The position numbers and the translations under genes are program-made. From contig JAXHVO010000140.1 of the NCBI GenBank assembly GCA_034189135.1, forward strand, positions 1 through 39,778: a DNA stretch of 39,778 bases. Direction: 5' to 3'. Positions within the stretch are counted from its first letter, which is position 1. Each line of letters begins with the position of its first letter. A model generated the notes under the pieces. It saw nothing but the letters and a program-made list of their open reading frames with translations, did no database searches and was not told where the DNA came from. The stretch comes from Thermodesulfobacteriota bacterium. Lineage in GTDB: Bacteria; Desulfobacterota; Desulfobacteria; Desulfobacterales; JAUWMJ01. Positions 1-39,778 of this stretch are shown here, in pieces.

Positions 1-241
1 TGATAAAAAGGGAAACCTCACTTAAAAAAAGCATTAAATCCAGACGGCTCAGGGCCGGATGGGATAACGATTACTTATTCAAGGTCCTGGCAGGATGATT
101 TCCAAATGCGGTTACCCTGAACCACACCCGGAGACCTCTTGACACGAGGAATTTAATGAACTAAACAAATATTGTTAAACCACGCAGTGCCATAGAAAAT
201 TACCCAAAGTAATACAACATTTTTTTGAAAGGAGATCAAAG
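1..241. other. Non-coding leader upstream of folD
   Basis: No convincing gene is visible. A perfect -35 hexamer TTGACA at 139-144 has only a poor -10 (TAAACA, 17 nt downstream), so a promoter here is possible but weak. The last part carries the folD ribosome binding site AAAGGAG at 228-234. Confidence 0.4.
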
Positions 242-1150
242 ATGTCTGCAACGTTAATTAAAGGAACGGAAATAAGAGAGGAAATTCTTGAAGAAATTAC
301 CGCAGAAGTGGCTCAAATTAAAGAAAAACACGGAGTGGTACCCGGTCTGGTCACTATCCTGGTTGGTGAAAATCCAGCATCAATGTCCTATGTGACACTT
401 AAGATAAAAACCGCACACCGGGTAGGTTTTAACGAGATTCAGGACAGCCAGTCGGTGGATATTTCCGAAGAGGATCTTCTGGCACTGATTGACAAGTATA
501 ATAATGATGACAGCATTAACGGAATTCTCGTTCAGCTTCCACTTCCTAAACAAATTGATGAAAAAAAGATTTTAAATGCAATAGACCCTGACAAAGATGT
601 AGACGGATTTCATCCGGTAAATGTCGGGCGACTTATGATCGGTGGCGACGAAGTAAAATTTCCTCCCTGTACCCCAGCCGGTATCCAGGAGATGATCATT
701 CGTGCGGGTGTGGAAACCAGTGGTGCCGAAGTAGTCGTTGTCGGTCGTTCAAACATTGTGGGGAAACCGATCGCCAATATGATGCTCCAGAAGGGCCCGG
801 GAGCCAATTCTACCGTTACCGTTGTTCATACGCGTACCAAAGACCTGGAAGGACATTGCAAACGGGCGGATATTCTTATTGTGGCTGCTGGTGTCCCGGG
901 ACTGGTAAAACCGGAGTGGATCAAACCGGGCGCCTGTGTCATTGATGTGGGGGTAAACCGGGTGGGTGAAAAGATCAGCGAGAAAACAGGCAAAAAAATC
1001 GCCATATTAAAAGGCGATGTTGATTTTGACGAGGCCAAAGAGATTGCCGGATCGATTACACCGGTTCCCGGCGGCGTGGGCCCCATGACAATTACCATGC
1101 TGATGAAAAATACGCTGAGGTCGCTTAAGTTCAAGCTGGGCATCGCCTAA
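242..1150 (+). CDS. folD: Bifunctional methylenetetrahydrofolate dehydrogenase / methenyltetrahydrofolate cyclohydrolase
   Basis: FolD interconverts 5,10-methylene-, methenyl- and 10-formyl-tetrahydrofolate in the cytoplasm, using NADP(H). The 302-residue length is usual for the family. The catalytic Tyr50 and Lys54 of the YxxxK motif are present, followed by QLPLP (98-102), DKDVDGFHP (117-125), the nucleotide-binding GRSNIVGKP (168-176) and the C-terminal signature PVPGGVGPMT (274-283). The ATG is set by AAAGGAG eight bases upstream. It stands alone: the next gene begins 667 nt downstream. In anaerobes FolD often serves C1 flow through the Wood-Ljungdahl methyl branch as well as biosynthesis; nothing here decides between these roles. 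Confidence 0.97.
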   Translation: MSATLIKGTEIREEILEEITAEVAQIKEKHGVVPGLVTILVGENPASMSYVTLKIKTAHRVGFNEIQDSQSVDISEEDLLALIDKYNNDDSINGILVQLPLPKQIDEKKILNAIDPDKDVDGFHPVNVGRLMIGGDEVKFPPCTPAGIQEMIIRAGVETSGAEVVVVGRSNIVGKPIANMMLQKGPGANSTVTVVHTRTKDLEGHCKRADILIVAAGVPGLVKPEWIKPGACVIDVGVNRVGEKISEKTGKKIAILKGDVDFDEAKEIAGSITPVPGGVGPMTITMLMKNTLRSLKFKLGIA

Positions 1151-1376
1151 CGAGGAAAATCACCAACAAGCGGTAAAAGTGAACAAAATATGAAACTCGT
1201 TCAGGCAAAAGCAATACGATCTTACCCAAGCGGAGGATAAGTCTAACGTTTTATATTAAATTGACTTAAATTCGGTAATTTTGGTAGGCCGGGACTTACT
1301 GTGTCCGCTTTATCCCAATCGGGCTTAAAACAATTTTGCGGTAAAGGTATAACAACATATAGAGGTTAAGTCTGGT

Positions 1377-1406
1377 TTGACAACTGTATGTGGCAAGCGA
1401 AATAAT
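1377..1406 (+). promoter_or_regulatory. Candidate sigma70 promoter
   Basis: TTGACA (1377-1382) is followed after 18 nt by AATAAT (1401-1406), 6/6 and 5/6 matches to consensus. It points toward the M23 peptidase gene but lies about 410 nt upstream, so it would give a long leader. Confidence 0.4.
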
Positions 1407-1766
1407 ACTAGTGGGAAATCCGCATGAAATCAAGGCGTCATTTATTCGCTTTTTTTCATGAGAACCTTTGCGCCGAGGACCTGGTAAACAAGGTTTTTTC
1501 CCTTAAAAATTAGGATATTTCGCTTGACACGGGATTTTCTTTATAATAAACTTAAAAACTGGAACATGGTAGCTATGCTACTGCAATTTAACTGATCACG
1601 TGAGTTTGGGTCAAAATATTCCAAACGGTTTGTTTTAAATAAAAAAATCAAGTAAATACAGTATTGTGCCGATAACCATATGAAAGAAACTTTGGAAAAA
1701 CTCCGTTTTCAAAGGTTTAAATTATGAAAGGCACAGTACGGTGTATTTTTGATTGCGTATAACCTA

Positions 1767-1796
1767 TTGATAAAAAACGTTTTTCAAAAATATTTT
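1767..1796 (+). promoter_or_regulatory. Candidate promoter proximal to the M23 peptidase gene
   Basis: TTGATA (1767-1772), an 18-nt spacer and TATTTT (1791-1796) lie just ahead of the ATG at 1818. The spacer contains the palindrome AAAAACGTTTTT (1773-1784). The match is moderate and the surroundings are AT-rich, so chance is a real alternative. Confidence 0.25.
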
Positions 1797-1817
1797 ATTT
1801 TACAGGGTTAAATCATC

Positions 1818-2735
1818 ATGCGAAAAAAAACATCCTTTTTTATTCTCAATAATGCAGGCTCTCCGGCAAAACAAATCTCTATTCCCACTTCATTTTTAAG
1901 AATTTTTATCTGCGCTTGCCTGATCATTTTCGGCATCGTGATGTATGATTACATAAAATTGAAGAGGGTTTCCTCACTGAACGGGGACAATGGTACCAAA
2001 ATTTCCAGTCAACAGCGCGAAATTAAGAACCAGCGGAAGCAGATCCAACAATTTGCCGAAGAGATTACGACTTTAAAACAAAAGCTGGTTGATCTTAACA
2101 GTTTTGAGAATAAAATACGAATTATTGCAAATATTGAGAAAAGAAATGACCATGATGCCCTCTTTGGTGTGGGGGGGTCAATACCGGAAGATATAGTCGC
2201 GCAAATTCCGCTTTCCAAAAAGCATAACAGCCTGATGCGGGAGATGCACGAACAGATTAATCAGCTTGATCTAGCTGCTGCCAATCAGAATAATGGATTT
2301 GAATCTCTGTTTAAGTATATTAAAGAGCAACAGAATATTCTGGCATCCACACCGGCCATACGCCCGGCCACAGGATGGACCACATCCAGGTTCGGTTACC
2401 GGATATCGCCTTTTACCGGTCGGCGTGAATTTCATAAAGGCTTCGATATTGCAAATCGGAAAGGGACTCCGATCATTGCTACCGCAAACGGTACTGTCAC
2501 TTTTGCCAGCAAAAAAGGAGCTTATGGGAATACGGTGGTAATCGATCACGGACATGGGATGGTGACCCGCTATGCCCATACACACAAAATACTGGTAAAA
2601 CGGAATGATAAGGTTAAACGCGGGGATACCATTGCACTGGTTGGAAGTACCGGAAGAAGTACAGGACCCCATGTCCATTATGAAGTCCATCTTAACGGAA
2701 TTCCGGTTAATCCTGAAAAATATATACTTAATTAG
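1818..2735 (+). CDS. Membrane-anchored M23 family metallopeptidase (LytM-like)
   Basis: This is probably a zinc endopeptidase, or amidase activator, acting on peptidoglycan in the periplasm. A short basic N-terminus leads into one membrane segment (about 25-46), then a coiled-coil stretch rich in K/Q/E (about 60-110), then a linker and a C-terminal LytM domain (about 187-300). The zinc ligands appear intact: His206 and Asp210 in HKGFD, and His285 and His287 in GPHVHYE; YAHTH supplies His254. All family-critical residues being present argues for real hydrolase activity rather than a degenerate EnvC/NlpD-like regulator. There is no strong Shine-Dalgarno ahead of the ATG. It is convergent with the CapA-like gene, from which it is separated by 58 nt. 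Confidence 0.9.
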   Translation: MRKKTSFFILNNAGSPAKQISIPTSFLRIFICACLIIFGIVMYDYIKLKRVSSLNGDNGTKISSQQREIKNQRKQIQQFAEEITTLKQKLVDLNSFENKIRIIANIEKRNDHDALFGVGGSIPEDIVAQIPLSKKHNSLMREMHEQINQLDLAAANQNNGFESLFKYIKEQQNILASTPAIRPATGWTTSRFGYRISPFTGRREFHKGFDIANRKGTPIIATANGTVTFASKKGAYGNTVVIDHGHGMVTRYAHTHKILVKRNDKVKRGDTIALVGSTGRSTGPHVHYEVHLNGIPVNPEKYILN

Positions 2736-2793
2736 CAAACTTCTGTTTTTATAAAAACAGTTGCAATCGCAAAGAAAAGCTGCCTTTCAAGAG

Positions 2794-3843
2794 TTATTTC
2801 GTAATATTTCCCTTATCATCAACACGGATTCTATTTTCCGGAAAATCGTTTTGACTTAATGAGCGCATCAAAGACGATGCCCGGTTATTTTTATCCGGAA
2901 CAGGATATCCAGGGTATACCTGTTTAAAAGAGTGTATCTTTCCCCTTAAAAAATTTCCTTCTTTATCTAAAACAACCTCTAAAACAGGTGCAATTCCTTT
3001 TTCTTTTTTTATGGAGATAATACCGTAGGTGCAAAAGTTACCCAGAGAATAGGCGATAAGTTTGTCCTTATATAATTCCATGGCCCTGGGTACATGAGGA
3101 CCATGCCCAATGACAAGATCGGCACCGCTGTCGATGGCCATGTGGGAAAAACGAATCACATTCCCTCTGGGTTCTTTTCCAAGATATTCCTCCTGATTTC
3201 TGGTATGCAGGGCTTTAATCCCTTCTATTCCTCCGTGAAAGGAGACAATGGAGATATCATAAGCTTTAGAAAAATCGCTAATGAGGTCTTTTGCATGGTG
3301 GATATTTAAAAGATTATAGCCGTTGTCATTGGTGGAGAATGCAATGAGACCGATACGGATACCGTTAAAGGAAATTTTTGCGGTATCGCCCTTTGGACCG
3401 GAGTGTTTTATTTTCACCGAATCCAAGGCTTCCATGGTACTTTGGACACCTTCTTTACCAAAATCCCAGGCATGGTTGTTGGCGATACTCATTACATTAA
3501 AGTGGGCGTTGGCAAGATTGGCGGCAAACTGCACCGGACATTTAAACGCCCAGGTATTAGGGGCGTTGATATCCTTTGCGCATTTACCCCCGTCAATAAG
3601 GACCTGTTCCAGATTTCCAAATACAAGGTCCCCTTTTCGCAGAAGTCTTTTAACATGAATGAACAGGTTTTTTCCATTGTCCGGGGGCAGTATTTTGTAT
3701 CTGTCCGGGAAATCGGTTCCCATCATAATGTCGCCGACAGCGATCACGGAAATTTCTTCTTTTGATTTTGACAAACCAGGATTTGAGGTTATTAATATAA
3801 CAAGGGCAATAAAAAATATTGGTTTAATTATAGCGGTTTTCAA
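2794..3843 (-). CDS. Exported CapA-family (PGA_cap) metallophosphatase-like protein
   Basis: This 349-residue protein belongs to the CapA family, whose fold is that of calcineurin-like phosphoesterases; members take part in poly-gamma-glutamate capsule export or are of unknown function. An N-terminal hydrophobic stretch (about 7-24) looks like a signal peptide. Metal-binding motifs typical of the family are visible: AVGDIMMG (35-42), FGNLE (75-79), SIANNHAWDFG (119-129), and further on SFHGG and VIGHGPHVPRAMELY, then YSLGNF. No capB/capC partners are adjacent, so poly-gamma-glutamate synthesis is not supported; a periplasmic phosphoesterase role is equally possible. It is transcribed away from secA, sharing a 277-nt divergent region. 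Confidence 0.85.
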   Translation of the reverse strand: MKTAIIKPIFFIALVILITSNPGLSKSKEEISVIAVGDIMMGTDFPDRYKILPPDNGKNLFIHVKRLLRKGDLVFGNLEQVLIDGGKCAKDINAPNTWAFKCPVQFAANLANAHFNVMSIANNHAWDFGKEGVQSTMEALDSVKIKHSGPKGDTAKISFNGIRIGLIAFSTNDNGYNLLNIHHAKDLISDFSKAYDISIVSFHGGIEGIKALHTRNQEEYLGKEPRGNVIRFSHMAIDSGADLVIGHGPHVPRAMELYKDKLIAYSLGNFCTYGIISIKKEKGIAPVLEVVLDKEGNFLRGKIHSFKQVYPGYPVPDKNNRASSLMRSLSQNDFPENRIRVDDKGNITK

Positions 3844-4018
3844 ATTGCACCTTTATTTTAGCTGGTTAACGTGTTATATTTACTTACTTATGGTATGAAA
3901 TAATTGTTATATTTTTTTTATAAAAAGTCAACAAAGGTGTTTGGTGTTATTCCAGTGAACAGCGGATCAAGGTCCGTGACGGGAATAAAAAAACCGTATT
4001 AACAGATAGTTAAACAAG

Positions 4019-4081
4019 TATCAATGGTGAGCTTCGGTGATCACCGTAGTGTAACTGTTTGCCGGTTCACCATAATTGATA
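4019..4081 (+). promoter_or_regulatory. Nested inverted repeats in the secA leader
   Basis: An outer imperfect repeat pairs 4019-4030 (TATCAATGGTGA) with 4067-4081 (TCACCATAATTGATA; an extra AA in the right arm). Inside it is a perfect 12-bp palindrome CGGTGATCACCG at 4035-4046. The structure ends 21 nt before the secA Shine-Dalgarno AGGAGG (4103-4108). It could be an mRNA hairpin or a protein operator in the CapA/secA divergent region. No function is established by the sequence. Confidence 0.35.
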
Positions 4082-4120
4082 GTCAATTTTCTGTCGTTTC
4101 CCAGGAGGAATGGTAATTAA

Positions 4121-6646
4121 ATGATAACAGGGTTATTAACCAAGGTCTTTGGCAGCAAAAACGATCGGGAACTCAAAAGAATTCAACCCACAGTTGAACA
4201 GATTAACGCGTTTGAACCGCAAATTCAGAAATTAAGCGACCAGCAGCTCAGAGATCAGACCGTCTTATTCAGACAGCGCTTGGAAAATGGGGAATCTCTG
4301 GATGGCATCCTTCCTGAAGCTTTTGCCACGGTGAGGGAGGCTTCAGTACGAACGCTTAAAATGCGCCATTTTGATGTTCAGCTTATTGGTGGAATGGTGC
4401 TTCACCAGGGCAAAATTGCTGAGATGAAAACAGGTGAGGGAAAGACGCTTGCCGCCACTCTTCCTGCCTATCTGAACGCGCTTTCCGGAAAAGGGGTTCA
4501 TATTGTGACGGTAAACGATTACCTGGCCAAACGGGATACCGAGTGGATGGGTCATATCTATAATTTTCTCGGTCTTTCAGTAGGGAGCATTCTGCACGGT
4601 CTGGACGATGAAGAACGCAAGGCAGCCTACGCAGCCGACATTACATACGGAACAAATAATGAATTCGGCTTTGATTACCTTCGTGATAACATGAAATATG
4701 GCCTGGATTCAGTGGTACAGGGGGAACTCAATTTTGCCATCGTTGATGAGGTGGACAGTATATTGATTGATGAAGCCAGAACACCGCTTATTATTTCCGG
4801 TCCTGCCGAAAAATCAACCGATCTGTATTACCAGGTAAACGGAATCATTCCAAGACTGGTTAAAGATAAGGATTATACCATTGATGAAAAAGCCAGGGCA
4901 GCCGTATTGACGGAAGACGGTGTGGCCCGTGCAGAAAATATCCTGAAAGTTGATAACCTGTACGATTCTAAATACATAGAGTTGCTTCACCATATCAACC
5001 AGGCATTGAAAGCCCATACGCTGTTTAAGCGGGATGTCGATTATATTGTTAAAAATGGTGAGGTGATTATTGTAGATGAGTTCACCGGCCGTTTGATGCC
5101 GGGACGCCGTTACAGTGAAGGATTGCACCAGGCCCTTGAGGCAAAAGAGAACGTCAGAATTGAAAACGAAAATCAGACCCTTGCCACTGTCACCTTCCAG
5201 AATTATTTTAGGATGTATAATAAGCTTGCCGGCATGACCGGAACGGCAGATACGGAAGCCACTGAGTTTAAAAAAATTTACGACCTGGATGTGTCGGTCA
5301 TTCCCACCAACATGCCGATGGTCAGGGATGATTTTCCTGATGCAATATACAAAACCAGGAGGGAAAAATTTAATGCGGTGATGGACGAAATTGCCCAGTT
5401 GCATCAAAATGGTCAGCCTGTTCTGGTGGGCACCATCTCGATTGACGTTTCAGAAGATCTGAGTAAAAAGCTGAAAAAACGAGGGATTAAACATACAGTA
5501 CTCAATGCAAAGAACCATGAAAAAGAGGCTGAAATTATTGCCATGGCCGGTCAGGAGGGGTCGGTGACGATTTCAACCAATATGGCGGGCCGGGGAACAG
5601 ATATTGTGCTGGGTGAAGGTGTGCAGGATCTGGGAGGTTTACGAATCATCGGAACTGAAAGACATGAGAGTCGACGCATCGATAACCAGCTTAGGGGACG
5701 TTCCGGAAGGCAGGGGGATCCAGGCTCATCAAGGTTCTACCTTGCCCTTGAGGATGATCTTCTGCGTATATTCGGAGGGGAACGTATCACCGGTGTAATG
5801 GAGAAGTTGGGTATGGAGGAGGGAGAGCCCATTGAGCACAACCTGATCAGCCGGGCGATTGAAAATGCACAGGCCAAGGTTGAGGGACACAATTTTGACA
5901 TCAGGAAACAGCTCATCGAATATGATGATGTCATGAACCAGCAACGTGAAGTGATCTATAAACAGCGGCGTGAAGCGCTGATGGGGAAAAGCCTGAAATC
6001 GTCCATAGAAAATATGATCAGCGAGAAGGCGGAAATAATCGCCGATATGTTTGCCGAGGAAAAAACCCTTCCTGAAGATTGGGACATCAAAGGGTTAAAT
6101 GAAGCTGTTTACAAGCAATTTAACTTCAGGTTGAATCCTTTTGATGAAGATACCCTTGACGGACTGAATAGAGACGGGCTTGGTCAGCTTATTTATGAAT
6201 CCGCGGTTAAGATATATAACCAAAGAGAAGTAAAAATCGGTGAAGAAGACTTCAGACAGCTTGAACGAGTGGTCATGTTACAGACCGTAGATAACCTGTG
6301 GAAAGATCATCTTTTGTCAATGGACCACCTCAAAGAAGGGATCGGCCTCAGGGGGTATGCCCAGCAGAATCCCCTTCTTATTTATAAAAAAGAGGGTTTT
6401 GAATTGTTTCAGCAAATGATTTCCCGGGTAAAAGAGGAAACCTTGGGGATACTTTTTAGAATTCAAATAACTGAGTCGGAAAAAATTGATGATCTAAGAA
6501 AGCCCAAAGAGCAGAACCTTACTTTTTCCAGCGGAGATGCACCTGCAAAGAAAAAGCCGGTCAAACGGGTTGAGAAAAAAATTGGCCGAAACGCCCCGTG
6601 TCCATGTGGAAGTGGAAAAAAATATAAAAAATGCTGCGGGCGATAG
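4121..6646 (+). CDS. secA: Preprotein translocase ATPase SecA
   Basis: SecA is the motor that pushes unfolded preproteins through SecYEG at the cytoplasmic membrane. The 841-residue length fits a compact SecA. Nucleotide-binding domain 1 has Walker A GEGKT (105-109) in the context [10 protein letters not shown], and Walker B VDEVDSIL with DEVD at 209-212, followed by [12 protein letters not shown]. The second nucleotide domain has MAGRGTDI and [21 protein letters not shown]. The C-terminus is a complete SEC-C zinc motif with Cys827, Cys829, Cys838 and Cys839, the site that binds SecB or ribosomes in characterised SecAs. AGGAGG at 4103-4108 lies 12 nt before the ATG, a rather long spacing. clpS follows after 23 nt, so read-through is likely. 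Confidence 0.98.
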
Positions 6647-6669
6647 ATTTTTTTGTTGGAAATAAATAG

Positions 6670-6984
6670 ATGAGCGACTATAATGGTGAGACAAAAGGGG
6701 ATGTCATCACTGAAACGCAGGAGGAGGTGACCGAACCCTCTATGTACAGGGTGTTTCTCCTTAATGATGATTATACCACCATGGAGTTTGTAGTGGAAAT
6801 CCTGATGCTGGTGTTTAGTAAATCGGTTGAGGAAGCGACAAGGATCATGCTTAATGTACACCGGGTCGGGGTCGGACTTTGTGGTGTTTATCCATACGAA
6901 GTTGCTGAAACCAAAGTGGACACCGTGGATGCCCTTGCCAAAGAAAGGGGTTTTCCACTCAAATGCAGCATGGAGAAAGAATAG
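6670..6984 (+). CDS. clpS: ATP-dependent Clp protease adaptor ClpS
   Basis: ClpS captures proteins with bulky hydrophobic N-terminal residues and hands them to ClpA. The 104-residue product has a disordered acidic N-terminal tail (1-22) and the core from about residue 25. The N-degron pocket residues known from E. coli ClpS are recognisable: Asn32-Asp33-Asp34 in LLNDDYT and His64 in NVHRVGVGLCGVY. The gene sits 3 nt upstream of clpA and 23 nt after secA. There is no obvious Shine-Dalgarno, which fits translational coupling or weak initiation. ClpS is also found with ClpC in other phyla, but the ClpA partner here is unambiguous. Confidence 0.95.
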   Translation: MSDYNGETKGDVITETQEEVTEPSMYRVFLLNDDYTTMEFVVEILMLVFSKSVEEATRIMLNVHRVGVGLCGVYPYEVAETKVDTVDALAKERGFPLKCSMEKE

Positions 6985-6987
6985 ATC

Positions 6988-9219
6988 ATGATTAGTAAAG
7001 AATTAAGCGTAACTTTAGGATTGGCGGTCAGGGAAGCAAAAAAAAGACGTCACGAATATGTTTGCATAGAACATATTCTTTTTGCCGTTCTGTATGACAG
7101 CTCGGGTATTGAGATAATCGAAAGCTGCGGTGGAAATATTGAAAACCTGGTCAATGAGTTGGAAAAGTTTTTTGATGATAATCTGGAAACCGTTCCGGAA
7201 GGAAGCGAATATGTGCTTCAACAGACGATTGCTTTTCAAAGAGTGATACAAAGGGCGGTTAATCATGTTCGTTCTGCCGAGAAACAAGAGGTTGAAGTTA
7301 GTGATGTGCTGGCATCCATCTTCCTGGAAAAGGATTCCCATGCCGCCCATTTTTTAAATTCTGAAGGAGTAACCCGCCTTGACGTGCTAAGTTATATTTC
7401 CCATAGCATCGCAAAAACACCTTTTGCCGGAGGGTCTGGCGGATTTGTCAAGACAGATAAAAAACAGAAAAAGAAAAGATCCAATCCCCTTGAGCTTTTT
7501 ACTGTAGATCTTGTTAAAATGGCCGCTGAAGGGAAGCTGGACCCGTTAATCGGGCGAAAAATGGAGATGGAGCGTACCATGCAGGTCCTGTGCCGGAGAC
7601 GTAAAAATAATCCTGTTTTTGTCGGTGATCCCGGTGTGGGGAAAACAGCTATGGCTGAAGGCCTGGCTCAAAAGATAAACGAAGCGAATCTTCCGGATAT
7701 CCTGAAAAATATTAAAATATTTTCCCTGGATCTTGGTGGACTGCTGGCCGGTACCAAATTCAGAGGTGACTTTGAGCAGAGGCTGAAGGGGGTTCTTGCC
7801 GAGCTTAAAAAAATTCCACAAGCACTTTTATTTATTGATGAAATACATACCATAGTGGGAGCGGGAGCCACCAGCAGCGGATCCATGGATGCCTCCAATA
7901 TTTTAAAGCCTGTTTTGGCAGCAGGTGATATCCGCTGCATCGGTTCTACCACCTATGAGGAATACAAAAACCATTTTGAAAAAGACCGGGCACTTTCCCG
8001 GCGTTTTGAAAAGATAGAAATTCATGAGCCCCCTGTTGCAGAGACAGTTCGCATTCTCAAAGGGCTCAGATCACGTTATGAGGAACACCATGAGATTATT
8101 TATACGGACTCGGCACTGAAAGCGGCTACCGAACTTTCGGCCAAGTATATCAATGACCGTTATCTTCCGGATAAGGCCATAGATGTGATTGACGAGGCTG
8201 GCGCATTTGTCAGGCTTACAGGATCGACTCGCAGAAAAAAGATCAACCCTGCTGACATTGAAAAAATCGTGGCCAAAATCGCCAAAATTCCCACTCAAAG
8301 CGTATCCACATCAGACCGGACCAAACTGGAAAATCTTGAAGATAGCTTAAAACAGGTCGTTTTCGGGCAGGATGATGCCATAAAGAGCATGGTCACTTCA
8401 ATCAAGCGTTCCCGTGCAGGACTTTCAACTCCGGAAAAACCGATCGGATCATTTTTGTTTACCGGTCCAACCGGAGTGGGAAAAACAGAGGTTTCGCTGC
8501 AATTGTCCAAGGCTCTAGGTGTTGAGTTTATCAGGTATGATATGAGCGAATATATGGAAAAACATGCGGTCGCACGTCTGATCGGTGCGCCTCCCGGCTA
8601 TATTGGTTTTGACCAGGGAGGACTGCTTACCGATGGCATTCGCAAGCATCCATATGCAGTACTGCTTCTGGATGAGATAGAAAAAGCGCATCAGGACCTG
8701 TTTAACATTTTGCTCCAGGTTCTGGATCACGCGACTTTAACCGACAATAACGGGAAAAAGGCTGATTTCAGAAACGTGATCATCATTATGACTTCAAATG
8801 CCGGCAGTCGTGAGATGAGCATTCAAAGTATCGGCTTTGGTGATGTGCATAAGGATTTAAAATCAAAGGGTAAACAAGCAGTTGAAAAATTTTTCAGTCC
8901 GGAATTCAGAAACAGACTTGACGGCATCATTCAATTTAATTCACTCAATATCGAGATCATGGAAAAGGTGGTAGACAAATTTATCGCCCAGGTCAACGAA
9001 CAGCTATTACCCAGGAGAGTGTTACTTACTGTTTCTTCCGAGGCGCGTACCTGGCTGGCAAAAAAAGGATATGATCCGCGGTACGGCGCAAGGCCTCTCG
9101 AACGGTTGATACAGACAGAAATCAAAGATGTGCTTTCCGACCAGATTCTTTTCGGACGCCTGGAAAAAGGCGGCGAGATTAACGTTGGCCTGGAAAATGA
9201 CAAGTTGATATTCCCTTAA
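6988..9219 (+). CDS. clpA: ATP-dependent Clp protease ATP-binding subunit ClpA
   Basis: ClpA is the hexameric unfoldase of the ClpAP protease. The 743-residue protein has the N-terminal repeat domain (1-145) that binds ClpS, then two AAA+ modules. Module 1 has Walker A GDPGVGKT (213-220) and Walker B LLFIDEIHT (280-288). Module 2 has Walker A GPTGVGKT (493-500) and Walker B LLLDEIEKAH (about 559-568). IGF at 615-617, in SIQSIGFGDV, matches the tripeptide loop that docks on ClpP, so it should work with a ClpP encoded elsewhere. No ClpB-type middle coiled coil is present, which supports ClpA over ClpB or ClpC. It is followed after 7 nt by aat. Confidence 0.97.
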   Translation: MISKELSVTLGLAVREAKKRRHEYVCIEHILFAVLYDSSGIEIIESCGGNIENLVNELEKFFDDNLETVPEGSEYVLQQTIAFQRVIQRAVNHVRSAEKQEVEVSDVLASIFLEKDSHAAHFLNSEGVTRLDVLSYISHSIAKTPFAGGSGGFVKTDKKQKKKRSNPLELFTVDLVKMAAEGKLDPLIGRKMEMERTMQVLCRRRKNNPVFVGDPGVGKTAMAEGLAQKINEANLPDILKNIKIFSLDLGGLLAGTKFRGDFEQRLKGVLAELKKIPQALLFIDEIHTIVGAGATSSGSMDASNILKPVLAAGDIRCIGSTTYEEYKNHFEKDRALSRRFEKIEIHEPPVAETVRILKGLRSRYEEHHEIIYTDSALKAATELSAKYINDRYLPDKAIDVIDEAGAFVRLTGSTRRKKINPADIEKIVAKIAKIPTQSVSTSDRTKLENLEDSLKQVVFGQDDAIKSMVTSIKRSRAGLSTPEKPIGSFLFTGPTGVGKTEVSLQLSKALGVEFIRYDMSEYMEKHAVARLIGAPPGYIGFDQGGLLTDGIRKHPYAVLLLDEIEKAHQDLFNILLQVLDHATLTDNNGKKADFRNVIIIMTSNAGSREMSIQSIGFGDVHKDLKSKGKQAVEKFFSPEFRNRLDGIIQFNSLNIEIMEKVVDKFIAQVNEQLLPRRVLLTVSSEARTWLAKKGYDPRYGARPLERLIQTEIKDVLSDQILFGRLEKGGEINVGLENDKLIFP

Positions 9220-9226
9220 GCCTTTC

Positions 9227-9967
9227 ATGCCTGTTTTTTACTTAACTGATGAGCACATATTCCCTCCACCCCACCTTGCCGAAAAGGAAGGATTGCTGGC
9301 AGTAGGCGGCGATCTGAGCGAAGACAGGCTGCTGCTTGCCTACCGCATGGGTATATTTCCATGGTATTCAGCTGAAGAACCCCTTCTGTGGTGGTCGCCT
9401 GATCCACGACTGGTGCTTTATCCCCAAGAAATCAAGGCCTCAAAAACGTTAAAAAAGATAATAAAAAAAAACAAGTTTGCCGTAACCATGGATCAGGCAT
9501 TTGCCGAGGTGATTCATCAATGTGCACAAGTTCGAGTGGAAAATCATGAAGGAACATGGATAAACAACGACATGAGAAAAGCCTACTGCAGGCTGCATCA
9601 GTCGGGTTATGCACACTCTGTGGAAGCCTGGTACCAGGGAGAACTTGCCGGCGGCTTATACGGTGTTTCTCTGGGACATTCATTTTTCGGGGAGTCGATG
9701 TTTACCCGGATAAGCAATGCGTCCAATGTGGCGTTTGTCAAACTGGTAGAATATCTTACCCAACTGTCTTTTGATATGATTGACTGCCAGGTTAAAACTG
9801 AGCATATGATCCGATTTGGTGCCAGGGAAATACCGCGAGATCTCTTTTTGCAGCAATTGAAAGAGTCTTTAGGTGAACCGACAATAAAAGGAAAGTGGAG
9901 TTTTGAGACAAAAGAAATTAGCCACAGACCCACACCGACCCACCCGGACAGGCTGTCAAATGCATAG
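9227..9967 (+). CDS. aat: Leucyl/phenylalanyl-tRNA--protein transferase
   Basis: Aat adds Leu or Phe from charged tRNA to proteins with N-terminal Lys or Arg, creating the signal that ClpS recognises. Family motifs are clear: YRMGIFPWYS (39-48), LLWWSPDPRLVL, EGTWINNDMRKAY, GGLYGVSLGHSFFGESMF and IDCQV with the later RFGAREIPR. The arrangement clpS-clpA-aat, with 3 and 7 nt spacing, joins signal making, recognition and destruction in one unit. The last 16 residues (ISHRPTPTHPDRLSNA) are encoded inside one arm of an intergenic inverted-repeat element and are compositionally unlike the rest, so the original C-terminus has probably been replaced. Catalytic regions are unaffected. Confidence 0.96.
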   Translation: MPVFYLTDEHIFPPPHLAEKEGLLAVGGDLSEDRLLLAYRMGIFPWYSAEEPLLWWSPDPRLVLYPQEIKASKTLKKIIKKNKFAVTMDQAFAEVIHQCAQVRVENHEGTWINNDMRKAYCRLHQSGYAHSVEAWYQGELAGGLYGVSLGHSFFGESMFTRISNASNVAFVKLVEYLTQLSFDMIDCQVKTEHMIRFGAREIPRDLFLQQLKESLGEPTIKGKWSFETKEISHRPTPTHPDRLSNA

Positions 9968-10168
9968 CGCATTTTCTATCAGGGCTTTTCCGTCCGGGCG
10001 ATTTGTCCGAACGAAAGCAGCATCGCTTCGCGAATTTTATCCTTCCTATAAGGCTCACTGTTTTTCGCCGGCCGCAATCGGCCGGTGAAAAGATCTGTTC
10101 GGTGAAATATGAAATATTTCGCTGGTGTTTTTTCTGCATGTGTTAGTCTATGTGGGTCTGTGGCCAAT
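9917..10168. repeat. 252-bp element with 18-bp terminal inverted repeats
   Basis: The left arm ATTAGCCACAGACCCACA (9917-9934) and the complement of the right arm at 10151-10168 match at 17 of 18 positions. Inside are a strong 13-bp hairpin (10062-10074 with 10079-10091, loop CAAT, one G-U) and a short GAAATAT/ATATTTC hairpin. There is no coding capacity. It begins within the aat reading frame and ends 18 nt before the Shine-Dalgarno of the HIT gene. It resembles a non-autonomous mobile or dispersed repeat. Confidence 0.6.
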
Positions 10169-10201
10169 CTATTTCAAATCAGTAGAAGGAGGTAATCCGA
10201 A

Positions 10202-10537
10202 ATGCAAAAGGACTGTATTTTTTGCAAAATTGTTAATGGAGAGATACCCACTGAATTTTTATATAAAGACGACACCCTGGTGGTGTTCAGGGATATTAAC
10301 CCCCATGCGCCGGTGCATATTCTTATTGTTCCTAAAAAACATATAAGAAGCATTAACGATTTGACGGAAAAGGACAGAGACATTGTTTCCCACATGATCA
10401 TGGTGGGAAAAGAGATGGCCCAAAAAGAAGCGATTCATTCATCCGGATACAAGCTATTGTTTAATGTGGAAAGGGGAGGGGGGCAGGTCATTTTTCATCT
10501 CCACTTGCACCTTATCGGCGGATGGGAAAAGAGTTAA
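10202..10537 (+). CDS. HIT family nucleotide-binding hydrolase (HinT/PKCI-like)
   Basis: Members of this family hydrolyse nucleoside phosphoramidates or related adenylated compounds. The 111-residue length is typical of HinT proteins. The catalytic histidine triad is H99-L-H101-L-H103, preceded by the conserved GGGQVIFH. Cys5 and Cys8 in CIFCKI match the metal-binding pair seen in many HinT homologues. AAGGAGGT at 10186-10193 gives a strong start. The repeat element immediately upstream separates it from aat, so whether it is co-transcribed is unclear. The in vivo substrate of such proteins is rarely known and cannot be predicted here. Confidence 0.92.
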   Translation: MQKDCIFCKIVNGEIPTEFLYKDDTLVVFRDINPHAPVHILIVPKKHIRSINDLTEKDRDIVSHMIMVGKEMAQKEAIHSSGYKLLFNVERGGGQVIFHLHLHLIGGWEKS

Positions 10538-10620
10538 AAGGAGTAGGATTGTCGTAATTTAGCCATTTAAAAAATTTGGCTATTTTGGTAGAAAAAATTA
10601 GATATTTTTATCAGAATATC

Positions 10621-10703
10621 GAATGTCGAACAAGGAATTTCGAATGACGAAGGTTCATTCCTTATTATTTACTTCTGCATTCATAATTCCTTGTTCGATA
10701 TTC
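10621..10703. repeat. Intergenic inverted repeat (19-bp arms)
   Basis: The left arm 10621-10639 (GAATGTCGAACAAGGAATT) pairs with the right arm 10685-10703 with one mismatch, around a 45-nt loop. It lies in the 226-nt gap between the HIT gene and hemW. The arms look like those of a dispersed intergenic repeat unit, though only one copy is in this window. A short hairpin AGCCA/TGGCT (10561-10581) before it may act as a weak terminator for the HIT gene. Confidence 0.55.
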
Positions 10704-10763
10704 TGCGGTTCAAAACGAATTCGTAAGTTTGATTTTTCTTAAAAGCGAATGTTATGAAAATAG

Positions 10764-11933
10764 ATGAAAAAGATTGATTCAAAACCAAATCAGAAAGAAC
10801 CGGGAGGGATATATGTACATATCCCTTTTTGCGTTAAGAAATGCCCCTACTGTGATTTTTATTCCATCACAGACACTTCCTTGAAACAAAGATTCATTTC
10901 AGCCGTAACCAGTGAAATGAACATGACATGCAATCTACCCTTTAAGTTCGACACACTTTATCTGGGTGGCGGAACCCCTTCGGTTTTAGAGACAAGATTC
11001 GTCAGGCGGATCATTAAAAGCGCAATCGGTTTATATAAATTCCTGCCTGGTTCAGAAATAACCATTGAAGTCAATCCGGGCACAGTGACAGCGGAAAAAT
11101 TTAGGGAATACAGGAATGCAGGTGTGAACCGAGTCAGCATCGGTGTACAATCTTTTCATCAAAGAGAGCTTAACTTCCTTGGGCGGATTCATACCGTAAA
11201 GGACGCAGATTTAGCCATAAAATGGTCGCGGGATGCGGATTTTGATAATATGGGAGTAGATCTTATTTACGGCATCCCGGGTCAAACGCCAAAATCCTGG
11301 TTTTGCGATCTTGAGCAGGCGGTTTCATTCAAACCTGAGCATCTTTCCTGCTACATGCTTACCTATGAGTCAGGGACACCCATGGAAAAAGAATTGCAAA
11401 AAGGTTCTTTTAAGCCGATGGAAGAGGAAATGGTTGGAGAATTATTTGCCGGAACCATAGAGTTTTTAGCAGGTAAAGGCTATACCCAATATGAAATATC
11501 CAACTTTGCACGGGAAAAAAGCTTAAGGTCCCGTCACAACAGGAAGTACTGGTCATTTGCACCGTATATCGGGTTCGGACCCTCCGCTCACTCTTTTATA
11601 GAACCCAGGCGCAGCTGGAACAAAGCCAGTGTCACGGCATACATCAAAGACCTTGAGGGAGGTAAACTGCCCATTGAAGGGCAGGAGGTTTTAAGCAGGG
11701 AACAACTGATGATGGAGTCTATCTTCATTGGATTGCGAAAGGCAGACGGAATAGATATCTCGGAATTCAACAGCAGGTTTGATAAAAACTTTTTTAACAT
11801 ATTCGGAAAACAACTGGAGGAATTTGAAAAAAAAAGGTGGATGGTCACCAATCATGAAAGTTGTGCGTTAACCGCAACAGGCATGCTGTTTTTAGACAGT
11901 ATCACCTCCATGCTGGTCAGACAGGATTTCTAA
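10764..11933 (+). CDS. hemW: HemW-like radical SAM heme chaperone / coproporphyrinogen III oxidase-like protein
   Basis: A radical SAM protein of the HemN/HemW superfamily. The [4Fe-4S] cysteines are Cys23, Cys27 and Cys30 (CVKKCPYC), followed by DFYS; HemW-like features are the short N-terminus before the cluster motif, the SAM-binding GGGTPS, EVNPGT, RVSIGVQSF, DLIYGIPGQT, ISNFARE and IGFGPSAHSF. HemN proper has a longer N-terminal arm and an extra cysteine region, so the HemW (heme insertion) assignment is favoured over true coproporphyrinogen dehydrogenase. A start at 10753 would hit a stop at once, which supports the ATG at 10764. It converges with the acyl-CoA dehydrogenase gene 44 nt away. 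Confidence 0.9.
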   Translation: MKKIDSKPNQKEPGGIYVHIPFCVKKCPYCDFYSITDTSLKQRFISAVTSEMNMTCNLPFKFDTLYLGGGTPSVLETRFVRRIIKSAIGLYKFLPGSEITIEVNPGTVTAEKFREYRNAGVNRVSIGVQSFHQRELNFLGRIHTVKDADLAIKWSRDADFDNMGVDLIYGIPGQTPKSWFCDLEQAVSFKPEHLSCYMLTYESGTPMEKELQKGSFKPMEEEMVGELFAGTIEFLAGKGYTQYEISNFAREKSLRSRHNRKYWSFAPYIGFGPSAHSFIEPRRSWNKASVTAYIKDLEGGKLPIEGQEVLSREQLMMESIFIGLRKADGIDISEFNSRFDKNFFNIFGKQLEEFEKKRWMVTNHESCALTATGMLFLDSITSMLVRQDF

Positions 11934-11977
11934 CCGCCGTTAATACCTACATCACTAAACAAAGAAAAACGCTTTTT

Positions 11978-13141
11978 TTACAATCCCATAAACTTGGCGG
12001 CGACGCCCTTCATTATTTCATTTGTCCCGGCAAATATGGAAAGCACACGGACATCCCGCCATCTCCTTACAATGGGACATTTTTCCAGAGAAGCGTTTTC
12101 GCCGAATAGATCCATGCATCGGTCTGCCACCCGCTTGGCCATTTCAGTGGTCCAATATTTGGCCATGGAGGTTTCGATATTTATTTCCTTGCCTTCGATA
12201 TGGTCCATTACCAGTTTGTCTACCAAACATCTTCCCAGTTTTACTTCGGTGGCCATTTCCACCAGGGCAAACTGAACCGCCTGCTTTTTGGCAAGCGGTT
12301 TACCTGAAACAGTGGTTTTTTTGCAGTGCTCCATGGTCAGTTTTAGAATACACTCGGCGACAGGTACCGCAGCGGTTGCCACCGTAAGACGTTCCTGCTG
12401 GAGTTTTTCCATGAGTATTAGAAATCCCATGCCTTTTTCTCCGAGTCGGTTGGCCTGGGGAATTCGACAGTTTGAGAAAAAAAGTTCTGCAGTGTCCTGA
12501 CTGTGAAATCCCATTTTGTCGAGATTCCTACCTCTGCTGAAGCCAGGCGTCCCGTTTTCCACAAGATACAATGAAATGGCCCGATGGGGATTATCCACCT
12601 CAGGATCTCTGGCGGCAACAACCACCAGGTCAGAATTGATACCGTTGGAGATAAAGATCTTTGAGCCCGAGATCACCACATCATTACCGTGTTCAACGGC
12701 ACTGGTACACATGCCGGCCAAATCGCTGCCTGCATCAGGCTCGGTCATGGCTATGGCGGTGATAATATTACCGGAAACACAGCCTGGAAGATATTTCTGT
12801 TTGGTTTCTTCAGATCCAAAAGTTTCGATATAGGGGATCACCACATCGGAGTGAAGCCTGGCGGCGATACCTTCCTGGTTAGTTCTGGCCATTTCATCTG
12901 CAACAATAACCGAATATCGGTAATCTCCGCCGAGGCCCCCATATTTTGGAGAAACACCCATGCAGAGGAATCCATTTTGACCCATTTTTTTCCAGATATT
13001 TTTAGGGACGATGCCGTCTGACTCCCATTGATCGGCATAGGGAGTGACTTCCTTGGCAAGAAATTTTCTAAGACGTTTTCTGAACTCCTGTTGTGGTTTG
13101 GTATAATGTATAATGTTCATGGGGTATGATCCATAGATCAT
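11978..13141 (-). CDS. Acyl-CoA dehydrogenase family protein (LCAD/IVD-like)
   Basis: This FAD enzyme oxidises an acyl-CoA to the 2-enoyl-CoA. The 387-residue protein has the family signatures AMTEPDAGSDLAGM (131-144), FISNG, GEKGMGF and the C-terminal FAGTNEIMKG. The C-terminal signature has Ala where short/medium-chain enzymes carry the catalytic Glu; instead Glu250 in LQQERL lies where long-chain and isovaleryl-CoA dehydrogenases place their base. The start may be Met8 (13120) rather than Met1; neither has a clear Shine-Dalgarno. It is 18 nt downstream of the hydratase gene, with which it forms a likely two-step beta-oxidation-type module. The substrate cannot be set from sequence. Confidence 0.92.
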   Translation of the reverse strand: MIYGSYPMNIIHYTKPQQEFRKRLRKFLAKEVTPYADQWESDGIVPKNIWKKMGQNGFLCMGVSPKYGGLGGDYRYSVIVADEMARTNQEGIAARLHSDVVIPYIETFGSEETKQKYLPGCVSGNIITAIAMTEPDAGSDLAGMCTSAVEHGNDVVISGSKIFISNGINSDLVVVAARDPEVDNPHRAISLYLVENGTPGFSRGRNLDKMGFHSQDTAELFFSNCRIPQANRLGEKGMGFLILMEKLQQERLTVATAAVPVAECILKLTMEHCKKTTVSGKPLAKKQAVQFALVEMATEVKLGRCLVDKLVMDHIEGKEINIETSMAKYWTTEMAKRVADRCMDLFGENASLEKCPIVRRWRDVRVLSIFAGTNEIMKGVAAKFMGL

Positions 13142-13159
13142 AAAAACAATACGCGGGTT

Positions 13160-14011
13160 TTATGTTTGGGGGAGTTCTCCATATTCAAAGATTCCGTTAT
13201 CAATGATAACGTCGCCGGTTTCCTTATTACGTATTTTCCAAAGGGCTTTCCCGGTTTCGATTTTCCAGATCTGGGTCTGGATGGGAATCCCCGGATATAA
13301 TGCTTTGGAGAATCGGCAGACCATTCGTCTGGCCTTTTCCGGTTTACCGGGAATCAATTTTTCCATCAGGGCACGGCACCCAAAGCCGTGGGTGCACAAA
13401 CCGTGCATGATCGGTTTTTCAAAGCCAGCCATTTTAGCAAATTCAGGGTCCACATGGAGGGTGAAGATATCTCCGGTGAGCCGGTAAAGCAGCGGCTGGT
13501 CTTTAGACGGGAGTGCATCAACAATGAAATCAGGTTTTCTGTGGGGAAAATTAACTTCTGATTTGGGCGCATTCTCTCCACCGAACCCACCGTCCAAGCG
13601 AGAAAACACGGTACAGATACTGGTGAAGAGTTTGTTGCCGTTGGAGTGATAGGTGTCGCTTTCTCCTATCACCAGAGCCCCTTTGTCTTTACCCTTGTCG
13701 TAAATATGGGTGATGGTTCCTTCGGTGGTCATGGTGCCTTCCACCGGAATCGGGCTGTGGAAAATCAACTCCTGTTCGCCGTGCAGGACACCGGCAAGGG
13801 TTACATTCGATTTAATACCGATTTGGGCAAGAATATCAAAAATCGATGCAATGGAAAAACTGGGGATAACTTTTAAATCTTTTTCATAGCAGAAATTCAG
13901 TTCGGAAAAACCGGCGCCCACTCCCAGCGCATAAAGAACGACATCTTTCCAGGTGTATTCTTTGGTAATCGGGCCTATTTTCGCGCCCAATGCATCGAGA
14001 TTTAATCCCAT
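13160..14011 (-). CDS. MaoC-like / hydratase 2-type double hot-dog (R)-specific enoyl-CoA hydratase family protein
   Basis: The 283-residue protein resembles the hydratase 2 part of peroxisomal multifunctional enzyme type 2: an N-terminal non-catalytic hot-dog fold (about 1-140) and a catalytic C-terminal one (about 160-283). The catalytic Asp181 and His186 are in TGDIFTLHVDPE and are followed by PIMHGLCTHGFG. The usual GDxNPLH motif reads GDIFTLH, so the Asn and Pro are replaced by Phe and Thr, an oddity that may alter specificity or activity. With the adjacent acyl-CoA dehydrogenase it could carry out oxidation and hydration of a CoA thioester; direction and substrate are inference. Confidence 0.85.
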   Translation of the reverse strand: MGLNLDALGAKIGPITKEYTWKDVVLYALGVGAGFSELNFCYEKDLKVIPSFSIASIFDILAQIGIKSNVTLAGVLHGEQELIFHSPIPVEGTMTTEGTITHIYDKGKDKGALVIGESDTYHSNGNKLFTSICTVFSRLDGGFGGENAPKSEVNFPHRKPDFIVDALPSKDQPLLYRLTGDIFTLHVDPEFAKMAGFEKPIMHGLCTHGFGCRALMEKLIPGKPEKARRMVCRFSKALYPGIPIQTQIWKIETGKALWKIRNKETGDVIIDNGIFEYGELPQT

Positions 14012-14022
14012 CGTTTATTTCC

Positions 14023-14042
14023 TTTGAATCCTTATGCTCTGC
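14023..14042 (+). repeat. Dispersed 20-nt repeat, copy 1
   Basis: The 20-mer TTTGAATCCTTATGCTCTGC occurs here, just before the hydratase gene start, and again at 17846-17865. The similarity decays into related sequence downstream in both copies. Both lie between genes and on the same strand. Confidence 0.7.
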
Positions 14043-14107
14043 TACCTTTTTTCAGATATAGTCTATGCAGAAAAATCGTGCCTAAAAAGCCGCTTTGCAA
14101 AAATTTA

Positions 14108-15070
14108 TTATGCAGGAAGTTTCTGGTATACTTCCTTGGCCTGAGATATCATATCTTCAAAAAGATTTTTAACGGACAAAATTTCATGGCACAGACCGAC
14201 ACCTTGTCCGCAGGCGATAATACCGGCACCCAGTTCACCGCCGTCAAACATGCGTTTGGTATTTTCTCCTCCGATCACGGTGAGAAGTTCGTTCAAATCC
14301 GCACCGCATGTTTCCAGTTCTGCGCACTTGTTGGCCGCTTCATTGTTCCAGACCCTGTGGGTGGAGTTAATGGACCGCATAATTAGCGTTGTATCCAGTT
14401 CGGTGGCATTTAAAAGAGCCTGTTTCAGGTCCTCATGAATCGGGCACTCTAAAGTCGTTAACAGTCGTGTGCCGATGATGACCGCTTCTGCCCCCAGGGC
14501 GAGAACGGCAAGCAGACTGCGACCGTCGGAAACTCCACCACCTCCTATCACCGGAACGCGAACTGCATCCTTGACGGAGGGGACGAGTACCAGGGTACCG
14601 ATATCCAGCTTACCGGTTGCTCCACCGTTTTCATATCCCACCACGGTAACGATATCTGCTCCCATATCCTGAACTTTCAGTGCGTAACGGATACCCACAC
14701 ATTTGTGAATCCAAACCATGTTCGCATCCTTGAATCTGCGGCACAATTCTTCCGGCGCTGAATGTCCGGACGTTTCCACTATTTTTACACCTTTTTCCAC
14801 CAGGACATCCACATAATCATTATTATCGATGGGTCTCATGGAAGGAAACAGGTTGATGTTGACGGCAAAAGGCTTGTCAGTCAATTCATAAATCCTATCT
14901 ATGGCATCGGAAAACTCTTCTTTGGATTGATAAATGGCGGATGCAAGTATGCCAAGCCCGCCTGCATTTGAAATTGCGGCAACGAAATCCGCATTACTGA
15001 TCCACATCATTGTCCCGCCGATAATAGGATATTTTATTCCCAGCATGTTGGTGATTTTTGTTTCAAACAT
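14108..15070 (-). CDS. FMN-dependent nitronate monooxygenase / FabK-like oxidoreductase
   Basis: A 320-residue TIM-barrel FMN protein of the 2-nitropropane dioxygenase family. It has IKYPIIGGTMMW near the N-terminus (the usual PI..G.M motif), AGGLGILA, and the phosphate-binding part VPVIGGGGVSDGRSL followed by GAEAVIIGTRLL. The family contains nitronate monooxygenases, FabK-type enoyl-ACP reductases and uncharacterised enzymes that are often found next to acyl-CoA dehydrogenases. Given its position as first gene of a strand-shared trio with the hydratase and dehydrogenase, a role in reduction or oxidation of unsaturated acyl thioesters is plausible, but a nitronate role cannot be excluded. 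Confidence 0.88.
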   Translation of the reverse strand: MFETKITNMLGIKYPIIGGTMMWISNADFVAAISNAGGLGILASAIYQSKEEFSDAIDRIYELTDKPFAVNINLFPSMRPIDNNDYVDVLVEKGVKIVETSGHSAPEELCRRFKDANMVWIHKCVGIRYALKVQDMGADIVTVVGYENGGATGKLDIGTLVLVPSVKDAVRVPVIGGGGVSDGRSLLAVLALGAEAVIIGTRLLTTLECPIHEDLKQALLNATELDTTLIMRSINSTHRVWNNEAANKCAELETCGADLNELLTVIGGENTKRMFDGGELGAGIIACGQGVGLCHEILSVKNLFEDMISQAKEVYQKLPA

Positions 15071-15574
15071 TCTTTTTTCTCCTTTGATATTAAGACATTT
15101 TCATTCAACTGATTGTTTGCTAAAAAAGATGGAATTTTTAATTACCTGTAATATAGAATTAAGTAAAGAAAAAATAGATGGTGTCTAAAGAAAATTATTG
15201 TATCATTTTATCATCATACGAAGGACCTGATGTGCAAATAAAACCCAAAAGGGAAGGGTTCTTTAAAGCCTTATTTCGTAGAGATCGTTAATCTCTTTTT
15301 TGTATCTATTCAGAGGGTATTTATTACCGCCCATTCGCTTCGCTCAATAGAGGCACAGAGCACGCAGGGGGTTCTATCTTAATTCTTTTCGCTGAGTGCG
15401 GCGAAAAGAAAAAACCCAGGCCCTACGGGCAGATCACACTAAATTTAACCAAATGAAGCGAAGCTTCTGAAGATTTCTATTTGCCGGTATTTTATCCCGC
15501 TATGATTAGCGGGACTCAACGACAAATAGAAAATTAATCTCTCTCTGTGTTCTCAGCGGCTCTGTGGTGAACAA
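15071..15574. repeat. 504-nt intergenic region rich in inverted repeats
   Basis: No gene is seen. Three hairpins are visible: CTTTTCGC/GCGAAAAG at about 15387-15410; an outer repeat TCTATTTGCCG (15476-15486) with CGACAAATAGA (15520-15530), one mismatch; and inside it a perfect 7-bp TCCCGCT/AGCGGGA (15495-15501 with 15508-15514). The flanks carry CACAGAG-rich text in opposite orientation (about 15352-15360 and 15545-15573), which suggests a mosaic of dispersed repeat elements. Confidence 0.5.
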
Positions 15575-17485
15575 TTATCCTTTTCTCAGCTTTCTGATAT
15601 CCCCGATCCTTAGGGTGACTTTTTTAGCATCAAAATATTCGATCAGCGGGATTACGAATTTGCGCGAGGCACCGGTCATGTCCTTGAACTGCGGGGTGGT
15701 AATTTCTCCGTTTAAAGTGAGAAAATCGACCAATTTTTTTTGCAGGTCATTTACAGCATCGGTATGGAAGTAAAGATCTTCTTTGGTTTTTATTATCATA
15801 CCCTCATCCACCAGAAGCATGAGCACATCATTTGCCTGTGCGGCATCCACATTAAGGGTTTTGGCAAGTTCTCTGAAGTATGGCGGTGTGAGCCCGCTTT
15901 TTTTGTAGGTGTCGATAATTTTCTTTTTGATATCCGTCTGGTCAGTGCCCAAAGAAACCTGATGGCCAGCCAGGCGAACCGTTTCTTCTTCTGCGGCAAT
16001 CTGTTTGGCTTTAATCATCTGGTTAATCACCAGGCTGAAAAGTTTTGAATTCATATCCGGCGGGAATTTGGTCTTAAGTTCTTCTTTGGGCATTCCCGTT
16101 TTCAGTGGATTGGCCTGGTGGTAAGTGTTTAAGTGGTTTTTTATGTTTGTTATTAATCCGTCAAAATGGTTTTTATGAAGGTAAATCTTTTTCTCCCTGT
16201 CAATCTGAATAAGGTCCTTTTTGGACAAAAGTCCCTGTATGGCGTTATCCAGTTGCTTTTCAGGAGAGTTGGTCATCAGTTTGAGGTTGGAGAAGGAAAG
16301 TCCCATATAACCGGATTCATCGGCATGGTGAGAGATGGTTTCTGTAAGATCGCTGTTTTCCAGCCCCTTTAACCCGGCTACAATTTCCGGTTTAAAACGT
16401 TTGTGTTTGGGTGGAATCGGGTTTAGTACATGGCCGCCACCAATGGTGCGAACCGGGGAATAGCTTCGCAACACAAAGCGGTCATCTTTAACCAGAGCTA
16501 CCGGAGATTCGAGACGAAGCTGGGCAACGGTTGTTTCACCGGGGTTCAGCTCTTCTTTATCCAGCAGAATCAGGTAGCCCAGAACTTCGCTGGTGCCGGT
16601 ATGAAATCTGACCAGCATGCGGTTTTTTGCCGGCTTGCTGTTGCTGGAAAGAAAATTCAGCGATATATCCACCATATAACCTGCCGTTAAAGCACCCGGA
16701 TTTGCCAGGATATCACCACGATTGACCGCTGCTTTTTCCAAGCCCTGGAAATTGATGGCAGTGCGCATTCCTGCCTCGGCCTCATTGACACTTTGGTTGT
16801 GTACCTGAATACCCCGAACCTTTGCGGTTATCCCTGAAGGATAGATCATGATGGTCTCTCCCACCCCGATACGTCCCGAAATAAGGGAACCGGTAATCAC
16901 CGTGCCAAAACCTTTCATGGTGAAAACCCGGTCTACGGGAAGGCGAAACAGGCCGGAGGAAGTGTGATCAGGGATTTGAGCGCTCAGTTGGCCAAGGGTA
17001 TCAATAAAATCCGGGACACCCTGTCCGGTTTTTGATGAAACCGGTATAATCGGAGTATCTTCAAGAAAAGTTCCCCGGATAAAATCTTCTACATCCTCCA
17101 TGGCAAGCTCCAGCCACTCTTCATCCACCAGATCAGTCTTGGTTAAAACAGTAAAACCGTATTTTACCCCTAGGAGTGTGCATATCTCCATATGCTCTCT
17201 GGTCTGGGGCATGACACCTTCGTCGGCTGCAATCACCATGACCACGATGTCTATTCCGGTGGCTCCGGCCACCATATTTTTAACGAATTTTTCGTGACCC
17301 GGAACATCTACAATGCCGATATGCTGACCACCGGGAAGGTCCAAAGAGGCAAATCCGAGTTCAATGGTAATGCCTCGAAGCTTTTCTTCCTTCAGCCTGT
17401 CCGTATCCGTGCCTGTAATCGCTTTGATTAAAGTGGTTTTACCATGGTCTATATGACCGGCGGTTCCGAGGATGATCTGTTTCAA
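15575..17485 (-). CDS. selB: Selenocysteine-specific translation elongation factor SelB
   Basis: SelB carries Sec-tRNA to ribosomes paused at UGA codons followed by a SECIS hairpin. The 636-residue protein has an EF-Tu-like GTPase: G1 GHIDHGKT (10-17), switch region [10 protein letters not shown]3 DVPGHE, G4 TKTD. Domains II and III follow, then the C-terminal winged-helix array (about 400-636) that binds SECIS RNA and sets SelB apart from EF-Tu. No selA, selC or selD is in the window. Its presence shows that UGA decoding as selenocysteine is possible in this organism, which bears directly on the UGA-containing small gene at 26747. The start ATG has only a weak upstream purine tract. Confidence 0.97.
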
Positions 17486-17585
17486 TTAAAAATTCTCCTT
17501 TGTTGTGATACAATTTGGGACACAGATGAACACGGATTAGAAGGATAAAAAAATATGTCTGTAAATATCAGTGAAAATCAGTGCC

Positions 17586-17759
17586 CTAACTTTTCCTTCT
17601 GTTCCTAAGATACTCCGCAAAGTATGCAAGCCCGACCAGAATAATGGCCAGCCCGGCGATATAAAATATATCGACCCTGCCGTAAAACATCCGTGTCAGG
17701 ACCACAGCAAATACAGCACCAAGAATGGCTCGCATTACAAAAATGTGAAATTTGGTCAT
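17586..17759 (-). CDS. 57-residue two-pass membrane protein, function unknown
   Basis: I do not recognise this protein. It starts MTKFHIFVMRAIL and has two hydrophobic segments: about 9-25 and about 31-48, separated by a short RMFYGRVD turn, and ends in a basic tail (YLRNRRKS). AGGTAG lies upstream of the ATG. It lies 100 nt ahead of selB on the same strand. The gap holds CACAGATGAACACGGATT, which looks like a piece of a dispersed intergenic repeat. A small inner-membrane protein is the natural reading; the hydrophobic pattern and a good start argue against chance. Confidence 0.65.
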   Translation of the reverse strand: MTKFHIFVMRAILGAVFAVVLTRMFYGRVDIFYIAGLAIILVGLAYFAEYLRNRRKS

Positions 17760-18198
17760 TAAATCTACCTGTTAAAAAGGGAAAGGGTCCAAGGATTCAG
17801 GGATTCAAGGGGTCGTGTTTTTTTCAAAATCCTAACCTCTTGGCATTTGAATCCTTATGCTCTGCCAGCTCTTTTGGAGATGGGCTATACTTTCAGACCT
17901 TTGGAAAATGGTGATTTATGTTCGAGTTCAAGCCGAAAACCTTAGACTTTTAGCCTGTCGAAGCGAAGCGTAGATCCCGCTTATCGGGGACGTGGAGATC
18001 GGGCATAAAGCGCCGTTTCCCATAGGTCTCACTTTTATAATAGCAGAATCCAGTTCCCGTCAATAGCCGTTTTAAATTTTTAGCTATATGAAATTGCGTT
18101 CATCTGTTTGAATCTATGGTTAATTATAAAAAATGGGTATCAGGTGATTTTGTTCTTGAAATGGATATTGCAATTTGTTAGTTAAATGTTTTCTTTAT
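17760..18198. other. 439-nt non-coding region before the tRNA genes
   Basis: Copy 2 of the 20-nt repeat TTTGAATCCTTATGCTCTGC lies at 17846-17865. Nothing with coding character is seen. A promoter for the tRNA genes should lie at the downstream end, but I found no hexamer pair good enough to name. Confidence 0.45.
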
Positions 18199-18275
18199 GG
18201 TGGGTGTAGCTCAGTTGGTAGAGCACCTGGTTGTGGCCCAGGTGGCCGTGGGTTCAAGTCCCATCACTCACCCCA
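18199..18275 (+). tRNA. tRNA-His (anticodon GTG)
   Basis: The full cloverleaf can be folded: acceptor GTGGGTG/CACTCAC (one G-U), an additional 5' G at 18199 opposite C73 as is diagnostic for tRNA-His, D-arm AGCTCAGTTGG, anticodon stem CCTGG/CCAGG with GTG at 18233-18235, T-loop GTTCAAG, and an encoded CCA at 18273-18275. A hairpin GACCATTG/CAATGGTC (18290-18297 with 18314-18321) follows between the two tRNA genes. Confidence 0.97.
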
Positions 18276-18332
18276 TTTAAAAAGCTCCGGACCATTGTAA
18301 ACTTTAAAATTTGCAATGGTCTTATCGCTTCT

Positions 18333-18409
18333 GCGCCCGTAGCTCAGCTGGATAGAGCGCCGGACTTCGAATCCGTGGGCCGCAGGTTCGAATCCTGCCG
18401 GGCGTACCA
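18333..18409 (+). tRNA. tRNA-Arg (anticodon TCG)
   Basis: Acceptor GCGCCCG pairs with CGGGCGT (terminal G-U). The D-arm is GCTCAGCTGGATAGAGC, the anticodon loop CTTCGAA with TCG at 18367-18369, the T-arm GCAGG-TTCGAAT-CCTGC, and CCA is encoded at 18407-18409. The top pair of the anticodon stem (C-T) is mismatched. The 3' end is partly repeated downstream, which suggests use as an integration site. Confidence 0.96.
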
Positions 18410-18417
18410 AAATGATG

Positions 18418-18456
18418 GCAGGTGATGGTTCAGCAGAAACCGTTACCTGCTTTTTT
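18418..18456 (+). terminator. Rho-independent terminator after tRNA-Arg
   Basis: GCAGGT (18418-18423) pairs with ACCTGC (18445-18450), with further partial pairing inside (GGTT/AACC), and is followed at once by six T residues (18451-18456). Confidence 0.75.
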
Positions 18457-18469
18457 GTTACTCCCAACA

Positions 18470-18688
18470 GGATTCGGACCAAGTCGGCAGGTTGAGCGTA
18501 AGCGAAATCCCGCCGCAGTTTGGCGGGGTTCGAATCCTGCCCCCGCGGAGCGGGATTTCACATCTGGTTTTAAGAATATTATGGTGTTCAACGGGCGTAC
18601 CATAAATGCAAAAGGAGTCGGGCTATCTGGCGATAGCTCGACTTTTTGTGTTTTAGAGCTTATAAAGGATTCGGACCAAGTCGGCAGG
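18470..18688 (+). repeat. Tandem-like duplication downstream of tRNA-Arg (possible attachment-site scar)
   Basis: Two units start with the tRNA-Arg 3' end and end in the same 22-mer. CGGGCGTACCA occurs at 18399-18409 (in the tRNA) and 18592-18602; GGATTCGGACCAAGTCGGCA plus GG occurs at 18470-18491 and 18667-18688. Each unit has its own terminator-like hairpin between these marks. GGTTCGAATCCTGCC near 18529-18543 also copies the T-arm, so the second unit is a tRNA 3' half broken by an inserted stretch. This pattern fits a past integration or recombination at the tRNA gene. Confidence 0.65.
18616..18647 (+). terminator. Terminator-like hairpin in the second tRNA-3'-end unit
   Basis: AGTCGGGCTAT (18616-18626) pairs with ATAGCTCGACT (18633-18643) over 11 bp with one G-U, loop CTGGCG, then a T run. 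It follows the duplicated CGGGCGTACCA exactly as a terminator would follow a tRNA. Confidence 0.65.
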
Positions 18689-18696
18689 CTGAAATA

Positions 18697-18749
18697 GGGG
18701 ACATCGTGCAGAATGTGCATAGCCAATGCAATCTCTGCACGATGTCCCC
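18697..18749. repeat. REP-like palindrome, copy 1
   Basis: Perfect 16-bp arms: GGGGACATCGTGCAGA (18697-18712) with its complement at 18734-18749, and a 5-bp inner hairpin TGCAT/ATGCA. A second copy in the same orientation at 22506-22560 differs in the arm but remains fully paired, so the structure is conserved. Confidence 0.75.
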
Positions 18750-18913
18750 CCATTTACTGCTTAATTGGGGGTGACTGGTTGCTACACTAACACCCAAATA
18801 CAAGGTAAAAGATGATAAATCAAGATGTAATAACGGGGCTGAAATTATTTTCAAACAGCATGATTATTAAATAAAAATGAATAGTTATCAGTATTTTGTT
18901 CACCCTTAGCTAC

Positions 18914-18932
18914 TGTTCACTAATAATGAACA
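18914..18932. promoter_or_regulatory. Distal operator palindrome of the AbiE-type operon
   Basis: TGTTCA-C-TAATA-A-TGAACA. The same 19-bp architecture recurs at 19030-19048, exactly 116 bp away, close to eleven helical turns. Known AbiEi antitoxins repress their own promoter by binding inverted repeats; these two sites fit that role. Confidence 0.6.
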
Positions 18933-19029
18933 ACAAAAGATAATGTACAAAATATAATAATTAGCATGAATATCTATAAAATAACCTATAATTAAAAATA
19001 ATTATTTACATATGTACAATAAATTGATA

Positions 19030-19048
19030 TGTTCATTAATATTGAACA
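19030..19048. promoter_or_regulatory. Proximal operator palindrome overlapping the promoter of the AbiE-type operon
   Basis: TGTTCA-T-TAATA-T-TGAACA lies immediately upstream of a -10-like TATAAA (19053-19058) and ends 29 bp before the ATG at 19078. A protein bound here would cover the -35 and spacer of that promoter. A further half-site TGAACA lies at about 19061-19066. Confidence 0.65.
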
Positions 19049-19077
19049 TGCTTATAAAATGAACATTAAATAGTGCC

Positions 19078-20103
19078 ATGAGACGAAATTTTCGACAAAT
19101 TTTGAAAAAAGCAGCAGATGTTTTCCAAAAAACGACTAATCTGGAAGTAGAATTTCAGGGCTATCAATACAAGGATACGGACTATCCAGATGCAATAATG
19201 AAAATTACCCAGAACAATGTTGAGAATTATTTTGAAGTAGAAGTGAAATTAATATTGACCAAAGGGAAAATCGGTTTAATTGCTCAACAGTTTATGAATT
19301 TTGAAGGGAAGGGCCTTCTTGTTACTCGTTATGTGACGCCACAAAATGCGGATCTGTTGAAAGATATGGATATACCGTTTATTGATACAGCTGGTAATGC
19401 TTACATCAATTGTCCCCCGTTATATGTTTTTATTAAGGGAAATAAATTAAAGGAGGATCCGCAAACGAAGCAAATACAAAGAGCATTTAGGCCGGCTGGT
19501 TTACAGGTGCTATTTGTTCTTTTATGTAATCCTGGGATAGAGAAGGAGCCTTTACGGAAAATCGCCAGAGCTGCTAATGTCGCTTTAGGAACCGTTAATA
19601 GGGTGATTAAAGAATTGGAAAAAATGGGTTATCTCATAGATATGGGCAGACGTGGCCGAAGGCTGGTTAGAAAAGATAATTTATTAAAACGTTGGATAAC
19701 TAACTATCCTGAACAGTTGAGACCAAAGCAAATAAAAGCTCGGTTAAAAGCGCCTAAACACGATTGGTGGAAGGATATTGATATTCAAGATTTTGGTGCT
19801 TTATGGGGAGGCGAGACCGCTGCCGCGATATTGACAAAATATTTAAAGCCAGAGCTGGCAACAATTTACACATTGAACACTATAGGAAAATTAGTCCTAA
19901 AGAATAAGCTAAAGAGACATCCAGCTGGAAATGTTGAAATTTTAAATATTTTTTGGAATTTCGAGCATGGTAGAATTAACAAGGGTTTAGTGCATCCAAT
20001 TCTGATTTATGCTGATTTGATGGCAACGGGAGATAACCGAAATATTGAAGTAGCTGGTGTTATTTATGACACAGCAATCGTTAAATATATCAAGGAAGAT
20101 TAG
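19078..20103 (+). CDS. AbiEi-type antitoxin / transcriptional regulator of a type IV toxin-antitoxin pair
   Basis: The 341-residue protein resembles the AbiEi family that carries an N-terminal nuclease-like fold: FEVEVKLILTKGKIGLIAQQ (about 52-71) and LLVTRYVTPQNADLLKDM, then IDTAGNAYI. A winged helix follows (about 150-200) with PLRKIARAANVALGTVNRVI as recognition region and GYLIDMGRRGRRLV as wing. The C-terminal part is the domain that in AbiEi is needed to counter the toxin. It overlaps the nucleotidyltransferase gene by several codons. The two upstream palindromes support self-repression. The protein lacks a convincing Shine-Dalgarno. Lower GC than the surrounding genes and the tRNA-Arg neighbour suggest acquisition by transfer. 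Confidence 0.8.
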   Translation: MRRNFRQILKKAADVFQKTTNLEVEFQGYQYKDTDYPDAIMKITQNNVENYFEVEVKLILTKGKIGLIAQQFMNFEGKGLLVTRYVTPQNADLLKDMDIPFIDTAGNAYINCPPLYVFIKGNKLKEDPQTKQIQRAFRPAGLQVLFVLLCNPGIEKEPLRKIARAANVALGTVNRVIKELEKMGYLIDMGRRGRRLVRKDNLLKRWITNYPEQLRPKQIKARLKAPKHDWWKDIDIQDFGALWGGETAAAILTKYLKPELATIYTLNTIGKLVLKNKLKRHPAGNVEILNIFWNFEHGRINKGLVHPILIYADLMATGDNRNIEVAGVIYDTAIVKYIKED

Positions 20104-20932
20104 CCGCCATATTTTAGAGGTTCTCGAAGCCCTATCAAATATTGCTGTTTCTCTTGAAATTTCATTTTTTGTGTGCGGAGCCTTAGCTCGGGATATTATT
20201 TTATATAATGTGTTTGAAATAGAAATTAAGAGGGCAACTGAAGATGTTGATTTTGGTGTAATGGTTGAAAGTTGGGATGAATTTGGACAGTTAACTAAAA
20301 AAATGAACCAATCAGAAGATTATAGAAAAGATAAAGATCCGCAGAGGTTTTACTATAAAGATGATTTCCCCATCGACATAGTGCCGTTTGGTAAAATTTC
20401 AAAACCTGATGATATTATTTCATGGCCAGATTGCGATGGTGTGGAGATGAATACGCTCGGTTTTGACGAGGCATATGGAGATTCAGTGACGATTTTGCTG
20501 AGGCAGGAGCCTGAATTAATAATAAAGATTGCATCTTTAAGGGGTTTGGCAGCCATGAAATTGATTTCATGGAAAGATCGATACCCTGAACGTAGTAAAG
20601 ATGCTAAGGATTTTGAATACATTGCACGTAATTATATTGATGCCGGTAACCTTGAAAGAGTATACAGCGGTGAGGATTCGGATATATTAGAGATCGAAGA
20701 TGCAGACTATGAATTGATGAGTGCCAGACTTATGGGTAGAGATGTCTCGGTAATATTAAATCCGGAATCAAAAGATTACATACTTAAAATATTAGAAACC
20801 GAAACGGGAGAACAGAAATCATATAAATTTATTGAGGATATGAGGCAGGGTAATTATATTAACAGAGATGATTTCGATGAAAGGTTTAAACTGCTCGAAG
20901 CATTTAAGCAAGGTTTTGTCGAACGGCTTTAA
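20057..20932 (+). CDS. AbiEii-type nucleotidyltransferase toxin
   Basis: In characterised AbiE systems AbiEii is a nucleotidyltransferase that halts growth when not balanced by AbiEi and can stop phage. The 291-residue protein has a DNA polymerase beta-like fold: CGALARDI (about 41-48), the metal-binding EDVDFGV (about 63-69), a third acid in FPIDIVPFG (about 106-114), and the family's C-terminal LAAMKLISWKDR ... SKDAKDF helix pair. The first glycine motif reads CGALARD where GGTALRD-like forms are usual. Two start codons (20057, 20066) lie inside the upstream gene, so translation is coupled; which is used is unclear. Antisense genes are absent. Confidence 0.82.
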   Translation: MLFMTQQSLNISRKISRHILEVLEALSNIAVSLEISFFVCGALARDIILYNVFEIEIKRATEDVDFGVMVESWDEFGQLTKKMNQSEDYRKDKDPQRFYYKDDFPIDIVPFGKISKPDDIISWPDCDGVEMNTLGFDEAYGDSVTILLRQEPELIIKIASLRGLAAMKLISWKDRYPERSKDAKDFEYIARNYIDAGNLERVYSGEDSDILEIEDADYELMSARLMGRDVSVILNPESKDYILKILETETGEQKSYKFIEDMRQGNYINRDDFDERFKLLEAFKQGFVERL

Positions 20933-21059
20933 TACCTGTACAGTTCATTGAGGCTGTTCTTGCGAAGCATCTCTTTGTTCTTTTCTTGCTTCCATTCTGC
21001 TACCATAATAACCCAATACGTCCCCATTAATTGTCTAACTTGAAACGTAATAGCAAATT

Positions 21060-21704
21060 ATGGTAAAGTTTCTTGAACATTTGAGAAAATGGAAATCACT
21101 GTATGAAGTGATTGGCATCCTATTGGTATTTATAACGAGCGCTGGTGGTTTTTATATTGCTTATTTATCAGTTCAGGTTTCAAAAGATGCACTTGTTCAA
21201 GCAGAGAAGTCATTGCGGTTATCCGAACAGTCTATAAAAGAATCCCAACAATCAAGAATTCTTCAGGAAAAGGAGTTCAAATTACGAAACAGGCCATATT
21301 TGGATGCAGATAAATGCTACCAAGGAGAGGAAGTTCAAGAATATCCCCAAAAAAAACGTATAATGAGTTTTTTCCCAATTATCGTCGTTTTTAGAAACTA
21401 TGGAGAAGCTCCTGCCACAGATATTAAAATTGATTACACAGCAGATCTTAATGACAAAAGAATAATATCGGATGAGCAAAAAATTGGAATGATTTCAAAA
21501 GAAAAATCAAAATCAATATCAATCCTCCTTACAAAGGAGCAATTTGATGAATTGTGGAAATCAAAAACAAAATTTGATATTAAATTGAAAGTATTGTATT
21601 CAGGTATGCTGGAAGACTCATTTGATACTTATCAATTTTCATTTAATGTTAAGTGGTCATGGGACAAACAAAGTTGTTACATCGCAGATATCCAATATAA
21701 TTAA
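21060..21704 (+). CDS. One-pass membrane protein with coiled coil, function unknown
   Basis: I do not recognise a family. The 214-residue protein has one strong membrane helix (about 17-40, VIGILLVFITSAGGFYIAYL), a heptad-like helical stretch (about 45-75; A/L/S/Q/E-rich), then RNRPYL and a beta-rich C-terminal domain. The N-terminus before the helix has several Lys/Arg, which places it inside and the C-terminal domain outside. It stands alone, flanked on both sides by short related text (ACGTCCCCATTAA at about 21018 and ACGTTCCCCATTAA at about 21714), resembling remnants of the palindromic repeats of this region. AT-rich codon use matches the accessory region. Confidence 0.6.
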   Translation: MVKFLEHLRKWKSLYEVIGILLVFITSAGGFYIAYLSVQVSKDALVQAEKSLRLSEQSIKESQQSRILQEKEFKLRNRPYLDADKCYQGEEVQEYPQKKRIMSFFPIIVVFRNYGEAPATDIKIDYTADLNDKRIISDEQKIGMISKEKSKSISILLTKEQFDELWKSKTKFDIKLKVLYSGMLEDSFDTYQFSFNVKWSWDKQSCYIADIQYN

Positions 21705-21764
21705 AAATGGTGGACGTTCCCCATTAATAAGGCTCTTTATATAAGTTCTCCATTTTGTTTATGC

Positions 21765-22277
21765 TCATTTAGGGGTTAACAATTCTTGCAGGTTAACAAT
21801 AAGATTTTTAACGTCTTTGGCGAAATGAGTAATATCACCGCCTAAATTCCCTGTGTCTTTTCCACCACAGTGATAAACAAATCCAGAAAATATTTCTTTT
21901 TTTCCGTCAGTACAAGATACCTTTTCAGTGGTTCCTCCTGTACAACCTTCGCTTTCACCTAATGTACAAATTTTAATTTCATTCTCTTTCAGTGAACATT
22001 TAATTTCAACAAATTGTTTGTTTGTTATATCACGCGTTTCATCAGCCAGTATATCGCCATAACTATCGACGACAATCCTAACCTTATCACTGGTAACCGT
22101 AATGGTATAACTCCGGTGATATTCCGGGGGGACAGAAGCATCTTGAAAAGAATATTTGATTTGCTGAATTTTATTGTATGTTAAATTTCCCTTTCCATTA
22201 ATTACCTTATTATAACCTGCATTTGTCATGGCAGAAAGCATATACAGGGCTATCATAAATGGCACTTTTATCTCCAT
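21765..22277 (-). CDS. Exported cysteine-containing protein, function unknown
   Basis: No family is recognised. The 170-residue product begins with a short hydrophobic segment that could serve as a signal peptide (about 5-19). The mature part has six cysteines (for example KCSLKE, ICTLGE, GCTGGTTEKVSC and YHCGGKD), which would allow disulfide bonds in the periplasm. An AAGGGGGT tract upstream of the ATG gives a good start. The gene stands alone and is transcribed against the neighbouring membrane protein gene. No toxin, inhibitor or lipoprotein motif is seen. Confidence 0.55.
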   Translation of the reverse strand: MEIKVPFMIALYMLSAMTNAGYNKVINGKGNLTYNKIQQIKYSFQDASVPPEYHRSYTITVTSDKVRIVVDSYGDILADETRDITNKQFVEIKCSLKENEIKICTLGESEGCTGGTTEKVSCTDGKKEIFSGFVYHCGGKDTGNLGGDITHFAKDVKNLIVNLQELLTPK

Positions 22278-22605
22278 ACAACCCCCTTTCCAGAATTTAA
22301 ATGATACCGCTTTTCATAAATATTTTTCAGATAATGAAATTGAGTTATATGCGATTGTCGAAAAAACGCTTAAGTAACGGAACAATTTTTGACAACCACT
22401 ATAAAAGAAAATGTACATAGGCATCAATACTTTTATAATTGAACGTTCCTCATTACAAATATGGGAAAAGTTTTATACGTTATCATATCAAGTGATTTTG
22501 AAATAGGGGACGTTCGTGCAGAATGTGCATTGCCAATGCAAACTCTGCACGAACGTCCCCCATTTTATTGCATATTTATTTATGTGCTATATCTTATTTG
22601 TTAAA
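22278..22605. other. 328-nt intergenic region containing the second REP-like palindrome
   Basis: AT-rich and non-coding apart from the palindrome at 22506-22560. It separates the exported protein from the insertion sequence. Confidence 0.5.
22506..22560. repeat. REP-like palindrome, copy 2
   Basis: Perfect 17-bp arms: GGGGACGTTCGTGCAGA (22506-22522) and its complement (22544-22560), inner hairpin GCATT/AATGC. Compared with copy 1 at 18697, both arms have changed together (ATC to GTTC on one side, GAT to GAAC on the other), so pairing has been kept. Confidence 0.75.
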
Positions 22606-24105
22606 TGCCAGCACATCGCTGACCCGAGTCTAACGGCAAAAAGTGCCAAGACATCGCTGACCCGAACAAAATAAAGACGATTTCTTGTACGGCATAAGCG
22701 AAAAATTATCACGTGCGAGAATGGGCCTATCAAGAAGCTCGTCGGAGCACGGGATGATTTTTTGCGAGTTCCAAGCAAAATTTTTATTTGATAGAATTAA
22801 ATACCATTACCAGTGGTCAACTGGTAATCAAATGAATCGACCAGTTCTTCGTTAAGGTACAGCTGTAATCTGTGTATCTCTGTTATAATTACTGCCTTGA
22901 CGTAAGAATATACAAGGCTCTTTGAAACTTCAAATTTTTCTCCGAATATGTCGAGTATACGGTTACTTCTAATAAATCGAATCAGAATGATATTGCCATC
23001 GGGAACAGTATCAAGCTTGGGAAGCTTCGTATTCGCTCCTAACCGAAACGGTTCAAATCCGTTACTTTGTATCATTTCCAATGGCGTTTTACCCTTTAAG
23101 TAGCTGTATCGATGATGTTTATTGTGAAACCGTTGAAAATTTTTGCTTTGCCGCTTTAGCCCTGAATAGCTTGAAAACCATTGTTGCCGGAAAAATTTTT
23201 TGTTGTAGGTGTCATTGAATTTTTCAATAACGCCGTTTCGCCAGGGCTCTCCAATCGGAATAAAGACTGGTTGGATGCCAAAGTAAAGACAAAGCTTGAT
23301 TACCAAACCGGGTGATCTGGGATGCCTGTTGCTACCTCGAAAGCTGAGTTCATTATCGAACTGCAAATAATCCGGCAACCCAACTGCTTTCCAACATCTT
23401 AAAAGGCTGGAGGCGATCTGACGATCCTGTTTGGTTCTTTGTGATTCAATGTAGACCTGATGGCTAAACAGGTCCATCACATTGAACGAGTAAAATTTGC
23501 CGTCGTTCTTTATATATCTTGGTCCGACTAGGTCGGCCTGATGAATATTATTGTAGTCGAGAGGTTCTTTAAAATACGGATATTCAACTCCTTTGGGAAT
23601 GTACGAAGTTTTTTTTAACCAGTCCTTCTTTTTTTAGGACTCGATTAATCGTACGATCGGACGGAAATCCATAACCTGACTTCGAAAGTTCCCACTTGAT
23701 CGCAGAAGCACCGATTTGAGCAAATTTTTGCGATTCAAGGCGAGTTCGGATAGAAATGATCCGCTCTCTGTCACTTTCGCTGATCGCTCTAGGCTGCCTT
23801 CTGGGAGCTGTGGATTTACCCTTGTACCAGTCCGGATCACCAGTTTTATAACGCTTTAGCCACTTGAAGAACCACTCTTTGGAACGATTAAGCTCTGAAT
23901 ATATGGATTTTGGCTTTTCTCCTTTCAAATAAAGAGTGATAGCTTTTTTACGAAAATCTTGTTCCATCTGACACCCTCCTTGTATTTAGTTAAAACAAGA
24001 GTATCAGATGCCATTGGAAACGAATAGGGTCAACGATGTCCTGGCACAAATTGACCCTTAAAGTCAGCGATGTGCTGACACTTTTGGGTCAGCGATGTCT
24101 TGGCA
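22606..24105 (-). mobile_element. Insertion sequence with multi-site ends (IS481-like), about 1.5 kb
   Basis: Both ends carry several copies of one motif. Left: TGCCAGCACATCGCTGACCC (22606-22625) and TGCCAAGACATCGCTGACCC (22644-22663). Right, inverted: GGGTCAACGATGTCCTGGCA (24027-24046), GTCAGCGATGTGCTGACA (24063-24080) and GGGTCAGCGATGTCTTGGCA (24086-24105). These are likely transposase-binding sites; the outermost left and right copies act as imperfect terminal inverted repeats. No clear target duplication was found. The single transposase gene is frameshifted. Confidence 0.75.
22797..23967 (-). pseudogene. Frameshifted DDE transposase (integrase core)
   Basis: The first 127-residue frame (from 23967) carries the N-terminal HTH region; it ends at a TGA near 23584. 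The DDE core lies in another frame: reading from the A8 tract at about 23610-23617 it continues through SYIPKGVEYPYF, HQADLVGPRY (first Asp), QFDNELSF (second Asp) and EPWRNGVIEKFND (Glu). Removing one A from the A8 run joins the two frames exactly, so a single-base insertion in a homopolymer explains the break. Programmed frameshifting is less likely because a +1 shift would be needed whereas insertion sequences usually use -1. A sequencing error in the homopolymer is possible. Confidence 0.8.
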
Positions 24106-24142
24106 CTCATCACTTATTACTTAAAAGGAAATAAGCAGGGTT

Positions 24143-24170
24143 TTGACATAGTAATTCACCGTTATTAAAT
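24143..24170 (+). promoter_or_regulatory. Candidate promoter of the zinc-ribbon protein gene
   Basis: TTGACA (24143-24148), 16-nt spacer, TTAAAT (24165-24170). It is about 60 nt upstream of the ATG at 24232 and just outside the insertion sequence. Confidence 0.4.
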
Positions 24171-24231
24171 TGAGGATTTGAATTCTGTAAGATGAAATAT
24201 TTACATCTGAACATAGGGAAATGGAGGCATA

Positions 24232-24417
24232 ATGAGTACCACACAAGATAAAAAGAAAGATGGTAATCTTAATTTGCGGTGTCCGGAATGCCGTACCAAG
24301 TTAAGTCGAAGACGAACACGCAATCCGGACGAATGTGAAATGGTTTGTGGTGGATGTGGTCTGATGTTTGATGTGTGCGATCTTGAAACCGTTGATAATA
24401 TAAGAAAACAATCATAG
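24232..24417 (+). CDS. 61-residue zinc-ribbon protein, function unknown
   Basis: The protein begins with a short Lys-rich tail, then CPEC (19-22) and CGGC (39-42), a two-knuckle zinc ribbon, with basic KLSRRRTRN between them. A further Cys lies in VCDLE. GGAGG at 24223-24227 with 4-nt spacing gives a strong start, and a fair promoter lies upstream. Such proteins may bind nucleic acid or a protein partner; nothing here decides. It lies between two mobile elements, so it may be a passenger or a surviving native gene. Confidence 0.65.
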   Translation: MSTTQDKKKDGNLNLRCPECRTKLSRRRTRNPDECEMVCGGCGLMFDVCDLETVDNIRKQS

Positions 24418-24441
24418 TGATAGTTTAATTAACCCATTAAA

Positions 24442-25041
24442 CCTTCAGCTAAGCTGAAGGTCCCAGCTTTGCTATGCGGGTTGGGTAGAGATTTACAAAT
24501 AAAGAATACCTCCATAGAAATAGGGTAATGGTGGCCCTAAAATCTATTAGGAGGTATTCAATGAAGCAATTCAAGAGATTAGCACATGCCGTATGGCAAT
24601 GCAAATACCATGTGGTATGGTGTCCAAAATATCGGTATCGGATACTTGGCGGCAAAATCGGACTCACCGTAAGAGATATCATTCGGCAACTATGCGAATG
24701 GAAGAGAACAAATATACTGGAAGGTAATATCCAGATCGACCATATCCATTTGGTTCTGGAGATTCCGCCGAAATATTCGGTATCCGAAGCGATAGGTTTT
24801 TTAAAAGGTAAAAGTGCCATAAAGATATTCGATTTTCATCTTGAGCTAAAACGGCGCTATTGGGGCAGGCATTTTTGGTCAAAAGGATATTGTGTCAGCA
24901 CCGTTGGCCTCGATGAGGACCAGATTCGAAAATATGTACGTCACCAGCTCCATAAGGATCAACAAGCAGAGCAAATTAAATTATGGAAAGATTAAATTGA
25001 CCCTTTTAGGGTCACCATTAAGCCACCCCTTTCAGGGGTGG
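24442..25041 (+). mobile_element. IS200-type insertion sequence
   Basis: A single Y1 transposase gene is bracketed by hairpins, as in IS200/IS605 elements that move as single strands. Left: CCTTCAGC/GCTGAAGG (24442-24449 with 24453-24460). Right: GACCC/GGGTC (24999-25003 with 25009-25013) and CCACCCCT/AGGGGTGG (25023-25030 with 25034-25041). There are no terminal inverted repeats or target duplications, as expected. No tnpB is present. A related left-end hairpin occurs at 39678. Confidence 0.75.
24561..24995 (+). CDS. tnpA: IS200-type HUH transposase TnpA
   Basis: A 144-residue Y1 transposase. The HUH motif is His-Ile-His in IQIDHIHLVLEIP, and the catalytic tyrosine is in DEDQIRKYVRHQL. YHVVWCPKYRYRIL near the N-terminus is typical of the family. 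The start at 24561 is chosen because AGGAGG (24549-24554) sits 6 nt upstream; an ATG 33 nt earlier has no such signal. The reading frame is intact and all catalytic residues are present, so the element may be active. Confidence 0.92.
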   Translation: MKQFKRLAHAVWQCKYHVVWCPKYRYRILGGKIGLTVRDIIRQLCEWKRTNILEGNIQIDHIHLVLEIPPKYSVSEAIGFLKGKSAIKIFDFHLELKRRYWGRHFWSKGYCVSTVGLDEDQIRKYVRHQLHKDQQAEQIKLWKD

Positions 25042-25201
25042 TTGTTAACTGTTTTTTAGCTCACAACAGCCAGCAATGTCTACCAAAAGACCAGTGAAAA
25101 GACTGAGCATATCAAAGCCTCGTGGCAGGTGGATTCGAATTCTTCTGTTTTGCCAATTATTTAACAGAAATTAGGCTTGATGGGAGATTTTAAGACCATT
25201 T

Positions 25202-25675
25202 CTAACTTTTACCTAAATATACCCCTTCATAATCAGATGTGCTTAACGGCGTTTCATCCGATAAAAATTTTGCTGCCACCACTTCTCCCACGAAAAGTGT
25301 ATGATTCCCCGGTGAATATGTTTCTTTGATCCTGCATTCCATATACCCGATACATTCCGTTAAAACCGGAACTCCGGTAACTCCTTTTTTCCAATCGACA
25401 GAAGAAAATTTTAATTTTGGATCAGGCCCTTTGAAACGCTGGAGGTATTCTTTCTGACTTTTTGATATGACGTTGAGGGCAAAACAGCCATTTTTTTTAA
25501 TCAAATCGTGAGAATAGCGATTCGGATGAACCGCCACCATCAATAATAACGGGTCATATGAAACCTGAGACACCCAGGAAGCGATCATTCCGTTGATCAC
25601 CTGATCTGCAGCGCTGGTTAACACATAGATTCCATATGTCATTTTCCCCAATATCTTGATATATTCTTCTTTCAT
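25202..25675 (-). CDS. Flavin reductase-like FMN-binding protein
   Basis: The 157-residue protein has the split-barrel FMN-binding fold. It matches the family by TYGIYVLTS near the N-terminus, NGMIASWVSQVSYDPLLLMVAV (the FMN phosphate-binding and Px-hydrophobic segment, about 28-49), HDLI..NGCFALNVIS and HTLFVGEV near the C-terminus. In strict anaerobes such domains also occur within flavoredoxin and rubredoxin-related proteins, reducing free flavin or passing electrons to oxygen-detoxifying partners. No partner oxygenase or flavodiiron gene is adjacent. It is encoded between the IS200 element and vapBC on the opposite strand. Confidence 0.87.
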   Translation of the reverse strand: MKEEYIKILGKMTYGIYVLTSAADQVINGMIASWVSQVSYDPLLLMVAVHPNRYSHDLIKKNGCFALNVISKSQKEYLQRFKGPDPKLKFSSVDWKKGVTGVPVLTECIGYMECRIKETYSPGNHTLFVGEVVAAKFLSDETPLSTSDYEGVYLGKS

Positions 25676-25921
25676 TCTTGCACCTATAAAAGATTTGAAA
25701 AGATTAGAACCAATCGCAAAAGAAGCAACATTTTAATGATAAAAAGCAGGTATCAATAAGATAGCATGTACGATCCCCACATTATCCATTGGCTCGCTAA
25801 TGATTACAAATAAAAACCGTATGAATCAAGGGTGAATGTCCGACATTGGTGTTCATTTTCAAGAAAATCATAACTTGATGAAATAATATTCCTCAATATT
25901 ATCTTAGGCCTTTATTTCTGC

Positions 25922-25951
25922 TTGACATATGAAGTGTGCATAATATATATT
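25922..25951 (+). promoter_or_regulatory. Promoter of vapBC with AT-rich imperfect palindrome
   Basis: TTGACA (25922-25927), 18-nt spacer and TATATT (25946-25951). The region around and after the -10 is an imperfect AT palindrome (about 25938-25966), where a VapBC complex would be expected to bind for autorepression; that part is inference. Confidence 0.55.
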
Positions 25952-25985
25952 AATTTATATTGTATATATTTTGCAGGAGAGAAAA

Positions 25986-26240
25986 ATGGCTCTAAGTATC
26001 AGAAATGCTAAAGCCGAAAAGCTGGCGCGGGAACTGGCGGCCGAAAACGGAGAAAACATAACTCAGGCGATAACGCGTGCCCTGGAAGAAAGATTGCAGC
26101 GACTCCGTGGGCGCTCCAGGGCCATCGACCTGACTGAAGAGATATTAAGGATTTCCAAGCGTTGCAGTGAAATCCCCGATAAAGATCTGCGATCCCCTGA
26201 CGAAATATTGGGCTATGGTTCAACAGGAGTTTCAGAGTAA
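25986..26240 (+). CDS. vapB: VapB-family antitoxin (PSK-type)
   Basis: This protein would bind and neutralise the adjacent VapC and repress the operon. The start is ATG 25986, with AGGAG at 25975-25979; an upstream TTG in frame is less likely. The 84-residue product has the N-terminal MALSIRNAKAEKLARELA and ENITQAITRALEERLQRL typical of the PSK transcription factor-like VapB family, and an acidic C-terminal arm for toxin binding. The stop codon overlaps the vapC ATG (TAATG), giving tight translational coupling. Confidence 0.92.
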   Translation: MALSIRNAKAEKLARELAAENGENITQAITRALEERLQRLRGRSRAIDLTEEILRISKRCSEIPDKDLRSPDEILGYGSTGVSE

Positions 26241-26635
26241 TGGTTATCGACACCTCTGCCTTGATCGCCATTCTATTTGGTGAGCCGGAGGCACCATTAT
26301 TTGCCAGGGCAATTGCTGATGGATCCCAAAAATTGATCAGTGCTTTTAATGTGCTGGAGACCGGGATCGTCGTTGAAGCCAGAAAAGGAGAACCCGGCGG
26401 CCGGGAGCTTGATCTACTTATGCACCGCGCTCAGATTGAAAACGTTGCCATGAATGCAGATCAGGCTGAAATCGCAAGGGCGGCCTGGAGGAAATTCGGG
26501 AAAGGGAATCATCCAGCAGGATTGAACATCGGAGACTGCTGTGCCTATGCTCTGACCAAATATTCAGGAGAAGCGCTGCTTTTCAAAGGAAATGATTTCA
26601 GCCAAACAGACGTTCGTGCTGCGATAACGTTTTAA
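26240..26635 (+). CDS. vapC: VapC toxin, PIN-domain ribonuclease
   Basis: A 131-residue PIN domain. The acidic metal-binding residues are all in place: Asp4 (VIDTSAL), Glu40 (NVLET), Asp99 (NIGDCCAYAL) and Asp119 (FKGNDF). VapC toxins cut specific RNAs such as initiator tRNA or the sarcin-ricin loop; the target here cannot be told. The gene is coupled to vapB. The intact active site argues for a functional pair. A strong terminator follows after about 60 nt. Confidence 0.94.
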   Translation: MVIDTSALIAILFGEPEAPLFARAIADGSQKLISAFNVLETGIVVEARKGEPGGRELDLLMHRAQIENVAMNADQAEIARAAWRKFGKGNHPAGLNIGDCCAYALTKYSGEALLFKGNDFSQTDVRAAITF

Positions 26636-26697
26636 GTTTGAAGGACTTAAACTTTCGATCTATAAGACAAGGATAGGGTGTACCTTTAAAACAGGGG

Positions 26698-26727
26698 GGT
26701 TATGGTTTTAAAGCCATAACCTTTTTT
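26698..26727 (+). terminator. Rho-independent terminator after vapBC
   Basis: GGTTATGG (26698-26705) pairs with CCATAACC (26714-26721) with an 8-nt loop, followed by six T residues (26722-26727). It is only 20 nt upstream of the next start codon, so it could also act as an attenuator for the selenoprotein-transporter unit. Confidence 0.75.
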
Positions 26728-26746
26728 ATTAAGGAATTCATCGAAT

Positions 26747-26929
26747 ATGGATCAATCCACATTGAAATGCAGGGCATGCAGCAAAGAGCTGCAGGTAAGA
26801 AAAGGGTGAAAACAGGTGCTGTTGTGCTGCAGGTCATGTGGCGCTCAATACCCCCTTGAAAAGATGATTGACCAGATGGATGACGCCCTGGAAACGCTGC
26901 TGGCAAATATTCAATGTGATAGGATTTGA
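26747..26929 (+). CDS. Probable small selenoprotein with two CXXC motifs (in-frame TGA read as Sec)
   Basis: A 60-residue reading frame with one internal TGA at 26807-26809 (codon 21). Before it: start MDQSTLKC, then C8-R-A-C11 and LQVRKG; after it: KQVLLC, C28-R-S-C31, GAQYPLEKMIDQMDDALE and NIQCDRI. The frame reads without any other stop, and the two CXXC pairs lie on either side of the TGA, as a zinc-ribbon-like fold needs. A SECIS-like hairpin lies just after the TGA (see 26824-26844) and selB is in the same window. I recall an annotated family described as a dual CXXC motif small (seleno)protein, which fits; that match needs confirming. AAGGA (26731-26735) precedes the ATG. It ends 3 nt before the AEC transporter start, so the two form a transcription unit. 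The alternative is a nonsense-inactivated zinc-ribbon gene. Confidence 0.75.
26824..26844 (+). promoter_or_regulatory. Bacterial SECIS-like hairpin
   Basis: The arm GUGCUGCA (26824-26831) pairs with UGUGGCGC (26837-26844) over 8 pairs, three of them wobble, with the loop GGUCA (26832-26836). The stem begins 14 nt and the loop 22 nt after the TGA. The apex GCAGGUC is the same as in the E. coli fdhF SECIS, whose G-U in the loop contacts SelB. Confidence 0.7.
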
Positions 26930-26932
26930 CAG

Positions 26933-27856
26933 ATGATGATTTTAAACAGTCTGTTTCCGGTGTTCGCCCTGATTATACTCGGCACCCTGCTTAAATATTA
27001 TCATCTGGCAGGGGATGTCTTTTTCAAAGCGTCGGATCGACTGGTGTATTACATCTTTTTCCCTGCCATGCTGTTTTGGAAAATAGGGGGCGCTTCAACG
27101 GTTGATGCAGGTGTTGACCTGAAATACTGCCTGGCAGCAGTCTGTAGTGTTTTGTCGGTCTATATTTTGAGCAGTACCTTTATTAAGGTGTTTGATGTTG
27201 AGGATTTTAAGGCGGGTTCTTTTTCCCAGAGCTTTTACCGATTCAACACCTATATAGGTATGGCCGTTGTGTTGAATGCCCTGGGTGAGAACGGGGTGAC
27301 CCTTTTTGGGATTTTAATCGGATTTGTGATACCGGTGATTAATATTCTGGCGGTGTCTACCCTGATCTGGTTTTCGGGGAAACGGTATGGCTTCCGTGAG
27401 CGTATGGGAGTGACCGCAAAAGAGCTGGTGTTAAATCCTTTGATTATCGCATGTGTCGCCGGCATGATCTATTCCAGGTTATCGACCGGTTTTCCTGTTT
27501 TTATCGACAATGCTCTCCGGCTGGCTGCCATGGTTACCCTTCCCCTTGCTTTAATGTCCATAGGTGGAAGCCTGACCTTTAAATCACTCAAACACCATTT
27601 CAGCCTGTCTCTGGCAGCGGCTGGTTTTAAGCTCCTGTTGCTTCCGGCCATCGGCTTTTTTTTTCTGAAACTTTTTTTTGTTACAGGAACCGCTTTTCAG
27701 GTGGTGATGATATTTTTTGCCCTTCCCACCTCAAGTGCCATCTATGTGCTGTCTTCACAGTTAAACAGTGATACCCAATATGCCTCATCAGCCATTGTCC
27801 TGTCCACGTGCTTGTCCTTTTTATCCCTTTCTGCCGTGCTGGCGATTTTCGGCTAA
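26933..27856 (+). CDS. AEC family transporter (auxin efflux carrier-like)
   Basis: A 307-residue polytopic inner-membrane protein of the AEC family, in which bacterial members move small carboxylates such as malate or malonate, though most have no assigned substrate. About ten hydrophobic segments are visible, in two halves, with the characteristic VIPVINILAV in the first half and TLPLALMSIGGSL in the second. AGGA lies 8 nt before the paired ATGATG start. It is 3 nt downstream of the selenoprotein candidate. A shortened copy of its 3' end lies after the stress-protein gene at 29030. Confidence 0.88.
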   Translation: MMILNSLFPVFALIILGTLLKYYHLAGDVFFKASDRLVYYIFFPAMLFWKIGGASTVDAGVDLKYCLAAVCSVLSVYILSSTFIKVFDVEDFKAGSFSQSFYRFNTYIGMAVVLNALGENGVTLFGILIGFVIPVINILAVSTLIWFSGKRYGFRERMGVTAKELVLNPLIIACVAGMIYSRLSTGFPVFIDNALRLAAMVTLPLALMSIGGSLTFKSLKHHFSLSLAAAGFKLLLLPAIGFFFLKLFFVTGTAFQVVMIFFALPTSSAIYVLSSQLNSDTQYASSAIVLSTCLSFLSLSAVLAIFG

Positions 27857-27912
27857 GCTTTTGTTCCCAACCATCAGGTTCAATATATCCTGGTTTATTA
27901 TCCGGTATCCAC

Positions 27913-27941
27913 TTGACATATATGCAAAAAAGACCCATAAT
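27913..27941 (+). promoter_or_regulatory. Strong sigma70 promoter of the universal stress protein gene
   Basis: TTGACA (27913-27918), exact 17-nt spacer, CATAAT (27936-27941): 6/6 and 5/6. It implies a 5' leader of about 210 nt. Confidence 0.7.
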
Positions 27942-27948
27942 GATCTAT

Positions 27949-28160
27949 AGTGTAAGTTTGTAATCCCAAACGCCGTCATCTGGTAACGATAAGTTCTCTT
28001 TGTCTAATCGTAGAGTTGCTGTCACACCCAGCACCTGTATTGAAAGCCAGACAACGGCCAGGGCAAGCTGTCGGTGGTCGTACACAACCACCGCATCCGC
28101 ATATAAACCAGAATATGGGTGCACCTTCGGGAAACCGCGCCGTCAGGGGAGAACCAAGCC
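27949..28160 (+). other. Long GC-rich leader of the stress protein mRNA
   Basis: The leader holds complementary blocks such as GGTGGTCGTA/CACAACCACC (about 28072-28093) and is rich in potential stems. No known riboswitch class is recognised. GGGGAGAA lies just before the start codon at 28161. Confidence 0.3.
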
Positions 28161-28991
28161 ATGATTAAACGAATTCTAGTCGGATTAGGAGGAACACCGT
28201 TTACCACCGTGGCCACAAAAATTGCAACGGAACTGGGGGATATGCACCAGGCCCAGCTCACCGGCGTGACTGTGGTGGATACCAGCAAACTAAACAAGGT
28301 GGGCCCCGTACCTGCGGGTGGGGAAGCTTACGCTCAGCGCATGCGCGAAAGAAAAGCCCAGATCACCCAAGAGGGGACGGACCAGGCCATTGAAGCCTTC
28401 AAAGCACATTGTAGTAAGCAGAAGGTGGTTTGCCGCCGCATCGAGTATGAGCAAAAAGATCCATTTGACGCTATGATATCGGAAGCCCGTTACAATGACC
28501 TGACCATTTTCGGGCTTCGCAGCATCTTCGACTATGGTTTTACCACCGATCCGGACAAAGCCATTATCAAATTGATGACCCAGGGGGTCCGACCCATCCT
28601 GGCCGTGGCGGAGACCTACCGGCCCATCAAAAAAGCGCTCATCGCTTACAGCGGCTCCATGGAGTCGGCCAAAGCCATTCGCCATTTTCTCTATCTAAAT
28701 CCCTGGCCAGGAGTAACCCTTCACATCATTCATTTCAAAGAGGGGCCTGAAAAAGAACCGTTCCTGCTGGAAGATGTCACTGAATTCTGTGAGGCCCACG
28801 GTTTCGAAGTAAAAACCGACACAGTGGAAGGCCAGGCGCGGTCGAATCTGCTTCCCTTTGCCCGGGAAAACAACGCCGACCTCATCGTCATGGGCAACAG
28901 CGTGCACAAGGCCCTGATGAGACGTTTGTTGGGCGATACTGTGCTGGAAACCATAAAGTCGGCCGACCGGCACCTTTTCCTGTCTCAATAA
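28161..28991 (+). CDS. Universal stress protein (tandem UspA-like domains)
   Basis: The 276-residue protein begins MIKRILVGLGGTPF, a Usp strand-loop, and has a second Usp unit starting near IKKALIAYSGSMESAKAI (about 168-185). The C-terminal half ends in the ATP-binding-type loop VMGNSVHKALMRRLLGDTV (G2xG9G(S/T)-like). Two domains in one chain can form a self-contained pseudo-dimer. The start at 28161 is preferred to an in-frame ATG 42 nt upstream because GGGGAGAA lies before it. GC content and codon choice (many GCC, CTG, GGC) are higher than in the neighbours, and the gene sits between two copies of the transporter's 3' end, so it was probably brought in by a recombination event. Confidence 0.88.
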   Translation: MIKRILVGLGGTPFTTVATKIATELGDMHQAQLTGVTVVDTSKLNKVGPVPAGGEAYAQRMRERKAQITQEGTDQAIEAFKAHCSKQKVVCRRIEYEQKDPFDAMISEARYNDLTIFGLRSIFDYGFTTDPDKAIIKLMTQGVRPILAVAETYRPIKKALIAYSGSMESAKAIRHFLYLNPWPGVTLHIIHFKEGPEKEPFLLEDVTEFCEAHGFEVKTDTVEGQARSNLLPFARENNADLIVMGNSVHKALMRRLLGDTVLETIKSADRHLFLSQ

Positions 28992-29029
28992 AATGGCCAT
29001 AGCGGAACTGAATAACCACTAATATGACC

Positions 29030-29131
29030 CTGGCAGCGGCTGGTTTTAAGCTCCTGTTGATTCCGGCCATCGGCCTGTCCACGTGCTTGTCTTTTGTATC
29101 CCTTTCTGCCGTACTGAGGCTTTTCGATTAA
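29030..29131 (+). pseudogene. Truncated second copy of the AEC transporter 3' end
   Basis: Positions 29030-29074 repeat 27611-27655 of the transporter (LAAAGFKLLL.PAIG), and the text then jumps to the match of 27800 onwards (LSTCLSF.SLSAVL) and ends at TAA. The skipped part is 144 nt, exactly 48 codons, so the frame is kept. It has no start and no membrane protein can be made from it. Confidence 0.85.
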
Positions 29132-29382
29132 CTGTTTGGCCTATTTAATGTTTTATTTTACCGGACAGCTGGCAGATTAATCGTTTATTTTTTTACTGGG
29201 CACATCACGCAAACCGGATAGCACAGCTCAGTGGATTGAATTCAATGTTTTCCCTGCTTAGGTTAGAACCGCAGCGAGTTTTGCGTTTTTTGTTGGTACG
29301 ATGGACAAGAAAAATATCTTGTAAATACGTCATTCTGTACGCTTACAACAATTTTCAGTATTTTTAGAAATCACAGATGAAT

Positions 29383-30378
29383 TCAAAATATATTGGTACG
29401 AGTATCTTCCTTAAACTTGGCCTTTGATGGATTACCCTCTGCTCTAAAAATCTTGCCGTTTGAAATATCAAATACCGAGGACCAAATGGTTTCAAAATTT
29501 AATGCTTTATGGTACTGGCACATAAACCCATGTTTTCCACTGAGTATCGCTTTGGCGTGTTCAATGCCATTGATGAAATCAATATTTTTTAATGCATTGT
29601 ACGCCGTTTGATATCTTATGTCAGATGAATAAATAATACACGCATTATTACATCTCATTTCCTCAGAAATAAAATGGTTGGCTGCCACAATAAAATTTTC
29701 ATCTGACGCAGGTTTCCTGAAAAATACTTTTTTAGGCGTACATTCGGCAACCGCGATATCACCCCTTTTGTCTGCTAAAATGATGTTACAGGCTGAAGCG
29801 ATGGGCAAACTTTGCAAGGCGTTCATCGCCTCTTTGGTGGTGGCACATTTTTCAAGCAGATAGCGAACCAAAAATACAGAATTAATCCCGGGTACAATCA
29901 TCACCGGTACAATACATTCCATGGCAACGGCCAAACCGCATTCATTCAACCCTTCTTCAAAGTTTATCATTGAGGAGGTGTTGCCAGTAAATCAATAGCC
30001 ATTATTAAGTTCATATAATACACTTTTGCTTTCATTTTTGAGAAATGGCGGCAAGTCATTATTCCTGCCACAAAATACGTGATTATGGTGAATAAAACAA
30101 AAAGCGGTGCAACCTTTAGGATCATAGCAGCATCCCATGCATAATAACCATGAAGCAAATTTTTCATATGAATAATTCAATCCGTCGGTCGTTCCACGTA
30201 TTTCATCACAAATTTCGGGGAAGACTTCTGATAGTATTATTTGGGATTTTTTACCAAAATTTTGCTGAAATCTATTAAGATCAATGATCTTATCGAAATC
30301 GATAGTTTTCTTTTTTAGTATGTTACCAAACTTCAAACCGATATCATAATGCCTGCCTTTAAGTCTTGGATGGTACAT
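29383..30378 (-). pseudogene. C45-family (acyl-CoA:6-APA acyltransferase-like) peptidase with in-frame TGA
   Basis: Two parts in the same frame are separated only by a TGA at 29992-29994. The N-terminal 128 residues contain the autoprocessing-type GCTAFCF with the likely nucleophile Cys, then CGRNNDLPPF; the C-terminal part runs FTGNTSSMINFEEGLNECGLAVAM onward for about 200 residues. The whole would be about 331 residues, near the family norm. The TGA lies where related proteins, as far as I recall, have Ser (Y-S-F); TCA to TGA is one change. No SECIS-like hairpin is visible after it, so a nonsense mutation is favoured over selenocysteine. A good AAAGGAGG precedes the ATG at 30378, so decay may be recent. 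Confidence 0.75.
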
Positions 30379-30639
30379 GGCGTTTCCTCCTTTGGTAAAA
30401 CTAAAAAGGAATAAAAAATTATTGTCAATATCTAAAAAGTTTCAGTTTTTCTAAATATGCGCAGAAGATTTTTCCAAAAACGCTGTTTAAAGGACTAAAA
30501 TGTCACAAATGAACCGGCAAAGAAGATGATACGTACCCTTAGCCGAAGGAGGTGGCAAAGTGGTAGCATAAAATTTGCGCTATCGTTTCAATTTTGCTAT
30601 GTATGGCAAAACTAATTTTTCCATCAAGGAGAGTATAAT

Positions 30640-30960
30640 ATGAAATTATTTCTTATGTTTTTTTGTTGTGTTGCGCTTCTGGCAGCTTCCCCGGTGTATG
30701 CCGAAGAGGTAACAACCGATGTTCTGACCATTGAGGATGTGACGCCCATGCTTGAAGATTTTGCCAAGTCAAAAAATGGGCAGTTGGCGCATGTTTTTGG
30801 CATCTGGCAGGACGAATACTCAAAGCGGGCGAAAATCTTTTTTAAATATACAGTTCCGGGCAGGAAGGGCCCGACCGCTAAAAGAGGAGAAATCAACTGT
30901 TTTAAACTCAATTCCGGGAAGTGGTATTGTGGAGGTGTTTACGACTACCTGAAAAAGTAA
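30640..30960 (+). CDS. Small exported protein, function unknown
   Basis: The 106-residue product has a clear signal peptide: KLF, a hydrophobic core to about 16, and a cleavage site after VYA (about residue 21). The mature part of about 85 residues is mixed helix and strand and holds two cysteines in EINCFKL and WYCGGVY, which could form a disulfide. AAGGAG lies before the ATG. I recognise no family. It stands alone, with about 260 nt upstream and 306 nt downstream of non-coding sequence. Confidence 0.75.
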   Translation: MKLFLMFFCCVALLAASPVYAEEVTTDVLTIEDVTPMLEDFAKSKNGQLAHVFGIWQDEYSKRAKIFFKYTVPGRKGPTAKRGEINCFKLNSGKWYCGGVYDYLKK

Positions 30961-31266
30961 CGGTTCATTGCTCAAATGGAGGAAAGCAAGACCTTTCTTG
31001 AGAGATATGGTTTAAATGATTTTTCTTTCGATATCAAGGTGTTTCAAATACTTTCATGTCGCCCCAATCCGGTGACAATACCTGCATATGACAGTACAAT
31101 ATCATCTTGACATGCCATGGCCGCCTTTCTATATTTGCCATATAAATTAGCACATTCTTAAATCATTGCCCCACCGTTGACCGGCTTACTTTTTCTAAGA
31201 AGTAGAAGGGCCTTTATCCGGTTTTACGGGTAAAATGATGGGGATTGAAATTTCGAAGGAACATAA
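30961..31266. other. 306-nt intergenic region with the serB promoter
   Basis: No gene is seen. A good sigma70 promoter at 31107-31135 would give a leader of about 125 nt for serB. The leader includes TTTATCCGGTTTTACGGGTAAA, which can form a short stem (TTTA.CC/GGGTAAA). No known regulator class is recognised. Confidence 0.45.
31107..31135 (+). promoter_or_regulatory. Sigma70 promoter of serB
   Basis: TTGACA (31107-31112), exact 17-nt spacer, TATATT (31130-31135). Confidence 0.7.
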
Positions 31267-32484
31267 ATGAAGGAAGAACAGAATTATCTTATGGTCACCG
31301 TGAGCGGGCAGGACCGGCCGGGGATTGCGGCAGCCTTTACCGGCATTTTAAGTGAACACCATGTGGAAATTGTGGATATTGAGCAAGCGTCCCCGCAGGA
31401 TCTTTTGGGCCTGTATTTTTTGTTGGATATCAGCAGCGCAACCGGCGAAAAGGACACCGTCATAAAGGACCTCCTGTTTGAAGCCAGCCAGCTGGGATTG
31501 AATCTCCAATTTAAACTCTATCGTCGAAATGAGGTTCAGATTTCAATTCAGCGATCGCTATTTGTTATCACACACTTTGGCGGAACCGGGGCGTTGGCCG
31601 CTCTGACGAGAATTTTGGGCGATGAGAACGTAAATATAGAGTCCATAACCACTTTACACCATTATGGCCGTAGAACCATGGAGATGGCGGTAGATGTCCG
31701 CGCCAAAGAAAACCTAACCAGAATAAAGAAAAGGCTGATGAATAAAAGTTGTGAGTTGGGTTTCGATATGGCCATCCAGAAGACGGAGGCATACCGGAAA
31801 AATAAGCGTCTGATTGTTTTTGATATGGATAGCACGCTGGTTGACATGGAAATAATAGATGAAATTGCGCTTCAAGCCGGTGTAAAGCGCGAAGTGTCAC
31901 GTGTTACCGAGAAGGCCATGAGGGGAGATCTGGATTTCGAAGAGGCCCTTCGGCAGCGGGTTGCATTTTTAAAGGGGGTAAGCCTATCTGAGTTGGAAGA
32001 AATTCGCCGGAAAATGGTTTTATCCAAAGGGGTTAAAGAATTAATCAAGACCTTGAAGTTTTTAGGTTACAAGATAGGGGTGGTGACAGGTGGCTTTGAT
32101 TTCTTTTCCAATCACTTGAAAGACAAATTTGGATTGGATTACGCTTTTGCCAACAGACTGGAGTTGAAGAATGATAAACTTACCGGCCGGGTGCTGGGAG
32201 ACGTTGTCGATGCAGCGGAAAAAGCACGTATCATCAATCACATCGCTCAAAAGGAAAAAATATTGCTGGACCAGGTTGTGGCTGTGGGGGATGGGGCCAA
32301 CGATGCGCTGATGCTGGGCCAAGCCGGTCTGGGGATTGCATACAATGCCAGGAAATCCCTGGTTAAAGCTGCAAATATGTCTTTAGGAAAGGAAAGATTG
32401 AGTAATATACTCATTCTGTTGGGTATTACCGAACAAGACGTTCAGGAGGCGCACGTTATTGATTCGGAGATCCATGAGGTATGA
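31267..32484 (+). CDS. serB: Phosphoserine phosphatase SerB with N-terminal ACT domains
   Basis: SerB removes phosphate from O-phospho-L-serine, the last step in serine synthesis. The 405-residue protein has two ACT domains (about 6-85 and 95-170), which usually bind amino acids for feedback control, and then a HAD phosphatase. The catalytic DxDxT is Asp186-Met-Asp188-Ser-Thr190 in FDMDSTLVD, followed by motif II VVTGGFDFF (about 272-280), and motif III with VGDGANDALML (about 340-350). AAGGAA precedes the ATG. With two ACT domains it resembles actinobacterial SerB2-type enzymes. Its promoter is listed separately. Confidence 0.95.
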   Translation: MKEEQNYLMVTVSGQDRPGIAAAFTGILSEHHVEIVDIEQASPQDLLGLYFLLDISSATGEKDTVIKDLLFEASQLGLNLQFKLYRRNEVQISIQRSLFVITHFGGTGALAALTRILGDENVNIESITTLHHYGRRTMEMAVDVRAKENLTRIKKRLMNKSCELGFDMAIQKTEAYRKNKRLIVFDMDSTLVDMEIIDEIALQAGVKREVSRVTEKAMRGDLDFEEALRQRVAFLKGVSLSELEEIRRKMVLSKGVKELIKTLKFLGYKIGVVTGGFDFFSNHLKDKFGLDYAFANRLELKNDKLTGRVLGDVVDAAEKARIINHIAQKEKILLDQVVAVGDGANDALMLGQAGLGIAYNARKSLVKAANMSLGKERLSNILILLGITEQDVQEAHVIDSEIHEV

Positions 32485-32692
32485 CGGGCAAAGAGTTCTT
32501 TAACGACTCTTGATCCTTTTATAATAAAAACAGACCTGCTGCCGATAAAAAGGAGTCGGATTTTTCCGACCCATCAGCAAGAAGAACTTGCAAACATCGT
32601 AGCGGAAATGCTACCAGTATGGAATATTCAATTGGAAATGATCGCAGAAATATGTAGAATTTAAAATTTTTTATTTTAAAAAAAGGCTTAAG

Positions 32693-34024
32693 ATGATGGA
32701 CCCACAAAATTATTGGAATCCTGTACTTGAAACCCTTCCCCTGGAAAAGCTGCAGAAACTTCAACTGAAAAAATTTTTACGAATATTTCACTGGACCTAC
32801 AATCATTCAAAATTTCACCGGAGCCTTTACCAAAAAGCAGGGATCTCACCCGATGACATAAAATCGTTTGAAGATATCAGACATGTTCCCAAAGTGGAAA
32901 AGTCCATGATGCGCGACATCCAGAAAAAAGATCCGTTCCCCTACGGAGATGCCCTGTGTGTTCCCCTTGAAGAGGTAACGGAATACAGGCAGACCAGTGG
33001 TACAACCGGCCAGCCCGTGTATCAGCCGGACACATGGCAGGACTGGGAATGGTGGGCCGAATGCTGGGCCTATCTTTTGTGGGCACAGGGTTACCGACCT
33101 GCCGACCGCGTTTTTATTCCCTTCGGTTATAATGTGTTTGTGGCTTTCTGGGCCGGGCATTACGGAGCCGAAAAGATAGGTTGTGAAGTGGTGCCCGGAG
33201 GGGTGTTAGATACAAAAGCAAGAATACTTAAAATACAGGAACTTGGTGCTACCGCCCTCATGGGAACCCCCACCTATATTCTGGGGATGGCGGACACGGC
33301 AAAAAACCAGATGGGTATCGATCCGGCGGACCTCACCATCAACAAAATAACCTGTGCAGGGGAACCGGGAGCAGGTATACCCAGCACCAAAAAACGGATT
33401 GAAACCGCATGGAACGCAAAAGTATATGACCATGCAGGGGCCACCGAAATAGGCGCATGGTCGTATGAGTGCAACCATCAACCCGGAGGCATTCATGTGA
33501 ATGAAGCTTTTTTCCTGGTGGAAATCGAAGACATCGACACCGGGGAAATAATCACCGAGCCGGGCAGAAGGGGCAAGATGATCATTACCGCTTTAGATCG
33601 TATGGCACAACCCTGTGTCCGCTTTGATTCCAAGGATATTATTGAATGGGCTCCTGAGTCGTGTTCGTGCGGCCGGACTTTCAGGATATTAAAAGGTGGT
33701 GTGGTGGGCAGGGCGGACGATATAACCAAAGTAAAAGGGGTGCTCCTGGCACCGTCAGCCATAGAAGAGGTGGTAAGAAGTATCAACGGTCTCGGTGATG
33801 AGTTTGAGGTGATCGTGGAAAAGGCCGGTGATGCCGAAAAGATAACACTGAAAGTGGAACTGATATCGCATTCCATTGATCAGCGTCAATCCATTGAAAG
33901 CAAACTTATAGATCAGCTTAGGATTAAAACCAACCTCAGGTATGATCTTAAATTTTTCGATTACGGTACACTTCCCAGATACGAGGTCAAAGCAAAGAGA
34001 TTCAAGGATAAGCGGAAAAAATGA
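32693..34024 (+). CDS. Phenylacetate-CoA ligase family (AMP-forming) enzyme
   Basis: The 443-residue protein is of the PaaK-type adenylate-forming family. It has the phosphate loop TSGTTGQP (101-108), MGTPTYILGMA, YDHAGATEIGAW (the A5-type motif), the hinge region FDSKDIIEW, a C-terminal Cys cluster SCSCGRT that in related enzymes may bind metal, and KVKGVLLAPSAIE as in PaaK. It activates an aromatic or other carboxylic acid to its CoA thioester, in the cytoplasm; the substrate is not clear from sequence. No phenylacetate-degradation genes are adjacent. Its TGA overlaps the start of the following small ORF. Confidence 0.9.
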   Translation: MMDPQNYWNPVLETLPLEKLQKLQLKKFLRIFHWTYNHSKFHRSLYQKAGISPDDIKSFEDIRHVPKVEKSMMRDIQKKDPFPYGDALCVPLEEVTEYRQTSGTTGQPVYQPDTWQDWEWWAECWAYLLWAQGYRPADRVFIPFGYNVFVAFWAGHYGAEKIGCEVVPGGVLDTKARILKIQELGATALMGTPTYILGMADTAKNQMGIDPADLTINKITCAGEPGAGIPSTKKRIETAWNAKVYDHAGATEIGAWSYECNHQPGGIHVNEAFFLVEIEDIDTGEIITEPGRRGKMIITALDRMAQPCVRFDSKDIIEWAPESCSCGRTFRILKGGVVGRADDITKVKGVLLAPSAIEEVVRSINGLGDEFEVIVEKAGDAEKITLKVELISHSIDQRQSIESKLIDQLRIKTNLRYDLKFFDYGTLPRYEVKAKRFKDKRKK

Positions 34025-34206
34025 TGATAACCGAAAATGAATTAAAAAAAATTGGTGACAAGATCAAACTACTTCGCAATACAGCTGAGGAGTTGAAAAG
34101 TCTGGCTAAAAACATTCCGGCAATAACAAGGAACACGACCCGACTGCTTGCCAGTGTAAAGATGATGGAACTGAATATTTCCGACTGTGTTGATTTTGAT
34201 ATATAG
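34021..34206 (+). CDS. 61-residue helical protein coupled to the CoA ligase, function unknown
   Basis: The start ATG overlaps the ligase stop (ATGA), so it is made by coupled translation. It is almost all helix-forming: an N-terminal heptad region with ELKKIGDKIKLLRNTAEELKSL, then IPAITRNTTRLLASVKMMEL, and the C-terminal NISDCVDFDI. A coiled-coil partner for the ligase is a plausible but unproved role. No family is recognised. Confidence 0.65.
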   Translation: MMITENELKKIGDKIKLLRNTAEELKSLAKNIPAITRNTTRLLASVKMMELNISDCVDFDI

Positions 34207-34275
34207 TGAAGGGGTCGGGAAGTTTTTATCAATGGACTTTTTTGTGAAACGTTTGTGCTTTAATGATTGTTGAAG

Positions 34276-34511
34276 GTTGGTCTGGGGAGAGCCATTTGCC
34301 GGTTTAAGCCGTAACAATCATATCAAAAAACTGACGTACGGCAGCTATCTCGCTAAGATTTGATTTGAACAAGCCCCCATAAATAGATTTCCACGGCGGC
34401 AATGATCGTCACTGCCTGTGTCGGTTTAACGAAAAAGATAGGGGGCGGGGACAGAGTGTTGCACTCATTTGTTAAGGCTTAAACCGGCAAATGGCTCTCC
34501 CCCAGGCCAAC
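34276..34511. repeat. 236-bp MITE-like element with 35-bp terminal inverted repeats
   Basis: The left arm 34276-34310 (starting GTTGGTCTGGGGAGAGCC) and the right arm 34476-34511 match end to end, with one extra C and one transition. There is no coding capacity within. TGAA lies next to both outer ends and may be a target duplication, though offset by a base at one side. No transposase in the window has matching ends. Confidence 0.7.
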
Positions 34512-34578
34512 TGAATAGAGATGAAGAAACTCCTCCATTTCTTACATAGTTCATGGGCTGCTAAAGACTATCGTCGTA

Positions 34579-37500
34579 TCAGGCCTGCTTTCTTTGTATT
34601 CGCCTCATAAAATTCACCAGCGGTTTCACCAAATCGATCGGCTTTTTTTTGCGTTTTTTGAAAATTTCCTCAAGAGAAAGATGGGGATCCTTTTCAGGAT
34701 TTCTCAGATACAAACGTATCGAATTGAGTCGATCGATGATTTCCCTTTCGACCCGGTTTCGCAGTATTTTCTTCTTTTTTAGGATTTCCTCTTTTATGCC
34801 CGGGGAGGTATCTGTGTCCTTGAACTTGTTTAATTTATATTGAATGCGCATATTGATGAGCTCGAGCATTACTTTTTCGTAGTCCGCTCCGAGCCAGACC
34901 ACTTCGGGTACAAGATCACCGAAGTGGGTGACCCCAAGCACATCCTTGTTCTGATTCCAGTAGTTCATCAGAAATTCGGGTTCAAGGTCTTTGTAGTTCT
35001 GCAGCGGCATATACATTCGCCTAAGGTGCATCAGTACTTTTTCAGTTTTTTTCTTATGGCCACCGATAATGACCGAACCGCCGACCTCGCCTTTTTTTAC
35101 GCCCTTTGTCCACGGTGCGCCCGTGATTCCGAAATCATGATAGATCGGAATATTAAACAGAGCCGAAAGTGTGTTCAGGGCAAGAGCATACCCGGCTGAG
35201 GGCCCTCCCACACTATAGGAAGCTGAAAGGAGCTGGTGGTGGATTGAATATTTTTCCAGAAATTCCCCCAGCAGCCTGGCAATGCTGACTTTCGGTTCCA
35301 GGTCCTGGAGATAATTTTTTACCATGGTCAGGGCTTCTTTGGCCGACTGCTGGGTCATCTGGACAGCCATATCCAGCTCAGCTGCCGCCGGTGTCGAGGA
35401 GGAGACAGCACCGGTGACCAGAACTTTATCAGGGTCCAGGCTGTACGTAAGACTGGTGGCGATAGGAAGGAGTATTCCGGACACATCACTGGCCCCGACG
35501 CCGATAATAAAGCCAACCTGGGGTTCCTGGCTTAATTCCGCTTCCAGAAATTCATCCAGTTGGGCCTTGCCTTTCTTTACCGGGCTCTGGGAGATTTCTC
35601 CTTGTGCCGATAATAGATGGGATTCCATCAGAGGGTAATGTGCTTCATCTTGAATTTTTTTTAACAATTCCACGATTTCATCATAACGGTTGAGAAATTC
35701 ATGGGGACTGTTTTTTGTCGCTGTCAAAATGGTCTCCGGTGCATCCACAGCATCGAGTATACCGATAAGGGTTTTGTAGTTAAACTTTATAAAGTTATCC
35801 CTGATTTTAGATGAAGCATCAAAGAGGTTACGATAACGCAAAAGCACTTCATATTCAGTACTTCGCAAGCTCATGGCTTTTTTCACAAAGGCCGCATAAT
35901 CTGCCGGTGTATTGCACAAGCTTTCCGCCTGTTCAATAATGGCCTCCACATCAATTTCCCGGTCCAGCGGGACATCTTTTAGCGTGTTTTGGATAATTTT
36001 AGTGATATCTTTTTTCCCGAGCATTCCGGTAATTTCCAAAACCTTCAAGCGTTTTGAGCGGATCAGTGCCGGATCAAGGATATCCAGACGGTTCGTTGTA
36101 AGGGTGGTAAATACTCTGTTAAGGGGGATTTCTCCGTCAATGATGTTCAGTAATTTGTTGGTCAATTTGTCAGCAGGGGAACCGCCGGAGGCACTTCGTT
36201 TCGGAGCCAAAGAATCTCCTTCGTCAAAAAATACGATGGTCGGCGCAATCATTTTGGCGATATCATAAATTTTCTCAAGATTGTCCACTGCACCGTCGAT
36301 AGGGTTAACCGGATCCTGTAGTGCGCTGGGGCTTGAGGAAATATCGTGGATATCGCTGTTTTCACTCAACCAGGACCTGATAAGAAAGGTTTTACCGCCT
36401 CCGGGGGGTCCCTTTAAAACCACGCCTTTTTCTTCTCTCACTTCATAGAACAGGCAGTTGTTGGCCATCTCGGAAAACGTATTTTTAATCGTCCCAACAT
36501 ATTCGTCCCAATTTACCCTGCGATCCATATGGTCGACGAATTTGTTGTAAAGGTCACCGTAAGAATTCTTTGCCACCAGTTCAAAAGCCTGCCTGATGAG
36601 CACAGCATCATCCAGGTAATCGGGCAGGAAGTCTCCCTTTATTTCTATGACGGACTGAACCAGTTTTCTGACATAAGCCGGAATGACTTTCAGGGTCCTT
36701 TCATCAAAGGTGGTAAAAAGTTTTTCAACAATATGATCCAGGTCATGGTCACTAATACAGGTAATGTTTTTATGGCAGATTACATCGTCACGTTCTCCCA
36801 CCCGGATATCATTTCTTTTCAGCTCAAGCCGGACGATTTCTTTAAGGTTGTCCGCATTCTTCCAAAATTCTGAGATATCGATGATCTTACCCTTTTCAAC
36901 AAAGCGTCGATAGATGGCGGAATCAAAACGTTCGGGTTGGTGGGTGGTGGCGATCAGCAGGCAATCGCGCCTGCCGTTTATGATTTCATCAATGACGATG
37001 TTCGATGTGTCGATTAAAGTTCGTTGCTGTCCCTCCAGTCCGGATTGGCGGTCATCCGCTTTTCCGAATGCGCTGTGTGCCTCCTCTATATGCCGGACGG
37101 ATGTTTTTCTCGGATCTCCCATGGCTCTTTTAAAATAGTTACCCGGCTCACCGGCTAGCGCGGTCTGGTAATCATTGGGTGTGATCATGGTATAGTCCAC
37201 CATGACCCCTTGCTCTTCGAGTTGAGACAGGTGGCTGGATATCCGCTTGCGGAATAGGAGCCTGATAAGCGGGAGACGGGAAAGCCGTTTGTAGAATTTT
37301 AATTTTTTCCTTCTTTCGATTTCAAAAGACAAGGTGGGATCCAGCTCATCTATGGTTTTCCAGAACATCTCCTGTGCAAGGATCTCTTCTTTTTTCCGTT
37401 TAAAATCGATTTCCGGAAGCACTTCATTTGCAAAAATTACTTTTTCAACCGCAGCTGTCAGGGTGCATGTTTTTCCACTTCCACTCGGGCCGGTGATAAG

Positions 37501-37977
37501 GAGAAGGGGAGCTTTGGGGACCGATGGATCGGAGAGGTATTCCTTTCTGATATGGGACCGGTAAACTTTTTCAAAAAGTGTGCGAAGCTCCCATGGGACA
37601 TGCACATCTGCGAGCTCTTTTTCCAGAAGTGCCGTGAGATAAATATAATCTTTAGCCGAAACCTCCTTCTCCAGAATCTTATTCCATGCATCCTGAGGAT
37701 TGGTCTGTCCTGAAATTTCAAAACGCCGCTGCCAGTCGGTGAGAATCTCAGGATCATTTAAGATGACGAACTTTCTATCGTGGGCAGACATGAAAAAGGA
37801 TAACAAGGTTTCCAGTATGGTATTGACGACATCGGAGGGTGGCTTGTACTGATTCAGCCGTGAGCGCATAAATGCCCGGGTTTCATAGGGCCAGGATGCC
37901 ACCAGTTCATCGATTTCACGGATGCGCTTTTCAGGAAGGCGCACATATTTAATTTCTTTTGTCAGCTTTCGGGCCAT
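34579..37977 (-). CDS. Double-AAA+ ATPase fused to a Lon-type (S16) protease domain
   Basis: A 1132-residue protein with an unusual order of parts. Residues 1-150: helical, no known domain. AAA+ module 1: Walker A GPSGSGKT (163-170), an insertion of about 120 residues with the basic-hydrophobic FYKRLSRLPLIRLLFRKR (228-245), a Walker B-like RHIEEAH (295-301), and ATTHQPE with RRF (357-359). AAA+ module 2: GPPGGGKT (523-530), IVFFDEGDSLA (581-591), TTNRLD, ALIRSKR (637-643), like FtsH/Cdc48. Residues about 820-1000: Lon protease fold with the catalytic Ser927 in GGPSAG and Lys975 in IIGGHKKK; the 48-residue spacing exceeds E. coli Lon (43) because of an insertion at WTKGVKK. The C-terminal tail is basic. 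The start overlaps the SPFH gene by 29 nt, so the two are made together. Known Lon proteins have one AAA+ module; ATP-driven membrane-linked proteolysis is the natural inference. Confidence 0.85.
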   Translation of the reverse strand: MARKLTKEIKYVRLPEKRIREIDELVASWPYETRAFMRSRLNQYKPPSDVVNTILETLLSFFMSAHDRKFVILNDPEILTDWQRRFEISGQTNPQDAWNKILEKEVSAKDYIYLTALLEKELADVHVPWELRTLFEKVYRSHIRKEYLSDPSVPKAPLLLITGPSGSGKTCTLTAAVEKVIFANEVLPEIDFKRKKEEILAQEMFWKTIDELDPTLSFEIERRKKLKFYKRLSRLPLIRLLFRKRISSHLSQLEEQGVMVDYTMITPNDYQTALAGEPGNYFKRAMGDPRKTSVRHIEEAHSAFGKADDRQSGLEGQQRTLIDTSNIVIDEIINGRRDCLLIATTHQPERFDSAIYRRFVEKGKIIDISEFWKNADNLKEIVRLELKRNDIRVGERDDVICHKNITCISDHDLDHIVEKLFTTFDERTLKVIPAYVRKLVQSVIEIKGDFLPDYLDDAVLIRQAFELVAKNSYGDLYNKFVDHMDRRVNWDEYVGTIKNTFSEMANNCLFYEVREEKGVVLKGPPGGGKTFLIRSWLSENSDIHDISSSPSALQDPVNPIDGAVDNLEKIYDIAKMIAPTIVFFDEGDSLAPKRSASGGSPADKLTNKLLNIIDGEIPLNRVFTTLTTNRLDILDPALIRSKRLKVLEITGMLGKKDITKIIQNTLKDVPLDREIDVEAIIEQAESLCNTPADYAAFVKKAMSLRSTEYEVLLRYRNLFDASSKIRDNFIKFNYKTLIGILDAVDAPETILTATKNSPHEFLNRYDEIVELLKKIQDEAHYPLMESHLLSAQGEISQSPVKKGKAQLDEFLEAELSQEPQVGFIIGVGASDVSGILLPIATSLTYSLDPDKVLVTGAVSSSTPAAAELDMAVQMTQQSAKEALTMVKNYLQDLEPKVSIARLLGEFLEKYSIHHQLLSASYSVGGPSAGYALALNTLSALFNIPIYHDFGITGAPWTKGVKKGEVGGSVIIGGHKKKTEKVLMHLRRMYMPLQNYKDLEPEFLMNYWNQNKDVLGVTHFGDLVPEVVWLGADYEKVMLELINMRIQYKLNKFKDTDTSPGIKEEILKKKKILRNRVEREIIDRLNSIRLYLRNPEKDPHLSLEEIFKKRKKKPIDLVKPLVNFMRRIQRKQA

Positions 37978-38917
37978 GGATCCTCTCCGAAAGTTTATTT
38001 GGATTGGCAGGAGCCGGAAGTGTCAATGCCGGGCTGCTTTGGGTATTTTGTATGACCACCGTATGCTGCCCCTCCTGATTCTTTTCGTAAGCTGTCGCCC
38101 ATTTTTGTTGCGTTAAAAATTGAAGAAGGGCTGTATCAGTGGTTCCATCCGGTCGTCCGACGGTCTTTTGAAGGGCTTGAATTCCGTCAAGATAGGCGGC
38201 ATACAGTTTCCGAATACGGCTGGCCTCCTGATCCGCGGCATAATTTTCCGCTTCGGCAATAAGCTGCCGTCGTTTTTTTTCCTCCGTGGCTTCAACCAGC
38301 TTATCCCCGAAACGGGTCTCTTTCAGTACAAAACTCACGATCTCGATACCGTATTTTCTTTCCAACGTCGGCCCGCCTTCATTAATCGGCCTCGATTTTA
38401 AAGCCAGAAAAATTTTCTCCTTGATATGCTCCCGATCGCTGACCAGCTGATTGACCTCTTGGGCCTGGAGAATGTCCTTTACAATTCCGTCGTAATCACC
38501 CTGCAGGAGTTGCATTGGATAAAGGTTTTCAATGGCCCATGTCTTAAGATCACGAATACGGTAGGTGAGCACTGCGGACGTCCACAGGGCAACGTTTTCC
38601 CTGGAAATGATCCGCATCGGTTCAACCGATCCTGACAGGAAAAGGGTTTGATTCATCAGGGGTACTTCCTGTTCGATTCGGGTAAAAAACGGGAGCCGCA
38701 CATGCCAACCCACGCCGGTAATTGCCTCTCGCTTTCCGCCGAACCTTTCCAGTACAATGGCATAGTTCATCTTAACTTTGAAGATGGTTTTGGTGGCATA
38801 GATAACCGCCGCAAATCCGTAAATGATTCCTGCGATGGTAAACAAAGCCAGAGCCCTGCGCAATACCGTTTTTACAAAGGCTCTTCGAAGAATCTTTTTT
38901 GAAAGTTCATCGGGCAT
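37949..38917 (-). CDS. SPFH domain membrane protein (HflC/prohibitin-like)
   Basis: The ATG at 38917 is chosen since AAGGAG (38923-38928 on -) sits 5 nt before it; an ATG six codons earlier would overlap that site. The 322-residue protein has one membrane helix (about 22-45 from this start, ALALFTIAGIIYGFAAVIYA), then an SPFH domain with YAIVLERFGGKREAI.GVGWHVRLPFF, typical of HflC/HflK, then a helical region with the Ala/Glu-rich EATEEKKRRQLIAEAENYAA as in flotillins and HflC, and a proline-rich end. SPFH proteins form large ring-like cages in the membrane. Its gene overlaps the AAA-Lon gene, suggesting a protease complex like HflKC-FtsH. There is no second SPFH gene, so a homo-oligomer is likely. 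Confidence 0.88.
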   Translation of the reverse strand: MPDELSKKILRRAFVKTVLRRALALFTIAGIIYGFAAVIYATKTIFKVKMNYAIVLERFGGKREAITGVGWHVRLPFFTRIEQEVPLMNQTLFLSGSVEPMRIISRENVALWTSAVLTYRIRDLKTWAIENLYPMQLLQGDYDGIVKDILQAQEVNQLVSDREHIKEKIFLALKSRPINEGGPTLERKYGIEIVSFVLKETRFGDKLVEATEEKKRRQLIAEAENYAADQEASRIRKLYAAYLDGIQALQKTVGRPDGTTDTALLQFLTQQKWATAYEKNQEGQHTVVIQNTQSSPALTLPAPANPNKLSERIHGPKADKRN

Positions 38918-38976
38918 ATGGACTCCTTTTTGCATTTGGTTTCAGTCATAAAATTATGGTAACATTTTTGGCCAAT

Positions 38977-39005
38977 AAAATATGACATATTTTGTAACAG
39001 TTCAA
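38977..39005 (-). promoter_or_regulatory. Candidate promoter of the SPFH/AAA-Lon operon
   Basis: On the - strand: TTGAAC (39005-39000), 17-nt spacer, TATTTT (38982-38977). It is about 60 nt upstream of the start. The match is moderate (4/6 and 4/6). Confidence 0.35.
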
Positions 39006-39208
39006 CTACAAAGGCATAAAGAAGAAATATGAATGATTAAACTTAGAGAAGAAGAGAAGAATCAATAGCTGAGAAACTGCAGATGAAGCATATACCGTTT
39101 ATTAAGAAATGGCAATAAATGAATTATTTTATAGCCATGGTGTTTGGGTGAGGTGGTATCTGAATGCTTGTTATATTTATACCACGTTTTTGTGAAAGGT
39201 AATTTTAT

Positions 39209-39418
39209 TTATTTTCCCCCGGTGATTTTTTTATCAATCCGCATTTCGGGGTTTCGTTTTAAAAACGCAACGGTGCCTCCGGTGATCATCACTTTGTTTC
39301 CGATCTTTTCGTAAGGCAGACGACCCCGCATATACAGCTCATGCAGACTTTGCCTGGAACGTCCCAGTTCTCTGGCAGCATCCGTAAGGGTATAAAATTT
39401 CAGAATCAGTTTTTCCAC
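39209..39418 (-). CDS. Excisionase/MerR-like helix-turn-helix protein
   Basis: The 69-residue protein has the small winged-helix DNA-binding fold of excisionase-like proteins: FYTLTDAARELGRSRQSLHE is the HTH, and MRGRLPYEKIGNKVMI the wing. The start is GTG at 39418, one base after the stop codon of a 24-residue membrane peptide gene. Such proteins regulate transcription or steer recombination. No integrase is adjacent. It lies upstream of the SPFH/AAA-Lon operon on the same strand, 291 nt before the SPFH start, so a regulatory role on that operon is possible but unproved. Confidence 0.82.
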   Translation of the reverse strand: MEKLILKFYTLTDAARELGRSRQSLHELYMRGRLPYEKIGNKVMITGGTVAFLKRNPEMRIDKKITGGK

Positions 39419-39419
39419 T

Positions 39420-39494
39420 TTAAACCGGACAGGTTGCCGCCAGTAATATGATCGACAGAACTAAGGTGAGATATCCGGATATCCAGTACGTCAT
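39420..39494 (-). CDS. 24-residue membrane peptide, coupled to the HTH gene
   Basis: The peptide begins MTYWISGYLTLVLSIILL and ends AATCPV. It is one hydrophobic helix. GGGAGG lies about 8 nt before the ATG on the - strand, and the stop TAA is followed after one base by the GTG start of the HTH gene, which has no ribosome-binding site of its own. This suggests coupled translation. It could be a leader peptide, a small membrane protein or a type I toxin-like peptide; the sequence does not decide. Confidence 0.55.
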   Translation of the reverse strand: MTYWISGYLTLVLSIILLAATCPV

Positions 39495-39539
39495 GGTGCA
39501 AGCCTCCCATTTTTAATGGTGGTTTATAATGGGATTTAT

Positions 39540-39567
39540 ATCTTACACTAATAATTGAGTTTGTCAA
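39540..39567 (-). promoter_or_regulatory. Promoter of the peptide/HTH unit
   Basis: On the - strand: TTGACA (39567-39562), 16-nt spacer, TAAGAT (39545-39540). A second copy of the motif GTTTGTCAAGA at about 39646-39656 gives another TTGACA; the two may be tandem promoters or a direct-repeat regulatory site. Confidence 0.5.
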
Positions 39568-39677
39568 GAAAAAAATAATTAGAAAAAGTAATATAAATAA
39601 ATATTATAGATATTTAATTTATTTTAATAAAATTAAAAGTAATAAGTTTGTCAAGATAAATAATTACAGAGCTAAAC

Positions 39678-39720
39678 CCCCAGCTAAGCTGGGGAGAATG
39701 GCAAAAGCTATGCTGAGTAT
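39678..39720 (+). mobile_element. Left end of a second IS200-like element (runs out of the window)
   Basis: CCCCAGC (39678-39684) pairs with GCTGGGG (39688-39694), loop TAA, followed by AAAGCTATGCTGAG. It matches the left end of the element at 24442: both have CAGCTAAGCTG at the hairpin apex and GCTATGC downstream. The outer pairs of the hairpin differ but stay paired. A transposase gene would be expected just past the end of the window. Confidence 0.55.
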
Positions 39721-39778
39721 TTAAAAAATGCTCCTTTTGGATTAAAGGTAACAGCGCTGATTCTGTGACCAAAATCCA

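Follow-up and report, generated by a model that had tools for sequence, protein, structure and literature searches.

Two adjacent genes on the minus strand of the window, a stretch of 39,778 nucleotides analysed from contig JAXHVO010000140.1 of a Thermodesulfobacteriota bacterium, encode a predicted one-pass SPFH membrane protein and a protein in which two AAA modules precede a Lon-type protease domain. Each of these parts belongs to a known superfamily, and the combination, with its regular SPFH partner, matches none of the families tested. The pair appears to be a variant of the SPFH-associated AAA proteases, for which a mechanism can be suggested from homology and gene pairing. It seems moderately probable that the two genes specify a single membrane-associated, ATP-dependent serine-lysine protease, parallel to HflKC-FtsH.

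SPFH rings that work with an AAA protease are best known from HflKC-FtsH and from prohibitin and its m-AAA protease, and the way in which the ring steers the protease in such partnerships is still debated. If the reading given here is true, the features essential to the partnership would become apparent from a second, independent example that differs in its peptidase, has a motor of two tiers and shows no evident membrane helix in the protease. In addition, nature would here have fused a Cdc48-like double motor to a peptidase, a useful comparison for work on p97 and the proteasome.

Layout and AAA modules of the Lon protein

The double-AAA Lon protein is encoded by an open reading frame of 1132 aa (34579..37977, minus strand) and was recognized by Pfam, NCBIfam, and PDB sequence matches. 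Its gene and the SPFH gene share 29 nt (37949-37977, minus strand), and the list of open reading frames agrees with the original prediction in both the positions and this overlap. Residues 1-122 (37612..37977, minus strand) form a mostly helical N-terminal region in the structure model (block pLDDT 61-87), and no Pfam family falls there among the best 25 of 31 matches. They are followed by AAA1 (residues 123-380; 36838..37611, minus strand), assigned by PF00004, conservation, and Z 16-17 to AAA domains, and by the Cdc48/FtsH-like AAA2 (residues 481-705; 35863..36537, minus strand), assigned by Pfam, NCBIfam, and PDB matches and by conservation.

Conservation was evaluated on 51 rows from 47 contigs (as told apart by their lengths), four of which are represented twice and among which the window accounts for one row; L039 and L044 are omitted, being fragments that lack the protease domain. 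Two AAA modules had been predicted, and each of them passes the Pfam AAA family PF00004. The whole protein scores 93.4 bits, with the best stretch at 519-646, and residues 100-500, which contain AAA1 without AAA2, reach 30.2 bits (cut-off 21.2); the family is matched by 31/31 members. AAA1 carries Walker A at 163-170, Glu298-Glu299 at Walker B, and Arg357/Arg358, and AAA2 carries Walker A at 523-530, Walker B at 581-586, Asn629, and Arg640/Arg643. The Walker A lysines Lys169 and Lys529, Glu298/Glu299, and Asp585/Glu586 are invariant in all covering rows (47 or 48), as are Asn629 and the four arginines, which are read from their position as arginine fingers.

AAA2 is matched by the Cdc48, PAN, and FtsH models of NCBIfam. 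In PDB sequence comparisons the whole protein is closest to VCP-like and Cdc48 proteins, and AAA2 to Cdc48; the AAA1 profile yields only P-loop-level and weak Cdc48 matches. The full-protein model, built from 31 rows with a mean pLDDT of 64.8, is fair to good over residues 1-465 and falls below pLDDT 50 in AAA2 and a large part of the Lon domain. Since the model is unusable there, these two domains were assigned from sequence. With the whole model as query, every one of the 50 Foldseek matches listed is a p97/Cdc48 chain (best E 6e-8), with low TM-scores of 0.11-0.19 of the query. Superposed on individual AAA domains from p97, proteasome ATPases, FtsH-type motors, and Trip13, the AAA1 region reaches Z 15.5-17, mostly at rmsd 3.5-4.6 across about 220-250 residues, and further rows of the same list cover two domains at rmsd 15-20. 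Because of these Cdc48/FtsH-type model, PDB, and fold matches, the motor adjoining the Lon domain is assigned to the classical AAA type and is not Lon-like. Judged by such comparisons, both modules are of the classical (Cdc48/FtsH) type. Lon proteins carry an AAA module of the HCLR clade (PMC9569914), and the protein is not simply Lon with an extra ring, because both of its modules are classical.

AAA1 contains an insert (residues 184-258; 37204..37428, minus strand) with a basic stretch at 221-252, delineated by charge counts and model helices and modelled as mainly helical from 192 to 253. The Walker A lysine of AAA1 is separated from Glu298 by 128 residues; in LonA, 60 residues lie between the Walker A Lys and the Walker B Asp (PMC9569914). 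The basic stretch has a net charge of +6 to +14 (median +10, 47 rows) and is the most basic 32-residue stretch in the Lon protein of the window. Columns at 90% identity make up 29% of the insert, below the domains, and 22% of its basic stretch. In archaeal LonB, the part that enters the membrane is located between Walker A and B (PMC9569914), a position which the AAA1 insert shares in a broad sense; the chemistry differs, as the insert is basic and insufficiently hydrophobic for a membrane helix. A peripheral contact with the membrane or with a partner may be its role.

No membrane helix is seen in the Lon protein by hydropathy, in agreement with what had been predicted. Indeed, the most hydrophobic 19-residue windows (1.41-1.82) fall in the protease domain in 31/31 rows. 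A LonB-type transmembrane anchor in the AAA module was likewise not found by hydropathy, the AAA1 insert never being the maximum in the same 31/31 rows.

The Lon domain, its catalytic dyad and the nearest known proteins

The Lon (S16) protease domain (residues 796-1030; 34888..35592, minus strand) was located by Pfam, LonB alignment, and PDB profile matches. The protein scores 28.9 bits against the Pfam family Lon_C PF05362 (cut-off 21.1), which is matched by 31/31 members at E 0.001, and the best PDB matches to the Lon-domain profile are the archaeal Lon-type entries 1xhk and 1z0b. The catalytic Ser927 (GGPSAG; 35197..35199, minus strand) is Ser in 51/51 rows and is preceded by Pro in every one of them (51/51).

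The original prediction had paired Ser927 with Lys975. The serine stands, but the catalytic lysine is assigned to Lys977 (IIGGHKKK; 35047..35049, minus strand), which is Lys in 51/51 rows. Position 976 is Lys in 48/51 rows and position 975 in 38/51, the others having R, M, Q, L, or H. Lys977 takes the catalytic place because GGVTQK of A. fulgidus LonB is aligned with GGHKKK, so that its lysine corresponds to Lys977. The lysine of GGVTQK was identified as the catalytic one of LonB by the rule, counted on the alignment, that catalytic Ser and Lys are 42 residues apart in LonA and LonB (PMC9569914). Ser927 and Lys977 are separated by 49 residues, which fits the seven gap columns in the LonB alignment. 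Lys975 was rejected on the LonB alignment and on its lower conservation. A Ser/Lys dyad is thus retained on alignment, a point on which the original prediction had made itself depend, and Ser927-Lys977 would confer a putative Lon-type serine-lysine peptidase activity.

Archaeal LonB is similar in its S16 domain and in an AAA module whose Walker A and B are separated by an insert. It differs in its single HCLR-type AAA module with a transmembrane part in the insert (PMC9569914), whereas in the protein described here the two AAA modules are classical and the basic insert has no hydrophobic segment; the LonB model TIGR00764 gives 35.1 bits against a cut-off of 516.6, over residues 817-1028 only. 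With bacterial LonA the protein shares the A-type active site Gly-Pro-Ser-Ala-Gly, in which the Pro before Ser is described as a LonA trait (PMC9569914). Conversely, the LonA model TIGR00763 matches the protease part alone (residues 808-999) and stays far under its cut-off (33.7 bits vs 608.05). The tandem classical AAA modules are like those of p97/Cdc48, as are the best matches of AAA2 and the Foldseek matches listed; unlike p97/Cdc48, the protein is fused to a protease, and CDC48 TIGR01243 reaches 90.3 bits vs 802.65 over residues 513-705. FtsH TIGR01241 gives 60.8 bits vs 600, over residues 517-724 only. By these curated models the Lon protein is not LonA, LonB, FtsH, or Cdc48.

A table in a 2008 survey of serine-protease architectures contains LON-AAA-Lon_C, Sigma54-AAA-Lon_C, and Mg-chelatase-Lon_C among others, and AAA-AAA-Lon_C is not among the architectures in the survey's passages on this subject (PMC2605481). 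The word Lon is absent from the main text of a 2009 survey of 12 SPFH subfamilies (PMC2636767) and from the text consulted of a 2026 study of P. aeruginosa SPFH proteins (PMC13086221). Among the literature matches listed from PMC, the titles and abstract starts describe no such architecture or pairing; within this scope, the earlier statement that no described system with this arrangement was known met no counterexample.

The SPFH partner and the proposed machine

The SPFH (Band_7) protein gene (37949..38917, minus strand) was assigned by its ORF, PF01145, an invariant Met7, one hydrophobic segment, and model and fold matches. From the first ATG the ORF extends over 37949-38935 (minus strand) and encodes 328 aa. 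The ATG at 38917, which gives 322 aa, is preferred as the start because its Met (Met7) is invariant in 35/35 aligned SPFH rows and AAGGAG lies directly ahead of it; this is the end coordinate that had been predicted. The protein of 322 aa would consist of one N-terminal membrane helix, the SPFH domain, and a coiled coil. It scores 67.9 bits against Band_7/SPFH PF01145 (Pfam cut-off 23.6). Hydropathy reveals a single hydrophobic segment, at residues 28-46, in line with the one-pass protein originally proposed. The structure model is weak (pLDDT 64.4), and its top Foldseek matches are stomatin, HflK/C, prohibitin, and QmcA. An identity with HflK or HflC was rejected, since no NCBIfam match was found at E up to 10, including HflK TIGR01933 and HflC TIGR01932.

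SPFH proteins are known in both orientations (QmcA), and HflK and HflC are N-in with a periplasmic body. Ahead of the SPFH helix 4-8 K/R stand against 0-3 D/E, and in the 20 residues past it 2-5 K/R against 1-2 D/E (35 rows). This positive-inside charge pattern favours a protein with its N-terminus in the cytosol and its body in the periplasm, so that about 20 residues would be cytosolic. The cytosolic tail has 19% of columns at 90% identity, below the domains. Because column identity is low in this tail and in the AAA1 insert, a specific contact at either of them is unmarked by conservation.

The pair resembles HflK/HflC-FtsH in that an SPFH membrane protein accompanies a classical-AAA ATP-dependent protease, the link here being gene pairing. 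The FtsH peptidase is of the zinc M41 type, whereas here it is Lon-type Ser/Lys; the known system has one AAA module and two SPFH proteins, whereas here there are two modules and one SPFH protein. Moreover, no membrane helix is seen in the protease here, and the SPFH protein lacks an NCBIfam match.

In the machine proposed, the SPFH protein would form a ring in the inner membrane and the Lon protein a cytosolic hexamer, with the AAA1 and AAA2 rings stacked above the Lon chamber. AAA1 would face the membrane, held there by its basic insert, by the SPFH protein's basic tail in the cytosol, or by both. Proteins in or near the membrane would be drawn through the two rings and cleaved by Ser927-Lys977, and the SPFH ring might admit or exclude them, as HflKC does for FtsH. 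An SPFH body in the periplasm leaves little to meet a cytosolic protease, which counts against this pairing model. An HflKC-like cage would need a different contact with the protease, because the SPFH body is predicted to be periplasmic and the protease is without a visible membrane or periplasmic part. The basic insert of AAA1 is a second possible membrane link. The original prediction had derived the membrane link from the SPFH partner, in a cage like that of HflKC-FtsH. Its elements of a conserved pair, a Ser/Lys dyad, two AAA modules, a protease without a visible membrane helix, and no described counterpart in the literature covered were borne out, apart from Lys975. None of the findings that it had named as refuting it was observed, though the cage itself now appears less certain than it did there.

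The genome of the window contains ten Band_7 places, among which true HflK (255.1 bits, cut-off 159.4) and HflC (290.2 bits, cut-off 134.4) are found, and it also encodes FtsH (878.6 bits, cut-off 600). Since HflK, HflC, and FtsH occur elsewhere in the genome, the pair is additional to the classical system. A Cdc48-like double-ring motor with a Lon chamber, tethered by the AAA1 insert and the SPFH tails, may have evolved apart from HflKC-FtsH and coexist with it; this can be put forward tentatively. Seven Lon_C places occur in the genome, including the double-AAA Lon protein. On another contig of the same genome, a tandem of Band_7 proteins of 371 and 345 aa (L071, contig C65, 1327-3473) has no NCBIfam match at E 1e-10 and is distinct from the genome's HflK and HflC.

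Occurrence of the pair and its genomic surroundings

Scanning GTDB genomes with a pattern that reaches only close relatives retrieved 41 homologous loci. Desulfobacterales-type or deltaproteobacterial labels are carried by 39 of the 41, and the others are labelled "bacterium" (L028) and Archangium (L042); one of the members, Desulfospira joergensenii DSM 10085 (L036), is a cultured organism. In seven of the 41 loci the contig starts within the protease gene. In all 34 loci whose upstream DNA is present, the next gene upstream, in the same orientation, encodes an SPFH homologue (65-92% identical). Conservation of the pair, which the original prediction had set as a check, is thus observed, and its recurrence excludes chance. 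The spacing between the two genes ranges from -29 to +33 nt, with an overlap in 17/34 loci, figures that depend on taking the start nearest to that of the window. Pairwise distances of the two proteins are correlated (r 0.88, 31 loci), a figure that reflects nothing beyond common descent.

Among 395 genomes drawn evenly from the phylum of the window (Desulfobacterota by labels), 12 carry the protease at E 1e-40, that of the window included. The SPFH protein was found at E 1e-40 in the same 12/395 genomes, and at this threshold neither gene occurs alone in any. The SPFH match adjoins the protease in all 11 other loci of this draw, the most divergent of which (L052-L055) are about 52-53% identical. 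A Lon-domain profile at E 1e-12 returned the same 12/395 genomes with nothing between, the weakest match having 422 bits. Phyla besides those of the window and of the Archangium MAG were covered by the GTDB pattern scan alone. L042 is a protease fragment on a contig of that MAG, 67% identical to the window's protein and the only match among 193 genomes of the MAG's phylum. No SPFH match was found in the MAG at E 1e-5, which does not decide about the pairing, since the contig begins inside the protease gene; misbinning or transfer may account for the fragment.

This distribution bears on the possibility that the Lon protein is a soluble protease for quality control and that the SPFH scaffold, though encoded in the same operon, is independent of it. 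Such a protease would agree with the Lon protein having no visible membrane helix; the co-occurrence in 12/12 genomes, with no single carriers among 395, and the short gene spacing both argue for a common task and make it quite improbable. Strict pairing would fit equally well a relation of protease and substrate, in which the SPFH protein is trimmed or removed by the protease and a membrane microdomain is thereby tuned, as with PH1510 on stomatin. We consider this unlikely. Two unfolding rings seem excessive for trimming a single partner, and PH1510-type proteases are not known to be ATP-dependent. Nevertheless, a membrane-bound stomatin-specific protease is known, archaeal PH1510 having been reported to cleave stomatin (PMC3795559). 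Among the closest known systems, SPFH-NfeD operons (QmcA-YbbJ, PH1511-PH1510) also join an SPFH gene to an operon partner, and some such partners are described as serine proteases (PMC2636767). The NfeD-type partners are not known to include AAA or Lon proteins.

The neighbours of the pair were clustered over 42 loci (the 41 and the window), of the 41, 31 extend 2 kb or more ahead of the protease start and 35 extend 1.3 kb or more past its end; clusters of antisense or out-of-frame ORFs within both genes were set aside. No third conserved gene emerged among these 42 loci, many of which have short flanks, the maximum being 15/42. Recurrent genes include those for an amidohydrolase (15 loci), a CinA-like protein (11 loci), and an alpha/beta-hydrolase encoded immediately ahead of the SPFH gene (10 loci), each named from one member; all three are absent from the window. 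Another cluster of 15 loci is a mixed chain of regulatory proteins, as read from two members. In the window the pair adjoins serB and a CoA-ligase-like gene, and promoter and terminator scans were near shuffle level (8 vs mean 7.4 and 8 vs mean 6.5, respectively).

A defence or stress-response system, carried as a patchy accessory, would be in keeping with the spread of carriers (12/395 genomes, 9/246 genera) and with PADLOC, in which AAA2 matches IetA and TRIP13 (best E 5.5e-11). However, these matches are confined to AAA stretches, and the neighbours, serB and the CoA-ligase-like gene in the window and amidohydrolase and CinA-like genes as the commonest elsewhere, argue against it. Carriage by plasmids or phages was rejected, as 72,556 plasmid and 50,697 phage records gave no match at E 1e-20, which also speaks against defence. 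Such a role is therefore very improbable, and a membrane-associated protease is preferred. A scan of IMG/VR returned at least 21 loci, which match only residues 487-684 around AAA2.

Other features of the window were observed. A second proteolysis locus at 6988-9967 encodes a Clp-type double-AAA protein beside a leucyl/phenylalanyl-tRNA-protein transferase. An AbiEi/AbiEii type IV toxin-antitoxin pair lies in a low-GC stretch at 19078-20932, about 15 kb from the SPFH-Lon pair. At 29383-30378 (minus strand), two ORFs in the same frame are split by an in-frame TGA and 7 codons. The second matches AAT PF03417 from profile position 46, and the first has no Pfam match; the split may reflect selenocysteine, disruption of the gene, or a mistake in the assembly. 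A SelB-like factor is encoded in the window at 15575-17485.
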